Source: Niabella drilacis (GTDB taxonomy: Bacteria; Bacteroidota; Bacteroidia; Chitinophagales; Chitinophagaceae). From it: a stretch of 64,000 bases of DNA. A program made the translations under genes and the position numbers. Positions 1 to 64,000 of the stretch are shown here, one piece after another. Under the pieces are notes generated by a model. It saw only the letters and a program-made list of their open reading frames with translations. It was not told the DNA's origin and ran no database searches. The stretch lies in NCBI RefSeq assembly GCF_900101395.1, contig NZ_FMZO01000004.1, positions 363,009 to 427,008 of the forward strand, written 5' to 3'. The first letter of the stretch is position 1. Every line of letters begins with the position of its first letter.

Positions 1-1
1 C

Positions 2-646
2 GTTAGAATTAATGATCAGATCTCCGGAAAATCTGTAAAGATTGCTGCGGAGACGGGGGACGAAGCATTTGCAGAACGCATTGCAAAGTTTGCCGCATCT
101 ACCTATAATAATGTTCCCGGAAGTTTGTATGCAGAAAGGAGGGTGATGATGTATTACTACCTGCATACAAGGAATATGACCCGGTATCTTGATGTGGCAG
201 TGCTCTTTTATGACGATTATCTTCGTTTTGTGGTGAGCGAGACAACTGTGCAGCCGTCTGTTGTTCCGGCAGATCATGAGCTTCCGGAGGCCTTGCTGAA
301 GGTACGTACGGCAACCGCGGTGAAAACGGTAGCACCAGCAGTTTATGCGCGTTACCTGTCTGAGGCAGCCGGTTTTTTTTACCGGAATGATTCAACCGGC
401 AAATACCTGGGCAACGCGCTATCCTGGGCTGATAAAAGCGTTGCCTTGGCGCCAGGTTTTGTAAACCAGCATGTGTACGCTCAGCTCCTTTATGCTTCCG
501 GTAAAAAAGAAGAAGCCATCCGCTATGAAACCCTTGCAATTGAGGGGAGCCGGAAAGTGAAAGCTGCTTATACTGCCCAATGGCCACAGATCCTGGAGAA
601 AATGAAAAGAGGGGAGCGGATCGGACCGGGAGCGGGTAGTTTTTAG
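2..646 (+). CDS. Partial hypothetical protein, C-terminal TPR-like part
   Basis: The reading frame is open from the left edge of the window to a TAG stop at 644-646, so the 5' end of the gene lies outside. About 214 residues are visible. The C-terminal 110 residues are helical and contain a pattern like one or two tetratricopeptide repeats (a Tyr-Leu-Gly-Asn-Ala-Leu-Ser-Trp-Ala helix, then an Ala-Gln-Leu-Leu-Tyr-Ala-Ser-Gly-Lys-Lys-Glu-Glu-Ala-Ile helix). No catalytic motif is visible. In Bacteroidota such tails occur on thioredoxin-fold and other periplasmic proteins, but the part that would decide this is missing. Function unknown. Confidence 0.6.
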   Translation, partial: VRINDQISGKSVKIAAETGDEAFAERIAKFAASTYNNVPGSLYAERRVMMYYYLHTRNMTRYLDVAVLFYDDYLRFVVSETTVQPSVVPADHELPEALLKVRTATAVKTVAPAVYARYLSEAAGFFYRNDSTGKYLGNALSWADKSVALAPGFVNQHVYAQLLYASGKKEEAIRYETLAIEGSRKVKAAYTAQWPQILEKMKRGERIGPGAGSF

Positions 647-787
647 AGAATGGTCTTACGGTAGATCCGTTTCATAATCGATGATCTGTTGCCCCTTGCC
701 TATTAACGTTGGTTAAATCCATATTTATTGCCAGGCGTATTCCCGAATTTTTGGCACTTATAGCTGAAGACGGACAGCTGTCAACCA

Positions 788-1732
788 CTACCACATAAAC
801 CCTACCTGCAAACTGCCGTACCACTGGGCAGAGAGCTGCGTAAGGGACTGCCGGCTTTCATAAACGGCAGCGGCACCAAGAGAGAGTTTATTGCCGGAGT
901 ACATGGCACCCATCCGGGTCTGAAAAAAAACAGGGTTCAGCCGGCCTTCTACGGGCTCGGGTCCCTTCTTAAACATTCCTCCCTGTACCGTAGCATCATA
1001 GGCTTTAAATGATACCGTGGGAAACACATAAACAAAATATTCCCGGTCTCTTTTGGAACTCCCATTGTGATGATCCCAGAATACGGTGGTATTATTGGGG
1101 TTCGATCGCCCCAATAAAAAGGCCGATCCCAGGGTAGCATTGGTAAAGATATTGCCTGCGGTTGCGGAAATCAGGGGCTTAACTTTAAAGAGTGATGCGT
1201 GCTTCCCAACCTGTGGCGACCACCCCAGATCGGCAATCAGGCCCCAGTCTGCCCGCAGCTGTTTGTCCCAGTTCTTGGGCTTGTAGATCTGCATGACCTG
1301 GTGCACGCGTTCCTGCATTTCCTTGCCAAAAGCAGGCGGTCCTATCAGTCCGAAGCCAACACCCCATTTCAGCAGGTTTTGCCGGCTATTGAACCGCTTC
1401 TGATGAAAATCGCCGTAGAGATAGCCGGTGATCGGCCGGTCGAGTTTTGCCTCGCCGGCAAATTGCGACGTATAAATGAACTGGCCAACCTGGAAGACAT
1501 TTATTTTTTCGCGGCGTGTTTCATCCGCCGGCGGGCGTCTCCATTGGTATGCCACTTTTAATCCGTTGGTGTAGTAGCCATCATTGTTCACAGAAATATA
1601 CCCGTCGTTTTCAGAAATAATAGTAACCTGGCGCCGGGTTTGCGCGGAAACCGGTAGGAAAAAAGAAGTCAAAAAAAGAAGAAGCACCGTTCTGAATAAG
1701 CAGGCCATTATCTGATATAATAATGGGGTCAA
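788..1732 (-). CDS. LpxR-like outer-membrane lipid A deacylase family protein (DUF2219)
   Basis: 314 residues with an N-terminal signal peptide ending in a Val-Ser-Ala-Gln site near residue 31. The mature start has Ser-Glu-Asn-Asp-Gly followed by Asn-Asp-Gly-Tyr-Tyr-Thr-Asn-Gly-Leu, the signature of the LpxR/DUF2219 outer-membrane barrel family. LpxR of Salmonella removes the 3'-acyloxyacyl chain of lipid A using an Asn-Asp pair near the N-terminus. The alternating aromatic strands and the final Phe-Met-Trp fit a 12-stranded barrel. It lies 63 bp downstream of a barrel gene on the same strand and may be co-transcribed with it. The substrate is inferred from family only. Confidence 0.75.
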   Translation of the reverse strand: MTPLLYQIMACLFRTVLLLFLTSFFLPVSAQTRRQVTIISENDGYISVNNDGYYTNGLKVAYQWRRPPADETRREKINVFQVGQFIYTSQFAGEAKLDRPITGYLYGDFHQKRFNSRQNLLKWGVGFGLIGPPAFGKEMQERVHQVMQIYKPKNWDKQLRADWGLIADLGWSPQVGKHASLFKVKPLISATAGNIFTNATLGSAFLLGRSNPNNTTVFWDHHNGSSKRDREYFVYVFPTVSFKAYDATVQGGMFKKGPEPVEGRLNPVFFQTRMGAMYSGNKLSLGAAAVYESRQSLTQLSAQWYGSLQVGFMW

Positions 1733-1795
1733 ATATAGATACTGTTTTTCATTTAATACAATGGGGGCGTAATATTTTTGAAGCGTGGAACGGGT

Positions 1796-4621
1796 TTACC
1801 AAACATGTTCCGTGGCTTTCTGTTTTAACTCCTTTTTTCCAAACTTACGCGGGTAATAGGAGAAGGTAAGCAGGAAGTACTGCTGCAGACCGTTGGTGAT
1901 ACGGGTGGTGGTGCCGTCAAAATTGACATCGTTACTGATGTTTTGATATTGTTTTAAGATATCCATAGCCGAAAATTTAAACTCCGCCTGCTGTTTCATA
2001 AACCGGTAAGTGGCAAAGGCATTCCACAAGTGCATCGTCTTATTTAACCCGGTATTATTGGTGATATTAAATGTGCTGCTAAGGGTTATGCTTTTGGGAA
2101 GGTTGAGTGTGGCCCCGAATTTTGTGGTATTGCCGGTGTTTTTAAAGGAAGAGAGCCCGGCGGCAGTTTGTTTGGACCGGTTGGTTTGAAAGGATTCGCC
2201 GATGTTGAGCACCAACAGGGCGCGCAGTGAAAATTGCAGGTTTAAATTATTGCTGATAGAATTGTTACGGCTGTTGGTATATAATCCATCGATGTAATTG
2301 GGCAAAACGGAATAGTTCTGGTAGCCGTTATACCTCAGTTGAAGGCTGCTTTTGCCCAGCTTACGGGCAATATTGAAGTTGTAATTCAGGTTGGCATTAG
2401 AACTTTTGTCTGCGTTTATTGAGTAATAAAAACGTTTTCCGGACTCCTTGTCATTGATTACACTATCGGATATGGGATCTATTGTTTTCCGGTAGTTGCC
2501 ATAGAGCCCGCCATTGATTGAATAAAGAGACTTCTGATTTTCCGTATTAAAATTGGCATTAATGCTGAGCGTATGGTTGGTTCTGTTTTTGAGATCAGGA
2601 TTCCCATATCTGATAGAATAGGCGTTGATGTCGTCCGTAATGGTATACAACTGGTCAATGGAGGGGTAATCGAAATTTTTTTCATACGACAGGCCCCCAT
2701 AGAGCCGTGACTTATTGGACTGGGAGTAACTATACCTAATATCTCCTTGGTATCTGAAAAATTGGAAGGACCGGTTGAGATTCCGCTCAGCGATGGAAGA
2801 GTGGTTGCGTTCTGATTTCAGGTCGTCAATCAGCTGGGTACTAAAACTTATTGAACGGTTCATCCGCTCGCTCCATTTAAAAAAACTTTTGTTGATATAA
2901 AGTTGAGGCGCGTATTCCAGCAGTTCTCTGGTATTGGAATTGGTAAGCCGGTTATTGATAACGAGTTGCCCGGCTATACTGTCAAAGTCCGACACATAGG
3001 CCCGGTTTGTTTGTTTATTGTAGCTGAACCGCTGGGATAGACCGAGGTCAATACCAAAAAAATTATAACGCCCCAGCAACAACCGTTTAAATCCATTATA
3101 GTTGATATCGCCCGACAGGTTGATCCCATTATTGTCGTTTTTATAATGACGATTGTAGGTAGTGTCGTTCCCGGCATCGGTAAAGGAATTAAAACGGCTG
3201 ACCACATCTCTTTCGGAGATAGAATTGTTGTTTCCGCCGTTCAATGAAATATTGATATTTTTCAGCGGCTCCTGCCAGTCAGATTTGCTATAGCTGAAGC
3301 TCAGCCGCTCGGCATCGGATCTGCCCCGGGAAATAGTGTTGATATCGTTGGTGCTCTGCAACTGTCCCGAAGTATCGCTGACCTCCGTAAAACGTTTGGT
3401 GTTACCCCGGTTCTGGTTGAATTCCACATTTCCGTTAATATGCAGGTTGTCACTGTAGCTGCTTGTTTTGGAATAATCTGCTCCAAATACATGTTTGCTT
3501 CTCCAGTCATTTTGTACGCTTTCGTCTTTGATGAACTGCGGGTTATCCGCTGTGGTGCGGTTTTGTAAATTCTGATTGGTAATGTAAGCGTCTGTTCCCG
3601 ATTTATTATAATTAAGGGTTATGCGGTTGTTTTGCCTTGAATTGAGAACCTTATTAAAATCCTGTGTATATACCGCGCCAATCGAATGGTTTCTGTTCAG
3701 GCCATTGGAACCAAATTGACCTACATAATCCAGGTTGGGGTTATAGGTCCGGTAAGTATTGTTCTGGAACAGTTCCTGCAGGTTTTCGATATTTTTATTG
3801 ATGTTATTAATGCCTCCTCCAATGCCCAGGCTCCGCCTCTTGTCATATATCTGGTAGGAAATATTTGCCTCATAGCGGTGGTCTGTTCCATAGCCACCCG
3901 TTATCTTACCAAAGTAGCCTTTTTTGCTTTCCTCTTTTAGTTTGATATTCATCGTAAGCACAGAATCCTGTGCCGTTTTCTGTTGCCCGATCTTGGACCG
4001 ATCATACTCCTGGTACAATTGAATTTTATCGATGGCGGTCTTGGGCAGGTTTTGAGTGGCTATTTTCGGGTCAGAGGATCCCATAAATTGTTTTCCATCT
4101 ACTAACAGGTTCTTTACTGATCTTCCGTTTACAGTAATAGAGCCGTCGGACCAGACCACCACGCCCGGCACCTGGGTTAATAGCTCTTCGGCGACCGCAT
4201 CGGGCTTCATCTTAAATGCTGCGGGATTGATGACCAGGGTGTCCCCTTCCATTTTTACCGGTATCACAGCATTCACGGTGACATTATCTTTTTCATCAAA
4301 GCCGATGGCTAAAGCGGCGTTTACGGTATCGGTCTTTGAATGCGTTATGCGCAACGTTTGCCGGTGGGCGCGGTACCCAACGTAGCTGATATCGAGCAGC
4401 AATGAATCTGTTGTAGGCAAGTTCTCCAATAAATAGTTCCCGTTTTTGTCAGTGAGCTTATAGGTTACCATACCGGAGTCCTTCCGGAAAATGGTGACCG
4501 TGGCAGATTCCAGCGGTGTATTGCTGGCAGAGTCAGTTACCAGTCCGGTTAGCTTGCCTGTTTGGCTGTAGGAAATGGTACCGGTAAGCAGCAAAAAAAT
4601 GGCGAATATAATGGGCCTCAT
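1796..4621 (-). CDS. Outer-membrane beta-barrel protein with CarboxypepD-regulatory and plug domains (cassette copy 2)
   Basis: 941 residues: signal peptide (about 1-20), a carboxypeptidase-regulatory-like beta-sandwich (about 22-110), a TonB-plug-like region (about 115-215, with the motif Val-Asn-Gly-Arg-Ser-Val-Lys-Asn-Leu-Leu-Val-Asp-Gly-Lys) and a long Asn/Tyr-rich barrel of the OMP_b-brl_3 type. It starts 3 bp after the stop of the propeller gene upstream, so the two are almost certainly translated from one mRNA. It is a clear paralogue of the barrel at 6288-9245. I see no obvious TonB box, so energy coupling is uncertain. Substrate unknown. Confidence 0.8.
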   Translation of the reverse strand: MRPIIFAIFLLLTGTISYSQTGKLTGLVTDSASNTPLESATVTIFRKDSGMVTYKLTDKNGNYLLENLPTTDSLLLDISYVGYRAHRQTLRITHSKTDTVNAALAIGFDEKDNVTVNAVIPVKMEGDTLVINPAAFKMKPDAVAEELLTQVPGVVVWSDGSITVNGRSVKNLLVDGKQFMGSSDPKIATQNLPKTAIDKIQLYQEYDRSKIGQQKTAQDSVLTMNIKLKEESKKGYFGKITGGYGTDHRYEANISYQIYDKRRSLGIGGGINNINKNIENLQELFQNNTYRTYNPNLDYVGQFGSNGLNRNHSIGAVYTQDFNKVLNSRQNNRITLNYNKSGTDAYITNQNLQNRTTADNPQFIKDESVQNDWRSKHVFGADYSKTSSYSDNLHINGNVEFNQNRGNTKRFTEVSDTSGQLQSTNDINTISRGRSDAERLSFSYSKSDWQEPLKNINISLNGGNNNSISERDVVSRFNSFTDAGNDTTYNRHYKNDNNGINLSGDINYNGFKRLLLGRYNFFGIDLGLSQRFSYNKQTNRAYVSDFDSIAGQLVINNRLTNSNTRELLEYAPQLYINKSFFKWSERMNRSISFSTQLIDDLKSERNHSSIAERNLNRSFQFFRYQGDIRYSYSQSNKSRLYGGLSYEKNFDYPSIDQLYTITDDINAYSIRYGNPDLKNRTNHTLSINANFNTENQKSLYSINGGLYGNYRKTIDPISDSVINDKESGKRFYYSINADKSSNANLNYNFNIARKLGKSSLQLRYNGYQNYSVLPNYIDGLYTNSRNNSISNNLNLQFSLRALLVLNIGESFQTNRSKQTAAGLSSFKNTGNTTKFGATLNLPKSITLSSTFNITNNTGLNKTMHLWNAFATYRFMKQQAEFKFSAMDILKQYQNISNDVNFDGTTTRITNGLQQYFLLTFSYYPRKFGKKELKQKATEHVW

Positions 4622-4624
4622 GCG

Positions 4625-5848
4625 TTAGTTTTTCATGTTGAAAACAGCAAGTATTGCTGCGTTTGATTTTTTATTGACAATGGCTTCAATGGCGGCTGGC
4701 GCTGTTTTGCCGGCAACCGGTTTATAAGATTCGCGAATAACCTCCGGGGCGATGAGCTTGTAAAAAAAACCGTTCTGATAGTCGATATTGCTGCCGGGTA
4801 TAATGTTTATAAAAAAGGTGGTACTGTCCGCCTTTATTTTCGAGGTCTGATAGGCGATCTGCTTTTTTTTGTCGTAAATGTAAAGGCCATAGTTGTAAAG
4901 AAACGCTGCCGAAAAGAAAAAGTACCCGGGTGTTTCTACGAACCGGTACACCTGGCGGAACATCCAGTTATTGTTTTGGCGGAAATTATCCCACTCGGCC
5001 TTGTTTTTGAACGGCTGGGTGAAATAGCTGGAGGGCAGGGCATTTTCCAGTGGCATCACCACCTGGTAAGCAGGGAACACACTATCTCCGGTTATTTTAT
5101 ATATGGTATCGCAATAGGCCCGGGTTATAAACATCGTTTTAGGGTCGGGCGATTCAGATGCTGCAACATAACTCTCATCGTACAGGAACCTGGGCTCTTT
5201 TGTCTGGTTGTAGGGAAAATACTGTTTTACCAGCTTGTTGTTTTTATATATTTTCAGTTCATAGCCAACGCTATCCTTATACAATTTACTGGCAGTGGCT
5301 CTTGAACGATGATAGTAGTCATCATTCAGGTAATAGATGTTGTTAACATCGTATTCTGTGGGGGTGCTTTTTTTTATTTCAAAATTCGGGTCCTCCAGAT
5401 CGACCAAATATTTCTTGTAATATTTCCGGTTCCGGGGGTTATTAAAGTTCAGCTCAATTTTAATGGCGTCCCTGGGCGTTAATGTATAATTCTTATTGGA
5501 ACCATAGAAACGCAGTTGCTCCGTTTTTTTATCGTACACCGGGTAAAAATCATCGCCCAGTTTTTTATAGCTGATCTTTTTTACAAACCGTCCATCATGC
5601 GTATATAAAAGCAGCTGTTTGCTGGAATACTGAATAACAGCCAGGTATTTTTTGGTTAGGGTCATGTTATCCCAATTGCTGATGACTGCTCCTTCCGGCA
5701 GCTCCAATGTGATGAACCGGACACTATCCACAAACCGGGATTGGCTTTCGGTAGCCGGTGACTTGGGGTTCAGGTATATTTTACCCGGCTGTGCTTTTGT
5801 TATCAGGCATAAGCAACTGAACAGTAATGGCAACAAACAGTGTTTCAA
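4625..5848 (-). CDS. Secreted six-bladed beta-propeller-like protein (cassette copy 2)
   Basis: 407 residues with a signal peptide (cleavage near Thr-Lys-Ala-Gln, residue 20). The mature start (phenylalanine, Val-Asp-Ser-Val-Arg-Phe-Ile-Thr-Leu-Glu) is typical of the Bacteroidota 6-bladed beta-propeller family, whose members begin with a strand reading roughly F-x-x-I-x-F-I-x-L-E. It pairs with the outer-membrane barrel directly downstream (3-bp gap). It is a paralogue of 9242-10492, sharing the Gly-Ser/Ile-Asn-Lys-Asn-Tyr element and a late Ile-x-x-Asp-Ser-(S/T)-(T/Y)-Phe motif. Probably periplasmic or surface-exposed. Exact role unknown. Confidence 0.65.
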   Translation of the reverse strand: MKHCLLPLLFSCLCLITKAQPGKIYLNPKSPATESQSRFVDSVRFITLELPEGAVISNWDNMTLTKKYLAVIQYSSKQLLLYTHDGRFVKKISYKKLGDDFYPVYDKKTEQLRFYGSNKNYTLTPRDAIKIELNFNNPRNRKYYKKYLVDLEDPNFEIKKSTPTEYDVNNIYYLNDDYYHRSRATASKLYKDSVGYELKIYKNNKLVKQYFPYNQTKEPRFLYDESYVAASESPDPKTMFITRAYCDTIYKITGDSVFPAYQVVMPLENALPSSYFTQPFKNKAEWDNFRQNNNWMFRQVYRFVETPGYFFFSAAFLYNYGLYIYDKKKQIAYQTSKIKADSTTFFINIIPGSNIDYQNGFFYKLIAPEVIRESYKPVAGKTAPAAIEAIVNKKSNAAILAVFNMKN

Positions 5849-5867
5849 TCGTTTTAATTTAGTTTTC

Positions 5868-5900
5868 CAAATTTAAAGGGATAACTGTTAACTTTTTCAA
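5868..5900 (-). promoter_or_regulatory. Bacteroidota-type promoter of cassette copy 2
   Basis: On the minus strand a TTG (5898-5900) is followed after 22 bp by TAAATTTG (5868-5875), matching the -33 TTG / -7 TAnnTTTG consensus of the Bacteroidota primary sigma factor. The -7 box ends 19 bp before the start codon of the propeller gene. This suggests that the second propeller/barrel cassette has its own promoter. Confidence 0.5.
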
Positions 5901-6287
5901 AAGATTGAAAGCCTTTACAAACAGGAGACAGGGGCAATGTTGAAAGCTCGGATTCAGATACAGCTTCCACCAAACGTGTGAAGCAGGTTGCCGGGGAGGC
6001 GTTAGCATTTTTAAGTATTCCCCGTTCTCAAATTGTCTGGGTCCGATCCGGTTACATGCCCGATAGGATTTCTTTAATTCCGGGTTCCCACGTTCTCCAA
6101 AGGAATCCCAAGGCAATGTTAAGCGCTTATCTGCCTGGGTTTGCCAAGGGCCCGTTTCATATGGGGCGATCCGTTGACTATACCTTCTGCGGTTGCATTC
6201 CGTTCAACGTTTCTTTCCCTGGCCGTTGCTTGCTGCTTCCCACTCCCCCCGGCAACGGTTGACAAGTCATTGACGTTCCCCGTGAAC
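5901..6287. other. Non-coding gap with no recognised content
   Basis: About 390 bp between the end of the upstream barrel gene (stop at 6288) and the promoter of the next cassette. Short frames exist on both strands but none resembles a protein family or shows a plausible start. No convincing terminator hairpin was found. It may be a decayed gene or simply spacer. Confidence 0.4.
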
Positions 6288-9245
6288 CTACCTTCGTCCC
6301 CCGCCGCGCTGCGTGTTGTTCTGCTGCCGGAACTGTTGCTGCGGGCGCTGCTGGCGTTGTTCTCCTGATTCTGAGCGCCGCGATCCTGATCTGCCGGTAC
6401 GGCCACCAAACCGCCGGGGAAAATAGGAAACGGTCAGCATGTAAAACTGCTGGATCCCGTTGGTGATCGTGGTCCCCGTGGTATTATTATCATTGGCAAA
6501 GTTGGTGATGTTGCGGTTCTGCCGCAGGATGTCGAATACGGACAGTTTTATCTCCGCCTGCTTCATTTTCATAAAGCGCCAGGTGGCATAAGCGTTCCAG
6601 AGGGTGGCTTCTTCGGACTGGCTTTGTGCCGAAATATTATTCAGGTAATTCACATTGGTGCTCAACGTAAAGTTTTTGGGAACCAGGAGCGTAAAGCGGG
6701 CGTTGGTTCCGTAGGTCTTTGCTTTTAGCACCGCTTTGCCGGTGCCCACCTGCTGGCTGTTATTAGTGTTAATGCTTTCTCCCAGGGAAATATTGAAAAG
6801 ATCTGTCAGGCTGTAAAATACATGAATCGAATGATTCTGGTTCCTGGTTTGGGTATAGATGAGCTGGGTCAGGAAATCTCCGTCCTGCTTTTTGGTGGTT
6901 ATATATTGCGGAGCATGTGATCCTCCTGCACCTCCGTTATACCGCACCTGCAACATGTTTTTGTTATTGATACGGAAAGAAGCACTGGCGTTGACGTCGC
7001 CCCTGAAGGAGCGCTTTCCGTCAATATTGAGCAGGTAAGAGGTACGCGAGCCGTTATTGCCAAAAATGCTGCTGTCTGAAATACTGTTTTTAAAGGTGTT
7101 GTATCCCAGGTTCAGGCCTGCGGTATAGGTGGTTTTTTCATTGAACCGCTGGGTATTGTAGTTGGCATTGAAATTAAAATTGTTGCTCAGGGGCGATTTC
7201 AGATCGGGATTGCCTACAACGATATTATACTTGTTGATATTATCAACAATAGGGTACAGCTGATCAATACTCGGCGCGTTAGCGGAGCTGTTGTGGGAAA
7301 GGCCGATGTTCAGGTTGTATTGGTTGAACCGGTTATAGTTATAGTAAACGGATGAGGACGGTGTAAAGAAATGGAACGACCGCTCCAGGTTCCGGTAACT
7401 GAGAGTGGATGTGTTTTTCTGGTAAAGGAATTGGTTCTGCAGGTCTGTGCGGAAAGAGATACTTTTATAGTACCGGTCAGAAAGCGTCCTGCTGATGGTT
7501 TTAAAGAAGCTGATACCCGGCCGGTCCTCGATGTTTACCACGGAGTTGATATTGGTAAGCGCCTCGTTGACCTGGTAGGTATTTGTGAGGGTGTCCAGCT
7601 CCAGCACGTTTGCATTCAGATCCGATTTGTTATACCGGAAGTTATTCCGTAGACCGATGTTGATGTTCCAGAAATTATAATTGCCAAACAAGAGGGAACG
7701 AAGCCCGTTATAGTTCATCCCGATATTGGTGGTAAAGTTGGAGTTTTCGTTATGGTATTTCCGGTCGGTATTCTGGGTGTAAATACTGTCGAGGAAAGAC
7801 TCAAACCGGCTGGTCTGGTTACTGTTGCTTTCGCTGTTATTGGAGGATACCGAAAAATTGGTAGAAAAACTTTTTTTGTTGATACCCTCATCGTAATCGT
7901 TATTGTTGAAGTACCCATTGAGATTAAAGCTGCTTGAATGCGATGTGGCTGCCGAAGTATTCCGGCGTCTGCTGGCCATTACAGTGTCATTACGGAACGC
8001 TGTAGTATTGCCTTCTGATGAGGATTGCCCGTTGTTCCAGGAGTAGTTTGCCTTCGTGGAAAAGGAAGTGGCCTGCTTCCTGTTTTCGTAACCCGCATCT
8101 ATTGACTGATTCAGGGAGCTTCCGGTATTGCGACGGTCAGAAATATTGGTGATGGTATAACCGGTAAGGTTCTGGATCGTTGTGCTGTTGGTAAGCTGGT
8201 TGTTCCTGGAATCTCTTAAATTGTATTCCCCTTCTGCTGAATTGGTAAAACGGGAGTTGGTGCTTTCATCGAAATTATGCTGCAGGGAGGCTCCAAAATA
8301 GTGCACCGTATTGAGCCCGCCGGCATTGGCATTTGGCGCACCAAAATTCCTGCGGTTATAGGAGCGGAAGGTATTATTCTGGATGGCTTCCCGTACATCC
8401 TGGATGGTCTTGTTGGTATTGTTAAGATTGCCGGCAATAGCCAGTTTTGTTTTTTTGTTGTAGGCCTGCATGGTCATGTCACCTTCATAATGCTGATCTG
8501 TTCCCAGCCCGGCGCCTATTTTACCAAAGAACCCTTTCCGTTTTTCCGGCTTCATTTTAATGTTCATGGTAAAGGTGGAGTCCATCTCGGTATTGGATAT
8601 ATCCTGTTTACTGTAATCTTTTTCCTGGTATACCTGTATCTTTTCTATGGCCGTTTTGGGCAGGTTCTGGGTGGCAATTTCCGGGTTGCCGCCAAAAAAG
8701 GGCTTGCCATCCACAAACACATTGCTGATCTTTTTACCGTTAACGGTAATGGTTCCATCGCTCCACATCGTTACGCCGGGGACCCGCAGGAGCATGTCCT
8801 CCACTACGGCAGAGGAATCCAGTTTAAAGGCATCGGGATTGATCTCCAGCGTATCACCGTTCATGCGTACCGGCACAACGGCTTTTACAACAACTTCCTC
8901 CATCTGGCGCGATGTATCTCTTGAAAGCAGGATCTTTTTGAAGTCGAAATCTTTCTTTAAAGAATCCAGGTACACTTCTTTTGAAAAGTCGTTATAGCCG
9001 GAGTAGGATATAGAGAGCAGGAGCGGCGTCCGCACCGGGAGTTCCCCGATGTTGAACTCGCCCTGGTTGTTGGTTACCTGGTAATTGACCAGCGAGGAAT
9101 CCGCTTTTTTATAAACGGTAACGGTAGCAGACTGCAGGCCATAATCGTGTACGGAGTCTGAAACGAGCCCCTTAACACTGCCATTGGTTTGGGCAAATGA
9201 CAAAATGGGCAGGAGTAGCAAAAGGATCAGGAAACGTTGCTTCAT
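6288..9245 (-). CDS. Outer-membrane beta-barrel protein with CarboxypepD-regulatory and plug domains (cassette copy 1)
   Basis: 985 residues: signal peptide (about 1-18, Leu-Ser-Phe-Ala-Gln), carboxypeptidase-regulatory-like domain (about 20-115), plug-like domain (about 120-220, motif Val-Asn-Gly-Lys-Lys-Ile-Ser-Asn-Val-Phe-Val-Asp-Gly-Lys) and a Tyr/Asn/Ser-rich barrel. The start codon overlaps the stop of the propeller gene upstream by 4 bp (ATGA type), which indicates translational coupling. The last barrel strand appears to end in Tyr-Phe-Pro-Arg-Arg-Phe about 38 residues before the C-terminus. The remaining tail is almost entirely Arg, Gly, Gln and Ser, unusual for an outer-membrane protein. 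Paralogue of 1796-4621. Substrate unknown. Confidence 0.8.
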   Translation of the reverse strand: MKQRFLILLLLLPILSFAQTNGSVKGLVSDSVHDYGLQSATVTVYKKADSSLVNYQVTNNQGEFNIGELPVRTPLLLSISYSGYNDFSKEVYLDSLKKDFDFKKILLSRDTSRQMEEVVVKAVVPVRMNGDTLEINPDAFKLDSSAVVEDMLLRVPGVTMWSDGTITVNGKKISNVFVDGKPFFGGNPEIATQNLPKTAIEKIQVYQEKDYSKQDISNTEMDSTFTMNIKMKPEKRKGFFGKIGAGLGTDQHYEGDMTMQAYNKKTKLAIAGNLNNTNKTIQDVREAIQNNTFRSYNRRNFGAPNANAGGLNTVHYFGASLQHNFDESTNSRFTNSAEGEYNLRDSRNNQLTNSTTIQNLTGYTITNISDRRNTGSSLNQSIDAGYENRKQATSFSTKANYSWNNGQSSSEGNTTAFRNDTVMASRRRNTSAATSHSSSFNLNGYFNNNDYDEGINKKSFSTNFSVSSNNSESNSNQTSRFESFLDSIYTQNTDRKYHNENSNFTTNIGMNYNGLRSLLFGNYNFWNINIGLRNNFRYNKSDLNANVLELDTLTNTYQVNEALTNINSVVNIEDRPGISFFKTISRTLSDRYYKSISFRTDLQNQFLYQKNTSTLSYRNLERSFHFFTPSSSVYYNYNRFNQYNLNIGLSHNSSANAPSIDQLYPIVDNINKYNIVVGNPDLKSPLSNNFNFNANYNTQRFNEKTTYTAGLNLGYNTFKNSISDSSIFGNNGSRTSYLLNIDGKRSFRGDVNASASFRINNKNMLQVRYNGGAGGSHAPQYITTKKQDGDFLTQLIYTQTRNQNHSIHVFYSLTDLFNISLGESINTNNSQQVGTGKAVLKAKTYGTNARFTLLVPKNFTLSTNVNYLNNISAQSQSEEATLWNAYATWRFMKMKQAEIKLSVFDILRQNRNITNFANDNNTTGTTITNGIQQFYMLTVSYFPRRFGGRTGRSGSRRSESGEQRQQRPQQQFRQQNNTQRGGGRR

Positions 9246-10492
9246 TTTGTCGTTAAGTCTTCTTTTGGTTTTAATTGGATCAATACGGGATTATCTGTTT
9301 CTTTCCGCGTTGCGAAAAAGCGCGTGAGCACTTCATCATATTGCAGGTTTCTGTATTCAGACGCTTTTTTTGAATTAAACATGCTCTTTGCAGAAAGAGA
9401 AAGATAAATATGTTCGTCGTCAAAGCTCTTTATGCCCCCGGAAACGGGTAAAAAGTACGTACTGCTGTCTGATGTTATCTTGTTGTAGTCGTAGATCAGG
9501 CTGGTCTTATTATCATAAAGATACCGGTTGTATCCTTTGAACAGGTTCAGGTTAAAGAACATCAGGTTTTTGAAAGAGATCACATTCTCGATCTTATGCG
9601 CAAAGGAAGGGTGCTCCATTTTATAGGTATCCATTTCGCCGCGGCTTGAAAAGCCAGTGTTGAAAAAAGATGCAGGAACGGCATTATCCATGGGCAGCAT
9701 CAGCTTATAACTTTCCGAAATAGCCGAAGGTGTAAGGGTATAGATCTCGTACTGGAAAGGGCGGGTTACAAACAGGACCGAGTCGTTCTGTGTTGGCATA
9801 ATGCTGCACTGGGAAGCACCTGCATAGTAATAAACAGACTCGGTTTTCTTATTGTAAGGAAAGTAGTTTTGGAGTACGGCCGATTGATCGATGATCTTCA
9901 ATTGATAGTCGAGCGTATCCCGGGCTGTTCTTTTTGCCTTTATAAAGCTGGCAGCGAACTTATTCTTATCAAAGCGCACGGGGTTGGTAAAAGCGTACCG
10001 GAAGTTCTTCAGGTCTTCGGTTTTGGCAGCGGCTACATTGTCCAGGTAATACCAGGTCGCTTTTGCGAATTTGGAAACGTCTTTCCGGGCATCCGGCTCC
10101 AGGTACTCCTGTACCTGAACGGAGGGGATATTGTAGTTTTTATTGATGCTGAAGATCAGTAAGGCGTTTTTTGTCCGGTCCAGCTGAATATCACGGATCC
10201 GGTACCGCCGGATCCGGTATTTCTGCAGGAATTTTCCTCTCCTGTTAAAAAAGTAGAGCGCATCGGTGTCTCCGTCAAGAACGATGAAAAGCGAGTCGGT
10301 AACAACCAGCTGCCGGATAGCGCCAAAAATGCTTTTTTTTGTGGTCTCCAGCGGAATGAATTTTATTTCATCAAATATTCTGGAAGCAGGCGCGCCGATG
10401 GTTTTACTGGGATCGATATACAATGTTTTTGCCTGGGCAAAAACATTCGTACAAAGCCACATGGCCCAGCAAACAAACATTAGTTTCTTCAT
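9242..10492 (-). CDS. Secreted six-bladed beta-propeller-like protein (cassette copy 1)
   Basis: 416 residues when started at the ATG at 10492. This start gives a compact Lys-Lys signal peptide ending in Val-Phe-Ala-Gln; an in-frame ATG at 10507 would add five residues. The mature N-terminus contains Phe-Asp-Glu-Ile-Lys-Phe-Ile-Pro-Leu-Glu-Thr, the hallmark first strand of the Bacteroidota 6-bladed propeller family. Its stop overlaps the start of the barrel gene by 4 bp. Paralogue of 4625-5848. Likely a periplasmic or surface partner of the barrel. What it binds is unknown. Confidence 0.65.
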   Translation of the reverse strand: MKKLMFVCWAMWLCTNVFAQAKTLYIDPSKTIGAPASRIFDEIKFIPLETTKKSIFGAIRQLVVTDSLFIVLDGDTDALYFFNRRGKFLQKYRIRRYRIRDIQLDRTKNALLIFSINKNYNIPSVQVQEYLEPDARKDVSKFAKATWYYLDNVAAAKTEDLKNFRYAFTNPVRFDKNKFAASFIKAKRTARDTLDYQLKIIDQSAVLQNYFPYNKKTESVYYYAGASQCSIMPTQNDSVLFVTRPFQYEIYTLTPSAISESYKLMLPMDNAVPASFFNTGFSSRGEMDTYKMEHPSFAHKIENVISFKNLMFFNLNLFKGYNRYLYDNKTSLIYDYNKITSDSSTYFLPVSGGIKSFDDEHIYLSLSAKSMFNSKKASEYRNLQYDEVLTRFFATRKETDNPVLIQLKPKEDLTTK

Positions 10493-10520
10493 TGTCAATT
10501 GTGTCAAAAGCGATAATTGT

Positions 10521-10528
10521 CAAAAATA
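10521..10528 (-). promoter_or_regulatory. Putative -7 box for cassette copy 1
   Basis: TATTTTTG on the minus strand matches TAnnTTTG and lies 28 bp upstream of the propeller start at 10492. A good TTG at the usual distance is not evident, so the call rests on the -7 box and its position. Confidence 0.4.
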
Positions 10529-10633
10529 CCCATCTTAGACCAATGAAAAGGAGCGGGGTTTAATAGGCGCTGAATATTATTTACAGCAGGCGCGATGGCA
10601 TGACCGCTCAAGAATACTCCCTGTATAAAATGA

Positions 10634-10664
10634 GCCCCGCTGTGAAAACAGCAGGGCCTTTTTT
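10634..10664. terminator. Intrinsic terminator hairpin, probably bidirectional
   Basis: GCCC-c-GCTGT pairs with ACAGC-a-GGGC (10634-10657, one mismatch, 4-nt loop) followed by six T on the plus strand. It lies just past the stop of the TonB receptor gene (10689) on the minus strand and upstream of the propeller promoter, so it separates the sulfur regulon from the propeller/barrel cassettes. Confidence 0.65.
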
Positions 10665-10688
10665 GATTGCTCTGTATTAATGAGTATT

Positions 10689-13655
10689 TTATTGCAGGAT
10701 ATTATCAAGTGTAAGGGTAAGATAGTAGAGCCCCCCGATGGTAGGGCCACCGGCATATTGCAGGTAACGGTGATTGAGGAGGTCGCTGGCGCCTGCCTTG
10801 ATCGTTGTTTTGAGCGCCGGCAGGCGCAGGTTTACCTGGGCATCAACGGTATGGTAGGCGCTGATGGTGCCTGTTACCAGCGGGCTTTCCCACAGGAACG
10901 CGTTTTGCCAGCGCCAGGTAACGTTGAATCCGAAGTTCTTAAAGAGCTCCCGGTTGCCAAACGTGATGTTGGCCGTCCAGTCGGGTGTATTGAAACCCGT
11001 AACGAAGATATCGTCGGTTTTGTTGGACTTCATTTTATTATAAGCGGCATTGGCTTTTACCAGGAATTTCTGGTAAAAGTTGTAGGTAATGCCCAGGGAG
11101 GAGCCGTAATTGGTATATTCGTTTTTGGCGTTGGTGTAAACGCGGTAACGATCCTGTCCCTTGCTGGCCGCTGTTGTAGCTGTTGCGTTGGTGGCATCCC
11201 GGTTCCTGTCGAGCATGGCCCGTACGGCGGCATCGGAGCCGATCGTTTCACCTTTGGGTACAAATACCTGCACCTGGCCTAAAAAACCATCGTAAACATT
11301 GCTGTAGGCATCAATATCAACTACGACTTTGTTATCAAACAAAATACTTTTGTAGCCAATCTCGAGGGAGTTGATCTTTTCGGGCCTTGCTTTTGGCAAA
11401 CCGGCGGGGATGAGGAGGCTGCGGTTGGCCAGCGCCGCACCATCGGTATTGCCCTGTGCGCTTACCGTGGCATTGAAGTTGATAACGGATTGCTGTGTAT
11501 AACTGTTATCCAGGTAGCCCAGCCCTTCGTTGATATAAGAAAGACTTCCCACGCGTTTTACACGCCCGTTATTAACGAAGGACAGGGCTTCAAATAAAGC
11601 GGGGAAGCGATATCCCTGCTGATAGGTGATACGGAAATTATGTTGCTCACTGGCGGTATACACGGCAGCGATCCGGGGCGTGATTTTTGGCGTAAATTCC
11701 GGGTTATAATCATAGCGTACGGAGCCAAATAGTTTCAGATGTTCGCCAAACAGGGTTTTGGTTGCCTGCGCAAAACCGCCGAATTTTTTATACAGCACAT
11801 TTTTTCCAAAACGGCCATCGGGCAGCGGGTCATTGCGCTCATCCAGCGGCCTGCTGAAATCAACAAAGTTGTTTCCATCCGGTACCACTGCGTAAATGCG
11901 GGCATCCGCGCCCACCAGCAGGTTCACTACTTTTACTTTTGAAGACAGGTCCCATTGTGCTTCGGTGTGGTACAACCTGCTTTTTTGCACCAGGGCAGCG
12001 CCTCCGGTTACGGGTGCATCCGGAATGCTTCCGGACTTGATATCCCAGTTATTGATGGAAGTGATCACATTTTTAATGGAATCAAACCGCGCGGTACCGG
12101 GGAGGGCGCGACCCGCATCTGCCTGCTGGCGGGCGTAGGCCGTTGCTGCGGCGAGGTTGGCGCTGTTCAGACCACCATGTTCCGCTCCATATGCATTTAA
12201 TGCGCTTTTATATTTGGTACCCCAGGAGGCGGCGGTTTTTGTATCGGTGGCGCCCCCGCTGTAGAGGTCCATATTGTCTGCAAGGGGTTTGACATTGTAG
12301 GAACTTCCGGTATTTTCAACAGACAGGTAGGACAGCCAGGAGAAGTTCCTGTTTTTGAACTGCAATGCATGATTCTGCACCACCACATCCTGAAGACGGA
12401 TCTTGTTGCCCCGCTGAAACACGCCATCCATTGATCCCACCCGGTAGGTATAGGCAATTTCTGAGTGAGTAGTGGGCTTATAATGGAGCGAGCCATCAAA
12501 CTTAATGTTTTTGACCTGGGGACTTACCAGGTCGGTTTCCCAATACCCGGTTCTGGCCACGCGGAGTGTCTGATCATTTTTACCATCGATCGTCAATCCG
12601 CCGATGGACACCACGTTGCTCCCGGCCAGCGCATCATCGCCATATTTGTTCCAGCCGTCAAACGCTGCATTGGCAGTTCCGTTTAAAGCCGGAAAACCAG
12701 GGTTGGCACTTTTCAGGTAGTTGGAGTTCTGATCCAGCCGGGTATTCGAGCGCCAGTCCGTACCCTGCATGTAATCTATATTCAGCTTAAAGGCAAAACG
12801 ATCATTGAAGGCTTTTGCATACCGGAGCGCGGTTTCCGTTAACAGGGCAGGCGCATGATCTTTTCCGTCAACATGATTGACTCCCAGTTTTTGATAAAAA
12901 CTCAGGCCCTGGCTGGTAAAAGGGTTTTTTGTGATGAGATTGGCCATTCCGTTGATGGCGTTCATACCATAAAGGGCAGAGGCTGCACCTGGCGTGATTT
13001 CTACACTTTGAATATCCAGTTCGGTAGGCCCAATGGCATTTCCGAGCGGAACACCCAGCGTGGCGGCTTGCATGTCGACACCATCTACCAGCTGCATGAA
13101 GCGGAAATTATTGGGAATATTGAAGCCGCGGGTATTGGGTACTTTAAAGGTAAGACTGGATGTGGTCATCTGCACTCCTTTTACGTTTTCAAGGGCATCA
13201 TAAAAACCCGGGGCGGCAGATTCTTTGATGGCACGGATATCCAGTTTTTCAATAGCTACCGGGGACTTTAAAATGCTTTCGGAAACTCTTGAGGCGGTTA
13301 CCACCACTTCATTACCCAAAACCGTACGGGTAACCAACGCAATGTTGAGGTTGGACCCGGTGCTTTTTACTTCCACTTCCCTTGGTTCGTACCCGATGGA
13401 TGTGATCAGGAGGGTAAAAGGGATCCTGGCCCGGGTACGCAAAGTGAATCTTCCCTGCTGATCAGTAATGGCACCCTCCCCGCTATTCCCGATCTGGACA
13501 CTGGCGCCTGCCAGTGGCTCGTTCTTCTGGTCGTCTGAGATCCTGCCGGTGATCTGGAGCATATTGCTCTCCTGTGCCTTTAATGCGAAAGGAAGGTTGA
13601 AGCCAATAAAAAGCAGGGCGGCAATAAGCCATTGGTTTATCTTGAAAGCGGTCAT
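10689..13655 (-). CDS. TonB-dependent receptor of the sulfur regulon
   Basis: 988 residues: signal peptide (about 1-27), carboxypeptidase-regulatory-like domain (about 32-110), TonB plug domain (about 125-240, with Thr-Arg-Gly-Phe-Asn-Ile, Val-Asp-Gly-Val-Asp and Ile-Thr-Pro-Gly-Ala-Ala-Ser-Ala-Leu-Tyr-Gly-Met-Asn-Ala-Ile-Asn-Gly motifs) and a 22-strand-type barrel. It would import a substrate across the outer membrane at the expense of TonB/ExbBD energy. The gene is preceded by a perfect GTCTAC-N7-GTAGAC palindrome, a short Cys-rich leader frame and a promoter nearly identical to that of the TSUP gene next door. I therefore infer that it takes up a sulfur-containing compound when sulfur is short. 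The actual ligand cannot be read from the sequence. Confidence 0.85.
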   Translation of the reverse strand: MTAFKINQWLIAALLFIGFNLPFALKAQESNMLQITGRISDDQKNEPLAGASVQIGNSGEGAITDQQGRFTLRTRARIPFTLLITSIGYEPREVEVKSTGSNLNIALVTRTVLGNEVVVTASRVSESILKSPVAIEKLDIRAIKESAAPGFYDALENVKGVQMTTSSLTFKVPNTRGFNIPNNFRFMQLVDGVDMQAATLGVPLGNAIGPTELDIQSVEITPGAASALYGMNAINGMANLITKNPFTSQGLSFYQKLGVNHVDGKDHAPALLTETALRYAKAFNDRFAFKLNIDYMQGTDWRSNTRLDQNSNYLKSANPGFPALNGTANAAFDGWNKYGDDALAGSNVVSIGGLTIDGKNDQTLRVARTGYWETDLVSPQVKNIKFDGSLHYKPTTHSEIAYTYRVGSMDGVFQRGNKIRLQDVVVQNHALQFKNRNFSWLSYLSVENTGSSYNVKPLADNMDLYSGGATDTKTAASWGTKYKSALNAYGAEHGGLNSANLAAATAYARQQADAGRALPGTARFDSIKNVITSINNWDIKSGSIPDAPVTGGAALVQKSRLYHTEAQWDLSSKVKVVNLLVGADARIYAVVPDGNNFVDFSRPLDERNDPLPDGRFGKNVLYKKFGGFAQATKTLFGEHLKLFGSVRYDYNPEFTPKITPRIAAVYTASEQHNFRITYQQGYRFPALFEALSFVNNGRVKRVGSLSYINEGLGYLDNSYTQQSVINFNATVSAQGNTDGAALANRSLLIPAGLPKARPEKINSLEIGYKSILFDNKVVVDIDAYSNVYDGFLGQVQVFVPKGETIGSDAAVRAMLDRNRDATNATATTAASKGQDRYRVYTNAKNEYTNYGSSLGITYNFYQKFLVKANAAYNKMKSNKTDDIFVTGFNTPDWTANITFGNRELFKNFGFNVTWRWQNAFLWESPLVTGTISAYHTVDAQVNLRLPALKTTIKAGASDLLNHRYLQYAGGPTIGGLYYLTLTLDNILQ

Positions 13656-13685
13656 GATCTGTTTTATTTATGTATTAAATTATTT

Positions 13686-13704
13686 GTCTACAAAATAAGT
13701 AGAC
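13686..13704. promoter_or_regulatory. Perfect sulfur-regulon palindrome in the TonB receptor leader
   Basis: GTCTAC - AAAATAA - GTAGAC, both half-sites perfect with a 7-bp spacer, 30 bp upstream of the receptor start codon and within the inferred 5' leader. The same palindrome recurs at 13854, 15304, 15472, 22655 and 26448. It could be an operator or, in RNA, a 6-bp hairpin. Confidence 0.65.
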
Positions 13705-13734
13705 TAAAAGAGTAAAAAAATAGGAAAGGCGATT

Positions 13735-13815
13735 TTAACAACATCGGGCTATGGTATATCGCATCCCGGGAGCGCTGCGGATTACCTGTTGTTTATGGGA
13801 TCTTGCTGTACACAT
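13735..13815 (-). CDS. Putative cysteine leader peptide upstream of the TonB receptor
   Basis: A 26-codon frame starts 18 bp downstream of the -7 box of the inferred promoter, so roughly 12 nt into the transcript. It encodes Cys at codon 2 and ends Ala-Arg-Cys-Cys followed directly by TAA. Three Cys in 26 residues, two of them terminal, in the leader of a sulfur-regulated gene fits a cysteine-sensing leader peptide. A run of seven U (13714-13720 on the minus strand) begins about 14 nt after the stop. I do not see a strong terminator hairpin before it, so classical attenuation is not proven. The coding status is inferred from position and composition. Confidence 0.5.
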   Translation of the reverse strand: MCTARSHKQQVIRSAPGMRYTIARCC

Positions 13816-13832
13816 AGTGAAAATTAAAGATG

Positions 13833-13872
13833 CAAAAATAGGGGAATTTATTAGTCTATAAAAAAAGTAGAG
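13833..13872 (-). promoter_or_regulatory. Promoter plus operator of the TonB receptor (P1)
   Basis: On the minus strand an imperfect palindrome (CTCTAC-N7-ATAGAC, 13854-13872) is followed after exactly 13 bp by the -7 box TATTTTTG (13833-13840). The segment from the right half-site to the -7 box is almost identical to that of P2 at 15451-15490. The half-sites occupy the -33 region, where a regulator would compete with or assist RNA polymerase. Confidence 0.65.
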
Positions 13873-13910
13873 TTTTATTTTAAAAAGAGAAGGACGAAGG
13901 GACGGGAGGC

Positions 13911-15296
13911 TTACCTGAAGATACCGGCCAGTATTTTAATGCTCCAGGTAACCACCAGTATCCCCAGCAGTATGAAGGCCGTTTTCCGGGGAAGTTTTCC
14001 GGCCAGCTTTGCGGCAACCGGGGCGGCGATCAATCCGCCGATGATTAATCCTAATATGGTTTGCCAATGGCTTACACCCAGAAAGATAAAGAACGTAAAG
14101 GCACTGGAAAGGGTTACGAAAAATTCGGTAAGGCTTACTGAGCCGATCACATACCGGGGGCTGCGGCCTTTTGTAATTAAGGTGGTGGTAACGATGGGGC
14201 CCCATCCACCGCCGCCGAAAGAATCAAAGAACCCTCCGGCCCCGGCCAGTAGTTTGTAATGTTTGTATTTTTTCTTCCGGACCTGGTTGCGGAATGCATT
14301 GACCAGGATCTTTATTCCGAGAAAGAGGGTATAACAGGCCAGCAAGGGGCGTATCCACGAACCGTATTTTTCGCCGAGGTAAACCAGCAGTACTGCCCCC
14401 AGTATAGCGCCGGCAACGCCGGGGATCAGCAGGGTTCTGAAAAGTTTTTTATTGACATTGCCGAACCGGTAATGGCTGTAGCCGGACGCGCCACTGGCAA
14501 ACATTTCGGCGGTATGGATACTGCCGCTGATAGCAGCAGGATTCACCCCGGCAGATAGCAGAATCGTGGCGCTGGTGACGCCATACCCCATACCCAGTGC
14601 CCCGTCTACAAGCTGTGCTGCAAAACCGGCCAGGAGCATAATAAGGAATGATCGGTCGAAACCCTGGTAGAGTTGCTCTGTTCCTTCCCTGATGGCATCA
14701 TACGGAAGGTAAGAGAACAGGAAATGCCCGGTCAGCATTACGCCAAATAAAAGTAATGCGCGGGCGGCGATCTTCTTATAGGCGATCTCTTTTCCCTTCC
14801 CTTTTTCAGCCGGTCCGGTAACTGGGGGATACAGGAATGGCTGCCGGGAGGTCATAAGTATGCCCGGGAGCATACTGACATTTTGTTCGTTTGCAAGAAG
14901 ACCTGTATAGAGCGATTGAAGTTCCGGTTTGGTGGTGATGAAAGCCCGTTTCCCGAGCCGGTGCAGATCGGCGGTGATCCGGCCGGCGGTATCCGGATCG
15001 TCTGCAGCCGCTATGATAGTACCGGCATGCTCAACATCGTCAGGTGTATACGCGCGTTCCTGCAAATGCAGCTCAACATCTGCCGCAAGCGCCTTTATGG
15101 CGGGAAATATTTTTGGGCTTATGAGGGTAATGGAAGATCGGAACCCTGCCTGCAGCAGGGATTGCAGCTGCTCCAGGGCTGTATGCCCGCCGCCAATGAT
15201 CAGCAGGGGCAGTGACCCCGGCAGGGCGGCAACCGGGGCTGTACGGCTGCGTGCAGTTGGGGGATTTTCGGGAATAAGTATTTCTTGCTCGGCCAT
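13911..15296 (-). CDS. TSUP (TauE/SafE) transporter fused to a degenerate siroheme-synthase-like N-domain
   Basis: 461 residues. Residues about 28-145 form a Rossmann-like domain with the dinucleotide motif Leu-Ile-Ile-Gly-Gly-Gly-His-Thr-Ala-Leu-Glu, resembling precorrin-2 dehydrogenase. The catalytic central part with Ser-Thr-Asn-Gly-Lys-Ser-Pro, present in the neighbour at 15760, is missing. Residues about 180-460 form a TauE/SafE permease with about eight membrane segments, the two family repeats Gly-Ala-Leu-Gly-Met-Gly-Tyr-Gly and Asp-Ser-Phe-Gly-Gly-Gly-Gly-Trp-Gly-Pro, and a Ser-Ile-His-Thr-Ala-Glu element. TSUP proteins move sulfite, sulfate, thiosulfate or sulfonates across the inner membrane. 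The N-domain may only bind a nucleotide. The gene has its own promoter, leader frame and palindrome. Confidence 0.8.
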   Translation of the reverse strand: MAEQEILIPENPPTARSRTAPVAALPGSLPLLIIGGGHTALEQLQSLLQAGFRSSITLISPKIFPAIKALAADVELHLQERAYTPDDVEHAGTIIAAADDPDTAGRITADLHRLGKRAFITTKPELQSLYTGLLANEQNVSMLPGILMTSRQPFLYPPVTGPAEKGKGKEIAYKKIAARALLLFGVMLTGHFLFSYLPYDAIREGTEQLYQGFDRSFLIMLLAGFAAQLVDGALGMGYGVTSATILLSAGVNPAAISGSIHTAEMFASGASGYSHYRFGNVNKKLFRTLLIPGVAGAILGAVLLVYLGEKYGSWIRPLLACYTLFLGIKILVNAFRNQVRKKKYKHYKLLAGAGGFFDSFGGGGWGPIVTTTLITKGRSPRYVIGSVSLTEFFVTLSSAFTFFIFLGVSHWQTILGLIIGGLIAAPVAAKLAGKLPRKTAFILLGILVVTWSIKILAGIFR

Positions 15297-15303
15297 TTAA
15301 AAT

Positions 15304-15322
15304 GTCTATTAATTTAGTAGAC
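15304..15322. promoter_or_regulatory. Sulfur-regulon palindrome next to the TSUP start codon
   Basis: GTCTAT - TAATTTA - GTAGAC (11 of 12 half-site positions match) ends 7 bp before the ATG at 15296. At this position it would cover the ribosome landing site if it folded in RNA, or act as a downstream operator in DNA. Confidence 0.6.
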
Positions 15323-15342
15323 TATTTGATTAAAAAAAGAGA

Positions 15343-15438
15343 TTATTGCATACCGGTTCCTGCATTGCGGACCACGTATGTACAACAGCAGACCGGCTTT
15401 TCGCCGGGCATTTGGGCGCCTGTTATCCTACTCTTCAT
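15343..15438 (-). CDS. Putative cysteine leader peptide upstream of the TSUP gene
   Basis: A 31-codon frame with three consecutive Cys codons (codons 17-19, TGC TGT TGT) begins about 7 nt into the transcript predicted from P2. An ATG at 15444 would add two codons but would sit at the transcription start. A U7 run (15332-15338, minus strand) lies just after the stop. Within the frame an internal CCGGC-gaaaa-GCCGG hairpin could compete with a longer pairing (CCGGT with ACCGG) that spans the Cys codons. The arrangement resembles cysteine-codon leader peptides described in other phyla. Translation and regulatory role are inferences. Confidence 0.55.
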   Translation of the reverse strand: MKSRITGAQMPGEKPVCCCTYVVRNAGTGMQ

Positions 15439-15450
15439 TTGCATAGAACG

Positions 15451-15490
15451 CAAAAATAGGGGATTTTATTAGTCTATCAAAATTGTAGGG
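15451..15490 (-). promoter_or_regulatory. Promoter plus operator of the TSUP gene (P2)
   Basis: On the minus strand CCCTAC-AATTTTG-ATAGAC (15472-15490) is followed after 13 bp by TATTTTTG (15451-15458). A TTG inside the palindrome lies 19 bp upstream of the -7 box, a standard spacing, so the operator overlaps the -33 element. The sequence is nearly identical to P1 over about 30 bp. Confidence 0.7.
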
Positions 15491-15701
15491 TTATTTATTC
15501 TCAGGAAGGATTGAAACTTATAGAGGCGTACAGGAAAGATTGATATTGCCACCCTGTGCGTGGTCTTACTTTGAATACCGCCAGGGGTGCGGTAAAAATA
15601 TTATCGACTTTGGCAATATCGCCAATTTCCCTTGGGTGCGCTGTGTATAGACCTGGCAAAACCTCTTTCTTTCATAAGAAAGGTGATGAAACCAAAGATT
15701 T

Positions 15702-15725
15702 AAAGGAACTTCTTTGGATTCCTTT
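15702..15725. terminator. Inverted repeat downstream of the siroheme/TSUP gene
   Basis: AAAGGAA and TTCCTTT form a perfect 7-bp stem with a 10-nt loop, 35 bp past the stop of the gene at 15760. There is no clear U-tract on the minus strand, so it is only a weak terminator candidate. The rest of 15491-15759 shows nothing I recognise. Confidence 0.3.
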
Positions 15726-15759
15726 ATTGGTGCGTATTCTTCCCGAAAGAAAAAGCGAT

Positions 15760-17352
15760 TTACAAAAATACAGCCCTGTAAATCGTAATACAGCTCATTA
15801 CAATAACCAGTACTCCTACAATAGCAAACATTTTTTTAGTAGGGAGCTTTGCTGTAAGCATGGCAGAGAAGGGCGCAGTAATGATGCCACCAATGAGCAA
15901 ACCTGCTACAATATTCCAGTGCTGGATGCCCAGGGTAAATACAAAGGTGATGGCGCTGGTAATGGTGAGGATAAATTTTGCAACAGTGGAGCTGCCGATT
16001 ACATAGCGGGGCGTCCGTCCGTTCTTGATAAAGGTGCCGGTCACTAACGGGCCCCAGCCGCCGCCGCCAAAGGAGTCAATAAATCCCCCGGCCAGTCCCA
16101 ATGCGGTAATATTGGTTTTTTTCTGTTTTACTTTTTTGGGAGCGGGTTTCCCTTTTTTCCGGTTAAAGGTGTTCATCAGGATCCGCACTCCCAGGTATAG
16201 CGTATAGGCTGCGATGAAGGGTTTCATCAGCTTTGCATCTTTTTCGCCAAGGTAGGATAATGACAGTGCACCTATAACGGCACCAATGACCGCCGGTATG
16301 GCGAGCGCTTTTGTAAGCTTTTTGTTAACGTTTCCCAGCTTGAAATGGCTGATGCTGCCGGCAGCGGTCGTAAAGGATTCCGCAGAGTGGATACTGGCGC
16401 TTACAATAGGAGGTGCTACGTTCAGCATCAGCAGGATGGTGGTGCAGATAACGCCATATCCCATACCCATGGATCCTGCCACGATCTCAGCCAGGAAGCC
16501 TACGAGGAGCATCCAGTAAAACATATGGTGATCCTTGTTTAAGAAGTGGAGGATGGAATCGCTGACCCCAAAAATATAGAGGGTGTAGATGGCGAGGGCC
16601 AGTACCAGGAACAAACCGATACCGATCAGGTAGGGCGTGCTGCGCCTTGTGGCATTGGCAACGAGCGCTGAGCTGTCAACCACCTCGTTTTCGGAAGGGT
16701 TATCTATATTAAAGGAGGCATCACTGTCAACCCCGTTTACCGCAAGTCCTTTGGTAATATGGTTGAGCACTTTGATCTTATGATCAAAATGACCGGAAAG
16801 CTGGTCCCGGATCTGCTGCATATTGTCGAGCAGGTCGTTCATCTCATCCGGTATGGCGGCTGTAAATGTCTCCCGCAGACGTTTAGCGATGGTGGGAGAC
16901 TTTCCATTAGTGGAGATTGCAATTTTCAGGTGTCCTTTTTTTACCACGGAGCCCAGGTAAAAGTCGCAGAGGGCGGGTTTGTCCGCTATATTCACCAGTT
17001 TTTCAGCAGCGGCAGCATCGTTCCTGATCTGCAGTGCCGTGCCGGGGTCATTAACTGCGGCAATCACCAGGCTGGCCTGCCGGATATCTTCTATGGCGTA
17101 AGGCCGTTCACTCAGCTGCAGGTGTATATGGTCTGCCGCCAGCAGTTTGATTTCCGGGATGATCTCCTTTGCCACCAGTTGTATACGGGTGGCAGGGGAA
17201 TTGGTCAGTACGGCGCCGAGTTTTTCCAAAGCTACTTTTCCGCCCCCGATGATCAGCAATCTTAACTCTTCCAGTTTTATAAAAACCGGGAAAAGGGTAT
17301 TGTCGGTTGTTTCCTGAGTTCCGTTTGAGTAGGCCGGTTGCTGTTCCGTCAT
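15760..17352 (-). CDS. Siroheme synthase N-domain (precorrin-2 dehydrogenase/ferrochelatase-like) fused to a TSUP transporter
   Basis: 530 residues. Residues about 20-215 match the CysG N-terminal module: Leu-Ile-Ile-Gly-Gly-Gly-Lys-Val-Ala-Leu-Glu-Lys dinucleotide loop, an Ala-Ala-Val-Asn-Asp element, and the Ser-Thr-Asn-Gly-Lys-Ser-Pro signature of the central domain. This module would oxidise precorrin-2 and possibly insert iron to make siroheme for the sulfite reductase encoded upstream. Residues about 235-530 are a TauE/SafE permease (Gly-Ser-Met-Gly-Met-Gly-Tyr-Gly; Asp-Ser-Phe-Gly-Gly-Gly-Gly-Trp-Gly-Pro). It lies 6 bp after cysE in an operon with cobA, cysJ and cysI. The fusion joins cofactor synthesis and sulfur transport in one chain. 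Confidence 0.85.
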   Translation of the reverse strand: MTEQQPAYSNGTQETTDNTLFPVFIKLEELRLLIIGGGKVALEKLGAVLTNSPATRIQLVAKEIIPEIKLLAADHIHLQLSERPYAIEDIRQASLVIAAVNDPGTALQIRNDAAAAEKLVNIADKPALCDFYLGSVVKKGHLKIAISTNGKSPTIAKRLRETFTAAIPDEMNDLLDNMQQIRDQLSGHFDHKIKVLNHITKGLAVNGVDSDASFNIDNPSENEVVDSSALVANATRRSTPYLIGIGLFLVLALAIYTLYIFGVSDSILHFLNKDHHMFYWMLLVGFLAEIVAGSMGMGYGVICTTILLMLNVAPPIVSASIHSAESFTTAAGSISHFKLGNVNKKLTKALAIPAVIGAVIGALSLSYLGEKDAKLMKPFIAAYTLYLGVRILMNTFNRKKGKPAPKKVKQKKTNITALGLAGGFIDSFGGGGWGPLVTGTFIKNGRTPRYVIGSSTVAKFILTITSAITFVFTLGIQHWNIVAGLLIGGIITAPFSAMLTAKLPTKKMFAIVGVLVIVMSCITIYRAVFL

Positions 17353-17358
17353 GCAGTA

Positions 17359-18198
17359 TTATTTTTTCAGGATCGCGTTCACTGATTTCCTGTGAGAAAA
17401 ATGTTCTTTTTCCACTACTTCGCTTTTGTGATAAACCAGTGACGATGGGGGTACGCTGAAAGTGATCCAGGCATTACCCCCGATCACGCTGTCCTTCCCG
17501 ATCACCGTGTCACCTCCCAGTATCGTGGCACCGGAATACAGGATCACATTATCTTCCACCGTGGGATGCCTTTTTTTATCTTTTTTTGCCCGGGCCGAAT
17601 TAAGGGCACCGATGGTGACGCCCTGGTAGATCTTTACCTTTTCGCCAATAACGGCTGTTTCGCCAATGACCACACCGGTTCCGTGATCAATAAAAAAAGA
17701 GGCACCGATGGTTGCTCCCGGGTGAATATCGATGCCGGTTTTGCTGTGCGCATACTCCGTAAAGATACGGGGCAGTACACGAATGCCCCGCTTCCACAAA
17801 GTATTTGAAATGCGGTATACGGCTATGGCATAAAAGCCGGGATAGGCATGCAGTACTTCTTCCTTGCTTAAGGCAGCAGGATCATTGACCAGGAAAAAGG
17901 AAGCATCCTTTTGCAGTGTCTCATATACATCCGGCAACCCGTTGAAGAACTGATCGGAAAGACTTTGTGCCCTTGCCCCGTCGTTAACGACATCATAGAT
18001 CAGCGTAGTTAAATGGCTTTTCAGCGAATACCAGCCCTTTTCGAGATCACGCTCTTTTTGATTGACACCGGTTTCCGGAACGAAGAGGAATCCAAAAAGA
18101 TCGTCGACAAACTGGTGGCTTAATACTTTATCCGGAATATTGCCTGCGTGCTTTTTATTATGTCTTTGCAGGAGACTTAAGAAATCTTTTTCGTTCAT
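17359..18198 (-). CDS. cysE: Serine O-acetyltransferase
   Basis: 279 residues. The N-terminal half is helical. Residues about 160-265 are a left-handed beta-helix of hexapeptide repeats with the serine acetyltransferase signature (His-Pro-Gly-Ala-Thr-Ile-Gly, Asp-His-Gly-Thr-Gly-Val-Val-Ile-Gly-Glu-Thr-Ala, Tyr-Gln-Gly-Val-Thr-Ile-Gly-Ala-Leu). The enzyme makes O-acetylserine from serine and acetyl-CoA, the carbon acceptor for sulfide in cysteine synthesis. The length and long N-terminal domain fit the EpsC/SAT type. It sits between the sulfite reductase and siroheme genes. No cysteine synthase gene is in the window. Confidence 0.92.
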   Translation of the reverse strand: MNEKDFLSLLQRHNKKHAGNIPDKVLSHQFVDDLFGFLFVPETGVNQKERDLEKGWYSLKSHLTTLIYDVVNDGARAQSLSDQFFNGLPDVYETLQKDASFFLVNDPAALSKEEVLHAYPGFYAIAVYRISNTLWKRGIRVLPRIFTEYAHSKTGIDIHPGATIGASFFIDHGTGVVIGETAVIGEKVKIYQGVTIGALNSARAKKDKKRHPTVEDNVILYSGATILGGDTVIGKDSVIGGNAWITFSVPPSSLVYHKSEVVEKEHFSHRKSVNAILKK

Positions 18199-18215
18199 TG
18201 TTTTTGTTTAAGTTG

Positions 18216-18307
18216 GCCACTGAAACACTGAATCTCAACTGTTATAATCAATTTTAAAGCATTTGCCGCCTTAGTGGTATCTTTTAGTATTATTAGTGGC
18301 GGTAACG
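18216..18307. repeat. Degenerate word-like intergenic repeat between cysI and cysE
   Basis: The intergenic region carries loosely repeated words of the type CACTGAAACACTGAATCTC, and on the other arm CCGCCTTAGTGGTATC and TTAGTGGC, which are partly complementary. It resembles the other low-complexity intergenic elements in this window (20003, 23972, 25701, 45688, 57286) in layout but not in sequence. Confidence 0.35.
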
Positions 18308-18325
18308 ATCTGCTTCTTCTGAGCC

Positions 18326-19996
18326 TCAGCGGTTATCACTGATCCATTTCCGCTGCGAGAAATCGCCAAAGGTTTCACCGGCGCTGCGCTCTTTTACATA
18401 AACGTCGAAGAGGTTGTCCAGCGTATCAAGAATACCTGTTTCATCCAGGCTGTCTTTGTATTTTGTGTTGAGCCGTTCACCCAGGCGATCTCCCCCGATG
18501 TGCAGGTTGTATTTTCCCAGGGATGTACCTACAAAGCCAATCTCTGCGTTGGGAGAGCGTCCGCAACCGTTCGGGCAGCCGGTCATCCGTACAATAATAT
18601 CTTCGTCCGCCAACTGATGTTTTTGCAGCAGCGGTTCTATTTTGCTGATGAGGGTGGGCAGGTAGCGCTGTGCTTCCGCCATCGCCAGGGCACAGGTATT
18701 CAAGGCCACACAAGCCATGGAGTTCCGCCGCATGGGACTGGCGTTATCCGTGCTTTTAATGATCTGGTGTTCTACCAGGAGCTGCTCTACTATCGCTTTG
18801 TCGGCATCGGCAATATCACTCAGGATAAGGTTCTGATTGCAGGTGAAGCGGAAATTTGCCTTTCCGGTTTCAGCAATCTTTAATAAACCGGTTTTCAGTG
18901 GGTAATTGTTTTCATCCACAACCCGGCCATTTTCGATAAATAGGGTGTAATACCATTTCCCTTCATGGTTTTGCGACCAACCGTAAGCATCCTTGCGGCT
19001 GGTAAAGGCGTAGGGGCGTGCCGGTTCAAAAGAAAATCCACAGCGCTTTTCTACCTCCGCACGGTAGGCGTCTACTCCCAGTTTATCAATGGTATATTTG
19101 ATACGGGCCTGCTTCCGGTCGCTGCGGTTACCAAAATCACGCTGTACGGTAATGACCTCATAGATGGCTTTTAAAGCCTGTGCTTTTGGTACATACCCGA
19201 GCATACTTCCAAGCCGTGCGTAGGTGCTGGCATTACCATGGGTGGTACCCAAACCGCCTCCGGCCGCAAGGTTATAGCCTTTTAGCTCACCGTCTTCGAT
19301 AATAGCAATAAGCCCCAGGTCATTGATGAATACGTCCACATCATTATTGGGAGGAATGGCGATCCCGATCTTAAATTTACGGGGCAGGTACCGGTCCTGG
19401 TACAAGGGGTCTTCTTCTGTAGTTTCCACCAGTTTCTCAGCATCCATCCACACTTCATAATAGCCTCTTGATTTAGGCAAATGATGCGCGCTGATCTCAC
19501 GGGCAAACTGGTAGATCTCCTCATGTAAGGGCGACTCTTTGGGGTGCGATGCGCAGGTTACGTTCCGGTTTACATCGCCGCAGGCTGCAATGGAATCCAG
19601 CTGCATCGTGTTAAATGCACTGATGGTGGGTTTGGTATGTGATTTTAAGATGCCATGCAGCTGGATGGTCTGCCTTGTTGTGATCTTTATGGTGCCAGTG
19701 GAATAGTTTCCTGCTACATGATGCAGGCCGATCCACTGCTCCGGTGTCATAAAACCACCGGGTAGCCGAAGGCGGATCATAAAAGAATAAAGCGGCTCCA
19801 GTTTCTTCCGGCTCCGTTCCTCGCGGCGGTCCCGGTCGTCCTGCATATACATGCCGTGGAATTTCACCAGTGCCTGGTCGTCTTCCCGTATGGCGCCGGT
19901 ATGCGCGTCTGTAAGACTTTCCTTCAGCGTTCCCCGCAGCCCCTGGCTTGCTACTTTGATCTTTTCGGTTCCTGATAAATTATTTTTCTCACTCAT
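18326..19996 (-). CDS. cysI: Assimilatory sulfite reductase hemoprotein subunit
   Basis: 556 residues with the two-fold repeat of the nitrite/sulfite reductase family. The siroheme/[4Fe-4S] ligands lie in the C-terminal third: a Cys-Val-Ala-Leu-Asn-Thr-Cys segment near residue 430 and Gly-Cys-Pro-Asn-Gly-Cys-Gly-Arg near residue 475. Substrate-binding Arg/Lys motifs (Thr-Thr-Arg-Gln-Thr-Ile-Gln, and Arg-Lys-Gln-Ala-Arg-Ile-Lys-Tyr) are present. It reduces sulfite to sulfide using electrons from the flavoprotein encoded upstream in the same operon. The adjacent cysJ, cobA and siroheme genes argue for sulfite rather than nitrite as substrate. Confidence 0.92.
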   Translation of the reverse strand: MSEKNNLSGTEKIKVASQGLRGTLKESLTDAHTGAIREDDQALVKFHGMYMQDDRDRREERSRKKLEPLYSFMIRLRLPGGFMTPEQWIGLHHVAGNYSTGTIKITTRQTIQLHGILKSHTKPTISAFNTMQLDSIAACGDVNRNVTCASHPKESPLHEEIYQFAREISAHHLPKSRGYYEVWMDAEKLVETTEEDPLYQDRYLPRKFKIGIAIPPNNDVDVFINDLGLIAIIEDGELKGYNLAAGGGLGTTHGNASTYARLGSMLGYVPKAQALKAIYEVITVQRDFGNRSDRKQARIKYTIDKLGVDAYRAEVEKRCGFSFEPARPYAFTSRKDAYGWSQNHEGKWYYTLFIENGRVVDENNYPLKTGLLKIAETGKANFRFTCNQNLILSDIADADKAIVEQLLVEHQIIKSTDNASPMRRNSMACVALNTCALAMAEAQRYLPTLISKIEPLLQKHQLADEDIIVRMTGCPNGCGRSPNAEIGFVGTSLGKYNLHIGGDRLGERLNTKYKDSLDETGILDTLDNLFDVYVKERSAGETFGDFSQRKWISDNR

Positions 19997-20002
19997 TGTT
20001 TT

Positions 20003-20070
20003 TGTTTCTGGTTTCTGGTTATTCGTTTATAGTTGTTGCTAACCATAAATCATAAGCCACAAACGATAAA
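20003..20070. repeat. Word-like intergenic repeat between cysJ and cysI
   Basis: GTTTCTGGTTTCTGGTTATTC, then CGTTTATAG, a short loop, and AACCATAAATCATAAGCCACAAACGATAAA. The arms are imperfect inverted repeats built from a 7-10 base word. The same vocabulary (GTTTATGG, AACCATAAAC) appears at 25701-25765 and, more loosely, at 45688-45773. Confidence 0.5.
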
Positions 20071-20079
20071 TTTTATTAA

Positions 20080-21774
20080 CTAATATACATCCTTTGAATA
20101 CCGTCCTTCCTCTTCCAGCTGCACAAGGTAGTTACGGGCTTCTTCTTCCGATTTCCCTTTTGCTTTGAAGAGCTCTACAAAAGTGTTTTCCACGTCTTTG
20201 CACATGGGGTCTTTTGCACCGCAAATGTACAGGTATGCACCGTTGTTCAGCCAGTCCAGCAACTCTTCTCCTTTTTCTTTAACGCGGTGCTGTACATAAA
20301 TTTTCTGATCTGTATCTCTGGAAAAAGCCAGGTCCAGGTTATTCAACACGCCTGTTTCCAGGTAGCTTTGAATTTCGGTCTGGTATAAAAAGTCGGTCAC
20401 AAAATGTTGTTCGCCAAAGAACAGCCAGTTCCTGCCGCTGGCTCCGCTGGCATCGCGTTCTGCCAGGAAGGAGCGGAAGGGGGCCACGCCGGTACCGGGG
20501 CCGATCATGATCACATCTTTGTTTTCTTCCGGAAGTTTAAAATGTTTGGCCCTTTGAATAAAGAACTCGATCTCGTGCCCTTCATCGAGGTCGGAGAGAA
20601 ACTCACTGCACACACCGTAGCGTTCCTCATCTTCAACGGTAAACTGGTTTTTGGATACTGTAATGTGGATCTCATTTTCTCCGTGTGCATTGGGCGAGGA
20701 GGAAATGGAGTAAAGCCGTGGTGATTGTGCGGTTAATATTTTGATCACTTCTTCAAACTGTGCGGCATCTTTTACGGGGTAGATGCGCAGCAGGTCGTAC
20801 AGGCTCATGCGGGTATCGGGGATCCGCTGCTGTGTAAGCGCTGCAAATTTTTTAACGGTCGATTTCAGCAGGTAGCAGATGTTCAGATGCTGGCTCAGCA
20901 GATCCCGCACGGTTGCTTTTACCCTTTCGGTCTGGATCTCTTTTTCCGGGTCTATGCCGGTGATGCCGATGATCTTGGTGATCATGTTCTGTTTGTTGGA
21001 GGGTACGATCCCCAGGGCATCGCCGGGCTGGTAATCAATGGGCTCATCGGTCGTGATCTCGATATGATAGGTTTGTTTATTAGAGCCGCGGTCGTTCAGG
21101 TTGATATTGGTGATCACCTTGCCCATGTAGTATTTTTTCCCGGTGGGTTTGGGCTCCGCAGGAAGGGCAGCCGCGGGCGCGCTTGCAGTGGACTGCAGCG
21201 CCGCAGCTACGTTGTCCAGCCAGTGCAGCGCATCTTCTTCGTACTCCACGTCGCATTTTTTCAGGGGCAGTACGCGGTGGGCGCCCAGGGCTTCCAGGCG
21301 GGCATCCACGTCTTCCCCGGTTTTGCAAAATTCGGGATAAGAGCTGTCGCCTAACGCCAGCACTCCAAATTTGAGCTTGCTGAGGTTGAGCTGGTTTTCA
21401 TGAATATGGTCATAGAATTTTTTGGCCAGTAAGGGAGGCTCTCCTTCACCCTGTGTACTGATTACCACAAAAAAGTACTCTTCCTTGGGAAGATCGGTAA
21501 AACGATATTGATCCAGCCCGGTAAGCTTTACGGTAATTCCTTTTTTTTTGGCAATGCCAGCCAGTTGCGTGGCCAGTTTTTTTGCATTTCCAGTTTCGGT
21601 ACCATAGACCAGGGATATTTTTTTTACTGCAGCAGGGGCGGCTGCAGCAGCTTCCTGGCCGCCTGCAATTCCCTGTGCAAGGCCGGCAAAATAGCCGCTG
21701 GCCCAAAGTAACTCGTCCCGCGAAAGTGTTGGGGTAAGGTTTTTGATGGCTCCTAATTTTGCGTCAGATAGCAT
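20080..21774 (-). CDS. cysJ: Sulfite reductase flavoprotein subunit
   Basis: 564 residues: an N-terminal helical stretch (1-48), a flavodoxin domain (about 52-195, FMN loop Tyr-Gly-Thr-Glu-Thr-Gly-Asn-Ala), an FAD-binding domain (about 215-410, with Arg-Leu-Tyr-Ser-Ile-Ser-Ser and Gly-Val-Cys-Ser) and an NADPH-binding domain (about 415-564, Gly-Pro-Gly-Thr-Gly-Val-Ala-Pro-Phe-Arg, C-terminal Tyr). It passes electrons from NADPH through FAD and FMN to the hemoprotein. The start overlaps the end of cobA by 11 bp, so the two are coupled. Confidence 0.92.
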   Translation of the reverse strand: MLSDAKLGAIKNLTPTLSRDELLWASGYFAGLAQGIAGGQEAAAAAPAAVKKISLVYGTETGNAKKLATQLAGIAKKKGITVKLTGLDQYRFTDLPKEEYFFVVISTQGEGEPPLLAKKFYDHIHENQLNLSKLKFGVLALGDSSYPEFCKTGEDVDARLEALGAHRVLPLKKCDVEYEEDALHWLDNVAAALQSTASAPAAALPAEPKPTGKKYYMGKVITNINLNDRGSNKQTYHIEITTDEPIDYQPGDALGIVPSNKQNMITKIIGITGIDPEKEIQTERVKATVRDLLSQHLNICYLLKSTVKKFAALTQQRIPDTRMSLYDLLRIYPVKDAAQFEEVIKILTAQSPRLYSISSSPNAHGENEIHITVSKNQFTVEDEERYGVCSEFLSDLDEGHEIEFFIQRAKHFKLPEENKDVIMIGPGTGVAPFRSFLAERDASGASGRNWLFFGEQHFVTDFLYQTEIQSYLETGVLNNLDLAFSRDTDQKIYVQHRVKEKGEELLDWLNNGAYLYICGAKDPMCKDVENTFVELFKAKGKSEEEARNYLVQLEEEGRYSKDVY

Positions 21775-22639
21775 GTTTTAAATTATTTTGTTGATGAACA
21801 CGGATCATTTCTTCGGTAACGGGCTTAAAGTATAACTGCTGGCTGTGGCTATTCTCCAGCCAGCCGAACTGCTGGTGCAATGCCACTACCTTACCCACGA
21901 CCACCAGGCTGGGAGAGGCCAGCACTGCGCCTTTCAGGGTATTGGCATAATCGAAAAGGCTGCAGGTATGTACCTGCTGAAAGCAGGTTGTTGCCTGTTC
22001 AATAACGGCCAGCTGCTTTTCTTTTGCGATGTGATGCGCTGTTAATTTTTCTACTACCTGGTCCAGGGTCCCGGACGACATATAAAATACCAGGGTATCT
22101 TCTGTTGCTGCCAGCTCCTTCCAGTAGGCATCTGTAACCACATCCGATTTATAATAGGTAAGGAACCGTACTGCTGTTGCATATCCCCGTGCTGTTAACG
22201 GCATTCCCGAATAAGCTGCTGCTCCCAGGGCCGCTGTTACGCCCGGAATGATCTCATAAGAGATCGAATGTTGTGTCAGGGTTTGCAGCTCATCCAGGAT
22301 ATTGGAGAAGATGGAAACATCGCCCCCTTTGAGCCGTACCACCAACTTTCCCTGTAGCGCGTAGTGCACCAGCAGCTCATTGATCGTGCTTTGAGGTACC
22401 GATCTTTTTTTGCTGCATTCCTTGCCTACGTATACGATCTCGGCAGCTGGGGAAACATAACGGTGCAGGATTACGTCACTGACCAGCCGGTCTGCAAGCA
22501 CCACGTCTGCGCTTCGCAGGGCATCGGCTGCCTTAACCGTGATCAGGTCCGGGTCGCCGGGACCGGCGCCTGCCAGGATCACTTTACCGGCGCTTTTATG
22601 CGGCTGCTTTTTTACAGATGATGTATGTTGAAGGAGCAT
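21764..22639 (-). CDS. cobA: Uroporphyrinogen-III C-methyltransferase
   Basis: 291 residues of the SUMT family. SAM-binding motifs are Gly-Ala-Gly-Pro-Gly-Asp-Pro-Asp-Leu-Ile-Thr near residue 25, Val-Arg-Leu-Lys-Gly-Gly-Asp near residue 100 and Ile-Pro-Gly-Val-Thr-Ala-Ala near residue 130. It methylates uroporphyrinogen III twice to give precorrin-2, the substrate of the siroheme domain encoded at 15760. It is the first gene of the cobA-cysJ-cysI-cysE-siroheme/TSUP unit and has the regulon palindrome 15 bp upstream of its start. The region past residue 260 is a short non-family tail. Confidence 0.9.
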   Translation of the reverse strand: MLLQHTSSVKKQPHKSAGKVILAGAGPGDPDLITVKAADALRSADVVLADRLVSDVILHRYVSPAAEIVYVGKECSKKRSVPQSTINELLVHYALQGKLVVRLKGGDVSIFSNILDELQTLTQHSISYEIIPGVTAALGAAAYSGMPLTARGYATAVRFLTYYKSDVVTDAYWKELAATEDTLVFYMSSGTLDQVVEKLTAHHIAKEKQLAVIEQATTCFQQVHTCSLFDYANTLKGAVLASPSLVVVGKVVALHQQFGWLENSHSQQLYFKPVTEEMIRVHQQNNLKHAI

Positions 22640-22654
22640 CTGTTGTTTTTTATA

Positions 22655-22673
22655 ATCTACTTAAAATGTAGAC
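22655..22673. promoter_or_regulatory. Sulfur-regulon palindrome upstream of cobA
   Basis: ATCTAC - TTAAAAT - GTAGAC (11 of 12 half-site positions), 15 bp upstream of the cobA start and just after the cysN terminator. No TAnnTTTG box is visible between it and the start codon, so the promoter of this unit is not located. Confidence 0.6.
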
Positions 22674-22682
22674 TTCGTAGTT

Positions 22683-22723
22683 AAAAAATAACGGCGCACC
22701 GGGATTGCCGGCCGGGCGCCGTT
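22683..22723 (-). terminator. Intrinsic terminator of the prx-cysH-cysD-cysN unit
   Basis: On the minus strand AACGGCGC (22716-22723) pairs perfectly with GCGCCGTT (22690-22697), with further CCGG/CCGG pairing inside, followed by A and six T. It begins 5 bp after the cysN stop and separates cysN from cobA. Confidence 0.85.
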
Positions 22724-22727
22724 TGGA

Positions 22728-23969
22728 TCAATTCAGTAAAACTGCTGCTACAGTGCTGTTGCTGGTCTCATCTACCAGGATGGCATTACCATAGTCGCTT
22801 AAAGTATCAAAATGGTCGTATACCAGCGGCGCTGCGGTTTTAATGGTAGCATGTACCACTTCATTGAGTTTAACGCCGTCTTCGGCTGGTATGCGTTCCA
22901 GGGTGTTTACGTCTACTTTGTATGCTACGTTCCGTACAATGGTTTTGAGCAAACGCCCTTTATGTTGAAGAAAGTATTTATTTCCCTGGATGAGGGGTTT
23001 ATTATCGAGCCAGCAGAGTACCACTTCGATCTCGTTGGCCACCTTGGGCAGGTTATCCACATGGGCGAAGGTATCTCCCCGGCTGATATCAATATCATCT
23101 GCAATATGCAATACTGCAGCCTGCGGGGGAAATGCTTCGTTTACTTCTTTGCCGCCTACTTCGATCTTTGTAATAGTAGAGTCGATACCTGCGGGAAGGA
23201 TCTTTATTTTGTCGCCTGTTTTGTAAACGCCGCTGATGATCTGGCCGGCATAGCCCCTATAGTCATGCAGCTCGGCTGTTTGCGGGCGAATGACGTACTG
23301 CACCTGGAACCGCGGGTCTTTATGATTGATATCGGAAGCTACTTCAACGGCTTCCAGGAACTCCAGCAATGAAGGACCGGTATACCAGGACATTGTTTCG
23401 GAATGGTCTACGATATTATCGCCCAGGAGCGCGGAAATCGGAACATACGTGACGTTTCCGAGATTCAGTTGTGCCGCCACTTTTTCATAATCGGCTTTGA
23501 TTTCGTTGAACCGCTCTTCAGAAAAATCGACCAGGTCCATTTTGTTGATGGCTACCACCACATGTGGCATCTTCAACAGGGACGCGATGATAGAATGGCG
23601 GCGGGTTTGTTCAATAACACCGGCGCGGGCATCAATAAGGATGATGATCAGGCTGGAGTTGGAAGCACCGGTAATCATGTTACGGGTATACTGTACGTGA
23701 CCCGGGGCATCCGCAATGATGAATTTTCTTTTTGGGGTAGAAAAATAGCGATAGGCTACGTCAATGGTGATCCCCTGTTCCCTTTCGGCCCTTAAACCGT
23801 CCGTGAGCAATGCCAGGTCAATGCCATCGGCATTTTTGTTTTTTGATTGTTTTTCCAGCGCTTCCAGCTGATCTACCAGAATGCTTTTGCTATCATACAA
23901 CAGCCGGCCGATCAATGTACTTTTGCCATCGTCTACACTACCGGCAGTTATGAAACGTAATATATCCAT
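22728..23969 (-). CDS. cysN: Sulfate adenylyltransferase subunit 1 (GTPase)
   Basis: 413 residues. The GTPase motifs are Gly-Ser-Val-Asp-Asp-Gly-Lys-Ser-Thr (G1), Asp-Ala-Pro-Gly-His near residue 88 (G3) and Asn-Lys-Met-Asp near residue 143 (G4), followed by EF-Tu-like domains 2 and 3. CysN couples GTP hydrolysis to activation of sulfate to adenylyl-sulfate by CysD. There is no C-terminal APS kinase domain, in line with the APS-type reductase upstream. The gene follows cysD by 36 bp. Confidence 0.93.
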   Translation of the reverse strand: MDILRFITAGSVDDGKSTLIGRLLYDSKSILVDQLEALEKQSKNKNADGIDLALLTDGLRAEREQGITIDVAYRYFSTPKRKFIIADAPGHVQYTRNMITGASNSSLIIILIDARAGVIEQTRRHSIIASLLKMPHVVVAINKMDLVDFSEERFNEIKADYEKVAAQLNLGNVTYVPISALLGDNIVDHSETMSWYTGPSLLEFLEAVEVASDINHKDPRFQVQYVIRPQTAELHDYRGYAGQIISGVYKTGDKIKILPAGIDSTITKIEVGGKEVNEAFPPQAAVLHIADDIDISRGDTFAHVDNLPKVANEIEVVLCWLDNKPLIQGNKYFLQHKGRLLKTIVRNVAYKVDVNTLERIPAEDGVKLNEVVHATIKTAAPLVYDHFDTLSDYGNAILVDETSNSTVAAVLLN

Positions 23970-23971
23970 TT

Positions 23972-24010
23972 GGAAATTTAGAATTTAGAATTTCAAATTT
24001 TGAATTTAGA
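23972..24010. repeat. Word-like intergenic repeat between cysN and cysD
   Basis: An AT-rich run made of the word AGAATTT: GAAATTTAGAATTTAGAATTTC followed by AAATTTTGAATTTAGAAG. It includes the stop codon of cysD (24006-24008). It belongs to the same class of short tandem-word elements seen in other gaps of this window. Confidence 0.5.
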
Positions 24011-24914
24011 AGTACCCGCCCTTCTTCCGGTCTTCCATGGCTGCTTCGGTTACCCGGTCATCGATCCGGGTTTCGCCTCTTTCGGAGATCCGGGTGGCCA
24101 TAATTTCGTTTACCACTTCATCCAGGGTTGTGGCGCTGGATTCCACGGCTGCGGTACAGGTCATATCTCCTACGGTGCGGTAGCGTACTTTTTTTGTGGA
24201 AATCACATCGGTTTCATCGATGGTGATATAATCGGAAACGGCAATCAGCTGTCCTTCGTGTTCAAGCACTTCGCGTTCATGCGCAAAGTAAATCGAGGGG
24301 AGGGGGATTTCTTCTTTTTTGATATAGTTCCATACATCCAGCTCCGTCCAGTTACTGATGGGGAATACCCGCACATTTTCGCCTTTGTGGATCCGGCCAT
24401 TGTAGATGTTCCATAATTCGGGGCGTTGCAGCTTGGGTTCCCACTGTCCAAACTCATCTCTTACAGAAAAGATGCGTTCTTTTGCACGGGCCTTTTCTTC
24501 ATCGCGGCGGGCTCCGCCAATACAGGCATCGAATTTAAATTCTTCAATGGTATCCAGCAGGGTGTGGATCTGCAGCCAGTTGCGGCTTGCAAATTTGCCC
24601 TTGGGTTCGGTAAGGTGCTTTTGCTTAATGGTATCTTCAACCTTGCGTACGATCAGCTCGGCGCCTACTTCTTTTGCCAGGGCATCGCGATAAGCGAGCG
24701 CTTCCGGAAAGTTATGGCCGGTATCGATATGCACCAGCGGAAAGGGGATCTTTCCGGGTGCAAAAGCCTTTTTTGCCAGTTGCACCAGCGTTATGGAATC
24801 TTTACCGCCGCTGAAAAGCAAGGCCGGTTTCTCAAATTGTGCGGCAACTTCCCTGAAAATATAGATACTTTCAGCTTCAAGCTGCTCGAGGTAATCTAAT
24901 GTGTACTCACCCAT
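24006..24914 (-). CDS. cysD: Sulfate adenylyltransferase subunit 2
   Basis: 302 residues of the PP-loop ATP pyrophosphatase family: Leu-Phe-Ser-Gly-Gly-Lys-Asp-Ser near residue 35 is the ATP-binding loop, followed by His-Ile-Asp-Thr-Gly-His-Asn-Phe-Pro-Glu and the CysD-specific Cys-Ile-Gly-Gly-Ala-Arg-Arg-Asp-Glu-Glu. The C-terminus has the usual Arg-Ile-Ser-Glu-Arg-Gly-Glu-Thr-Arg-Asp-style segment. With CysN it forms adenylyl-sulfate from ATP and sulfate. Length is normal. Confidence 0.95.
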   Translation of the reverse strand: MGEYTLDYLEQLEAESIYIFREVAAQFEKPALLFSGGKDSITLVQLAKKAFAPGKIPFPLVHIDTGHNFPEALAYRDALAKEVGAELIVRKVEDTIKQKHLTEPKGKFASRNWLQIHTLLDTIEEFKFDACIGGARRDEEKARAKERIFSVRDEFGQWEPKLQRPELWNIYNGRIHKGENVRVFPISNWTELDVWNYIKKEEIPLPSIYFAHEREVLEHEGQLIAVSDYITIDETDVISTKKVRYRTVGDMTCTAAVESSATTLDEVVNEIMATRISERGETRIDDRVTEAAMEDRKKGGYF

Positions 24915-24931
24915 ACATTCTTTTTATACAG

Positions 24932-24953
24932 ATCCGCCTGTGCGGATTTTTTT
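24932..24953. other. Hairpin with T-run between cysH and cysD
   Basis: ATCCGC-ctgt-GCGGAT followed by seven T on the plus strand. The operon runs on the minus strand, where the hairpin is preceded by seven A and followed by no U-run, so it is unlikely to stop operon transcription efficiently. It could set cysH/cysD stoichiometry or stop antisense transcripts. Confidence 0.4.
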
Positions 24954-24999
24954 AACAATCAAAGTGGTTTTTTCAAGGCGGGCATTTATCGGGATCCCT

Positions 25000-25695
25000 T
25001 TATTGGTGTACATGGAGCCCGCACTCTTTGTGCGAAACCTCCCACCACCATCTGCCGGCCCGGGGATCCTCACCCGGCTCAATAGCCCGGGTACAGGGGG
25101 CACAGCCGATGCTGATAAATCCTTTATCATGCAGCGGGTTATAAGGCACGTTTTTTTGCCGGATGTAGTCGAGCATTTCATCATAGCTCCACCGGATCAG
25201 CGGGTTGAATTTATAAAGACCCCGATCGGCATCCCATTCGATCATTTTCATGTCCTTCCGGTTGTCCGACTGCTCGCTCCGCAGACCGGTGATCCAGACC
25301 TTTGCACCTGTCAGCGCACGGTTAAGGGGCTTTACCTTCCGGATAAAACAACATGCTTTACGGTTTTCAACCGATTCATAGAATCCATTGACACCCTTCT
25401 CTTTTACAAAGGTTTCTACATCCGGAGCTTCCGGAAAATAAATGTCGATGTTTATTTTATAGCGGGCATTGGTTTTCTCCAACAGGTCATAGTGCTCGTA
25501 AAACAGGCGCCCGGTATCCAGCGTAAAGATCCGCACCGGCAGTTTTGCCGTTGCGATCATTTCCGCTAATACCTGGTCTTCCTGGCCCAGTGATGTGGAG
25601 AAAACGGTTGCTTCGGGAAACTTCCCGGTTACCAGCCGTAAGGCATCCGCCGTTGAAGCGTTCTCTATTTCCTGTATCTGCTCTTCTGTAAACAC
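25000..25695 (-). CDS. cysH: Assimilatory adenylyl-sulfate (APS) reductase
   Basis: 231 residues of the PAPS/APS reductase family. It has a Cys115-Cys116 pair and Cys198-x-x-Cys201, the four-cysteine pattern that ligates a [4Fe-4S] cluster in APS-type reductases and is absent from PAPS-only enzymes. The catalytic Cys is in Glu-Cys-Gly-Leu-His (Cys225) near the C-terminus. It reduces APS to sulfite, feeding the CysIJ reductase. No cysC kinase gene is in the cluster, which agrees with APS as the substrate. Confidence 0.92.
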   Translation of the reverse strand: MFTEEQIQEIENASTADALRLVTGKFPEATVFSTSLGQEDQVLAEMIATAKLPVRIFTLDTGRLFYEHYDLLEKTNARYKINIDIYFPEAPDVETFVKEKGVNGFYESVENRKACCFIRKVKPLNRALTGAKVWITGLRSEQSDNRKDMKMIEWDADRGLYKFNPLIRWSYDEMLDYIRQKNVPYNPLHDKGFISIGCAPCTRAIEPGEDPRAGRWWWEVSHKECGLHVHQ

Positions 25696-25700
25696 GGTTG

Positions 25701-25765
25701 TTGTTTATGGTCTATTGTTTATGGTTTATAGCTGAGATCAACTATAAACCATAAACGATAAACTA
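25701..25765. repeat. Perfect 15-bp inverted repeat of word-like elements between prx and cysH
   Basis: GTTTATGGTTTATAG (25717-25731) and CTATAAACCATAAAC (25742-25756) are exact reverse complements with a 10-nt loop. A further partial copy TTGTTTATGG lies at 25701, and CGATAAAC follows at 25756. There is no U-run, so it is not a standard terminator. It shares its vocabulary with the element at 20003-20070. Confidence 0.6.
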
Positions 25766-25769
25766 AAAA

Positions 25770-26405
25770 TTAAATATTCGGTTGAGGTGTATAACGCAGG
25801 TAAGGTTTTACCTCTTTTACGCCTTTAGGGAATTTTTTAATGGCATCTTCTGTGCTGATAGAAGGTACTACAATTACATCTTCACCTGCTTTCCAGTCTG
25901 CAGGAGTTGCAACGCTGTGGTTGGCTGTCAGTTGTAATGAATCGATCACCCGTAATACTTCCTGGAAATTTCTTCCGGTAGAAGCCGGATAGGTAATGAT
26001 CAGCTTTATTTTTTTATCGGGCCCGATGATGAACAGGGAACGCACGGTTGCCTTTTCAGAAGCATTGGGGTGGATCATATCATAAAGGGTGGCGATATTT
26101 TTATCAGGATCTGCCAGGATCGGGAAATCAACGGAGCAATTTTGTGTTTCATTGATATCGTTCTTCCATCCCAGGTGCGAATCCAGCGGATCAACACTCA
26201 CTGCCAGGGCCTTTACACCGCGTTTTTCAAATTCGCCTTTTAATAAAGCCGTTTTTCCCAGCTCGGTTGTGCAAACAGGAGTATAATCAGCCGGGTGCGA
26301 AAACAGCACGCCCCAGGAGTCGCCCAGGTATTCATGAAATTTGATTTCTCCTTCAGTAGATTGCGCCGTGAAATCCGGAGCAATGTCGCCTAATCTTAAT
26401 GACAT
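25770..26405 (-). CDS. 1-Cys peroxiredoxin (Prx6 type)
   Basis: 211 residues. The peroxidatic motif is Pro-Val-Cys45-Thr-Thr-Glu-Leu-Gly preceded by His-Pro-Ala-Asp-Tyr-Thr. The long C-terminal domain (about 165-211) and the lack of a conserved resolving Cys fit the Prx6/1-Cys group. It reduces peroxides in the cytoplasm. It is the first gene of the unit that continues into cysH, cysD and cysN. Its promoter carries the sulfur-regulon palindrome, so it appears to be induced together with sulfate reduction. Confidence 0.88.
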   Translation of the reverse strand: MSLRLGDIAPDFTAQSTEGEIKFHEYLGDSWGVLFSHPADYTPVCTTELGKTALLKGEFEKRGVKALAVSVDPLDSHLGWKNDINETQNCSVDFPILADPDKNIATLYDMIHPNASEKATVRSLFIIGPDKKIKLIITYPASTGRNFQEVLRVIDSLQLTANHSVATPADWKAGEDVIVVPSISTEDAIKKFPKGVKEVKPYLRYTPQPNI

Positions 26406-26427
26406 AATTTTAAACAGTTTTTAGTGA

Positions 26428-26466
26428 CAAAATAGCTCTTTTAATAAACCTACTAATCAAGTAGAC
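26428..26466 (-). promoter_or_regulatory. Promoter plus operator of the prx-cysHDN unit (P3)
   Basis: On the minus strand GTCTAC-TTGATTA-GTAGGT (26448-26466) is followed after exactly 13 bp by TATTTTG (26428-26434), one base short of TAnnTTTG. The same operator-to-box spacing is seen at P1 and P2. The -7 box lies 22 bp before the start codon, so there is no room for a leader peptide here. Confidence 0.6.
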
Positions 26467-26707
26467 TAATAGGGTGGTTTGCAAGGTACGATAAAATATT
26501 TGAATGGAAGTGTAAAAAAATGGTGAAAATGGAAAAATAATCAAAAGTGAATAGGCAATGGACGGGCCGCAGCGCCAGGAATAGACCAGCAGAACAGTGC
26601 TAACCACACATAAGTGGGTCTTGGGGCCCCATATCCGTCAGACCCGCTTTACGCCTGCTGCCAGGCTTTCCTTTTCAAATTTCCTTATTCCCCCGTTATT
26701 GTGATGG
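26467..26707. other. Intergenic region between kinase and peroxiredoxin genes
   Basis: About 240 bp. A stem of AGTGGGTCT with AGACCCGCT (about 26610-26652) lies past the end of the histidine kinase gene and may help end its transcript, but lacks a U-run. Nothing else was recognised. Confidence 0.35.
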
Positions 26708-28690
26708 CTAGATCGTAATGGTAAACGAGGCGCCTCCGTTTGCTGCCGGGCGAAATGAAACGGTGCATTGGATGGCTTTTGCCAGATCCCGGATCAGGTG
26801 CAGGCCCAGGCCGTGCTTGGTGCCTATCACAGCGTTCTCATTGTAAAGCGCCTCCATTTGCGGTTGCTGGATGCCCGGACCATTATCGGTGATGGTAAGG
26901 AGCACCAGGTGTGCCTGTTGCCGGGCCTCCCAGCGGACCTGGCCGTTGGGTGTATGCTGCAGGGCTTTTAATGCATTGGCGGTAAGATTGTACATAATGG
27001 TTTTTAAGTAATCTTCATCTGTACTTACGGACAGTTGTTCGGGATTGGCAAAGTGGAAATGAACGGTATTATTGGCTGGTAGTTGTTTTTGGATGTGCTC
27101 AAAAAGATGGCTAACCGGTATGAGCTTCTTTTGTGGAGAAAAACGCTCCATCTGGCTCTTGCTCCAGAGCAGCATGGCTTCCATGGTATCCAGCAGGTTT
27201 TCAGCAGCTGTTGTGAGATCCTTTTGATAATGTTGTTTTTTCTGCTCGCTTAGCAGCTCCGGGCTTTCTTTTTGAAGGTGCAGGTAATTGATAAGATTTG
27301 CAATAGGACTTCTCAGGTCATGGCTGAGGATGCCAAAGAATTTTGTTTTTACCTTATTGGCCTCATCCAGCTCATTGTTCAGGGTGAGCAGGGTGGTATT
27401 GGTCCTGCGGCGGGTACGGTTCTGGTAAAACAAGAGCCCCCCGATGATGAACAGGAATACAGCGCCTGCTATTAAGGCTCCCCGGGTTCGTCTTGCATTG
27501 CTGAGGGCCAGTTTGTTGATCTGGATCTGTTTATCGCGGGCATCGATTTCCCGGGCATTTTCCAGCGTGGCGATCCTGTTTTTGGTTTCCTGTGAGTAAA
27601 GGGAGTCGTAAGTCTGAACATAATTATAAAGTAATTCATAGGCAGACCGGTATTCCCCTTTAGCTGCCCTGACCGTGGCCAGGCCGGATTCGGCATCATT
27701 ATAAGTGTCGATATGGCCCATCGCTTTACTTATTGCGATCGCTTTTTCATAATATGCTTCTGCTGATGATAATAACTGCTGTTTTTTGCCCGGGTCGGTT
27801 ATTTTAACAGACGAATCCCTGTAGGCGGTTCCCAGATGTTTTAGATTGCTGAGCGCCATTGCATGGTCCGGGCTATAGGCATCAAATAGTTTTTTTGCCT
27901 GTAGCAAACATCGGATCCTTTCTGAGATTGATTTTTTTGCCAGCGCTAAATAATGATATAAGTTGGCCTCCCGGTAAATATTGCCGGTGCTTTCATTTAG
28001 CTCCAGCGCTTTTGAAAAATAATTTCCTGCGGAAATACTATCCTTCCCCAGCAAATAAGCCAATCCTATAGATTCAAGGGATGTAATGGTATTTTCCGGT
28101 ATCTTACTATTTATCGCTGCCGCATAAGATTTTTTCGCATACTGCAGCATTTTTGTGCTGTTTTCCTGGTCCAGGTACACCCCGGCAATATTTTGATTGA
28201 TCCGGCAGATTCGATCGTTGTCTTCAGCTTTTTCTGCCATTTCCAGGGCTTTCAGATAGTAGGGTAGTGCCTGGTTGTGATTGCTTTGACCATAATAAAC
28301 GTTTCCGATACTTTGTAAAGCACTGATGATGCCGGGGATATTGTTAATTGCTGTATTTGTTGCGTAAGCTGCTTTAAACTGCAATAAGGCTGAATCGTAT
28401 TTGTTGCCGTTTAACAGCAATTCACCTGATAAAATATGGTTTGCCGCAATGCCCTTTTTCCAGCCCAGGGTTTTGGCCGCTGCCATACTCTGGTTTGCAA
28501 ATTGTGTCGACTTCTCAATATCAAGGTCCTGGTACGCTTTACTGATTTTATATAACAGCCGTACTTTGTTGGTATCGTATTGGGATTCCCGTAGTTTTAG
28601 CAACATAGAGTCGATAGCCTCCTGGCCACTTTTTTGCGCATTCCCGTTCAGAAATAAACAGACCAGTAATAAGATTTTCAGTACTCGCAT
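26708..28690 (-). CDS. TPR-containing sensor histidine kinase
   Basis: 660 residues: signal peptide (1-18), about seven tetratricopeptide repeats (about 25-365, periplasmic), a coiled stretch (370-400), one membrane segment (about 404-422), a HisKA dimerisation domain with phospho-acceptor His457 in Gly-Ile-Leu-Ser-His-Asp-Leu-Arg-Ser-Pro, and a HATPase_c domain (N-box Asn-Leu-Thr-Ala-Asn-Ala, G1 Asp-Asn-Gly-Pro-Gly, G2 His-Gly-Leu-Gly-Leu). This is a common Bacteroidota sensor type. The LytTR response regulator 1.3 kb upstream on the same strand is a plausible partner, but no receiver gene is directly adjacent. Confidence 0.88.
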   Translation of the reverse strand: MRVLKILLLVCLFLNGNAQKSGQEAIDSMLLKLRESQYDTNKVRLLYKISKAYQDLDIEKSTQFANQSMAAAKTLGWKKGIAANHILSGELLLNGNKYDSALLQFKAAYATNTAINNIPGIISALQSIGNVYYGQSNHNQALPYYLKALEMAEKAEDNDRICRINQNIAGVYLDQENSTKMLQYAKKSYAAAINSKIPENTITSLESIGLAYLLGKDSISAGNYFSKALELNESTGNIYREANLYHYLALAKKSISERIRCLLQAKKLFDAYSPDHAMALSNLKHLGTAYRDSSVKITDPGKKQQLLSSAEAYYEKAIAISKAMGHIDTYNDAESGLATVRAAKGEYRSAYELLYNYVQTYDSLYSQETKNRIATLENAREIDARDKQIQINKLALSNARRTRGALIAGAVFLFIIGGLLFYQNRTRRRTNTTLLTLNNELDEANKVKTKFFGILSHDLRSPIANLINYLHLQKESPELLSEQKKQHYQKDLTTAAENLLDTMEAMLLWSKSQMERFSPQKKLIPVSHLFEHIQKQLPANNTVHFHFANPEQLSVSTDEDYLKTIMYNLTANALKALQHTPNGQVRWEARQQAHLVLLTITDNGPGIQQPQMEALYNENAVIGTKHGLGLHLIRDLAKAIQCTVSFRPAANGGASFTITI

Positions 28691-28830
28691 AGGATACTTA
28701 TGGTTAAATCAAGGCATTTTTTTGAATGGCATTGCCGGTTTTGATGCCAAGTTGATATTCACAAGTTGGGCTTCGGGTTTGCGAATGAAAGATACTCGTT
28801 TTTTGCAGATAATCCGTATCTGAAGTTCCA

Positions 28831-28960
28831 GATCATAATCGTAAACCAGGCGCCCCGGAACCGGGCGAAAGAAATGTGCCGGATCGCTTTGCCGGGTCCT
28901 GGAGCAGCGTAGCCCCGGCCCATCATTACATTCGAAATAAGAATAGCTATTGTATCTGGC
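28831..28960 (-). pseudogene. Remnant of a histidine kinase ATPase domain
   Basis: The DNA here resembles the 3' end of the intact kinase gene (26708-26840): the stretch reading GATCRTAATSGTAAACSAGGCGCC, then a CCGGGCGAAA block, then a degraded copy of the G2-box region. Translated on the minus strand it ends Trp-Phe-Thr-Ile-Met-Ile where the intact kinase ends Ser-Phe-Thr-Ile-Thr-Ile. Small deletions break the frame and there is no stop at the matching place. It is probably what is left of a second kinase or of a partial duplication. The rest of 28691-29161 holds nothing recognised. Confidence 0.5.
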
Positions 28961-29161
28961 ATTTTTAATCTATGGGCATCGGTTTTATTGCGGGCTGGTT
29001 TACCGGCGTTTTTTATCCGGTAAAAGCCGCCCCCTGTGGTTTTAGAATACATATCACTCCTAAAATTAAACCGCTCTTCAGATGAACATACCCGGTTTAA
29101 AAAAATCTCCGTTTTTTACAATCTCCGGCTTATTATGATTCTTTCAACGCTCTGCTGCAGA

Positions 29162-29974
29162 TTAAACCAGGGCATTGATCTCCTGCTTCTGCTCCAGGAA
29201 CGTATTTGGGACTTTTCCTAAATAGCGGCTGAAGTCTTTATAAAGATGCGACAGGTCATGATAACCATATTCCACGGCCTTTTCCTGCAGGCAATATTTG
29301 CCGGTATAATTGGTAAGCTCCTTTGCCACAGCATTAAAACGGACCATTGCCGTAAAGCGTTTAGGCGCAATGCCCACATGCTGCCGGAAGCTGTCGAGTA
29401 AATTGCGCTGACAGGTATACGCCTCTTTCGCAAGGGTTTTGATATCCACCCGGCCGGCCGACCGATAAATGAGTTCTACGGCCCGGGTTACATAAACTAA
29501 ATTGCGGGCTGGTTTACAGGTCATTTTTTGGATCATAAAGGTCTGGAGCGACTGCCATTTTTGGATGACCGACCCTGCATTGTTTATTTTTTCGTTGAGC
29601 AGGTAAAGCTCCCGGCTGGTATCTGTAATCAGGATCGGATGGTCGGCAAAATGCAGCGCGTCTTCCTTCCAGAACAGGCCGGTGCTGTGCGGATGAAACA
29701 GCACGAGCAGCAGGTCCATTTTGGCGGGTATCGAAAACCGGCACAGCGCGTCGCCGGCGCCTCCAAAATAGAGCTGATTCCGTTCAAACAGAAGTCGTTC
29801 ATCCCTGTTCATGACTTCCAGGCCGTCTGCCTGTTCCATAGGGAGTATGATGCAGGGGTACAGGCGGGGTATCATGTTAAATACGTAGCCGCCGGTCTCG
29901 TTACGCTGTATCCATAGGGCACTGTGTATGTAGGGCCTCAGTTGCGGGGCTATATTTAAAGGAATAACATGCAT
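29162..29974 (-). CDS. AraC-family transcriptional regulator
   Basis: 270 residues. The N-terminal part (about 1-150) resembles the cupin-like sensor regions of Bacteroidota AraC proteins. Residues about 165-260 hold two helix-turn-helix units, with Thr-Leu-Ala-Lys-Glu-Ala-Tyr-Thr-Cys-Gln-Arg-Asn-Leu in the first and Glu-Lys-Ala-Val-Glu-Tyr-Gly-Tyr-His-Asp-Leu-Ser-His in the second. It starts 8 bp after the LytTR regulator and is probably in one transcript with it. Ligand and targets are unknown. Confidence 0.85.
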   Translation of the reverse strand: MHVIPLNIAPQLRPYIHSALWIQRNETGGYVFNMIPRLYPCIILPMEQADGLEVMNRDERLLFERNQLYFGGAGDALCRFSIPAKMDLLLVLFHPHSTGLFWKEDALHFADHPILITDTSRELYLLNEKINNAGSVIQKWQSLQTFMIQKMTCKPARNLVYVTRAVELIYRSAGRVDIKTLAKEAYTCQRNLLDSFRQHVGIAPKRFTAMVRFNAVAKELTNYTGKYCLQEKAVEYGYHDLSHLYKDFSRYLGKVPNTFLEQKQEINALV

Positions 29975-29982
29975 GCGGGATA

Positions 29983-30705
29983 TTACATTATTATTTTTTC
30001 CAATGCTTTCTTGTAACTCCGGCCCACAGGAATTGATATTCCGCTGATATGGATTTCCTGTGGTGTTATCTTATCAATAAAATGCTTTTGTACGGCGTAA
30101 CTCCGGTGTACTCTTATGAAACTGCTAAATGAAGGATCTTTTAGAAGATTTCCCAACGATGCCAGTACGCAATGCTTTTTTTGCCGGGTAATGATGCCTG
30201 TGTAATCTTTCAGGGCTTCCAGGTACAGGATATCGGCTGCCTTGATCTTTATATGCTCATGGCCATCCTTTATAAAAATAGTATCACCATTCAGGCTATG
30301 GTCCAGCAATGCCGATTTTTTGCGCAGTAACAGGTACTCTTCCAGTCGTTGCATGGAGGCCGCAAAACGGTCTGTCTTTACGGGCTTTACCAAAAAATCA
30401 AGAGCCGCCAGCTCAAAGCTTTCCAGTGCATAGTCCGGGTAGGAGGTGATAAAGATACAGGCATCCACCTGCAATAGCTGCCGGCGCAGCTCCAACCCAT
30501 TCGTGCCATCCATATCTACATCCAATAATAGGATATGGGGACGGGTCTGCTCAATTTCAGCGAGCGCTGCTGCGGCATTGTCATATACGCCCTTTACAGA
30601 AAGGAAGGGATACTTCTTTACAAAAGACAGGGTGGTCAGGCGGTCTATTTCATCATCATCCACGATGATGCAGCTGTATGCATTGGCTTCGCTCATGTCT
30701 CTCAA
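29983..30705 (-). CDS. LytTR-family response regulator
   Basis: 240 residues. A receiver domain (about 10-125) has the acidic triad Asp16-Asp17-Asp18, the likely phospho-acceptor Asp62 in Leu-Leu-Leu-Asp-Val-Asp-Met-Asp-Gly, and Lys in Leu-Val-Lys-Pro-Val-Lys. The C-terminal LytTR DNA-binding domain (about 140-240) has Leu-Tyr-Leu-Glu-Ala-Leu-Lys-Asp-Tyr-Thr and Phe-Ile-Arg-Val-His-Arg-Ser-Tyr-Ala-Val. An ATG nine bases further in (30696) is an alternative start. It is divergent from the secreted-protein island, whose promoters carry direct repeats like LytTR sites, so it is the prime candidate activator of that island. Confidence 0.9.
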   Translation of the reverse strand: MRDMSEANAYSCIIVDDDEIDRLTTLSFVKKYPFLSVKGVYDNAAAALAEIEQTRPHILLLDVDMDGTNGLELRRQLLQVDACIFITSYPDYALESFELAALDFLVKPVKTDRFAASMQRLEEYLLLRKKSALLDHSLNGDTIFIKDGHEHIKIKAADILYLEALKDYTGIITRQKKHCVLASLGNLLKDPSFSSFIRVHRSYAVQKHFIDKITPQEIHISGISIPVGRSYKKALEKIIM

Positions 30706-30903
30706 AATTAACTAATCTGCCGGGATTTTCATCAGGGGTGGTCATATAAAACAGATCAAAGATGCGGCCAAAAAACCTGTTTGGTCACCGGTTCATATCG
30801 CTTTTTTCAGCGATAAGACAAACTCCCGGGTATCCGCCCGGGCCGTATCGGTATAGAAAGTGGCCCACCGGCTTTTTGCAGTGGCCCTCCAAACCAGCTG
30901 TTG

Positions 30904-30970
30904 TTTGTCGATTCAAACTGCTGTTTATCTAAAACAGCTTGCAAAAGGGGGGCGGCTGCATTTAGCTTTG
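30904..30970 (+). promoter_or_regulatory. LytTR-like direct repeat and promoter of the hydrolase gene (site 1)
   Basis: TTTGTCGATT (30904-30913) and TTTATCTAAA (30924-30933) form a direct repeat with a 20-bp period. Each is preceded by TG, giving the AlgR/LytTR-like core GTTTRTC. A TTG (30939-30941) and TAGCTTTG (30963-30970) follow with a 21-bp spacer; the -7 box begins 29 bp after the second repeat. The repeat sits just upstream of -33, an activator position. The remaining bases of 30706-30903 show two short hairpins and nothing else clear. Confidence 0.65.
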
Positions 30971-30992
30971 AAACCATATAAACAATGGAACA

Positions 30993-31766
30993 ATGAAGAA
31001 GCAGTTTTTACCCATTCTTTGTGTCATACTGGCTTTACTGATGCTGATCGTTGCTGTGCTTTCCTGTAGTAAAAAACAGAAGGAGGATGATGCTTTATTG
31101 CCCGGGAATATAGAACGCAGTACGCAAACCACCAATGGCATCACCTATAAAGTGTATGTGCAGAAGGATCGCAGCACATACAAGGGCATCCTGGTTATGG
31201 GAAGTGGCAATGATGAGCATAATCCCACGCAGGGCAGCCTGGAGGGCGGACCGGAGAACGCCCTTTGCCAAAAGGCTGCAGAAAACGGCTATATAGCGGC
31301 TATTGTGCAATACCACAAAGGGCCTGGTACTGCAGACTGGAATAAAAGCGCCGAAATGATGGGACAGGATTATGATCACAGCATCCGTGCATTGGCAGAT
31401 AAATACGGAGTAGACAAATCTCGGTCGGTAGTGGGCGGCTATTCTTATGCCACAACGATTCTTTATACCACGATCGCCTATTACAGCAGTCTTGACTATT
31501 GTAAAGGCCTGCTGGGTGCTTGTGGCGGCACGGGTGCCGACGCGATTTCAAAATTCAAGATACCGGTATTTGCCATCAACTGCGCCGGTAACAACGAAGG
31601 CGATAATATCACCGGCTTTTACGGGAAGCCACTCTATGACAGGATACCCAATAATTCGCCTGTAAAAGCCAAAAGCGCGGGTATCACAGATGGTACCTGC
31701 AATACACATTGCGCCAAGGCCTGGACGGAGGAGTTATATGCGAAGCTTAGCCAATGGCTGCCCTAG
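30993..31766 (+). CDS. Lipoprotein alpha/beta-hydrolase-like protein
   Basis: 257 residues with a lipoprotein signal peptide (lipobox Val-Leu-Ser-Cys, Cys25). The fold pattern is that of an alpha/beta hydrolase: Gly-Ile-Leu-Val-Met-Gly-Ser-Gly (oxyanion-type strand-loop), a nucleophile elbow Gly-Gly-Tyr-Ser-Tyr-Ala near residue 150, and a His in Cys-Asn-Thr-His-Cys near residue 240 that could complete a triad. It resembles dienelactone-hydrolase or chlorophyllase-like enzymes. First gene of the secreted island, with its own LytTR-type promoter. Substrate unknown. Confidence 0.65.
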   Translation: MKKQFLPILCVILALLMLIVAVLSCSKKQKEDDALLPGNIERSTQTTNGITYKVYVQKDRSTYKGILVMGSGNDEHNPTQGSLEGGPENALCQKAAENGYIAAIVQYHKGPGTADWNKSAEMMGQDYDHSIRALADKYGVDKSRSVVGGYSYATTILYTTIAYYSSLDYCKGLLGACGGTGADAISKFKIPVFAINCAGNNEGDNITGFYGKPLYDRIPNNSPVKAKSAGITDGTCNTHCAKAWTEELYAKLSQWLP

Positions 31767-31836
31767 CTGGTGAATGGGGCAAGTTGCAACATTGAAAATC
31801 GGAAACAAAGAAAAATGCCCCATAAAACTAAATACT

Positions 31837-32538
31837 ATGAAATCAATTCTTTATTGTGTAGCACTCGCAGCCATACTGGGTGTAGCGGTTGTCTCCTGCA
31901 AAAAAGCCCAAGATACAGTATCGGAAACGCCTGTGATGGCCCCTGATCTTGTTAATTATTATATAGCAATGGAAGGCATTAGCGATGAGGGCAGGGCAGG
32001 CTTTCGTGTAATTTACTTCGATAATAATGGCGGAATGGTTAACGCCACCAGCGACAGGGCCGCTTCCCGAAGGGGGCAGGCCGTTACGGTGGAAAATAAT
32101 ACGTTCCGGTTTGATATAAATGCAAATGGAACCTTGGTGTACGAATTTACGTTTGCGAAGAGCAAAGCAGGCGAACTGCTGCTCAAAACCGCCACCAACG
32201 TTGGAAGCGCGTCGGTGCAAATGGTCAATACCGAGCTGTTTAAAGTAGCGGATGCACCCCGCTGGGGATCAAAAGTTTTTAAACGTATTACGGGCCTTAC
32301 AGACTATTTTACCTACTACGGATTTTCGGGGAACAAAACGCTGTATGCCAATAGTACCAGTCCTGCCACCGCACCAGCACTGGGTTGCTATGCACTGGGC
32401 AGCGATGTAGGATTTAAAAACAATAGCGACAACCTGATGGGCATATTTGTACCATCCTGGAAGGGTAACACCCGAATCAAATTCCTTTTAGAAAACAGGA
32501 ATATCAACGGCCTGGCTACCTATACCATCAACGAATAA
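31837..32538 (+). CDS. Island lipoprotein family, member A
   Basis: 233 residues when started at the ATG at 31837, which gives a proper lipoprotein signal (Val-Val-Ser-Cys-Lys-Lys). The mature protein shares a block order with the products at 34463, 35224 and 36868: Leu-x-Asn-Tyr-Tyr-x-Ala-x-Glu near the start, Arg-Arg-Gly-Gln-Ala-Val with Asn-x-Phe-Arg-Phe-Asp in the middle, a Trp-x-x-Lys-x-Phe-x-Arg element, and Phe-Val-Pro-Ser-Trp-Lys-Gly-Asn near the C-terminus. No enzyme motif is visible. A mostly beta, surface-anchored protein of unknown role, probably co-transcribed with the hydrolase gene. Confidence 0.6.
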   Translation: MKSILYCVALAAILGVAVVSCKKAQDTVSETPVMAPDLVNYYIAMEGISDEGRAGFRVIYFDNNGGMVNATSDRAASRRGQAVTVENNTFRFDINANGTLVYEFTFAKSKAGELLLKTATNVGSASVQMVNTELFKVADAPRWGSKVFKRITGLTDYFTYYGFSGNKTLYANSTSPATAPALGCYALGSDVGFKNNSDNLMGIFVPSWKGNTRIKFLLENRNINGLATYTINE

Positions 32539-32773
32539 CGGATTGCCGGTACAGTTGTCCTGCTGAATGCCCAAAAAAAAGCCGGGTCGGCAGATCAAAC
32601 GGTAAGGCACCTGGCGGGCCTGATGGATGGATAGCGGGTGGGGCGGGCATGGCGATGATAGGTATTGGTGTGCCGGGATGGATCAAAGGATGCAAAAGAC
32701 CCCGTCAGTACAGCAGCAGGCTGCAGTGGAATACCGGAACGGGTATGGCCTCTGTCTGTTATCGTTTTAATCC
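32539..32773. other. Intergenic region with no recognised content
   Basis: About 235 bp between lipoprotein A and the next LytTR-type site. GC-rich at first, no convincing terminator or reading frame was found. Confidence 0.3.
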
Positions 32774-32839
32774 TTCGTCTATTCAAAGTGTTGTTTGCCG
32801 ATTGGCTCTTTTTTCTGCTCCTTCCCATCAATAGTTTTG
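32774..32839 (+). promoter_or_regulatory. LytTR-like direct repeat and promoter of the GH5/lipoprotein operon (site 2)
   Basis: TTCGTCTATT (32774-32783) and TTTGCCGATT (32794-32803) repeat with a 20-bp period, with a shared CAAA block between them. TAGTTTTG (32832-32839) matches the -7 consensus and starts 28 bp after the second repeat, as at sites 1 and 3. No good TTG is present, which would fit dependence on an activator. Confidence 0.65.
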
Positions 32840-32898
32840 ATACAGCAATCATGAACGGCCTTTTATAGTCATTCCTTAACTCAGAAAAACAATACATT

Positions 32899-33381
32899 AT
32901 GAAAACAAATTTTAAACAGATTTTTTTAGCTGCGGCTGCCGCGCTTTTTTTATTGGTGTCCTGTAAAAAGGAGCATACGGGCCAGGATGGTTCCGGTAAT
33001 AGTTATACTTATGCGAACGGTGGCAATCCCAAAACAGAAAAGATAGCAAGAGCAACCTGGATACCGGAAGGTAAAGAAATGCGGCTGCTCCTTTATAATA
33101 GCGGTAATGCAAATGACGGAGTAGAACTGTACCTGGAAACCGCTGGTCCCAATTTCTCGGCGATTCCTGAAGGGACGTTTACAAACGCTCCTGATAATGT
33201 TGCCTTCCGCAGCGCTATTCTCTATTATAACGATGGTGACGAAAGCTATACGGTAAGCAATATAGGCAGAAAAATAACCATCGCAAAAGATGGTAACAAC
33301 TATAAGATAAATTTTGAATTTACCAGCAGCATGGGCCTGGTGCAAGGCAGTTACAATGGCCCGGTTGAGCGTGCACAATAA
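32899..33381 (+). CDS. Small lipoprotein of unknown function
   Basis: 160 residues with a clear lipoprotein signal (Leu-Leu-Val-Ser-Cys-Lys-Lys, Cys22). The mature part has alternating hydrophobic strands typical of an all-beta fold, with Trp-Ile-Pro-Glu-Gly-Lys-Glu-Met-Arg-Leu-Leu-Leu-Tyr and Tyr-Tyr-Asn-Asp-Gly-Asp segments. It differs from the A-D lipoprotein family. It is the first gene after promoter site 2 and ends 10 bp before the GH5 gene, so it probably leads an operon running to 38073. Confidence 0.6.
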   Translation: MKTNFKQIFLAAAAALFLLVSCKKEHTGQDGSGNSYTYANGGNPKTEKIARATWIPEGKEMRLLLYNSGNANDGVELYLETAGPNFSAIPEGTFTNAPDNVAFRSAILYYNDGDESYTVSNIGRKITIAKDGNNYKINFEFTSSMGLVQGSYNGPVERAQ

Positions 33382-33391
33382 AAATAAGAAT

Positions 33392-34453
33392 ATGAAATAC
33401 TTTTTTTCAATATGCAGTATCTGGTCATTGACAATAATGACGTTGGTCTTTGCTGCCTGCCGGAAAAATAATGGCGTTTCCAGTGACGGCGGCCTTCAGA
33501 TTATAAACGGCAATTACCTGGCCGATGCCTGCGGCAACAGGCTGGTGCTGCGCGGGGTAAATATGGGCGCTGTGTATGCTGTAGATCTTGGGAAAAAAGA
33601 GCTTGCGGAAATAGCACAAACCGGAGCTAATGCAGTGCGACTGGTGCTTACCAGCCGGTACACCAGGTGGAGCAACGGAACGCCCGGCAATATTGCATTA
33701 ACCGGCGCAGACATAGAATCGTTGATAAAAATATGTATTGCCAATAATATGATCCCGGTGCTGGAGCTACACGATTATACCGGCAGCGCTAACCCCATTG
33801 CTGACATAGATAAAGCAGCTGGCTGGTGGATCAGCGCTGATATTAAAAATGTACTGATGCAATACCAGCGATCGATTATTGTAAACATAGCCAATGAGCC
33901 CGACAATGGTACCGGCGGCCATGATGCCCTTTATAATGCTTATGCAAAAGCAATTACCGCGTTGCGTAATGCCGGCTATACCTGCCCGCTCATGATAGAC
34001 AGCTATAACTGGGGCAAAGACCCTCAGTTTATCGTAAACAAAGGCAGGGCGCTGATGGATCATGATCCCCTGCATGCGCTGCTTTTTAGTGTGCACGCCT
34101 ATTGGCCCGCAAATGGCCGGTGGGGTAACTATAGCGATGCGCAGATAACCGCCTATATGAATGCCCTTAAAAATACCAACCTGCCCGTTACCGTGGGTGA
34201 GCTGGCCCGGGCTGATGTGCAAAGTGGCGTGGATTATACCATAAACTACCGGCTGCTAATGGCCTTAAGTCAGCAGCACAGTTTTGGCTACCTCGTGTGG
34301 TGGTGGGGCTTTTATAATAATCCCGGCAGCAACAACACCCTTAGCATGACAGCGAATGGCTTGTATACCGGGTTAAATGCGGATGGAAAAGTAATGGCCA
34401 TAACCGATGCCAACGCTATCCAGAAAACTGCGCGGAAACCTTGTAAAAATTAA
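33392..34453 (+). CDS. GH5-like glycoside hydrolase lipoprotein
   Basis: 353 residues from the ATG at 33392; earlier in-frame starts lie inside the previous gene and lack a signal peptide. The signal ends Val-Phe-Ala-Ala-Cys (Cys23). The catalytic domain is a TIM barrel of clan GH-A: Leu-Arg-Gly-Val-Asn near residue 53, the acid/base Glu169 in Ile-Ala-Asn-Glu-Pro, His235 in Val-His-Ala-Tyr-Trp, and the nucleophile Glu270 in Val-Thr-Val-Gly-Glu. A Trp-Trp-Trp-Gly segment would line the substrate cleft. Fits an endo-acting beta-mannanase or glucanase of family 5. The exact polysaccharide is not readable. Confidence 0.82.
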   Translation: MKYFFSICSIWSLTIMTLVFAACRKNNGVSSDGGLQIINGNYLADACGNRLVLRGVNMGAVYAVDLGKKELAEIAQTGANAVRLVLTSRYTRWSNGTPGNIALTGADIESLIKICIANNMIPVLELHDYTGSANPIADIDKAAGWWISADIKNVLMQYQRSIIVNIANEPDNGTGGHDALYNAYAKAITALRNAGYTCPLMIDSYNWGKDPQFIVNKGRALMDHDPLHALLFSVHAYWPANGRWGNYSDAQITAYMNALKNTNLPVTVGELARADVQSGVDYTINYRLLMALSQQHSFGYLVWWWGFYNNPGSNNTLSMTANGLYTGLNADGKVMAITDANAIQKTARKPCKN

Positions 34454-34462
34454 AATAATTGT

Positions 34463-35179
34463 ATGAAAAATTTTCCTTCCATAGTTAAAAAAAGCCTTCT
34501 GTTACCGGCAATATTCGGCTGCATACTGACGTTTAGCCTCTTTTCCTGCAGGAAAGACAATAATAGCACACTCACCGGTGCGGAGAAAAAAAACCTGGCA
34601 GCCACTGACCTGGAGGGCTATTATCTGGTTACTGAAAACAATGCATGGAACCCACGGATGTCCCTGTTCTATTTTGGAAAAACGGATGGCAAGCTGATGG
34701 TAACGCAGGACGGTCCGGGCCTCAGGCGCGGGTATGAAGCGGTTATTGAAGAGAATCATTTGAAAATCGGCAGCGATGGACAGACGTTTGATTTCCTGTT
34801 TGAAAAAACAAGTGGAGGAGACATTGTGCTCAAATCTTTTTCGGGTAGCGCTAGTCATGCAGAGATGTACAGAAACAGCGAGTCTTTTCCCGTAGCCGGC
34901 AGAACCTTCTCCCGTAAATGGGAGCAGGTGAATGGGGTACTTTACCATATTGGTTTTAACAGCACAAAATTTATTGATGGTATTGCGGGCATCATTCCGG
35001 AGGAAGGGTACTCCTACTACACGGTAGGCAGCGGCGTGGGCTGGAAGAGCGATACCGGGCATGGATCTTATATGGGTGTTACCGTTTCGTCCTGGAAGGG
35101 AAATGGGAAAAAAACGCTACTGGTGGAAAAACGGGCAGGTAACGGTGGATCCCCCAAAATAGATGTGTATGTAAATTAA
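34463..35179 (+). CDS. Island lipoprotein family, member B
   Basis: 238 residues, lipoprotein signal ending Leu-Phe-Ser-Cys-Arg-Lys-Asp. It shares with members A, C and D the Leu-x-x-Tyr-Tyr start, the Gln-Asp-Gly-Pro-Gly-x-Arg-Arg-Gly block, the Gly-x-Thr-Phe-Ser-Arg-Lys element, and Ser-Ser-Trp-Lys-Gly-Asn before the C-terminus, but is the most diverged of the four. It starts 9 bp after the GH5 gene. Function unknown. Confidence 0.6.
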   Translation: MKNFPSIVKKSLLLPAIFGCILTFSLFSCRKDNNSTLTGAEKKNLAATDLEGYYLVTENNAWNPRMSLFYFGKTDGKLMVTQDGPGLRRGYEAVIEENHLKIGSDGQTFDFLFEKTSGGDIVLKSFSGSASHAEMYRNSESFPVAGRTFSRKWEQVNGVLYHIGFNSTKFIDGIAGIIPEEGYSYYTVGSGVGWKSDTGHGSYMGVTVSSWKGNGKKTLLVEKRAGNGGSPKIDVYVN

Positions 35180-35223
35180 AGTATTGAATGGATGTTATTA
35201 TTTAAACGTTGAAATCTGATAAA

Positions 35224-35913
35224 ATGCGCCGCTTTAAATTATTCATGTGTTGCATTGGTATAATAGCCCTGCCTGTGATCAGCAGTTGTGGAAAGGACAA
35301 AACCGCAATTAAAGAAAAAGAAGTGGCCGCCGTTGACCTGCTGAACTACTATATGGCTTTAGAGATCAGGGAGCGCGACAGGGTAAAGCTACGCCTGGTC
35401 TGTTTTCCGCCGGACTACGATAACATAATGGCTGCCTGGAACGGACCGGGTTTTGGCCGGTTGGCAGTTGTAACACTATCCGGCAACCGCTTTTCCTTTG
35501 ATGTAAACGGCAATAGTTCGGATGTGTTTGACTTTAGTTTTTCAAAGGACGACCTGGGTAACCTTTCTTTGAAAGGGACTACTTATAAAGGTGTTAATGC
35601 CGTACAGATACAACACGTTGAACTGTTCAGGACCCGTGATATACCAGTGTGGGCCGGGAAGACATTCAGGAAAGTGGATGGGCCTTACAACCATCTGGCA
35701 CAGTACTATTTTTCGCAGGACCGGCAGAAATATTACAATGTGGTTGGTGAAAATGGTACAAACTGCTACCCCAAAACCTCAGGTATCGGCTTCCATAACG
35801 AGCATGACAACCTGCTGGGCGTTTTTGTACCTGCATGGAAAGGGGATGCAAACATTAAAATGCTGCTGGAAGACAAGAATATTGTTGGGGTGGCCGGTTA
35901 TAAATACAATTAA
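35224..35913 (+). CDS. Island lipoprotein family, member C
   Basis: 229 residues from the ATG at 35224; an in-frame TTG at 35209 is less likely. The signal ends Val-Ile-Ser-Ser-Cys-Gly-Lys-Asp. The family blocks are all present: Leu-Leu-Asn-Tyr-Tyr-Met-Ala-Leu-Glu, Asn-Arg-Phe-Ser-Phe-Asp-Val, Pro-Val-Trp-Ala-Gly-Lys-Thr-Phe-Arg-Lys, and Phe-Val-Pro-Ala-Trp-Lys-Gly-Asp. Function unknown; likely surface or periplasmic. Confidence 0.6.
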   Translation: MRRFKLFMCCIGIIALPVISSCGKDKTAIKEKEVAAVDLLNYYMALEIRERDRVKLRLVCFPPDYDNIMAAWNGPGFGRLAVVTLSGNRFSFDVNGNSSDVFDFSFSKDDLGNLSLKGTTYKGVNAVQIQHVELFRTRDIPVWAGKTFRKVDGPYNHLAQYYFSQDRQKYYNVVGENGTNCYPKTSGIGFHNEHDNLLGVFVPAWKGDANIKMLLEDKNIVGVAGYKYN

Positions 35914-35925
35914 AAAACAAATAAA

Positions 35926-36435
35926 ATGAAACAAGTAAAACACATGGCAGGCCTGTTTGTACTACTGCTATTATCGATCTATTCCCGGGCCCAATCCGGC
36001 CCGGACGATGGAACCTACTTTGTTGTGAATGTAGCCACCGGAAAAGCGCTAACGCCCGTGGATGGGGGCATTAACAGCAATACAAGGTTGAAAAAGTTTA
36101 ATAAAAGCGGTATGCAAAAATGGAAGATAAAAAAATATACTGCCAAAGGTAAAAGTGGAAAAGTTATTGTAAGCTACAGCATTCAAAGCGCCTCATCAGG
36201 CTTTTACCTGCGCCCTTATTTTGTGCCCGATAACCACGAAGCCATTGTAAGTGATAAAGACGGTAACAGCAGTTTTAGCATTGATACCGATGAGGAGAAC
36301 TTTATCATCAAAAGCAATAAAATGGGCGGCGACGCCCTGTACTCCAAAGGGGTAAGCGCCGGGGATGATGAGCCCTGGTTTGGCCCCGATGAGAATGAAG
36401 ATGGCTACCGGTGGCAATTGGTGCCGGTGGAGTAG
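35926..36435 (+). CDS. Secreted ricin-type beta-trefoil-like protein
   Basis: 169 residues with a cleavable signal peptide (Ser-Arg-Ala-Gln near residue 23). The start Gly-Thr-Tyr-Phe-Val-Val-Asn-Val-Ala-Thr-Gly-Lys-Ala-Leu, the Gln-Lys-Trp-Lys-Ile near residue 65, Tyr-Ser-Ile-Gln-Ser-Ala-Ser-Ser-Gly-Phe-Tyr-Leu and the final Tyr-Arg-Trp-Gln-Leu-Val-Pro follow the QxW-like pattern of ricin B carbohydrate-binding trefoils. It could target the island enzymes to a glycan. The match is by pattern, not by alignment. Confidence 0.55.
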   Translation: MKQVKHMAGLFVLLLLSIYSRAQSGPDDGTYFVVNVATGKALTPVDGGINSNTRLKKFNKSGMQKWKIKKYTAKGKSGKVIVSYSIQSASSGFYLRPYFVPDNHEAIVSDKDGNSSFSIDTDEENFIIKSNKMGGDALYSKGVSAGDDEPWFGPDENEDGYRWQLVPVE

Positions 36436-36500
36436 CCTCATTGAAAAATGAAAAGACAGGCGGCTGACTAAATTCTGAAAAAATATAAAATTTAAATGCA

Positions 36501-36827
36501 ATGATACACATTACAAAAAAGATTGCGGGCTACTACTGGTCTTTATACCTGCTAAATGACCATGCTGCCGGCGTTACCGTTTATGCCGATAATAATGAAA
36601 ACCTCGGCTATATCCGTTTTGGGGCCGATAATGCCGTACCCATACCGAATCAGTATATGGACAACAGGTTTACCATCAATCTTAAATGGAGCAATATGTC
36701 CCATGTAATAGATCTGCTGCGCAACGAAGGCCCTGTTTATATCCATATCACTATTGATGATAATAACAAGCTCAATTATGCTGAAATTTCTACGCAACTG
36801 GAACCCGCAGGCGATGGAGAATTGTAA
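36501..36827 (+). CDS. Small hypothetical protein without signal peptide
   Basis: 108 residues, acidic, no signal peptide or membrane segment. Strand-rich with Tyr-Tyr-Trp-Ser-Leu-Tyr-Leu, Leu-Gly-Tyr-Ile-Arg-Phe-Gly and Val-Tyr-Ile-His-Ile-Thr-Ile-Asp segments. Apart from the orphan-looking sequence, what stands out is that it is the only product between 30993 and 42028 with neither an export signal nor membrane segments. Its spacing to neighbours (65 and 40 bp) fits the same operon. No family recognised. Confidence 0.5.
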   Translation: MIHITKKIAGYYWSLYLLNDHAAGVTVYADNNENLGYIRFGADNAVPIPNQYMDNRFTINLKWSNMSHVIDLLRNEGPVYIHITIDDNNKLNYAEISTQLEPAGDGEL

Positions 36828-36867
36828 TATAAGTTCCATTGAATAAAAATTAACCAAAAAATACACA

Positions 36868-37554
36868 ATGAAAGAACTTTCAATAATCCTTTGCCTGTTA
36901 ATACTATTTATGGCATGCAAAAAAGACAAGAGCGCTATCTCCCCCGTAACGGCAGCCGAACTCACCAATTATTATGTAGCGCTTGAGCGGCTTGATGAAG
37001 ACGGCAAAACAAAATACCGCGCCCTCTATTTTGAAAACAATAACGGTACGATAAATGCCACACAGGATGGGGCAGGCGGCAGAAGAGGGCAGGCCGTAGT
37101 GATAGAAAATAATAGTTTTCGCTTCGATTTAGGAGAAGAAACCAATGGAACGGTTACCATACTTTTGCTAACCTTTGAAAAACAGAATAATGGAAAAATT
37201 ATCCTCAAAAGCCTGACCAATGAGGGAACCTCATCCAGGCAAATTGTTCATGCCGAAATGTACGCAACAACAAGTGTGCCCGACTGGGCAGGAAAAACGT
37301 TTTCCAGAAAATCGGGGCCTGCAAGCTATGCGCCTTATATCAAATTTTCGGCCGACAAATCAATGTATGTATTTGCAAGCAGCACAACCGAACTTCCGCA
37401 ATTTCCTGGCTATGCAATAGGCCGTAGCGTTGGTTTTAAGGACGACAGGGCACCTTCTAAAATGTTCCTATTTGTGCCCTCCTGGAAAGGTAATGCAAAG
37501 GAGAACGTATTGGTTGATACCGCGCCGGTGGTAGCAACCTATGGACAGGAATAA
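36868..37554 (+). CDS. Island lipoprotein family, member D
   Basis: 228 residues, short lipoprotein signal ending Phe-Met-Ala-Cys-Lys-Lys-Asp. It is closest to member A: Leu-Thr-Asn-Tyr-Tyr-Val-Ala-Leu-Glu, Asn-Asn-Gly-Thr-Ile-Asn-Ala-Thr, Gly-Gly-Arg-Arg-Gly-Gln-Ala-Val, Asn-Ser-Phe-Arg-Phe-Asp, Trp-Ala-Gly-Lys-Thr-Phe-Ser-Arg, and Phe-Val-Pro-Ser-Trp-Lys-Gly-Asn. Function unknown. Confidence 0.6.
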   Translation: MKELSIILCLLILFMACKKDKSAISPVTAAELTNYYVALERLDEDGKTKYRALYFENNNGTINATQDGAGGRRGQAVVIENNSFRFDLGEETNGTVTILLLTFEKQNNGKIILKSLTNEGTSSRQIVHAEMYATTSVPDWAGKTFSRKSGPASYAPYIKFSADKSMYVFASSTTELPQFPGYAIGRSVGFKDDRAPSKMFLFVPSWKGNAKENVLVDTAPVVATYGQE

Positions 37555-37584
37555 TGCAAGACAAGGACAATAATAGATAAACGC

Positions 37585-38073
37585 ATGAAAACAGCCATAC
37601 TTTTAGTTTGTTTAATGGCCTTCATTCAAACAATGGCACAGCCTGCAAAGCAACGTCAGCCTGTCACAGGAAGGTTCCGTGTAACCGAAGCAATGGACAC
37701 CGTTTTCCACCTGTTCAAAACCGGCGATATGCTAGATGTATCGCTTCAAAAGGGCCTGCGCCACTACCGCAACGGCAAACTGGTGAGTACTTACAAAATA
37801 ATTCCCGCTACTATAAAGGTAAAAAAAGTAGCGCCATGCTTAAAACCTCCCTGCCCTGAGTTGGTGCACGACGTGCCGGTTTATTACGCCGGCGCATTGA
37901 ACCGCTATATAGAACTGGACGACCTTAGCAGTAAAAGTTATTTATATGCTGCGCCGGAAGATTACAATACGCAAAGCGGTCAACCCCTGCGGGAGGGACA
38001 ATGGGCGCTTTGGTATGTGTTGAAGAAAACAGGGGGTAAATCATCGTTTATAGGTCATGGCAAAGCCCGTTAA
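37585..38073 (+). CDS. Secreted hypothetical protein
   Basis: 162 residues with a cleavable signal peptide (Thr-Met-Ala-Gln, residue 19). The mature protein has a Cys-x4-Cys pair in Pro-Cys-Leu-Lys-Pro-Pro-Cys-Pro near residue 90, which might form a disulfide or bind a metal. No family recognised. It is the last gene of the operon starting at 32899 and stops 52 bp before the next LytTR-type site. Confidence 0.5.
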   Translation: MKTAILLVCLMAFIQTMAQPAKQRQPVTGRFRVTEAMDTVFHLFKTGDMLDVSLQKGLRHYRNGKLVSTYKIIPATIKVKKVAPCLKPPCPELVHDVPVYYAGALNRYIELDDLSSKSYLYAAPEDYNTQSGQPLREGQWALWYVLKKTGGKSSFIGHGKAR

Positions 38074-38125
38074 TTCGGCTGGGGAACAATCTCCCTGAGG
38101 ATGGACCTCACCGAAACCAGGCGCG

Positions 38126-38191
38126 TTCATCTATTGAAACCGCTGTTCGTCTATTGTTGCTTTTTGTGGCCTTGTTTGGGGTATATGTTTG
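38126..38191 (+). promoter_or_regulatory. LytTR-like direct repeat and promoter (site 3)
   Basis: TTCATCTATT (38126-38135) and TTCGTCTATT (38146-38155), period 20 bp, each preceded by G, differ at a single base. A TTG (38164-38166) and TATGTTTG (38184-38191) follow with a 17-bp spacer. The -7 box begins 28 bp after the second repeat, as at site 2. Confidence 0.7.
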
Positions 38192-38239
38192 TACCAGCAT
38201 TTCAGAATAGAATACTCAAGACCCTTAAACATTATAAAC

Positions 38240-39238
38240 ATGAAAATAAAATATTTAATGCCCGGTATCCTTTTTTTTACAATGGCGCATACCGCTATGG
38301 CACAAACGGAAACCGTAAAGTTTAAAGCAAAAACAGGAATCCTGCTTACTACCGGCGAGCTGCAAAAAGCGCTTAACGAGAATTTTAAGATGAGCAGCCC
38401 TGCCGAAAATAACGATCTTTCCCAACCCCTGCGCATAGCGGGCTACGGTGTACCCGGTGCAAAAGTTGAAATTCATATTACCCCTGTCTCCAAAGGCGGC
38501 AGCAGCAAGCCCGTGCTGGTGGTGGCAGGCAAACAGAGCCCTTACGATGTGCAAAACTATACCGCCACCGTGGGTAGCAATGGATCCTGGCTCTTGGGAG
38601 AACCTGTTGCCGTAAAATTCAGGGAAGGTGCCACGCAAAGACGGGTGCACGTTTTTGCGGGCCAAAGCAAGGACGGTTTGGTGAGCAAAAGGCCTGTGAA
38701 CCGGGAAATAAAGCTGGAAGACGAAAAGCTGAAAGTGATCGCTGTTGGTACGGTCAAATTGCTTACAGATGATAAAGTGCGAAATGATTTTAAAGTGTTT
38801 ACCCGTACCGGTGGTATTACGGCAAGTTCTAACGACGTGCCCATAGTGCCTGTAAGCGAAACACCTTTTGGCATGCAGGGGACAGCAGCCCCTGGCTCCC
38901 GGGTTATCATCGATGTGCATTATTCCGGTACAAAAACAGAGTATAAAAAGGTAGTGAAAGTGGCGGGTGTAAAGACGTACACCGAAAAGAAGGTTACCAA
39001 TATAAAAAACAAAAAATTCGGTTCGTTCGAAAAACCTGTTGGCGATGATGGCAAGTGGCATGTACTACCCATAGATCCCTATGAGCCCAAAAATGGCGAT
39101 GTGGGCACTGAATTGATCATGAGCGTAATTGTGATTGATTTTAAAGCGATGAATGGGAACAAAGAAGTTTTCAGAAAATCGGTGACGCTAAGTGTAGTGC
39201 CCTCATCCAATTTTGAGGCTTTTTTTAAGCAGTGGTAA
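38240..39238 (+). CDS. Secreted hypothetical protein of the island
   Basis: 332 residues from the ATG at 38240, which gives a signal peptide ending Ala-Met-Ala-Gln; an earlier alternative start at 38189 would overlap the -7 box. The mature part is strand-rich with two similar halves, each containing a Gly-x-x-Gly-x-x-(V/I)-x-I-x-x-x-Y/P pattern (Gly-Val-Pro-Gly-Ala-Lys-Val-Glu-Ile-His; Ala-Ala-Pro-Gly-Ser-Arg-Val-Ile-Ile-Asp), suggesting tandem Ig-like or similar beta domains. It also has a Lys-rich stretch near residues 245-265. No family recognised. Confidence 0.5.
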   Translation: MKIKYLMPGILFFTMAHTAMAQTETVKFKAKTGILLTTGELQKALNENFKMSSPAENNDLSQPLRIAGYGVPGAKVEIHITPVSKGGSSKPVLVVAGKQSPYDVQNYTATVGSNGSWLLGEPVAVKFREGATQRRVHVFAGQSKDGLVSKRPVNREIKLEDEKLKVIAVGTVKLLTDDKVRNDFKVFTRTGGITASSNDVPIVPVSETPFGMQGTAAPGSRVIIDVHYSGTKTEYKKVVKVAGVKTYTEKKVTNIKNKKFGSFEKPVGDDGKWHVLPIDPYEPKNGDVGTELIMSVIVIDFKAMNGNKEVFRKSVTLSVVPSSNFEAFFKQW

Positions 39239-39286
39239 TGCGATCGCTGAAGCACAGGTTTTTTAACTAACATCAAACAATTGATC

Positions 39287-40213
39287 ATGAAAACAATAAC
39301 TTACCAACTAATCTTACTGGCATTTATAATGCTTATAGCAGGTTCCTGTAAAAAAGGCGATACCGGTGCGGCCGGTCCCGTAGGCGAACCGGGAGCCCGG
39401 ATTTATAGTGGCACGGGCATACCGGAGGCTGCCTTAGGCAAGACCGGTGATTTTTATTTTGACACCGAAGCAAGAGCCATGTATGGCCCCAAGAGTAAAG
39501 AAGGTTGGGGAAACCCCGTAAGCCTGGTTGGAGCTACCGGTCCGCAGGGGGAGCCCGGCAGTATCATTATCCATGGATCCGGGATACCGGATGCCGCTGC
39601 AGGAAGAGAGGGTGATTATTACCTGGACAAGGCTCAGGCTCTTTTGTATGGTCCAAAAACAGATGGGAACTGGGGGCCGCCGGTGAGCCTGAAGGGGCCG
39701 GCGGGCAGCAATGGCACAAACGGCAATACAATTTTAAGCGGACCACAGGCTCCGGATAACTCACAGGGGGCTATCGGCGATTTTTACCTGAACACTACTA
39801 CCCTTGAATTATACGGACCCAAGACGGCGGCAGGATGGGGCGATCCGATCAATATAGCCACTCCCAACCCTGTTTGCAACCTGGTCCTCCCCAGTGTCAG
39901 CTTTAAAGCATCTTCTACCCAGATTACAAGCGAAAACGAAGCGATCCTGGCCTCTGTTGCTAATACCTTACAGGCTTCCCCGGCATGCAAAGTACGTGTA
40001 ACCGGTGGTTATTGCGGCGACACACAGGAAAGCCGGGTTTTAAGCTGGAGAAGGGTCAATGCGGTCATCAGTTACCTGGTGCAGGAGCAAGGTGTCAGCG
40101 CCGACCGGTTCATATTTAAGTATAACCAACCGGGCGGCAGCTGCGGTATAGTGGACCTTCAAAGTGCAGCGCCGGGTGAAGCCGGGGCGGGTGTCATTCC
40201 GCCGATTCCCTGA
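39287..40213 (+). CDS. Lipoprotein with collagen-like segments, three ~50-residue repeats and an OmpA-like domain
   Basis: 308 residues from the ATG at 39287. Lipobox Ala-Gly-Ser-Cys-Lys-Lys. Residues about 22-190 hold three repeats, each with a Gly-x-(T/S)-Gly-(D/R) turn, Gly-Asp-(F/Y)-Tyr-(F/L), Tyr-Gly-Pro-Lys and Gly/Asn-Trp-Gly-x-Pro. The repeats are linked by short Gly-x-y collagen-like stretches (Gly-Ala-Thr-Gly-Pro-Gln-Gly-Glu-Pro-Gly). Residues about 195-305 resemble an OmpA C-terminal domain (Val-Arg-Val-Thr-Gly-Gly-Tyr-Cys-Gly, then Ser-Trp-Arg-Arg-Val-Asn-Ala-Val-Ile-Ser-Tyr-Leu, Gly-Val-Ser-Ala-Asp-Arg-Phe). OmpA domains bind peptidoglycan, so this lipoprotein may span from membrane to cell wall. 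The domain order repeat-then-OmpA is uncommon. Confidence 0.65.
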   Translation: MKTITYQLILLAFIMLIAGSCKKGDTGAAGPVGEPGARIYSGTGIPEAALGKTGDFYFDTEARAMYGPKSKEGWGNPVSLVGATGPQGEPGSIIIHGSGIPDAAAGREGDYYLDKAQALLYGPKTDGNWGPPVSLKGPAGSNGTNGNTILSGPQAPDNSQGAIGDFYLNTTTLELYGPKTAAGWGDPINIATPNPVCNLVLPSVSFKASSTQITSENEAILASVANTLQASPACKVRVTGGYCGDTQESRVLSWRRVNAVISYLVQEQGVSADRFIFKYNQPGGSCGIVDLQSAAPGEAGAGVIPPIP

Positions 40214-40385
40214 TCATCGTTCAGGTAAGCCTGAGCTGGTGATCCGAATCCACTGATGCACGATGTTTAAAAGCAAAAAAACAAAATCAACGAACAGGGT
40301 ATGAGGGCCCCGGGGGACACAGGGTTTAAGTGACAGCCCCCGCAAGCTCGGCAGCAAATATATGCGTAGCCGCTGTTACAAGCCT

Positions 40386-40393
40386 TATCTTTG
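40386..40393 (+). promoter_or_regulatory. Putative -7 box upstream of the membrane protein gene
   Basis: TATCTTTG matches TAnnTTTG and lies 47 bp before the start at 40441. No TTG at the usual distance and no LytTR-like repeat were found in 40214-40385, so this gene may not belong to the island regulon. Confidence 0.35.
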
Positions 40394-40440
40394 CACTGGC
40401 TTCCGAAGCACTCAATTTTAAAACTGACTTATAGAATAAT

Positions 40441-41133
40441 ATGGAAAAGAGCTATAGAATATTGATGCTGTTTTTCACAGCTGTAGCAGTTATATCTTTA
40501 TCAGGGTTCTTTTTTACTTACCTGAGGTTCTTTCCGGATTTTGACCGGTTCCGGGTGGTGATCCATATTCATTTCATGGCATTTATTTGCTGGTTCTTAT
40601 TATTGGTGATTCAGCCTGTTCTGATCAGGAAACGGCAGTACCTTCTTCATCGTAAGCTGGGAAAATTGTCCTGGCTGCTGGCGCCGGTGCTGGTAGTAAC
40701 CATCCTTTTATTGGTGAAGGATAAAGTGCAGCGGGAGTTGGATGTTTCGGCAGGAGCCGCCGCAATGACGGCATTTATCGGATTGCTGGATGTGGTGTCC
40801 TTTTCCGTTTGCTATAGTGTGGCTATGATCAACAGGCATAACGTGCGTTGGCATGTGGCTTTCATCATTGGCGCTACCCTGATCGTGTTCAATCCCGGTA
40901 TGTCCAGAGTGTTCAACCATTTTAGGCCGGGCTCAGGCCTGCCGGCCGCTGTGATCCTGCCGTTTATTGTTCCGCTGATCATAATAACGGTTGAAAAGCT
41001 CCGGTTTAAACGCCCGGTTCTTAAAAGTCCATATTTACTATTTGTTCTGTTATGGCTGGCGGAAATACTGCTGTTGATGACGATTCCGCAAACTGATTTT
41101 TGGAAGCACCTGGTAATAAAATTCGCAAGTTAG
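40441..41133 (+). CDS. Multi-pass membrane protein (DUF2306-like)
   Basis: 230 residues with six or seven predicted membrane segments (about 8-28, 40-60, 76-94, 103-125, 135-152, 165-183, 198-216). Paired histidines in His-Ile-His-Phe-Met-Ala-Phe near residue 44 and His-Arg-Lys-Leu-Gly near residue 70, plus Trp-His-Val-Ala-Phe near residue 137, follow the pattern of the DUF2306 family of Bacteroidota inner-membrane proteins. Function of the family is unknown to me. Confidence 0.6.
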   Translation: MEKSYRILMLFFTAVAVISLSGFFFTYLRFFPDFDRFRVVIHIHFMAFICWFLLLVIQPVLIRKRQYLLHRKLGKLSWLLAPVLVVTILLLVKDKVQRELDVSAGAAAMTAFIGLLDVVSFSVCYSVAMINRHNVRWHVAFIIGATLIVFNPGMSRVFNHFRPGSGLPAAVILPFIVPLIIITVEKLRFKRPVLKSPYLLFVLLWLAEILLLMTIPQTDFWKHLVIKFAS

Positions 41134-41273
41134 AAGCTATAAGACGAATTTTTTATGAAATGATTTTGATATGCTCATGGAAAATCCAGCAAACCCGTGA
41201 TGGAGATATGCAACCTCCGGCAATGAATAAATAGCGTTTCAATAGAAGAACTGAGGCTGCCTGCCCAACGTCG

Positions 41274-41303
41274 TTGGTCTGCTTCAAATGCCGTTTGCCG
41301 GTT
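41274..41303 (+). promoter_or_regulatory. Degenerate LytTR-like direct repeat (site 4)
   Basis: TTGGTCTGCT (41274-41283) and TTTGCCGGTT (41294-41303), period 20 bp, each preceded by G, with CAAA between them as at sites 1 and 2. The position 28 bp downstream holds TCAATCTT, a poor -7 box. It lies 50 bp upstream of the lipoprotein start at 41354. Confidence 0.45.
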
Positions 41304-41353
41304 AGGTATTGAGGCCGGCCGGTGAAATTTTTCAATCTTAAAAATCAAATCTT

Positions 41354-42028
41354 ATGAAACTCATATTTACGTTTTCACTCGCCTGCAGTATCCTTTTTTC
41401 CTGCAAAAAAAACAACGATGACGCAGCGCCGGGCTTCAACATTAACCAGCTGGAAGGTTATGTCATTTCGGGCGCTGTAATAAGAAGCACGGGATTTACG
41501 CCCTTTGCAGCCGAGTTTTTACCGGGGCAAAAAGTAAAACTGGGATACGAAACTTTTTATTATGACAGTAAAGATTATGTTATTGATAAGGATACGCTAA
41601 AAGTAAACGATAATATTAAACTGGTTATAAAAAACAAAAAGGTAACGCATTATTATTACTACTCGAGCAATCCGTATACACCCGGAAGCAGCACGCACGA
41701 TTTATCGTTCAACCTGTACAAAAAGCCCGAAGCCAGCCAGCTACAAGGTAAAACATTTACGGGAACTTATTATAACTATCCTGATGGCTCGGTATTGCAC
41801 AATAGCTTTTATTACAAATTTGCCCAAAACACAAATACACTGGCGGCAGGATTTACAATAGGCATGCCTGTGCGTAGCAACCCCTATATAAACATAGGCA
41901 ATGTAGCGGCCTTTGCGCAACCTGGTAATGACAGGGAGCTGATGGTATGGCACAACGGGCGGCTGCTGGCAATTTATTTTAATAAAGAGGAAAACCAATA
42001 TCAATATGCCCTATTAAGCCCTCAATAA
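41354..42028 (+). CDS. Lipoprotein, distant member of the island family
   Basis: 224 residues, lipoprotein signal ending Leu-Phe-Ser-Cys-Lys-Lys-Asn. The order of elements resembles members A-D (Leu-Glu-Gly-Tyr near the start, Leu-Gln-Gly-Lys-Thr-Phe-Thr-Gly-Thr-Tyr in the middle, then a Tyr-x-Phe strand and a Gly-Asn-Val-Ala-Ala-Phe turn) but the Ser-Trp-Lys-Gly block is missing. It is very rich in Tyr and Lys. Function unknown. Confidence 0.55.
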   Translation: MKLIFTFSLACSILFSCKKNNDDAAPGFNINQLEGYVISGAVIRSTGFTPFAAEFLPGQKVKLGYETFYYDSKDYVIDKDTLKVNDNIKLVIKNKKVTHYYYYSSNPYTPGSSTHDLSFNLYKKPEASQLQGKTFTGTYYNYPDGSVLHNSFYYKFAQNTNTLAAGFTIGMPVRSNPYINIGNVAAFAQPGNDRELMVWHNGRLLAIYFNKEENQYQYALLSPQ

Positions 42029-42350
42029 AACAGTTTTTATGGAAAATGGAAAAATGAAATTACAGATTAGGGTTATCGGCTGTCCTTTAATAGCAATAAA
42101 CATGGCGCCTCTGTAACCCTGTACAAAGCACATCCTGCCGGTGGTATAACAACTGCGGTAAAGTATAATATATTACCGCAATGTACCGGATATGGAGTAT
42201 GCTATCGCCGATATGCCGGCTGAGTGATTATCCGGGGTAGTGAACCCGCTTCAAAATGAGCAACCCATATATGTATGGGTTTATTCACACCAAAGGGTTT
42301 TTATCAGTTCCTTACCAGGAAGGAGCGCAACAATGACCGGGTGTAGCAGC
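42029..42350. other. Intergenic region with one perfect inverted repeat
   Basis: Contains TGCGGTAA (42154-42161) and TTACCGCA (42173-42180), a perfect 8-bp inverted repeat with an 11-nt AT-rich loop and no U-run. It could be an operator or a weak bidirectional terminator between the convergent lipoprotein and Rrf2 genes. Nothing else recognised. Confidence 0.4.
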
Positions 42351-42758
42351 TTAGTCTTTCAGATCCGCCAGTGTTCTGCTTTCCAGCACTTGGAGCGTTA
42401 CATCCCGTACCTGTTTCATTACATCGTGCAGACCGCAGCGTTTTTCATCACAGTTCTTACAACGTTCATAGAAATACAGGCTTACACAAGGCAGCATAGA
42501 AATGGGACCGTCGATCAGCCGTATAACAGTGGCCATTTTTACATCGGCGGGGTCTTTTTTAAAAAAATAGCCGCCTCCTTTTCCTTTTTTGCTTTCCAGG
42601 ATACCGGCTTTCCGAAGCTCCAGGAGAATGTTTTCCAGGAACTTTAAAGGGATCCGTTTCTTCTTCGAGATCTCGGAGATCAGCACTGGTCCGTCCTGTT
42701 GTTTATCAGCCAGGTAACCCAGGGCTTTAAAGGCGTATTGCGATTTTTTTGTGAGCAT
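42351..42758 (-). CDS. Rrf2-family transcriptional regulator
   Basis: 135 residues. An N-terminal winged helix (Ser-Gln-Tyr-Ala-Phe-Lys-Ala-Leu, Ile-Pro-Leu-Lys-Phe-Leu-Glu-Asn-Ile-Leu) with the Rrf2 wing Lys-Gly-Lys-Gly-Gly-Gly-Tyr, a linker helix, and a cysteine cluster at Cys91, Cys100, Cys103 and Cys108. In IscR and NsrR, cysteines in this region ligate an iron-sulfur cluster. CymR, another Rrf2 member, controls cysteine metabolism in Firmicutes. It is the only Rrf2 protein in the window and so a candidate for the sulfur-regulon palindrome, but it lies 16 kb away and the link is inference. Its own upstream region has ACATT-N7-AATGT rather than GTCTAC sites. Confidence 0.88.
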   Translation of the reverse strand: MLTKKSQYAFKALGYLADKQQDGPVLISEISKKKRIPLKFLENILLELRKAGILESKKGKGGGYFFKKDPADVKMATVIRLIDGPISMLPCVSLYFYERCKNCDEKRCGLHDVMKQVRDVTLQVLESRTLADLKD

Positions 42759-42848
42759 ACATTAATAACAAATGTTCGGTCATAAAGTTAAGGAACAATT
42801 GGCTGAATACTGAATCTGTTCATGGACGGTTTTTGCGGACGCCCTGTT

Positions 42849-43853
42849 TTAAGAAGCTGTTCCGCTCAGCCGGTGGCGTTGATTCTGGAGCACATTCTTC
42901 AGCGTCCAGGGAATTGTTTTTTCAAAGGCGGATTGCCTTACAGGGCAGTCCGTTTTGGAACAGAGCACGCATTGAAAGGGCCGGCACCCGTCTGAGTGAA
43001 CAAAAAATTCGACGGACTGGCCATACTGGTCGCGGATGAGCGCTGCCAGCTGATCGATTTCACTATGAGCTTCAATAACATTGAGATACCACGGAACCGT
43101 TAAATGACAGTCGATGTGCAATACACTTCCGTATTTGATCACCCGGAAGTTGTGCAGGTCTACCCAGTTTTCCATACGGTTTTTGTTGATATAGGTGATC
43201 ATTTCCTGCAGCAGCTGCTGATCGGCCTCGTCCATAATACCTGCAATGGAGCGCCTCAGGATGCTGTAAGATGTGTACAGGAGCAAACAGGTCAGCAGGA
43301 TGGCAATAACAGAATCGAGCCAGTGGATCTTTGTGAAAAAGACGAGTGCCAGCCCTGCAATTACGGCGATGGTTGAGTAAGTGTCTGTTCGCAGATGCCG
43401 CCCGCTCACTTCCAACGCAATGGAGTGGTTTTTTTTCCCGGCAGCGATACAGATGCTTCCCAATGCATAATTGACCACTGCCGTAGCACTGATCAGGATC
43501 ATGCCAAGATCGAGCTGGGCCAGTACCATGGGATGGATCAGTTGGTCGATCGCCTTGTAGAGGACAACTAACCCCGCAATCCCGATCAGGGTGCCTTCTA
43601 TGGCGGCGGATAAAAACTCAGCCTTTCCATGTCCGTAAGGATGATTGGCATCCCGGGGTTGCGCCGCCAGGAACAGGCTGTAAAGTCCTATAAAGCCGGC
43701 GGCTACGTTTGCAATGCTTTCCAGTGCATCCGTCAGGATGGCTACGGAATGGGTAAAAAAATAGGCAATAAACTTTACGATCAGCAATAATAATGATATT
43801 GCTGCCACCCATTTCTGGATCTTCAGGTTTTGTCGGGACCCTTTTGCGGCCAT
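42849..43853 (-). CDS. Cation diffusion facilitator (CDF) family transporter
   Basis: 334 residues with six membrane segments in the first 215 residues. Metal-site motifs are Thr-Asp-Ala-Leu-Glu-Ser in segment 2 and His-Leu-Arg-Thr-Asp in segment 5 (HxxxD). His-Pro-Tyr-Gly-His-Gly-Lys follows segment 2 as usual. The cytoplasmic C-terminal domain carries an extra Cys-rich tail with five Cys (Gly-Cys-Arg-Pro-Phe-Gln-Cys-Val-Leu-Cys and onward to Asp-Cys) that could bind metal. Likely exports Zn2+, Fe2+ or a related ion with proton exchange; the ion cannot be fixed from sequence. Confidence 0.88.
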   Translation of the reverse strand: MAAKGSRQNLKIQKWVAAISLLLLIVKFIAYFFTHSVAILTDALESIANVAAGFIGLYSLFLAAQPRDANHPYGHGKAEFLSAAIEGTLIGIAGLVVLYKAIDQLIHPMVLAQLDLGMILISATAVVNYALGSICIAAGKKNHSIALEVSGRHLRTDTYSTIAVIAGLALVFFTKIHWLDSVIAILLTCLLLYTSYSILRRSIAGIMDEADQQLLQEMITYINKNRMENWVDLHNFRVIKYGSVLHIDCHLTVPWYLNVIEAHSEIDQLAALIRDQYGQSVEFFVHSDGCRPFQCVLCSKTDCPVRQSAFEKTIPWTLKNVLQNQRHRLSGTAS

Positions 43854-43865
43854 TATGATATGGGG

Positions 43866-45686
43866 TTATACTGTTTTCCGGTTTTCGCTATGACGCATTC
43901 TTTTTGCCTTGATATATTTCTGTATCCTGCGTTTTAAACGGTGATAAAATTCCTTATTGAAGAGGTTGGAGTCGTGCATAGCCTTGTAGGTAAGGAAGGC
44001 GCCGATGGGGGCCAGCACAAAGGTGGACAGCCACATGCCGGAAAAGGGCGTCAGGCTGCCTTCCTTGGCCATCTTTTCCCCGGTGTTGGAGGAGAAGTAG
44101 AACACCAGGAAGAAAGCGATGGCAAAGATCATCGGCGTGCCCAGGCCACCCTTACGGATAATGGAGCCCAGGGGCGCACCGATCATGAACATCAGGAAGC
44201 AGGCCAGTGCCAGCACTATCTTTTTATGCCATTCAATTTTATAGCGGCGGATATTTTTCTCCTGTTCCTGGATGCTGCTCAGGTTCATGCTGGCATTGTC
44301 CTTTACCACCGAAATGGTGCCCAGCGCACGTTCTGATACATTGGATTGTGCACTATCCGGCAGGAAGGCCGTAAAAATATTGGCATTCTTTTTAACGGGC
44401 TTTACCTGTTTTCTTGCAGTATCTTTCCTGGTTGAGTCTTTTTGAAGGGCTGCACTGTCGCCGCCGGCTTTTTTAACTGTGTCCTTTTTTGCGCTTCCAC
44501 TGTCGCGGACCATTTTTTTCAACGAATCCGCTTTTACTTCGGCCATTTTTTGCAGGATGGTATCAATGGCAAAAACCGGCCGGCGGGTATTCCGGCTTTT
44601 CCGGGACTTCCGGCGTTTCTTTTCCGGCGCTTTTACCGTTTCTTTTTTCTTTGATACCGTGTCGGTCTTTATGGGCAGGAGCGTGGCTTTTGCCCTCCCT
44701 GTGATGGTATCCAGCCCTAAAAAAGCGTCTTTATTTTTTTTGAAATTAAGGATCGAGTCAGGGATGGAAATGCCTTTGGTTACACTGTCCTTGTAAAGCA
44801 GCAGGCTGAAATTATTGAGCAGGTTGGCCTGGTAACGCTCCACTTCCACGTTGGTGTATTTGGTCATAGAATCCAGGGCTTTATCCAGCTGCCGCATGCT
44901 CAGCACGCGTTCATTATTGCGGTTGCTGCTGTCGTTGGAGGCTTTAAAATTAAAGGCACTGATGTCCAGCTGCATTTTGTACTCCTTAAATCCAAGGCGG
45001 ATGTATTCGGTTGCAGAATCGGTACGGTTCCCCCGCTCCTGGTATCGCCACCCATCCCGGAATACGATATCAAGGAACCGCTTGTCGGGGGAGGGTTTCA
45101 TAACCCCGTTCTTTGCAACGATAAAATTATCCTGCAGGGAACCATAATTGTTCTCAAACACGATCAGATCCCGGATGGTGCTGTCATCCTTCTCTTTTTT
45201 GCCTATTTTGATCGCAAAACGGTCCAGTTTGTCATAAAATATCCCTTCTTTGATATCAAATGCCGGCTTGGCCAGAACGATATCGGCCAGCATGGTACGT
45301 GATTTCAATTGCGCAACGGGGATCACATAGTTGGCAAAGAGAAAAGCGCAGAAGCTGATGAAAAGTGTTACGACAACCAGGGGCCGCATAAACCGTAGCA
45401 GGGAAATACCCGAGGACTTGATGGCTACCAGCTCAAAACTCTCTCCCAGGTTTCCAAAGGTCATCAGCGAGGACAGCAGTACTGCCAGTGGCAATGCCAG
45501 CGGGATCAAAACGGCGCTCTGGTACCAGATAAACCGCAATATCGTAAAGGCATCCAGCCCTTTTCCTACAAAATCATCGATCCAGAGCCAGAAAAACTGC
45601 ATTACCAATACAAAAAGGGTAATGAAAAAAGTGGCCACGAACGGGCCAATAAATGCTTTAATGATCAGTTTATCTAGCTTTTTCAA
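43866..45686 (-). CDS. LptF/LptG family permease with a charged insert
   Basis: 606 residues. The YjgP/YjgQ architecture is clear: membrane segments near 12-35, 55-80 and 98-120, a periplasmic jellyroll (about 125-270), and three more segments near 480-580. It would extract LPS from the inner membrane with LptB and LptC. Between about 300 and 460 there is a long low-complexity insert rich in Lys, Arg, Ser, Thr and Asp (including a stretch of alternating Lys/Arg/Ser near 355-370) that is absent from proteobacterial members. It starts just after a word-like intergenic repeat and is 12 bp upstream of the CDF gene. Confidence 0.85.
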   Translation of the reverse strand: MKKLDKLIIKAFIGPFVATFFITLFVLVMQFFWLWIDDFVGKGLDAFTILRFIWYQSAVLIPLALPLAVLLSSLMTFGNLGESFELVAIKSSGISLLRFMRPLVVVTLFISFCAFLFANYVIPVAQLKSRTMLADIVLAKPAFDIKEGIFYDKLDRFAIKIGKKEKDDSTIRDLIVFENNYGSLQDNFIVAKNGVMKPSPDKRFLDIVFRDGWRYQERGNRTDSATEYIRLGFKEYKMQLDISAFNFKASNDSSNRNNERVLSMRQLDKALDSMTKYTNVEVERYQANLLNNFSLLLYKDSVTKGISIPDSILNFKKNKDAFLGLDTITGRAKATLLPIKTDTVSKKKETVKAPEKKRRKSRKSRNTRRPVFAIDTILQKMAEVKADSLKKMVRDSGSAKKDTVKKAGGDSAALQKDSTRKDTARKQVKPVKKNANIFTAFLPDSAQSNVSERALGTISVVKDNASMNLSSIQEQEKNIRRYKIEWHKKIVLALACFLMFMIGAPLGSIIRKGGLGTPMIFAIAFFLVFYFSSNTGEKMAKEGSLTPFSGMWLSTFVLAPIGAFLTYKAMHDSNLFNKEFYHRLKRRIQKYIKAKRMRHSENRKTV

Positions 45687-45687
45687 C

Positions 45688-45773
45688 TGTTTCCGGTTTC
45701 TGGTTCATGGTTCTTCTGTCATCGTCAATAGCTCAAAGCAGGAGGCGCAGGGTCTATTGTCTTTCAACCATAA
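45688..45773. repeat. Word-like intergenic repeat between divergent genes
   Basis: TTTCCGGTTTCTGGTTCATGGTT, then after about 40 bp GGTCTATTGTCTTTC and AACCATAATTC. The word GGTTTCTGG and the complementary AACCATAA are shared with the element at 20003-20070. The element lies between LptF/G (minus) and the 202-residue protein (plus). Confidence 0.4.
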
Positions 45774-45803
45774 TTCATTTAATTTGCAAATAACGTATAC
45801 ATA

Positions 45804-46412
45804 ATGGAAGAAACAAAATTAAGCCTTTCTTCAGAGGAGTGGTCTATTGTTGCTGACCCCGAAATCATTTTAACAAAGAATGCGGTTTTGCGGAAAATAA
45901 AAGCAGCGCTGGAATCGCTGAGCCACTGGCAGCTTGGCTTTGTCAGGGAAAATGCGGGGAGACTGCCGGAAGCCGTATTTGAGTATAACGGTAAAATTTC
46001 AAAGGGGGAAAATTATAAGGGGTTGCCTTACCTGATACTCGATTACCCCCGTCATTTCAGGCCGGGGCATATCTTTGCGGTCAGGAGTATGTTCTGGTGG
46101 GGAAAACAGGTTAGTGTCACCCTGCATTTGTCCGGAGAATGGAAGGAGCGGTTTGCAGATCAGCTGACCAGCCGGCTGGAGGGGCTTAAAAATGAGGCCC
46201 TGTACCTGAGTTGTCATGGGGATGAATGGGAACACGATGTTCGGGGCGGGAGCCATATCCTATTATCTGGTCCGGAACACAGAGAAGGGCCGGATCTGCT
46301 CCGCAACAGCAGTTTCATAAAGCTCACCTATGCTGCTCCGGTGGATCAGCTGGAAAGAGCTCCAGAGTTCTGGAGAGAGAAATTCCGCAATTTAACGGAG
46401 TTATTGCGGTAA
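45804..46412 (+). CDS. Conserved-looking hypothetical protein
   Basis: 202 residues, no signal peptide, Trp-rich (Glu-Glu-Trp, Ser-His-Trp-Gln-Leu, Phe-Trp-Trp-Gly-Lys, Gly-Glu-Trp-Lys-Glu, Asp-Glu-Trp-Glu-His). Gly-Leu-Pro-Tyr-Leu-Ile-Leu-Asp-Tyr-Pro-Arg near residue 75 looks like a structural core motif. No family name can be given with confidence. The next gene is convergent with a 26-bp gap. Confidence 0.55.
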   Translation: MEETKLSLSSEEWSIVADPEIILTKNAVLRKIKAALESLSHWQLGFVRENAGRLPEAVFEYNGKISKGENYKGLPYLILDYPRHFRPGHIFAVRSMFWWGKQVSVTLHLSGEWKERFADQLTSRLEGLKNEALYLSCHGDEWEHDVRGGSHILLSGPEHREGPDLLRNSSFIKLTYAAPVDQLERAPEFWREKFRNLTELLR

Positions 46413-46438
46413 CAAAAATTTCGGGGACAGTTCATTAT

Positions 46439-46816
46439 TTAGTTGCCCAGCCGGTGAAATAATTCCTTCACCTGGTAGTCCCACAGCTGACTTTGATCTT
46501 TAATATCTCTTTTTTCAGCAAAGTCGGTGATCACTAAAATGGTCTGATTGGTAATTTCTGATTTATCGATGCGAAATTCAAAGTACTCATTCTTGGGAGC
46601 GCCGGCCCAATGAAACCGTATAAAACGCTCTTCCTCCTGGTCAACTACCTCTGCTTCTTCATGCGAACCGTTCCAGCCAAAATAAAAACGCCCGTTCCGC
46701 TCGTCCACGTTTTCCGCAAACCACTCACCCAACCCATTGGAAGTGGCTAAAAATTCGAATAAAATTGTTGGAGAACAACGTACGGGGTACTCCAGGGTGT
46801 ATAGCTGTTTACTCAT
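46439..46816 (-). CDS. START-like/SRPBCC (AHSA1-type) domain protein
   Basis: 125 residues, a single small domain. The start Tyr-Thr-Leu-Glu-Tyr-Pro-Val-Arg-Cys-Ser-Pro-x-Ile-Leu-Phe-Glu-Phe-Leu, Gly-Leu-Gly-Glu-Trp-Phe-Ala, and Ile-Arg-Phe-His-Trp follow the Aha1/START helix-grip pattern. Members bind small hydrophobic ligands or chaperone clients. Role here unknown. Confidence 0.65.
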   Translation of the reverse strand: MSKQLYTLEYPVRCSPTILFEFLATSNGLGEWFAENVDERNGRFYFGWNGSHEEAEVVDQEEERFIRFHWAGAPKNEYFEFRIDKSEITNQTILVITDFAEKRDIKDQSQLWDYQVKELFHRLGN

Positions 46817-47001
46817 CTCTCGGGGTGTGTTTATGAATTCAATTAGCTACAATAATATAAAAATTATCATACTTTCAAAATTTTTTTTGGTTCCGGGCTG
46901 CCGGATTGATGTTTTGCCGGGATAAACCCTGTTTTCAGGGCATAAAAGACTCTGCCGGGGTCTTTCTGGCGGTTTTTAGCGGTTACTGCTTCTTAAAATA
47001 G

Positions 47002-47009
47002 TATATTTG
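47002..47009 (+). promoter_or_regulatory. -7 box of the ffh promoter
   Basis: TATATTTG matches TAnnTTTG and ends 33 bp before the ffh start codon. The -33 region reads TTTTT rather than TTG. Position and match support a promoter. Confidence 0.5.
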
Positions 47010-47042
47010 CGGGCATTTTTCAGCTTATAATTTTGGGAATAT

Positions 47043-48383
47043 ATGTTTAATAGTCTACAGGATAAATTAGAGTCTGCCTTTAAAAACCTCAAAGGCCAGG
47101 CGCGCATTACAGAATTGAACGTAGCTGCTACGGTAAAGGAGATCCGTCGCGCACTGGTTGATGCGGATGTGAACTATAAAATTGCCAAAGATTTTACAGA
47201 TAAAATCCGGGACAAGGCTATGGGTGAAAAGGTGCTGAATGCGATCAGCCCGGGTCAGCTCATGGTAAAGATCGTGAAGGATGAGCTTACGGAACTGATG
47301 GGTGGAGAAGAAGCTACATTTAATGCCAAGGGCAACCCGGCGGTTATTTTGATAGCAGGACTGCAGGGTAGTGGAAAGACCACTTTTAGCGGTAAACTGG
47401 CGAACTATCTTAAAACCAAAAAAGGATTGTCGCCCATGCTGGTGGCTGCGGATATTTACAGGCCGGCGGCAATGGAGCAGCTACGCGTGCTGGGTGAGCA
47501 GATCGGCGTGGAAGTATACATTGAACCCGAGAATAAGGATGCGGTGGCAATTGCGAAAAATGCGGTTGCCCAGTCAAAGGCAAAGAATAAAAATGTCATT
47601 ATTATCGATACGGCCGGTCGCCTGGCGGTGGATGAGGCTATGATGACAGAGGTGTCCAATATTAAAAATGCCATCGACCCGCAGGAGATCTTATTTGTTG
47701 TGGACAGTATGACGGGGCAGGATGCGGTGAATACGGCCAAGGCCTTTAATGACCGGCTGGACTTCAGCGGCGTGGTGCTTACCAAGCTGGATGGTGATAC
47801 CCGGGGCGGTGCGGCATTATCCATTAAATACACCGTAAACAAACCGATCAAGTTTGTAAGCAATGGTGAAAAAATGGATGCGCTGGATGTGTTTTATCCC
47901 GAGCGGATGGCGCAAAGGATCCTGGGCATGGGCGATATTACTACCCTGGTGGAACGTGCCCAGCAACAATTTGATGAGGAACAGGCCAAGAAGCTGGAAA
48001 GCAAGATCCGGAAAAATAAGTTTGATTTTGCCGACTTTAAGATGCAGCTGGATCAGATCAAAAAAATGGGGAACATGAAGGATCTGCTGGGAATGATCCC
48101 GGGTGTTGGTGCAAAGATCAAAGACCTTGATATCAGCGATGAAAGTTTTAAAGGGATTGAGGCAATGATCGATTCTATGACCCCTGATGAACGTAGTAAC
48201 CCGGACCTGATCAACGGCAGCCGCCGCAAGCGGATCGCCCTGGGCAGCGGAAAAGATATTGCAGAAGTCAATGCTTTTATGAAGCAGTTTGAGCAGATGC
48301 GCGACATGATGAAGAACATGAATAAAATGGGCGCATTCGGTCGTATGATGCCGGGCATGGGAAAGTTTAAGACGCCTTCATAG
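47043..48383 (+). CDS. ffh: Signal recognition particle protein Ffh (SRP54)
   Basis: 446 residues. N-domain helix bundle (1-90), G-domain with P-loop Gly-Leu-Gln-Gly-Ser-Gly-Lys-Thr-Thr near residue 108, Asp-Thr-Ala-Gly-Arg near residue 190 and Thr-Lys-Leu-Asp-Gly-Asp near residue 248, then a Met-rich M-domain (about 325-440, with Gly-Ser-Gly-Lys-Asp near the RNA-binding helix and a Met/Lys-rich end). It binds signal sequences and the SRP RNA and targets ribosomes to the membrane. Normal length. Followed by a strong terminator. Confidence 0.97.
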   Translation: MFNSLQDKLESAFKNLKGQARITELNVAATVKEIRRALVDADVNYKIAKDFTDKIRDKAMGEKVLNAISPGQLMVKIVKDELTELMGGEEATFNAKGNPAVILIAGLQGSGKTTFSGKLANYLKTKKGLSPMLVAADIYRPAAMEQLRVLGEQIGVEVYIEPENKDAVAIAKNAVAQSKAKNKNVIIIDTAGRLAVDEAMMTEVSNIKNAIDPQEILFVVDSMTGQDAVNTAKAFNDRLDFSGVVLTKLDGDTRGGAALSIKYTVNKPIKFVSNGEKMDALDVFYPERMAQRILGMGDITTLVERAQQQFDEEQAKKLESKIRKNKFDFADFKMQLDQIKKMGNMKDLLGMIPGVGAKIKDLDISDESFKGIEAMIDSMTPDERSNPDLINGSRRKRIALGSGKDIAEVNAFMKQFEQMRDMMKNMNKMGAFGRMMPGMGKFKTPS

Positions 48384-48428
48384 AAGTTTTGGAAGTTAAG
48401 TGAACAGACGCTTTATAGCATTTTACAG

Positions 48429-48449
48429 ACCCTCGGAAGAGGGTTTTTT
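48429..48449 (+). terminator. Intrinsic terminator of ffh
   Basis: ACCCTC-ggaa-GAGGGT with six T (48444-48449, the first T belonging to the stem), 45 bp after the ffh stop. Separates ffh from the Fic gene and its repeat array. Confidence 0.85.
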
Positions 48450-48471
48450 ATTTGTGGGTCATATGATCCTT

Positions 48472-48627
48472 TTTTTAGCGGACAAAATTGATTGTCTGCT
48501 AAAAAGGGCCCCTAATTATATTTGTCTGTCATTTTTTTATATTTTTGACGGACAAATTGGCTTGTCTGCCGAAATGGGCGTTTAAAACATTTTGTCCGCA
48601 ATTTTGTGTATTTTTTGGCGGACAAAA
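48472..48627. repeat. Cluster of GGACAAA inverted repeats upstream of the Fic gene
   Basis: Seven half-sites of the type (C)GGACAAA / TTTGTC(C/T)G lie within 156 bp. They form a 14-bp-arm palindrome with one G-T position (48472-48505, 6-nt loop), an 11-bp-arm repeat with one G-T position (48521-48531 with 48546-48556), a third pairing (48549-48568) and a perfect 10-bp-arm repeat (48590-48599 with 48618-48627). The last half-site lies between a TTG (48615-48617) and the -7 box, so a bound protein would block the promoter. Confidence 0.7.
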
Positions 48628-48644
48628 TAGATTCGTTATTTTTG
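48615..48644 (+). promoter_or_regulatory. Promoter of the Fic gene
   Basis: TTG (48615-48617), a 19-bp spacer and TATTTTTG (48637-48644) fit the Bacteroidota consensus well. The start codon ATG at 48652 would be at about +1; an in-frame ATG at 48664 would leave a short leader and may be the real start. Confidence 0.6.
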
Positions 48645-48651
48645 CTTAACC

Positions 48652-49785
48652 ATGATTTCAACCATGAACTTACAAAATGCAACCCGGTATCATGAAGGGC
48701 TGTTCCCTCCTGAAAAAATTCATTATGAACCCATTATAAATGAATTATTAGCAGCAGAACAGGCGCTTGCCCGCTTTGACCAGATGCTGAAGAATCTTCA
48801 TAACAGTGAAATACTCCTGGCGCCCCTCCGGAACCAGGAGGCAGTATTGTCTTCCCGTATGGAAGGCACCATCAGCACCATTGATGAGATTATGGAATTT
48901 GAGGCCAATGTAAAAGAAGATCATGAAGATACTTACAACATGGATGTACGTTCTGATGTTATTGAAACTCTTTTATATCAACGTTCCCTGCGTAACGCGC
49001 AAAAAGGTATGGAAGCCGGATATCAAATATCAGACAGCCTGATCAAGCAGATTCATCAGCAATTATTAAGTTTTGGAAGGGGGGCTTCAAAATCGCCCGG
49101 GGCGTACAAAACAGAACAGAACTTTATCGGAGACCAGGCGGGAAGACAGATCTCTTATGTTCCGATTGAACCAGAAAAATTACAGGACGGCATGGAGCGC
49201 TTATTTACCTATTTAAAAAGCAATACACACCCGGTTCTGATAAGAACAGCATTAATGCACCTGGAGTTTGAAGCGCTGCATCCTTTTAAAGATGGGAACG
49301 GAAGAATAGGAAGAATGCTGATAACATTGTTCCTGTGGCAGCAGCAAATAATCAGTGCCCCGCATTTTTATATCAGCGGCTACCTGGAAGAACATAAAGA
49401 TGCGTATATTAACAGGATGCGCGAAGTGTCCAAAACAGGAAACTGGGAGCAGTGGTGTGCTTTTTTCTTAACAGCTGTGAAAGAACAGGCCACACAAAAC
49501 CTGGAAATTGCAGAACAGATAAACCGGTTGTATGAAGATATGAAACTGCGTGTTTCAGGAACACTGGCCTCAAAATGGAGTATGCAGGTATTGGACTATA
49601 TTTTTACCTATCCCAAATTCAGATTGCCCAACCTGTACCGGACAGCAGGGATACCCGAAAAATCGGCCTCAACGTTCATTAAAAAACTGCTTGATGAGGG
49701 CTTGCTTTACTTACAGCAGGAGGCGGCTGGGCGTAAATCTGCCTTGTATTCCTTTGAGCCATTGATGCGCCTGGTACGGGTATAA
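48652..49785 (+). CDS. Fic family protein (putative AMPylase) with C-terminal winged helix
   Basis: 377 residues. A Fic N-terminal helical domain (about 15-110) holds an inhibitory helix motif Ser67-x3-Glu71-Gly72, matching (S/T)xxxE(G/N). The catalytic loop is His210-Pro-Phe-Lys-Asp-Gly-Asn-Gly-Arg, the full HxFx(D/E)GNGRxxR motif, so the enzyme should be able to transfer a nucleotide (usually AMP) to a protein hydroxyl. Residues about 300-377 look like a winged helix DNA-binding domain. The array of inverted repeats over its own promoter suggests self-regulation. No antitoxin gene lies nearby; the inhibitory helix is built in. Confidence 0.88.
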   Translation: MISTMNLQNATRYHEGLFPPEKIHYEPIINELLAAEQALARFDQMLKNLHNSEILLAPLRNQEAVLSSRMEGTISTIDEIMEFEANVKEDHEDTYNMDVRSDVIETLLYQRSLRNAQKGMEAGYQISDSLIKQIHQQLLSFGRGASKSPGAYKTEQNFIGDQAGRQISYVPIEPEKLQDGMERLFTYLKSNTHPVLIRTALMHLEFEALHPFKDGNGRIGRMLITLFLWQQQIISAPHFYISGYLEEHKDAYINRMREVSKTGNWEQWCAFFLTAVKEQATQNLEIAEQINRLYEDMKLRVSGTLASKWSMQVLDYIFTYPKFRLPNLYRTAGIPEKSASTFIKKLLDEGLLYLQQEAAGRKSALYSFEPLMRLVRV

Positions 49786-49819
49786 ACAGCACTAACGCAC
49801 TGGCCCAAAAAGACGCAAA

Positions 49820-49847
49820 GGGGCGTATCAGGAATAGCGAACGCCCC
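49820..49847. terminator. Hairpin between the convergent Fic and GNAT genes
   Basis: GGGGCGT (49820-49826) pairs perfectly with ACGCCCC (49841-49847) across a 14-nt loop. No U-run follows on either strand, so termination efficiency is doubtful. Confidence 0.35.
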
Positions 49848-49868
49848 CTGTTGGAACGAAGACAATGC

Positions 49869-50186
49869 CTATGCCTGGTTAAACCCTTTAAACCCAGGGT
49901 CCACAATACGCTTCCAGTCCGGATGCCGTTTGATATAGGCAAACACAAAGGGGCAGAGGGGTACCAGGGTTTTACCGCTTTGCTCAATGGATTCCAGGGT
50001 TTTTTCCACGATCGCCGTACCGGCGCCCTTACCTTCCAGTTCAGCAGGCACCTCGGTATGTACCAGGGTAATATGGTGAGGGGTTTCGTTAAACCGGATG
50101 ACAGCAGTATAGCCTTCTATTGTCAATTCGTATTGCTTCTCACTGTCGTTTTTTATAAGGGGGATACCGGTAAATTCGGGTTTCAT
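49869..50186 (-). CDS. GNAT-like N-acetyltransferase (YjdJ type)
   Basis: 105 residues. A short GNAT fold lacking the first strands: His-Thr-Glu-Val-Pro, then the acetyl-CoA loop Leu-Glu-Gly-Lys-Gly-Ala-Gly-Thr-Ala-Ile-Val and Pro-Leu-Cys-Pro-Phe-Val near residue 78, the pattern of the small YjdJ/Gcn5-related family. It starts 6 bp after the pirin gene and probably shares its transcript. Substrate unknown. Confidence 0.8.
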   Translation of the reverse strand: MKPEFTGIPLIKNDSEKQYELTIEGYTAVIRFNETPHHITLVHTEVPAELEGKGAGTAIVEKTLESIEQSGKTLVPLCPFVFAYIKRHPDWKRIVDPGFKGFNQA

Positions 50187-50192
50187 GATTGC

Positions 50193-51086
50193 TTATTTTA
50201 GATTAATGTTGCCGGATTGTTCCGGTAATGGTACAAATTCAGTTTCGCCGGGCACGGGTGGAAAGCGTTGGTCCCGCCAGGCCTGCTTGGCATTTTCAAT
50301 AACGTCCCTGTCAGCGCTTACAAAGTTCCAGTAGATAAAGCGCTCTTCGGGAAAAGGCTCGCCCCCAAAAATGAAAATGGTTGTATCATCGGTGGTTTCA
50401 AAAGAACAAAGAGTACTATCCCTGGCAACGAGTATCTGCCTGGGGCCATAGGTATTGCCCTCACTGATCACACTGCCCTCCAGGATATATAGCCCGCTTT
50501 CTCCGTAAAGATCCTTGCCGATATTAAGTTTTTGCCCTTTAGGGGTAACGATCTTGATAAAGTATTGCGGACTGTGTACGGGCACCGGGGATGTTTTGCC
50601 AAACGCCGTACCGGAAATCAGTTTTATTTCGGCCCCGTCCTGTTGCCATACGGGGATGGCCGTGGCTTCTACATGGGTAAAGGAGGGCTCGCATTGTTCC
50701 AGCTCTTTGGGGAGCGCTACCCATATTTGTAGTCCATGCAGTTTTTTATCCGTTGTACGCAGGCGCTCAGGTGTCCGTTCAGAATGTACCACTCCTTTTC
50801 CGGCCGTCATCCAGTTCACTGCCCCGGGAGTGATCTCCACTTCTGACCCGATGCTGTCGCGATGCATAATGGCGCCCTCAAAAAGATAGGTGAGCGTAGA
50901 GAGACCGATGTGCGGATGCGGCGGCACGTCCAGGTTTTGGTGGTCCCGGAGATTGGCAGGTCCCATGTGGTCAATAAAAATAAAGGGACCAACCATTCGT
51001 TTTTGCCGGAAGGGTAACAGGCGGCCAACCAGAAAATTGCCGATATCTGCAGCCCGTTCTTCAATGATCATTCCAATATTTGACAT
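50193..51086 (-). CDS. Pirin family protein
   Basis: 297 residues from the ATG at 51086; a longer frame back to 51209 would overlap the previous gene and adds sequence unlike the family. Bicupin with the N-terminal metal-site motif Pro-Pro-His-Pro-His-Ile-Gly, then His in Glu-Gly-Ala-Ile-Met-His-Arg-Asp-Ser and Val-His-Ser-Glu. Pirins are iron-binding cupins, some with quercetinase activity. Second of two adjacent pirins. Confidence 0.85.
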   Translation of the reverse strand: MSNIGMIIEERAADIGNFLVGRLLPFRQKRMVGPFIFIDHMGPANLRDHQNLDVPPHPHIGLSTLTYLFEGAIMHRDSIGSEVEITPGAVNWMTAGKGVVHSERTPERLRTTDKKLHGLQIWVALPKELEQCEPSFTHVEATAIPVWQQDGAEIKLISGTAFGKTSPVPVHSPQYFIKIVTPKGQKLNIGKDLYGESGLYILEGSVISEGNTYGPRQILVARDSTLCSFETTDDTTIFIFGGEPFPEERFIYWNFVSADRDVIENAKQAWRDQRFPPVPGETEFVPLPEQSGNINLK

Positions 51087-51159
51087 TATTATCGGTTTTA
51101 TGTGAATATAAGGTAAACAGGTGAGGTATGCTAACATAGCGGCGCCCTCACCTGTTTCT

Positions 51160-52026
51160 TTAAACCAGTGTACCAAATTTACCGGCCTGAAACGCTTCCA
51201 TGGCTTCATAGATCTCCGCTTGTGTGTTCATTACAAACGGACCATAGGCCGCAATGGGTTCATCAATGGGTGCTCCGCTCAGCAGTAATACCACTGCGTT
51301 GCGGGTGGCTTTTATAACAATATCCTCGCCTTCGTTTGTAAAGTGGACGAAACTGTGCTCTCCTGCAGGCTGCCCGTTCACTTCTACATTGCCTTTTATG
51401 ATCAGCAGGGCCGTGTTATAGTTTGCCGGAAGGCTGGTGGTCACTTCTGCATCTGCATTTAAGCGGATGTTGGAGAGATGGACCGGGCTGTAGGTTGCTG
51501 CAGGACCGTTTATCCCGTTAAAGGCGCCGGCAATTACGTTTACCACACCGCCATTACCGGGTATTTCATACCGGCCCATGCGGTCTTTGGTAATGGCCTG
51601 ATAGTGGGGCGTTGTATTTTTATCTTTTGCCGGCAGGTTTACCCAAAGTTGTACCATCTCAAAGGGGCCGCCGGTTTTTGAAAAGTGCTCTTCATGAAAC
51701 TCTTTGTGCAGGATGCCGGAACCAGCTGTCATCCATTGCACATCCCCCTCGCTAATAACGCCACCGCCGCCACTGCTGTCTGCATGCTGTACACTGCCCT
51801 TATAGGCAATAGTAACGGTTTCAAAGCCCTTGTGCGGGTGTGCTCCCACACCCCGAGGAATTTCGGAAGGACCAAAATCGTATTCCGGGTTAAAATCCAG
51901 CACCAGGAAGGGGCTCATACTGCGCCGGTCAACAGCAGCAGGAATAAAGCCATATACCCTGAACCCGTCACCTACCATATGCGGCTGCGCCGGCCGGGGT
52001 GTTATTCTTGCAATTGTTTTTTTCAT
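51160..52026 (-). CDS. Pirin family protein
   Basis: 288 residues from the ATG at 52026, supported by an AAGGAG sequence about 10 bp upstream. Bicupin with Gly-Ala-His-Pro-His-Lys-Gly-Phe-Glu-Thr-Val, Gly-Ser-Val-Gln-His-Ala-Asp and Ile-Leu-His-Lys-Glu-Phe-His-Glu metal-site motifs. Only distantly similar to the pirin that follows, so the pair is not a recent duplication. Possible quercetin dioxygenase-like activity; physiological role unknown. Confidence 0.85.
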   Translation of the reverse strand: MKKTIARITPRPAQPHMVGDGFRVYGFIPAAVDRRSMSPFLVLDFNPEYDFGPSEIPRGVGAHPHKGFETVTIAYKGSVQHADSSGGGGVISEGDVQWMTAGSGILHKEFHEEHFSKTGGPFEMVQLWVNLPAKDKNTTPHYQAITKDRMGRYEIPGNGGVVNVIAGAFNGINGPAATYSPVHLSNIRLNADAEVTTSLPANYNTALLIIKGNVEVNGQPAGEHSFVHFTNEGEDIVIKATRNAVVLLLSGAPIDEPIAAYGPFVMNTQAEIYEAMEAFQAGKFGTLV

Positions 52027-52048
52027 ATTATGCGTACTCCTTACTTTT

Positions 52049-52417
52049 TTATAAAATTTCAATTTTGAGGCCCTGCGGCTTTAAACCGTCATCGGTTACA
52101 GAGAAAGAATGCCGGGGTGCCGTTTCCTGCTCTTTTAAAAAAGCAGCGATCTCTTTTCCCAGTTCTTCTTCATGATCACTTTGATAGGTGATCCACATGC
52201 TGTCATGATCGTTCAATGAAAGCAATTTTTTCAGCATTGCTTCCGCATTGGACGCCAGGTCGTTTTCCGGCGCAACAACCACGTCAAAATCAATAAGCTG
52301 GAACTTCTCAACGGCTGCTTCAGCGGTTGATACTTCAACCAGGTTGCTGTTTTTTTGTTCCTTCAGCAGGCGTCTTGCCTGTTCATTGATGTGTATGCCT
52401 AAAATTTCTGTTTTCAT
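52049..52417 (-). CDS. Small hypothetical protein, receiver-like pattern
   Basis: 122 residues. Alternating strands and helices (Glu-Ile-Leu-Gly-Ile-His-Ile; Phe-Asp-Val-Val-Val-Ala-Pro-Glu-Asn-Asp; Ser-Met-Trp-Ile-Thr-Tyr-Gln) resemble a Rossmann-like or receiver fold but without the phospho-acceptor Asp arrangement. Preceded by AAGGAG about 10 bp before the start, a strong Shine-Dalgarno for this phylum. First gene of a likely operon with the two pirins and the GNAT protein. Confidence 0.5.
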   Translation of the reverse strand: MKTEILGIHINEQARRLLKEQKNSNLVEVSTAEAAVEKFQLIDFDVVVAPENDLASNAEAMLKKLLSLNDHDSMWITYQSDHEEELGKEIAAFLKEQETAPRHSFSVTDDGLKPQGLKIEIL

Positions 52418-52737
52418 ATCTTTTACTCCTTGTGGTATAAAGTTACAACGGCATAAAAGATTTATACTTAAACTATGTTAAGTGCCGGAATTGTACGCAC
52501 ATATCAACAGGCGCCTGCGCGCTGCCTGTATTTTCCCGGATAACAAGACGCAATAATAGGGAGAGGCTTGTTACTTTTGCAGTTGGGGCGGGTATAAAGG
52601 ATCCATATACAGAACGGGGAAAGGACAACGATAAGATTACCGGTATCGCCTGATTTGGCGATCCGTTTGTTCATGATAAAGTAACAAAGACTCCATAACT
52701 TTAATTTTTCAATTCAAAAGCTAAAAACGCTCTGATT
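52418..52737. other. Divergent intergenic region with a putative -7 box
   Basis: TACTTTTG (52572-52579) matches TAnnTTTG on the plus strand 158 bp before the Yip1 gene. A small ATCGCC-tgattt-GGCGAT hairpin lies downstream of it near 52650. No TTG is in place, so the promoter is tentative. Nothing else recognised. Confidence 0.3.
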
Positions 52738-53355
52738 ATGAATGTTATCAACCGCGCAAAAAGTATGATTCTTTCCCCAAAAACGGAATGGGATGTTATT
52801 GACGGCGAGCAGCCCGATAATGCCAAAGTGATCACCGGTTATGTATTGCCATTGGCTGGTCTTGCAGCTATAGCGGCCTTTATCGGGTACGCCTTTATCG
52901 GTTTTGATGCGGGGCTGTTCCGGATCAAGGGTATCAACTGGGGTATTTACCAGGCTATCAACACGCTGGTTGGTGCTGTGCTGGGAGTGTTTGTCAGCGC
53001 CTTTGTGATCGATGCATTAGCGTCCAGTTTTGGTTCTGAAAAAAATATGGGCCGGTCTGTGCAGCTGGTGGCCTATGCCTATACGCCGGCATGGGTAGGC
53101 GGTTTACTGGCGGTATTGCCCCGGCTGGCCTTTTTGGGGGCCATTTTCGCGCTTTATGGCCTGTATCTTTTATATATCGGGTTGCCCAAAATGAAAAGGA
53201 CACCGGAAGATAAGCAGCTCTCTTATTTTATTGTATCCCTGCTGGTGATCCTGGCCGTTTATTTTGTTATTGGAATGATCATGAGCGCCCTGGTAATGCC
53301 CTCCATGGGACTTTCGATGTCAAAAGATATCCTGGAATCCATAAAAATTCAATAA
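52738..53355 (+). CDS. Yip1 family membrane protein
   Basis: 205 residues with five membrane segments (about 30-50, 68-90, 110-130, 135-150, 160-185). The N-terminal Ala-Lys-Ser-Met-Ile-Leu-Ser-Pro-Lys-Thr-Glu-Trp and the central Tyr-Ala-Tyr-Thr-Pro-Ala-Trp-Val are typical of bacterial Yip1-domain proteins. Function in bacteria is not established. Confidence 0.78.
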   Translation: MNVINRAKSMILSPKTEWDVIDGEQPDNAKVITGYVLPLAGLAAIAAFIGYAFIGFDAGLFRIKGINWGIYQAINTLVGAVLGVFVSAFVIDALASSFGSEKNMGRSVQLVAYAYTPAWVGGLLAVLPRLAFLGAIFALYGLYLLYIGLPKMKRTPEDKQLSYFIVSLLVILAVYFVIGMIMSALVMPSMGLSMSKDILESIKIQ

Positions 53356-53430
53356 GCAGCACCACTGCGCTGATTTTTTTGGTAACCTGAAGTGTAAAGG
53401 ATTGCCGGCGCTTTCGGGAGTGGCGGATTT

Positions 53431-55032
53431 TTAGCGGAGCTTTCTGGTTTTTATGGTGATGTCGTCCAGCATAATGGTGGTATTGCCGGTATTTTCGATC
53501 GCAAGGCGGATGGTTTTTTTATGATGATCCTGCCCGGCCCCGGTCCGGAAATCCATGTGGTTTTTGGCAAAGGTCCTTTTCCCCCGTTTCTCCTGGCTGG
53601 CAACCGGTGAAAGGTCGCCGGTCACCATTGTTACGTTTTCAATGCCGGCGCTGGCAGTACCGCCCTGTAACCAGTATTCGAGAGTATACAGGGTATTGTT
53701 GCTAAGGTAAAGGTATTGTTCAATTTTTTGACCCGGGGTCAATTGCAGCCCGGTAGTTTTATTTCTGCCCGCGGCTGCAGCTAATGTAGCGGTTCCCTCC
53801 CAGGGAGCCAGGCTGCCGCTATCCTCAAAACCCGGGTTCGGTAATTCATTGCCGTTTGTCAGCGGCCATTGGTAATAGCGGATATAGTCTACCTCCATAT
53901 TTACATTGCCAAGGGAACCGTAAGTGCCCAGAAAAACATTCATAAAATGATTGGGTGCGTAGATCTTGTGTTTATCAGTGTACGCGGCAATGAGGTGGCC
54001 GTTGATATAATGTTTGATGCTGGTTGGGGTCCAAAGCATACCATGGATGACCCAGTTGTTTTCATGTGTATAGCCTTTTGCAATATGGGTAGCCAGGTTG
54101 TGTACAAATTTCCCGTTTTTATCTACCTGGCCGTGTAATACGAACTGTGCGTTCAGCAATTCAAAGACATCAATCTCAAAAACCTGGCCTGGCGGGCGAA
54201 TTCCTTTTATGCCGTCTACGACTGTTCCCTGCTCCAGGTAATAGCGTAGATCCGGGCCGGGCGAGTCGAACCAGAAAGCGGTGTTCAGGCCTTTGGGGTT
54301 TCCCGTTTTGCTTCGCCGAACTTTTACCTCAAAGTAGCCACCCCGGCTGTTGTCCAGCAGGTTCTCATTTGTTTGCCAGTCGTAGGTTTGTATGGATGAT
54401 ATTTTCTGGTTGCCTTTTTTAGTATACAACCGTTCCGGCAGGGAGTCGTTTACAAAGAGGTTGATGGTTTGACCATTCAGACGGTACGCTGGCTGGGGCA
54501 GCTGGCCGGCAAGCATTTCTTTTCTGGATTCTTCATTGAAATAGTTAAGGGATGAAAAATAATTTGTGGTCCATTTATTCCTGTTTAACAGCTCATCATT
54601 GAACTCGTCCTGCCAGAAGAGCTGCATCCCCGCAGGTACAGCGGTGGAACCCGGGTTTGTTATCAGGGCGCTCAATTCCTCCGGGTCCGGCTCCCAGTTG
54701 CGGTTTGCAGTTACGGTATCTTCTACGATGCTGGTATGCCCTGCTTGGTCAGTGGTTTCCAGCCACACATGATACGTAGCTCCGGCCCGTACTTCCTGTA
54801 TATAGTAACGATCTTTTCCGGGCAGCAGCATAGCGCCGGGGTTTGCCGGCCTTTTGCTGTCGGCCGACCAGTACAGCTGTTGCCGTTGTATGTTGTTGCC
54901 GGCATTCCAGCTTACCCGGATCCAGCTTCGGGTGCCCCTGAGCCGCATTGCTGATGGGGAAGCATCAGGGGGTTGTGCCTGGCCTTCAATGACGACTGAG
55001 AGCAACAGGAATAGAAATGCGATTGTTTTCAT
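53431..55032 (-). CDS. Secreted GH16-like beta-glucanase with FN3-like and C-terminal CBM-like domains
   Basis: 533 residues: signal peptide (1-19), a fibronectin-III-like domain (about 25-112), a GH16 jellyroll (about 135-395) and a C-terminal carbohydrate-binding-like beta-sandwich (about 400-533, starting Leu-Pro-Asn-Pro-Gly-Phe-Glu). The catalytic motif is Glu286-Ile-Asp288-Val-Phe-Glu291, the laminarinase-type ExDxxE variant. Trp254 and the Trp-Thr-Pro-Thr-Ser-Ile-Lys-His-Tyr-Ile-Asn-Gly strand fit the family. It probably cleaves beta-1,3-glucans, agar-like or carrageenan-like polymers; the exact glycan is uncertain. Confidence 0.82.
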   Translation of the reverse strand: MKTIAFLFLLLSVVIEGQAQPPDASPSAMRLRGTRSWIRVSWNAGNNIQRQQLYWSADSKRPANPGAMLLPGKDRYYIQEVRAGATYHVWLETTDQAGHTSIVEDTVTANRNWEPDPEELSALITNPGSTAVPAGMQLFWQDEFNDELLNRNKWTTNYFSSLNYFNEESRKEMLAGQLPQPAYRLNGQTINLFVNDSLPERLYTKKGNQKISSIQTYDWQTNENLLDNSRGGYFEVKVRRSKTGNPKGLNTAFWFDSPGPDLRYYLEQGTVVDGIKGIRPPGQVFEIDVFELLNAQFVLHGQVDKNGKFVHNLATHIAKGYTHENNWVIHGMLWTPTSIKHYINGHLIAAYTDKHKIYAPNHFMNVFLGTYGSLGNVNMEVDYIRYYQWPLTNGNELPNPGFEDSGSLAPWEGTATLAAAAGRNKTTGLQLTPGQKIEQYLYLSNNTLYTLEYWLQGGTASAGIENVTMVTGDLSPVASQEKRGKRTFAKNHMDFRTGAGQDHHKKTIRLAIENTGNTTIMLDDITIKTRKLR

Positions 55033-55116
55033 TGTTCTGAATTGTGTGCGGGTATTGTTGGCGGATGTCCCTGATATGCGAAAGCCTTTGTTGAGGAAAT
55101 AAAAGCGTGGACGTTG

Positions 55117-56304
55117 CTAGGCGCCGGTTGCCTCCGCGATGGGTTTTACGGGTTTGAATAGCAACCAGAGTTTTATTTTCAGCGCTATCCAGCCCAACAG
55201 GGCATATACCAACAGCAACAGCAGGAGGTGATTCATATAGGGAGCAATGAGCGTTGCTGGGCCTTTTTGGATCAGCAGGATCTTGAACGCCTGTAAAAAC
55301 GGGGTGAGCGGGATGATGTTGGCAATAAACTGGACAAAGCCGGGCATGGCGCTCATAGGCCAGGTAAACCCGCTGATGATAAAGGCGGGAGATGCCAGCA
55401 CCATCAATATCTGTGTTGCTTTTAATGCATCGGGGATCAGGATGCTGATAAAGACACCCAGGAAAGAAGCCGAACTCACAAACACAGCGGAGAGCAGTAT
55501 AAAGTTGAAAATACGTTCCGGAAGCGGCACCCGGAAGATCATGTGCATGATGTAATAGATGCATACGATAAGAATGGAGAAGCTCCAGATGGGAATGACC
55601 TTGATCAGCATCGTTGGAAAAGCCCAGCGTCGCATGGCCGTATATTCCTTTTTAAAAGAGCCCCGCTGAAATTCTGCAGCAAAACTTACTGCCATGGCCA
55701 GTAAAATAACCTGTTGTAATACTACCGCCAGCATCGCCGGCCACATAAAGATAAGATAGTTGCTGGTGGTATTAAAAAGCGTGATGTAATTGGTTTTAAA
55801 GGGCTCGTATTGTGTAGCAGCCCGGCCCGGGCTCATCCCCATTTTCTGGAGGCCCTTTATGGCGGCGCCGGCTGAAAATGTACCGATGGTCAGCTGCAGG
55901 GCCTTGGTGGCAAAATTGGCAGTCATCATATTCCCTGTGTTAACGTATACATTGACCTCGGGGTATTTCTTCTGAAGCATGGCGGCTTCAAATTTTGCGG
56001 GGATCATGACCACGGCGGCTGCATCGTGCCGGATCACTTCGTTTTTTATGTTGCCGGGCTCCTGAACAAAACGAAGCACTTTAATGCTTTTGTTATCGCC
56101 CAGCATTTCCACCAGCTGGCCGGAGAGAGGAGTATTGTCCCTGTCAATAACAATGACCGGTGTGTTTTCCACCTTCCCGCTTTTATAAACAAATCCCAGT
56201 AAGGCAGCATAAAAAACGGGGGCCAGGAAAAATACACTCCGCAGGGTGGAGTTGCTGATGAACAGCCTGAACTCTCGTTTCAGCAGGCGCAGGAATTCTT
56301 TCAT
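55117..56304 (-). CDS. ABC-2 type transporter permease
   Basis: 395 residues: one membrane segment near 22-40, a large periplasmic region (about 45-185), and five segments between 190 and 380, the YbhR/YhiH architecture. It follows the HlyD-type gene with a 7-bp gap. No ATP-binding subunit is encoded in the operon, so it must use one from elsewhere or work in another way. Confidence 0.85.
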   Translation of the reverse strand: MKEFLRLLKREFRLFISNSTLRSVFFLAPVFYAALLGFVYKSGKVENTPVIVIDRDNTPLSGQLVEMLGDNKSIKVLRFVQEPGNIKNEVIRHDAAAVVMIPAKFEAAMLQKKYPEVNVYVNTGNMMTANFATKALQLTIGTFSAGAAIKGLQKMGMSPGRAATQYEPFKTNYITLFNTTSNYLIFMWPAMLAVVLQQVILLAMAVSFAAEFQRGSFKKEYTAMRRWAFPTMLIKVIPIWSFSILIVCIYYIMHMIFRVPLPERIFNFILLSAVFVSSASFLGVFISILIPDALKATQILMVLASPAFIISGFTWPMSAMPGFVQFIANIIPLTPFLQAFKILLIQKGPATLIAPYMNHLLLLLLVYALLGWIALKIKLWLLFKPVKPIAEATGA

Positions 56305-56311
56305 AAAAAAA

Positions 56312-57268
56312 CTATTTCAGGAGCACATTTGCATTTACCAATATCAGCCCGGCTTTATCAGGATCTGCAGGCTTTACCTTTATCTCGTAAACGGCATCCT
56401 GCAGCTGGTAGTCGGGGTAAGCGGTTGTAATATCAGCATAGCGGGTAAGCTGTTTAATGTAAACGATAGAACCGCTGACCACTTCCTTGTTATAGACTAC
56501 TGCTACCTTCACTTGCTGTTCCTTTTTATAAGCATTGATACTGCTTTCCGGAACGGTGAACCGGAACCAGGTGCTGCCCGGTATGTACCCGTTAAACAAT
56601 GCAAAGCCTGCCGTTGCCAGCTCTCCGGTGTTAAGGCTGATCGTTTCTATTTCCATATCATTGGTGGCAATAACGTAGCGTTCAGCATAAGCCACGTTCG
56701 CTTCCTGCAGGGCTCCTTTTGCCTGTGATGCCTGTCCCGCAGCCATTTCCACTTTTTCGATGCGTGTGCCTTTTTTTACATCATCCATCTCTGCAACAAC
56801 GGCATCGTATTGTGCTTTGGCGCCCTGTAGCTTGGCATATACCTCGTCATAAGCCTGGGGCGACATCAGGCTGTCGTTGTACATGTTGGTAGCCCGGTCA
56901 AATGATTTCTGTGCAAAAGTATACTGCTCTTTTAACCCCCGGTACTTGGCCTGCAGTTGCTTCATCTGATCGGCTGTAGCGCCCTTCCGTGCCATCTGTT
57001 CCTGCGCTGTGGCGGCATTTACTGCGCCCTCTGCCTGAGCGATTTTCGCAGAAACTTCCGGAACATCCAGCAGGGCAAGGGTATCGCCCTTTTTTACGGT
57101 TTGCCCCTCGGTTACATAGATCTTCAGGATTCTTCCTGTAACCTTTGGCGCAAAAGATATTACGTCTTTTTTGACCTTTCCCTCAACGGAAACAGGTTTG
57201 CTGTTTTTGTTGCCACACGCGGCCAGTATCAACAGGCCGATCCATACCAGGTAACGATTAACGCTCAT
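56312..57268 (-). CDS. HlyD/MFP family periplasmic adaptor lipoprotein
   Basis: 318 residues. Lipobox Ala-Ala-Cys (Cys19). A lipoyl-like half (about 25-75, Gly-Arg-Ile-Leu-Lys-Ile-Tyr-Val-Thr-Glu-Gly-Gln), a coiled-coil hairpin (about 75-190), and the second lipoyl/beta-barrel part with Leu-Asn-Thr-Gly-Glu. It would bridge the inner-membrane permease and the TolC protein encoded on either side. Confidence 0.87.
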   Translation of the reverse strand: MSVNRYLVWIGLLILAACGNKNSKPVSVEGKVKKDVISFAPKVTGRILKIYVTEGQTVKKGDTLALLDVPEVSAKIAQAEGAVNAATAQEQMARKGATADQMKQLQAKYRGLKEQYTFAQKSFDRATNMYNDSLMSPQAYDEVYAKLQGAKAQYDAVVAEMDDVKKGTRIEKVEMAAGQASQAKGALQEANVAYAERYVIATNDMEIETISLNTGELATAGFALFNGYIPGSTWFRFTVPESSINAYKKEQQVKVAVVYNKEVVSGSIVYIKQLTRYADITTAYPDYQLQDAVYEIKVKPADPDKAGLILVNANVLLK

Positions 57269-57285
57269 TTTTATAAGAAATTTTT

Positions 57286-57325
57286 GTTATCAGTGCTCAG
57301 TTATCAGCGATTAGCTAATAACTCC
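57286..57325. repeat. Word-like intergenic repeat between TolC and HlyD genes
   Basis: GTTATCAGTGCTCA, GTTATCAGCGATTA and the complementary-looking TAATAAC follow one another. The layout (two tandem words and an inverted part) is like the other short elements in this window, with a different word. Confidence 0.4.
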
Positions 57326-57326
57326 C

Positions 57327-58733
57327 TTAATACAGCTTTGTTACATCCAGCTCCTGGGTCGAACGCATCAGTTCTATCGCTGCCCTGCGCTGGTTAAACA
57401 AAGCATTCTGATATTCCAGCTCGGCTGCTTCCAGGTCGTTTTCCGCTTCAATCAATTGCATAGATTTGGCCATCCCATACCGGAATTCTTTTTCCGCCTG
57501 TACCAATGCATTTTGCGCCAGCTCTTTTTGTTTTTTCTTCAGCCCGATCTGTGCATTGGCGATATCATAACCCGATTGATTATTGGCCTGGTTTAATGTG
57601 AGTTTCCGCAGCGCATCATATTTCTGGTTCAGCAACTGCTCCCGGTCTATAAGTGCCAGCCCGGCGGCATGTTTGCCTTCTCTGCCATCGAAGATCGACC
57701 ACTGAAATCCTACACCGGCCCGCAGTATGGGAAATACATTCAGGCTGGCAGGGCGCCAGTCTAATTTGCGGCCGGGGTATCCGATGCTGGGGATGGGGGG
57801 AATAATATTCCCCGAAGTTTTCCATCTGCTGCCATAGAGCCCCAGGTAATAAGCAGAGGCCATAAGCTGCACCTTGGGGATCCACCAGGTTCTTTCTGCC
57901 TTTACTTTAAAATCGCTGGCGGCAATGCCATGATCCAACGCCCGGATCTCTGCGCGTTCTTCAATTGTTTTTTGCGGCGCCGTGGTTGTAATAGGCGCCA
58001 GGACCGGCTCGATCTGCCGCAGCCGATCCTTGGTAATGCCGGTCAATACCTCAAGTTGCGTAAGCAGCAGCTCTTTTTTACCTTCGTACTCGGCTACTTT
58101 TGCGTCCAGGGTGGCCTGGGCCAGCTCAATTTTTTTATGATCATAGGGTGTAATGAGGCCATAGCCCAGTGCCTTATCCGCGGTTTTTTTATTAGCGTCC
58201 AGTCTTTTTTTGCTTTCGTCCAGTACTTTTTTTGACTGGTGTACCAATGCCAGCTGATCGTAGGCCCTGGATATAATCGCAACAACTTCGTCCTGCGATT
58301 TCTCGAGCAATGCCTTTTCAGACAGCTGTTTTTCTTCCAGTGCCTTACCCAGGTATTTTACCTTGCCACCGGAGTATAAAAGCATTTTTGCATCAGCTTT
58401 TGCAAGACCCGAAAAGCCGGAAATATTCAGGTTGTTATTATATTTTCCTTCGGGAATATTCAGAAAAGGCTGCAGGTTGATCTCCGGAGAAATAAGGTGG
58501 GCCGTGGCATTCATATAACCGGCCATACCGCTGGCTTCCAGGGTGGGCAGGAAAATATCTTTAAGTTTCTGCTGGTCCAGTTCGGTGATCTTGTTTTTGG
58601 TTTGCTGCATTCTCAGATCGGCATCCCGCACCAGTGCGCTGTCTAAAAGCTCTTTAAAATCCGGTGCTGATTGTGCCTGGCTGTTGCTATGGAATAGCAG
58701 CAAAAGCAGGATAAGGTGCAGCATCTCTTTCAT
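57327..58733 (-). CDS. TolC family outer-membrane efflux protein
   Basis: 468 residues with signal peptide (1-20) and the two long helical repeats of the TolC fold (about 25-240 and 250-465), including Leu-Glu-Ala-Ser-Gly, a turn with Thr-Gly-Ile-Thr-Lys and the C-terminal Glu-Leu-Asp-Val-Thr-Lys-Leu-Tyr. First gene of a TolC-HlyD-permease operon. Likely exports drugs, lipids or metabolites; cargo unknown. Confidence 0.9.
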   Translation of the reverse strand: MKEMLHLILLLLLFHSNSQAQSAPDFKELLDSALVRDADLRMQQTKNKITELDQQKLKDIFLPTLEASGMAGYMNATAHLISPEINLQPFLNIPEGKYNNNLNISGFSGLAKADAKMLLYSGGKVKYLGKALEEKQLSEKALLEKSQDEVVAIISRAYDQLALVHQSKKVLDESKKRLDANKKTADKALGYGLITPYDHKKIELAQATLDAKVAEYEGKKELLLTQLEVLTGITKDRLRQIEPVLAPITTTAPQKTIEERAEIRALDHGIAASDFKVKAERTWWIPKVQLMASAYYLGLYGSRWKTSGNIIPPIPSIGYPGRKLDWRPASLNVFPILRAGVGFQWSIFDGREGKHAAGLALIDREQLLNQKYDALRKLTLNQANNQSGYDIANAQIGLKKKQKELAQNALVQAEKEFRYGMAKSMQLIEAENDLEAAELEYQNALFNQRRAAIELMRSTQELDVTKLY

Positions 58734-59634
58734 TATGGAAAAATATTTTATACGGGAATAAAATTTACATTAAATATAATATTAAATCCGTGTTTTACCC
58801 CATTCTGTGCTGAAAATATGATGTCAGACTTTTTTTTTAAGTATGCGGATATGGAAATGTCTGTATGCAGATCCGGGCCGGATCATTGAATATATTTTTA
58901 AGCAGTGCCTGTTGCAACAAATATTGTTTGCTCCTGCCGGTTATAGAGAAGGGCTATATTGCCGGTCGGTTTTTGCAGCCTCCTGCTCATGGCAACTTTG
59001 TTTGCAATAGGATACCTGGTGATTTTGGCTGGTGCCGGGAGGCTGGGGGAGCGCATCTTATTAGATGCATTCAGAACTCCTGTGCTGTGGCGGTCATTCC
59101 CGCTATAGCTGCCGATTATTTTTTTCTGCGTTCTGATTGCCATCACCTGTGCATTAAGTTAAGGTTAACGGGGCGCAACGCAAGCAGGTCGTAAATGAAT
59201 TGTGTCCTAAAGTAGCTGTCATGATACAGGTATGATAAACGTTGTATAAACACAAGGCTCCGGAAGGAGTCAGGACCGAAGCCATGGGTTAACCTGTGGA
59301 TGAAAAATAATACCTGCAAAGGCATCATTACAAATGATAGAAACAGTCTTTAAAAAAGGGCTTTAATAGGCTTTCGAAATTTTAGATGTATTTGACGCAT
59401 ATCAGGAAGGTGCAGGACGGTGGTTTAAAAAAGTTTTCTCATTTTCGTTTTTGAAAGCGATTGTGTGCAGCAAATGAAATATATCTCAATAAAATGAAAT
59501 TCCATTTTTAACTATTAAAACCAATCAGATGAGACTGTTTGCGGTTAAAGCCTTTTCCACTGTTACCTGACTTGTATGCTGCCCGGGATTTGACAGCAGT
59601 TCAAAACCAACAGGACGGGGTGGGGAGGGATGAT
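58734..59634. other. Gene-poor region
   Basis: About 900 bp without a credible gene. AT-rich near 58760-58820 (upstream of tolC) and 59330-59520. An ATG at 59529 opens a 13-codon frame before a stop and might be the signal-peptide start of the decayed GH127 gene that follows, but this is speculative. Confidence 0.4.
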
Positions 59635-60296
59635 CAATAATGTATACGTTACCTGCTGTAATTTAAATGGTCCTATGGGGCTGGCCCGTCTCCCCTATAT
59701 AGCTGTAATGCGTTCTGCCGCCGGACCTGTGGTCAACCTTTACAATGCAGCAACAGCTTCTATGACCCAGGTATCCGGTTAAAGATCACATCCGCGTTCC
59801 CACAAAGCGGAGCGGTTCGCATCCGGGTGCATACTACGAAAAAGGAAGTATTCCCTGTCAGACTGCGGATCCCCTCCTGGAGTGCCGCAACCCGGGTGGC
59901 GGTAAACGGGCAAGCCTACAAAGCAATACCGGGAGGCTATCTCGAAATCAAGCGAAGCTGGAGGGATGGTGATGAGATTATAGTTTGGCTGGACATGCGG
60001 AGCCGCATCCTGGAAGCACCTCATGGCAGCAACCGGAACGAAGATCCGTTCAGGGCGTTGCAGGTGGGGCCTCTTGTGCTGGAAAGAGATGAAAACCAGG
60101 ATCCGCATTACAATGAGCCGGTCAGTATTGTGAGCCATAAGGCCTTGTAGAGGCGAAGCCGGCACGACCGGCCGGAAGTCATTACCAGCAGATCATGCAG
60201 GTGCCCACCACCGGCGGTTATATCCGGATGGTGAAATATGCATCTGTGAACAACTGGGATGGAACCTATATCTGCGCCTGGCTCCCCTATAGGTAG
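59635..60296 (+). pseudogene. Decayed GH127-like (beta-L-arabinofuranosidase, DUF1680) gene, 3' part
   Basis: Three frame-shifted pieces line up with the C-terminal half of GH127. First (59635-59779): Val-Tyr-Val-Thr-Cys-Cys-Asn-Leu-Asn-Gly-Pro, the catalytic/zinc Cys-Cys region, through Val-Val-Asn-Leu-Tyr, ending in a stop. Second (about 59785-60150): Phe-Pro-Val-Arg-Leu-Arg-Ile-Pro-Ser-Trp-Ser and Val-Asn-Gly-Gln of the beta-sandwich. Third (about 60185-60296): Met-Val-Lys-Tyr-Ala-Ser-Val-Asn-Asn-Trp-Asp-Gly-Thr-Tyr, the usual C-terminus, then TAG. The N-terminal half including the catalytic acid is missing. It cannot make an active enzyme. Confidence 0.7.
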
Positions 60297-60345
60297 AAGG
60301 GGAAGAAAGAGGTAATATTGTTGAATGTATAAAATAACCACGCAA

Positions 60346-61536
60346 ATGATCGTAAAAAAGAGGATCCGTTGTTTATTGCTGTGCTGCCTGGCCTGGGCAG
60401 CAGGCTCCGGTAGCACAACAGCGCAGCGTTATGATGTGGCGGCTTTTTACTGGCCGGCCTATCATTATGAGCCCAGGAGTGGCTTTCTTTTTCCGGATAA
60501 AAAAGGGGAGTGGGAAATTATCTATAAGGCCAGGCCCAAAGAGGAAGGGCATATGCAGCCCAAAGTGCCGTTATGGGGGTATGAAAACGAGGCCGATCCG
60601 CGGGTAATGGACCGGAAAATAAAAACGGCCGTGGCCCATGGTGTAAACACGTTTATATTCGATTGGTACTGGTACGAAGGACAGCCATTCCTGGAAAGCT
60701 GTATTAATAACGGGTTTTTAAAGGCCAATAGAGGACGGATGAAGTTTTACCTGATGTGGGCTAACCACGATGCTACCAGCTATTGGGACGCCCGTAATCC
60801 ACGCAAGGACTCGGTGATCTGGAAAGGAGGAGTAAGCCGGGCAGAGTTTGATAAGATCACCGACCGGTTGATCAGTCGCTATTTTAAAAACCCGTCTTAT
60901 TACAAGATCAACGGAGAGCCCGTATTTTGTATTTATGAATTGCAAACCCTTATCAATGGTCTGGGCGGGCCGGTAGCAACAAAAGCGGCCCTTGATGATT
61001 TCAGGAGAAAAACAAAAGCCGCGGGTTTCCCGGGGCTGCATCTTCAGGGTATCTTATGGTCGGCCTTACCGGCGTCTATCAGCGGCGTGCCGGGCGATAA
61101 GATACAAACACAGGATAAAGTGCTTACCTATTTTGGTTTTAAAACCATTACCAATTATTGCTGGGCGCATCTGCAGCGGCCTTCAGGCGACTATGAAAAA
61201 TGGGCCGACGCTTCTACAGCAATGTGGAGCGGGTTTGACCACGATTTTTCGATCCCCTATCTTCCGAACGTAACCATCGGTTGGGATCCCAATCCCCGTT
61301 ATCCCTTCAAGGCAGGATATATCACCAACCCGGCTCCCGAAAAATTTGCGAAATACCTTGAAAAAGCGAAGGCTTACCTGGATGCGCATCCAGGGCAGCC
61401 GCAAATAGTGACCATCAATGCCTGGAATGAATGGTCGGAGGGCAGCTACCTGGAGCCCGATACCGTACATAAGCTGGGGTACCTTGAAGTACTGAAACGG
61501 ATTTTTCCGGCGCACCCTGCAACCACCATAAAATAG
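60346..61536 (+). CDS. Secreted GH99-like (WbsX-type) hydrolase
   Basis: 396 residues from the ATG at 60346, giving a signal peptide that ends Thr-Thr-Ala-Gln; an ATG at 60325 would add seven residues. TIM-barrel-like with Ala-Phe-Tyr-Trp-Pro-Ala-Tyr-His near the start, Phe-Ile-Phe-Asp-Trp-Tyr-Trp-Tyr near residue 105, and Asn-Ala-Trp-Asn-Glu-Trp-Ser-Glu-Gly-Ser-Tyr-Leu-Glu-Pro near the C-terminus, the hallmark of the WbsX/GH99-like group. Probably acts on mannose- or rhamnose-containing glycans, but specificity is not readable. Starts 49 bp after the GH127 remnant. Confidence 0.8.
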   Translation: MIVKKRIRCLLLCCLAWAAGSGSTTAQRYDVAAFYWPAYHYEPRSGFLFPDKKGEWEIIYKARPKEEGHMQPKVPLWGYENEADPRVMDRKIKTAVAHGVNTFIFDWYWYEGQPFLESCINNGFLKANRGRMKFYLMWANHDATSYWDARNPRKDSVIWKGGVSRAEFDKITDRLISRYFKNPSYYKINGEPVFCIYELQTLINGLGGPVATKAALDDFRRKTKAAGFPGLHLQGILWSALPASISGVPGDKIQTQDKVLTYFGFKTITNYCWAHLQRPSGDYEKWADASTAMWSGFDHDFSIPYLPNVTIGWDPNPRYPFKAGYITNPAPEKFAKYLEKAKAYLDAHPGQPQIVTINAWNEWSEGSYLEPDTVHKLGYLEVLKRIFPAHPATTIK

Positions 61537-61566
61537 CAGCGAGAATATTAACTATAACGTGTATCA

Positions 61567-63375
61567 ATGAACCTTATTTTCCCAACGCATCGCTTGCTGC
61601 TGACCGGTTGTTTTCTACTGCTGTTGCTGTATGCTGCTGCTCAGACATTAACGGTTGATCATTCTCTGCAAACGGCTACAGATGCGCTGGGCCGGCGCGT
61701 TCCGGGTTATGAAACCACCGGCGCCTCCCGGAAGGATAAGTTTGTAGGATTGTTCTACTGGACCTGGCATACAAGACAGGGCAAGGACAATCCCCCCTTC
61801 AATGTAACGGATTACCTGGCCCGCGATCCGAAGGCCATTGACGATTATGACCATCCCATCTGGCCCCGGCGCAACAGCCCCTGGTTTTGGGGCGAGCCTT
61901 TGCTGGGCTATTACCTGGACACCGATGAATGGGTATTACGTAAACATGCGGAGATGCTTGCAGACGCAGGTGTGGATGTGATTATTTTTGACTGTACCAA
62001 CGGGAATATCACCTGGAAGGAATCCTACAGGAAGCTTTGCGAGGTATTTACCAAAGCGAGGAAGGATGGTGTTCCAACACCCCGCATCGCCTTTATGCTC
62101 CCATTCTGGCCCAGCGACGGAGGTAAGGAGATCCTGAGGGAGCTGTACCATGACCTGTACCGGCCGGGACTTTATAAAGACCTTTGGTTTATCTGGAAGG
62201 GAAAGCCATTGATCATGGGGTTGCCCGAGTTTGCGGATGATATTGCAGGTAAGAAAAATGATCCTGCGCTGCGCGCGGCCATGAAAAACTTTTTCACTTT
62301 TCGACCGGGGCAGCCCGTGTATAACAAGGGTCCCGAGCGCCCGGATCACTGGGGCTGGCTGGAAATATATCCCCAGCACGGGTTTGTAAAGAACAAAAAT
62401 GGCGGGTTTGAACAGGTGACAGTAGGCGTGGCACAAAACTGGAGCAAGGAAAGGGGATTAACGGCTATGAATGCTCCCGGTGCTTTTGGCCGGAGCTATA
62501 CAAATGCAAAAGGGCAGATAACAACACCGGGTGCGGTGAATTATGGATTCAATTTCCAGGAACAATGGGAGCGCGCACTGGAGCTGGATCCGGAGTTTAT
62601 TTTTATTACCGGCTGGAACGAATGGATCGCAGGCCGTTATAAAGTATGGCAGCAGCAGACCAATGCATTCCCGGATGAATGTGACCAGGAGGGCAGCCGC
62701 GATGTAGAGCCAATGAAAGGCGGACATGGCGATAACTATTACTACCAGATGGTGACCAATATACGCCGGTTTAAGGGCCTGCCCGCGCCACAACCCGCCT
62801 CAGCACCGCGTTCCATCCGGATAGACGGCAACTTTGAAGAATGGATGAAGGTAACCCCGGCATTCCGCACTTATAAAGGCAATACACTGCACCGGAGCAG
62901 CCCCGGCTGGGGCAGCCTGTATTACCGGAACAATACAGGACGTAATGATATCGTTTTGGCCCGGGTTGCGAGGGATAACGAGAACTTTTATTTTTATGTG
63001 GAAACCGCAGCTGACCTTACACCCAGAACAGACCCGGGGTGGATGCGCCTTTTTATTGATACGGACAATGATAAGAATACCGGGTGGGAGGGTTATGATT
63101 TTGTTGTGAACCGGCTGAGCCCGGGGCAGAAGGCAACCCTTGAAAAATCAACAGGGGGCTGGTACTGGCAAAAAACGGGGGAGCTGGAATACGCAGTTGC
63201 CGGTAATAAAATGGAGCTTAAAATACCGAGATCATTACTGGGCATACCTGCTAAGGCAGATCTTGGTTTTAAATGGAGCGATAATATGCAGCAGGACGGG
63301 GTCATCACAGATTTTATCATCAACGGTGATACCGCACCCCTGGGAAGATTTAATTTTCATTTTGCAGCACCGTAG
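61567..63375 (+). CDS. Secreted GH71/GH99-like hydrolase with C-terminal CBM9-like domain
   Basis: 602 residues: signal peptide (1-25), a catalytic TIM-barrel-like domain (about 55-400, Val-Gly-Leu-Phe-Tyr-Trp-Thr-Trp-His; Val-Asp-Val-Ile-Ile-Phe-Asp; Phe-Ile-Thr-Gly-Trp-Asn-Glu-Trp-Ile-Ala-Gly), and a C-terminal beta-sandwich (about 415-600) with Ile-Asp-Gly-Asn-Phe-Glu-Glu-Trp and Phe-Ile-Asp-Thr-Asp-Asn-Asp, typical of DOMON/CBM9-like sugar-binding domains. It shares the W-N-E-W motif with the gene before it, 30 bp upstream, and the two are likely one operon. Confidence 0.78.
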   Translation: MNLIFPTHRLLLTGCFLLLLLYAAAQTLTVDHSLQTATDALGRRVPGYETTGASRKDKFVGLFYWTWHTRQGKDNPPFNVTDYLARDPKAIDDYDHPIWPRRNSPWFWGEPLLGYYLDTDEWVLRKHAEMLADAGVDVIIFDCTNGNITWKESYRKLCEVFTKARKDGVPTPRIAFMLPFWPSDGGKEILRELYHDLYRPGLYKDLWFIWKGKPLIMGLPEFADDIAGKKNDPALRAAMKNFFTFRPGQPVYNKGPERPDHWGWLEIYPQHGFVKNKNGGFEQVTVGVAQNWSKERGLTAMNAPGAFGRSYTNAKGQITTPGAVNYGFNFQEQWERALELDPEFIFITGWNEWIAGRYKVWQQQTNAFPDECDQEGSRDVEPMKGGHGDNYYYQMVTNIRRFKGLPAPQPASAPRSIRIDGNFEEWMKVTPAFRTYKGNTLHRSSPGWGSLYYRNNTGRNDIVLARVARDNENFYFYVETAADLTPRTDPGWMRLFIDTDNDKNTGWEGYDFVVNRLSPGQKATLEKSTGGWYWQKTGELEYAVAGNKMELKIPRSLLGIPAKADLGFKWSDNMQQDGVITDFIINGDTAPLGRFNFHFAAP

Positions 63376-63399
63376 AGGCAGCACTTATTTTAAGTCCTT

Positions 63400-63434
63400 A
63401 TTTATTCAGGGAGATACTGTACCCCTGAATAAAT
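63400..63434. terminator. Bidirectional terminator between convergent genes
   Basis: ATTTATTCAGGG (63400-63411) and CCCTGAATAAAT (63423-63434) form a perfect 12-bp stem with an 11-nt loop, 24 bp after the stop of the hydrolase and 43 bp past the stop of the convergent esterase. AT-rich stem bases stand in for a U-run on both strands. Confidence 0.65.
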
Positions 63435-63477
63435 GGTTGTCGAAACAGTAGCCAGAATATTGACGGTTGCAGGTGTA

Positions 63478-64000
63478 TTACTGCCGACGGTCAAAAACGA
63501 GCCGGTTTGCCAGGGTGATCTCATCCGCGCTGATCGTGTGTCCCATGTTTGGATAAACCTTTTCCGTAACGTCAGCATTCATCTGCTGCAGCAACCCGGT
63601 GGTAGCCTGCACCCGTTCTACCGGTACATGAAAATCCGGATCGCTGGTACCAATGAATACAGGTGTTTGCCGGAAATCACCCGTATAGTTCTGCGTGTAA
63701 AGCCGGTCGCCGATCAGTCCGCCGGTAAAAGCCACCGCGCCGCCATAGCGTTGTGCATGGCGTGTAATGTACTCAAGGGTGAGGCAGGCGCCCTGTGAAA
63801 AGCCCAGAAAGTAGAGATGCTCTTCTGGAATACCCGCTTTTAATACAATATCTGCGGTTTGTTGTACAATATCAATAGCAGAGGAAAGCCAGGGCTCATT
63901 ATCTTTTACAGGGGCCATAAAAGAATAGGGATACCAGGTATGATTGGTAGCCTGTGGCGCCAGCAATGCGGTGTCTGTTAGATGAAGGTAACCGGCGAGC
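63478..64000 (-). CDS. Partial phospholipase/carboxylesterase-like alpha/beta hydrolase
   Basis: The frame is open to the right edge of the window, so the N-terminus is missing. About 173 residues are visible. Leu-Ala-Pro-Gln-Ala-Thr near the edge and Phe-Leu-Gly-Phe-Ser-Gln-Gly-Ala-Cys-Leu hold the nucleophile elbow (Gly-Phe-Ser-Gln-Gly); Thr-Ser-Asp-Pro-Asp-Phe-His provides the Asp and Asn-Met-Gly-His-Thr-Ile the His of the triad. Typical of the cytoplasmic carboxylesterase/YpfH group. Confidence 0.82.
   Translation of the reverse strand, partial: LAGYLHLTDTALLAPQATNHTWYPYSFMAPVKDNEPWLSSAIDIVQQTADIVLKAGIPEEHLYFLGFSQGACLTLEYITRHAQRYGGAVAFTGGLIGDRLYTQNYTGDFRQTPVFIGTSDPDFHVPVERVQATTGLLQQMNADVTEKVYPNMGHTISADEITLANRLVFDRRQ

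Follow-up and report, generated by a model that had tools for sequence, protein, structure and literature searches.

A cysteine-codon leader frame between two operator-like palindromes in Niabella drilacis, a candidate part of a sulfur-starvation attenuator

The 33-codon frame that ends at position 15343 may well be a leader of a cysteine/sulfur-starvation regulon, in which a frame with Cys codons would feed an attenuator composed of a repressor roadblock and a U-tract, most likely under the control of a CymR-like protein of the Rrf2 family; judging from the sequence, we put the probability of this reading at about one half. It draws on the frame itself, its promoter, two copies of a palindrome (boxes A and B), the fixed distance between box B and a T-tract and the strand asymmetry of this pair, as well as on the statistical association of Cys leaders with box B and of the boxes with an Rrf2 gene. 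The layout with two putative operators and a U-tract at one fixed distance is a stronger result than the leader peptide itself. Neither box B nor a possible role of the T-tract was part of the initial annotation of this DNA. All features located in the window, the 64,000-nucleotide stretch that was analysed, and some of those seen elsewhere in the family are listed in Table 1.

The initial annotation described a frame of 31 to 33 codons with three consecutive Cys codons directly after a promoter, and such a frame is indeed present on the minus strand. Its ATG lies 6 nt behind the end of a TTTG-19-TATTTTTG promoter, which we take to be of the Bacteroidetes type. The frame is enclosed by two copies of a single 23-bp palindrome, TAGTCTAC N7 GTAGACTA, the first of which overlies the -33 element of the promoter, while the second directly precedes the start codon of the next gene. 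The 7-bp spacer is rigid: among the sequences gathered at that stage, it was found in 165 places, a spacer of 6 in one, and spacers of 3 to 5, 8, or 9 in none. An RNA hairpin was set aside as an explanation of the box, because the same palindrome also covers promoter -33 elements. Past the leader stop there is a run of seven T, which begins 4 nt beyond the stop codon and has its last T 11 nt beyond it. The frame had been said to end 11 bp before "U7"; this label was left undefined. The next gene starts at 15296.

This next gene belongs to a sulfate-assimilation cluster, in which Pfam searches identified a peroxiredoxin, two PAPS-reductase-family proteins, two NAD_binding_7-TauE/SafE fusions, a sulfite/nitrite reductase, a flavodoxin-type reductase, a tetrapyrrole methylase, an EF-Tu-like GTPase, and a hexapeptide transferase. 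The last five are read as cysI, cysJ, uroporphyrin methyltransferase, cysN, and cysE, respectively. The neighbouring leader at 13735, previously offered as a companion case, is supported as such: it has the same two boxes, and its orthologues carry C-terminal Cys codons. A terminator-like composite of hairpin, T6, and box is also found inside the operon, between cysN and the tetrapyrrole methylase gene. An Rfam scan of the whole window at gathering scores returned zero matches.

Table 1. Features of the leader region, of the rest of the window, and of other loci of the family
Feature	Position	Strand	Basis
Leader frame MQMKSRITGAQMPGEKPVCCCTYVVRNAGTGMQ, ATG 15444 to TAA 15343, 33 codons	15343..15444	-	ORF listing and sequence
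Cys triplet TGC TGT TGT	15382..15390	-	Sequence
Promoter, TTTG (15481-15478), 19 nt, TATTTTTG (15458-15451)	15451..15481	-	Sequence
Box A, over promoter -33 element	15470..15492	-	Sequence
T7 tract (U-tract in RNA), 9 nt ahead of box B GTCTA core	15332..15338	-	Sequence
Box B, second palindrome copy, just before start codon	15302..15324	-	Sequence
CCGGC/GCCGG arms	15407-15403 / 15397-15393	-	Sequence
CCGGT/ACCGG arms	15396-15392 / 15357-15353	-	Sequence
Downstream gene, NAD_binding_7 (siroheme-synthase-like) and TauE/SafE (TSUP) fusion	13911..15296	-	Pfam
Box A, neighbouring TonB-receptor leader	13852..13874	-	Sequence
Neighbouring leader MCTARSHKQQVIRSAPGMRYTIARCC; Cys codons at the C-terminus in its orthologues	13735..13815	-	ORF listing and orthologue comparison
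T7 tract, neighbouring leader, 9 nt ahead of its box B core	13714..13720	-	Sequence
Box B, neighbouring leader	13684..13706	-	Sequence
T-tract and box composite between cysN and tetrapyrrole methylase gene, T6 at 22688-22683, 3' of GGCGC/GCGCC hairpin	22653..22697	-	Sequence
Box upstream of peroxiredoxin gene (25770-26405), head of sulfate-assimilation cluster	26446..26468	-	Sequence and Pfam
Candidate regulator, CymR/IscR-like Rrf2 protein, 135 aa	42351..42758	-	Structure matches, genome comparison
tRNA-Cys genes	L233 1604-1675; L242 1590-1661; L247 164-236; L262 275-346; L223 1205-1276		
SAM riboswitch RF00162	L110 1560-1676; L250 416-519; L258 210-316; L218 1365-1472		

Cys leader frames behind this type of promoter are supported as a real class. 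A model of the box and promoter only, built from 29 aligned sites found by DNA patterns, was searched against 17 Niabella genomes and then against 244 genomes of the family Chitinophagaceae. The 49 Niabella sites considered here are those matches with the better E-values that extended as far as the promoter end of the model, to the exclusion of weaker ones and of those to the box alone, whereas the 66 sites from the rest of the family are the non-Niabella matches whose locus was at hand or fetched, the remainder standing outside the count. A short frame with at least two adjacent Cys follows the promoter at 31 of the 49 and 29 of the 66 sites (60/115 together), with at least three at 24/49 and 20/66 (44/115), and with at least four at 11/49 and 9/66; the numbers are not independent, with related genomes among those counted. 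The permitted distance from the promoter to the frame start was up to 40 nt in one count and up to 60 nt in another. Dinucleotide shuffling gave means of 2.04 per 49 and 2.82 per 66 sites for two or more Cys and of 0.09 and 0.10 for three or more, and the antisense control had two or more Cys at 4 sites in either set and three or more at none. About 0.002 CCC frames are therefore expected per site by chance, and 44 were observed at 115. The 29 training sites had been picked for their palindrome from pattern hits after their downstream sequence had been seen, and the other sites were therefore also counted separately: two or more Cys are found at 15/24 Niabella and 26/62 other sites, and three or more at 14/24 and 17/62. 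Some leaderless palindromic sites (e.g., L057, L071, L072, and L080) and one leader site (L065) had been left out of the training set. In 295 genomes of the taxonomic class, searched with strict filters (E up to 1e-6), matches were seen in three, one of them outside the family (G348), at whose two sites frames with at least two Cys are absent.

Runs of three or more identical residues in these frames consist of Cys at 44 sites, of Leu at 18, and of any other residue at no more than 2. Apart from their Cys codons, the leader peptides have little in common, on which ground an arrest sequence at the peptide level was dropped. The third base of the Cys codons varies (183 TGT and 79 TGC), and these features together point to the codons being read rather than to an arrest signal in the peptide. 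Cys is the C-terminal residue in 31 of the 60 leaders, and the last Cys is within 2 codons of the stop in 42, unlike the 15343 leader, where it is 12 codons ahead of the stop. The genes behind the sites, mostly named from their translations, with Pfam used for the window cluster and five others, include those for TonB receptors (e.g., behind MKPNFLPKTFCINSHCSLHCCCCCCC), a cysteine-synthase-like enzyme of the PALP family (behind MNILLAFTPLYCCCCC and a small protein), and a PhyH dioxygenase. In groups by downstream gene, drawn after the leaders had been seen, a Cys run is present at every site read in three groups, namely one of TonB receptors (14 sites), that of PhyH (7), and that of cysteine synthase (3). 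It is often absent from other TonB-like genes, which are among the 18/49 and 37/66 sites that show no Cys run.

The leaders and box B are statistically linked, with box B behind 22/60 Cys leaders versus 2/55 sites without one (P = 7e-6; the stretches in which it was sought differed somewhat between the two kinds of site). Twenty-two leaders combine box B with a tract of at least six T, and in every one of them the last T is separated from the GTCTA core by exactly 9 nt; boxes were admitted here at 10 to about 24 nt from the start of the tract. The first T lies 15, 16, or 17 nt ahead of the core, and the tract spans approximately nt 16 to 10 before it. One leader (L047) has box B but no run of six T. 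Wider counts carried no such bound and took in gaps within 60 or 120 nt. Among 75 boxes that precede genes, the gap on the sense side was 9 in 31 cases, 11 in 8, and 12 in 1, and on the mirror side it was 9 in 2 and 11 in 1; the gap is 9 in each of the 21 composites of this set that have a Cys frame. For 84 promoter boxes, the sense-side gap was 9 in 7, 11 in 2, 8 in 2, and 10 in 1. Orientation of the upstream neighbour, usable for 68 of the 75 boxes, also matters: the tract is more common with a codirectional neighbour (26/41) than with a divergent one (3/22; P = 1.7e-4), and it is present in 5/5 boxes for which no neighbour was found. The same split for promoter boxes gives 7/44 and 2/24. 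A signal that runs on one strand along transcription favours RNA or an elongating polymerase over a symmetric DNA contact. The T-tract could also act through the shape of the DNA or by binding protein; its one-sidedness speaks against a symmetric contact.

In 20 of the 22 Cys leaders the T-tract begins 0 to 26 nt past the stop codon, which would place a ribosome near the leader end a short distance behind a polymerase that is on the tract. Among 70 composites in total, 28 have a Cys leader, and in 12 the 30 nt before the tract fold at -7 kcal/mol or better; none of these 12 has a Cys leader, and the cysN composite of the window is one of them. Where a strong hairpin precedes the tract of a gene-preceding box, the gap is 11 in 6 of 8 cases, it is 9 where there is no such hairpin, and a gap of 10 is absent from the 75 boxes. 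Box B is missing behind 38 of the 60 Cys leaders, so the composite cannot be the sole read-out.

CymR is the cysteine repressor of Firmicutes. A CymR-like Rrf2 protein is the most likely regulator here, and the candidate encoded in the window may bind both boxes A and B. It matches the IscR/CymR structures PDB 4cic, 4hf0, 2y75, and 3t8r, with 4cic and 2y75 matched over most of its length, and has a close orthologue in 16 of the 17 Niabella genomes. The exception (G007), where the best Rrf2 match is 37% identical, is also the only Niabella genome without a box-promoter match; in three others (G002, G003, and G013), boxes are present and the Rrf2 frame is interrupted in the assembly. Across the family, the Rrf2 gene was found in 72/74 genomes with boxes versus 92/170 without a detected box, and in at least four genomes (G014, G104, G243, and G254) it adjoins a box. 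Within about 1.5 kb on each side of the four Rrf2 loci of the window's own genome, no good box was seen, the best scores being 11 and 12 of 16.

These elements suggest the following course of events. With sulfur plentiful, the regulator on box A, over the -33 element, would block the promoter. Transcripts that do start would run through the short frame of Cys codons, which is presumably translated and ends just ahead of the U-tract, and the same regulator bound to box B, acting as a roadblock, would stop RNA polymerase on or near this tract, where the enzyme would backtrack and be released. If Cys-tRNA ran short, a ribosome waiting at the Cys codons would sit close behind the polymerase and protect it from backtracking or from Rho, so that transcription would enter the gene; the effect of the ribosome is thus predicted to be a rescue of the polymerase. 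According to an excerpt of PMC10310618, a trailing ribosome in bacteria is held to raise the resistance of the polymerase to termination at obstacles.

More tentatively, and at less than even odds, the arrangement could be a bacterial version of the Pol I roadblock terminator that is subject to regulation: a repressor that responds to sulfur status, bound within a transcribed leader, would park the polymerase on a U-tract whose end is exactly 9 nt from the repressor site, release would require no hairpin, and the trailing ribosome on the poly-Cys frame would decide on rescue, so that one point would integrate the state of the repressor and the charging of Cys-tRNA. In yeast, as described in PMC12366685, Reb1/Nsi1 halts Pol I 15 bp upstream of its site, inside a T-rich sequence, a hairpin is needed for release of the RNA, and LexA or the Lac repressor is a poor roadblock in that system. 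The likeness to the Reb1/Nsi1/TTF1 system lies in a T-rich stretch about 15 bp upstream, along transcription, of a protein site, here putatively box B. That system is eukaryotic and has a hairpin, whereas the present one is bacterial and presumably regulated by sulfur, with a tract that covers roughly nt 16 to 10 ahead of the core; a polymerase that stops at 15 would thus be just at the start of the tract. No excess of structure in the manner of the Reb1-type hairpin was found upstream of the T-tract in 22 Cys leaders. If the roadblock/U-tract reading is true, the leader would offer a compact, testable case of hairpin-free termination in bacteria, decided jointly by a repressor on the DNA, a weak RNA-DNA hybrid, and a ribosome that trails the polymerase. 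For sulfur control in Chitinophagaceae, the analysis further puts forward a candidate regulator together with a candidate regulon, the latter comprising TonB receptors, TSUP exporters, a cysteine-synthase-like enzyme, and tRNA-Cys.

Among the other explanations, we find it doubtful that the leaders act through Rho-dependent attenuation of the tnaC or mycobacterial-cys type, with a ribosome stalled at the C-terminal Cys hiding a C-rich, G-poor Rho site and box B serving as an auxiliary operator. Between the Cys run and the gene, leaders in which this distance is 70 to 150 nt have a C/G ratio of 1.89, with C exceeding G in 32 of 35, compared with 1.09 and 13 of 23 upstream of 23 hand-picked genes of the window; however, the ratio is just 1.29 over the longer region in all 60 leaders, and the 15343 leader itself has 15 C and 12 G. 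The lack of an excess of intrinsic terminators and the 38 leaders without box B agree with such a mechanism, and the excerpt of PMC1262725 proposes the same explanation for actinobacterial Cys leaders, but it would leave unexplained both the exact gap between T-tract and box B and the strand asymmetry.

It is unlikely, in our estimate, that the three Cys codons at this particular locus are a coincidence or a relic, with the regulon and the boxes real and the boxes alone governing the gene. Six sites ahead of TSUP genes were compared (G000, G005, G006, G010, G011, and G012), and a short frame with adjacent Cys is present at one, G000, which is the 15343 leader. None of the four nearest TSUP orthologues (G005, G006, G010, and G011) has such a frame, and G011 retains T8 and box B without it. 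The idea of a Cys leader peptide is supported for the class, at 60 of 115 sites, but not by conservation of this CCC. Against a relic stand the low chance of CCC per site given above and the fact that G000 combines the Cys run, T7, and box B, while G005, G006, and G010 lack the T6 tract and a good box B along with the Cys run. The orthologues share only 71 to 75% protein identity with the window gene, at which level a recent gain here and a loss elsewhere are indistinguishable.

Translational attenuation, with a stalled ribosome unpairing the start of the downstream gene, appears improbable: the distance from Cys run to gene start is 74 to 110 nt in 30 of 58 leaders, which speaks for it, but the predicted accessibility of the start goes from 0.573 to 0.593 with a stalled ribosome (n = 35), rising by more than 0.05 in 4 leaders and falling in 1. 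Sequestration of the start was rejected in view of this nearly absent change. Still more improbable is the classical attenuator of the initial annotation, with alternative hairpins around the Cys codons and a terminator/antiterminator switch, since the CCGGC/GCCGG and CCGGT/ACCGG pairings, which do exist, overlap as described, and are mutually exclusive, and the minimum-energy fold, which contains the former hairpin plus another located between the Cys codons and T7, do not rise above chance (z = -0.77; 44 of 200 shuffles fold equally well or better), terminators after the 60 leaders occur at chance frequency (13 versus 10.2 expected at -5 kcal/mol; 3 versus 1.4 at -9 kcal/mol), and structure from the Cys run to the T-tract is not in excess (mean z of -0.2 in 22 leaders). 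Intrinsic terminators behind Cys leaders were rejected as a candidate on the same counts, and the alternative leader structures found no support.

Canestrari et al. (2020) reportedly described polycysteine leaderless short ORFs in the leaders of mycobacterial cysteine genes. These resemble the present frames in being short, with a Cys run, and in the leaders of cysteine genes; they differ in belonging to another phylum, and here there are in addition two operator-like palindromes and a T-tract. The leader peptides of actinobacterial cys and cbs genes similarly have Cys codons near the stop and lack a conserved terminator hairpin, and the excerpt of PMC1262725 mentions neither an operator nor a T-tract, both of which are present here. 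The uORFC-8-2 motif before cysS in Rhodobacterales, as presented in PMC8632094, shares two tandem Cys codons in an upstream ORF and a cysteine-related gene, but consists of a two-stem RNA with an intrinsic terminator, which was not seen here. Within Bacteroidota, leader-peptide attenuation has been noted for Flavobacterium psychrophilum, with short frames before amino-acid operons (excerpt of PMC9723704), and small ORFs are found in long 5' UTRs of Bacteroides thetaiotaomicron (excerpt of PMC7366714). These short leader frames come from the same phylum, but the two excerpts describe no cysteine case (PMC9723704 and PMC7366714). A non-exhaustive search of the open-access literature brought up no Cys leader from Bacteroidota and no bacterial roadblock with a U-tract.

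Several further arrangements were seen behind the same box-promoter. A small conserved protein (MPLFSANIVLHYA...) is encoded ahead of the cysteine-synthase-like gene at two loci (L035 and L039), and the small protein alone was seen at L055. A second kind of TonB-like leader (L109, L116, L120, and L127) has VCCCSC as its last residues, and a conserved stretch around ATGGACGACTC lies behind it. At four loci, a SAM riboswitch (RF00162) takes the place of the poly-Cys leader. Finally, 5 of the 11 family loci that were scanned have a tRNA-Cys gene about 20 to 225 nt past the box-promoter, and at one of these (L262) a Cys frame, MKSNSITIYHVRSGRCCCTSNI, is found between the promoter and the tRNA gene.
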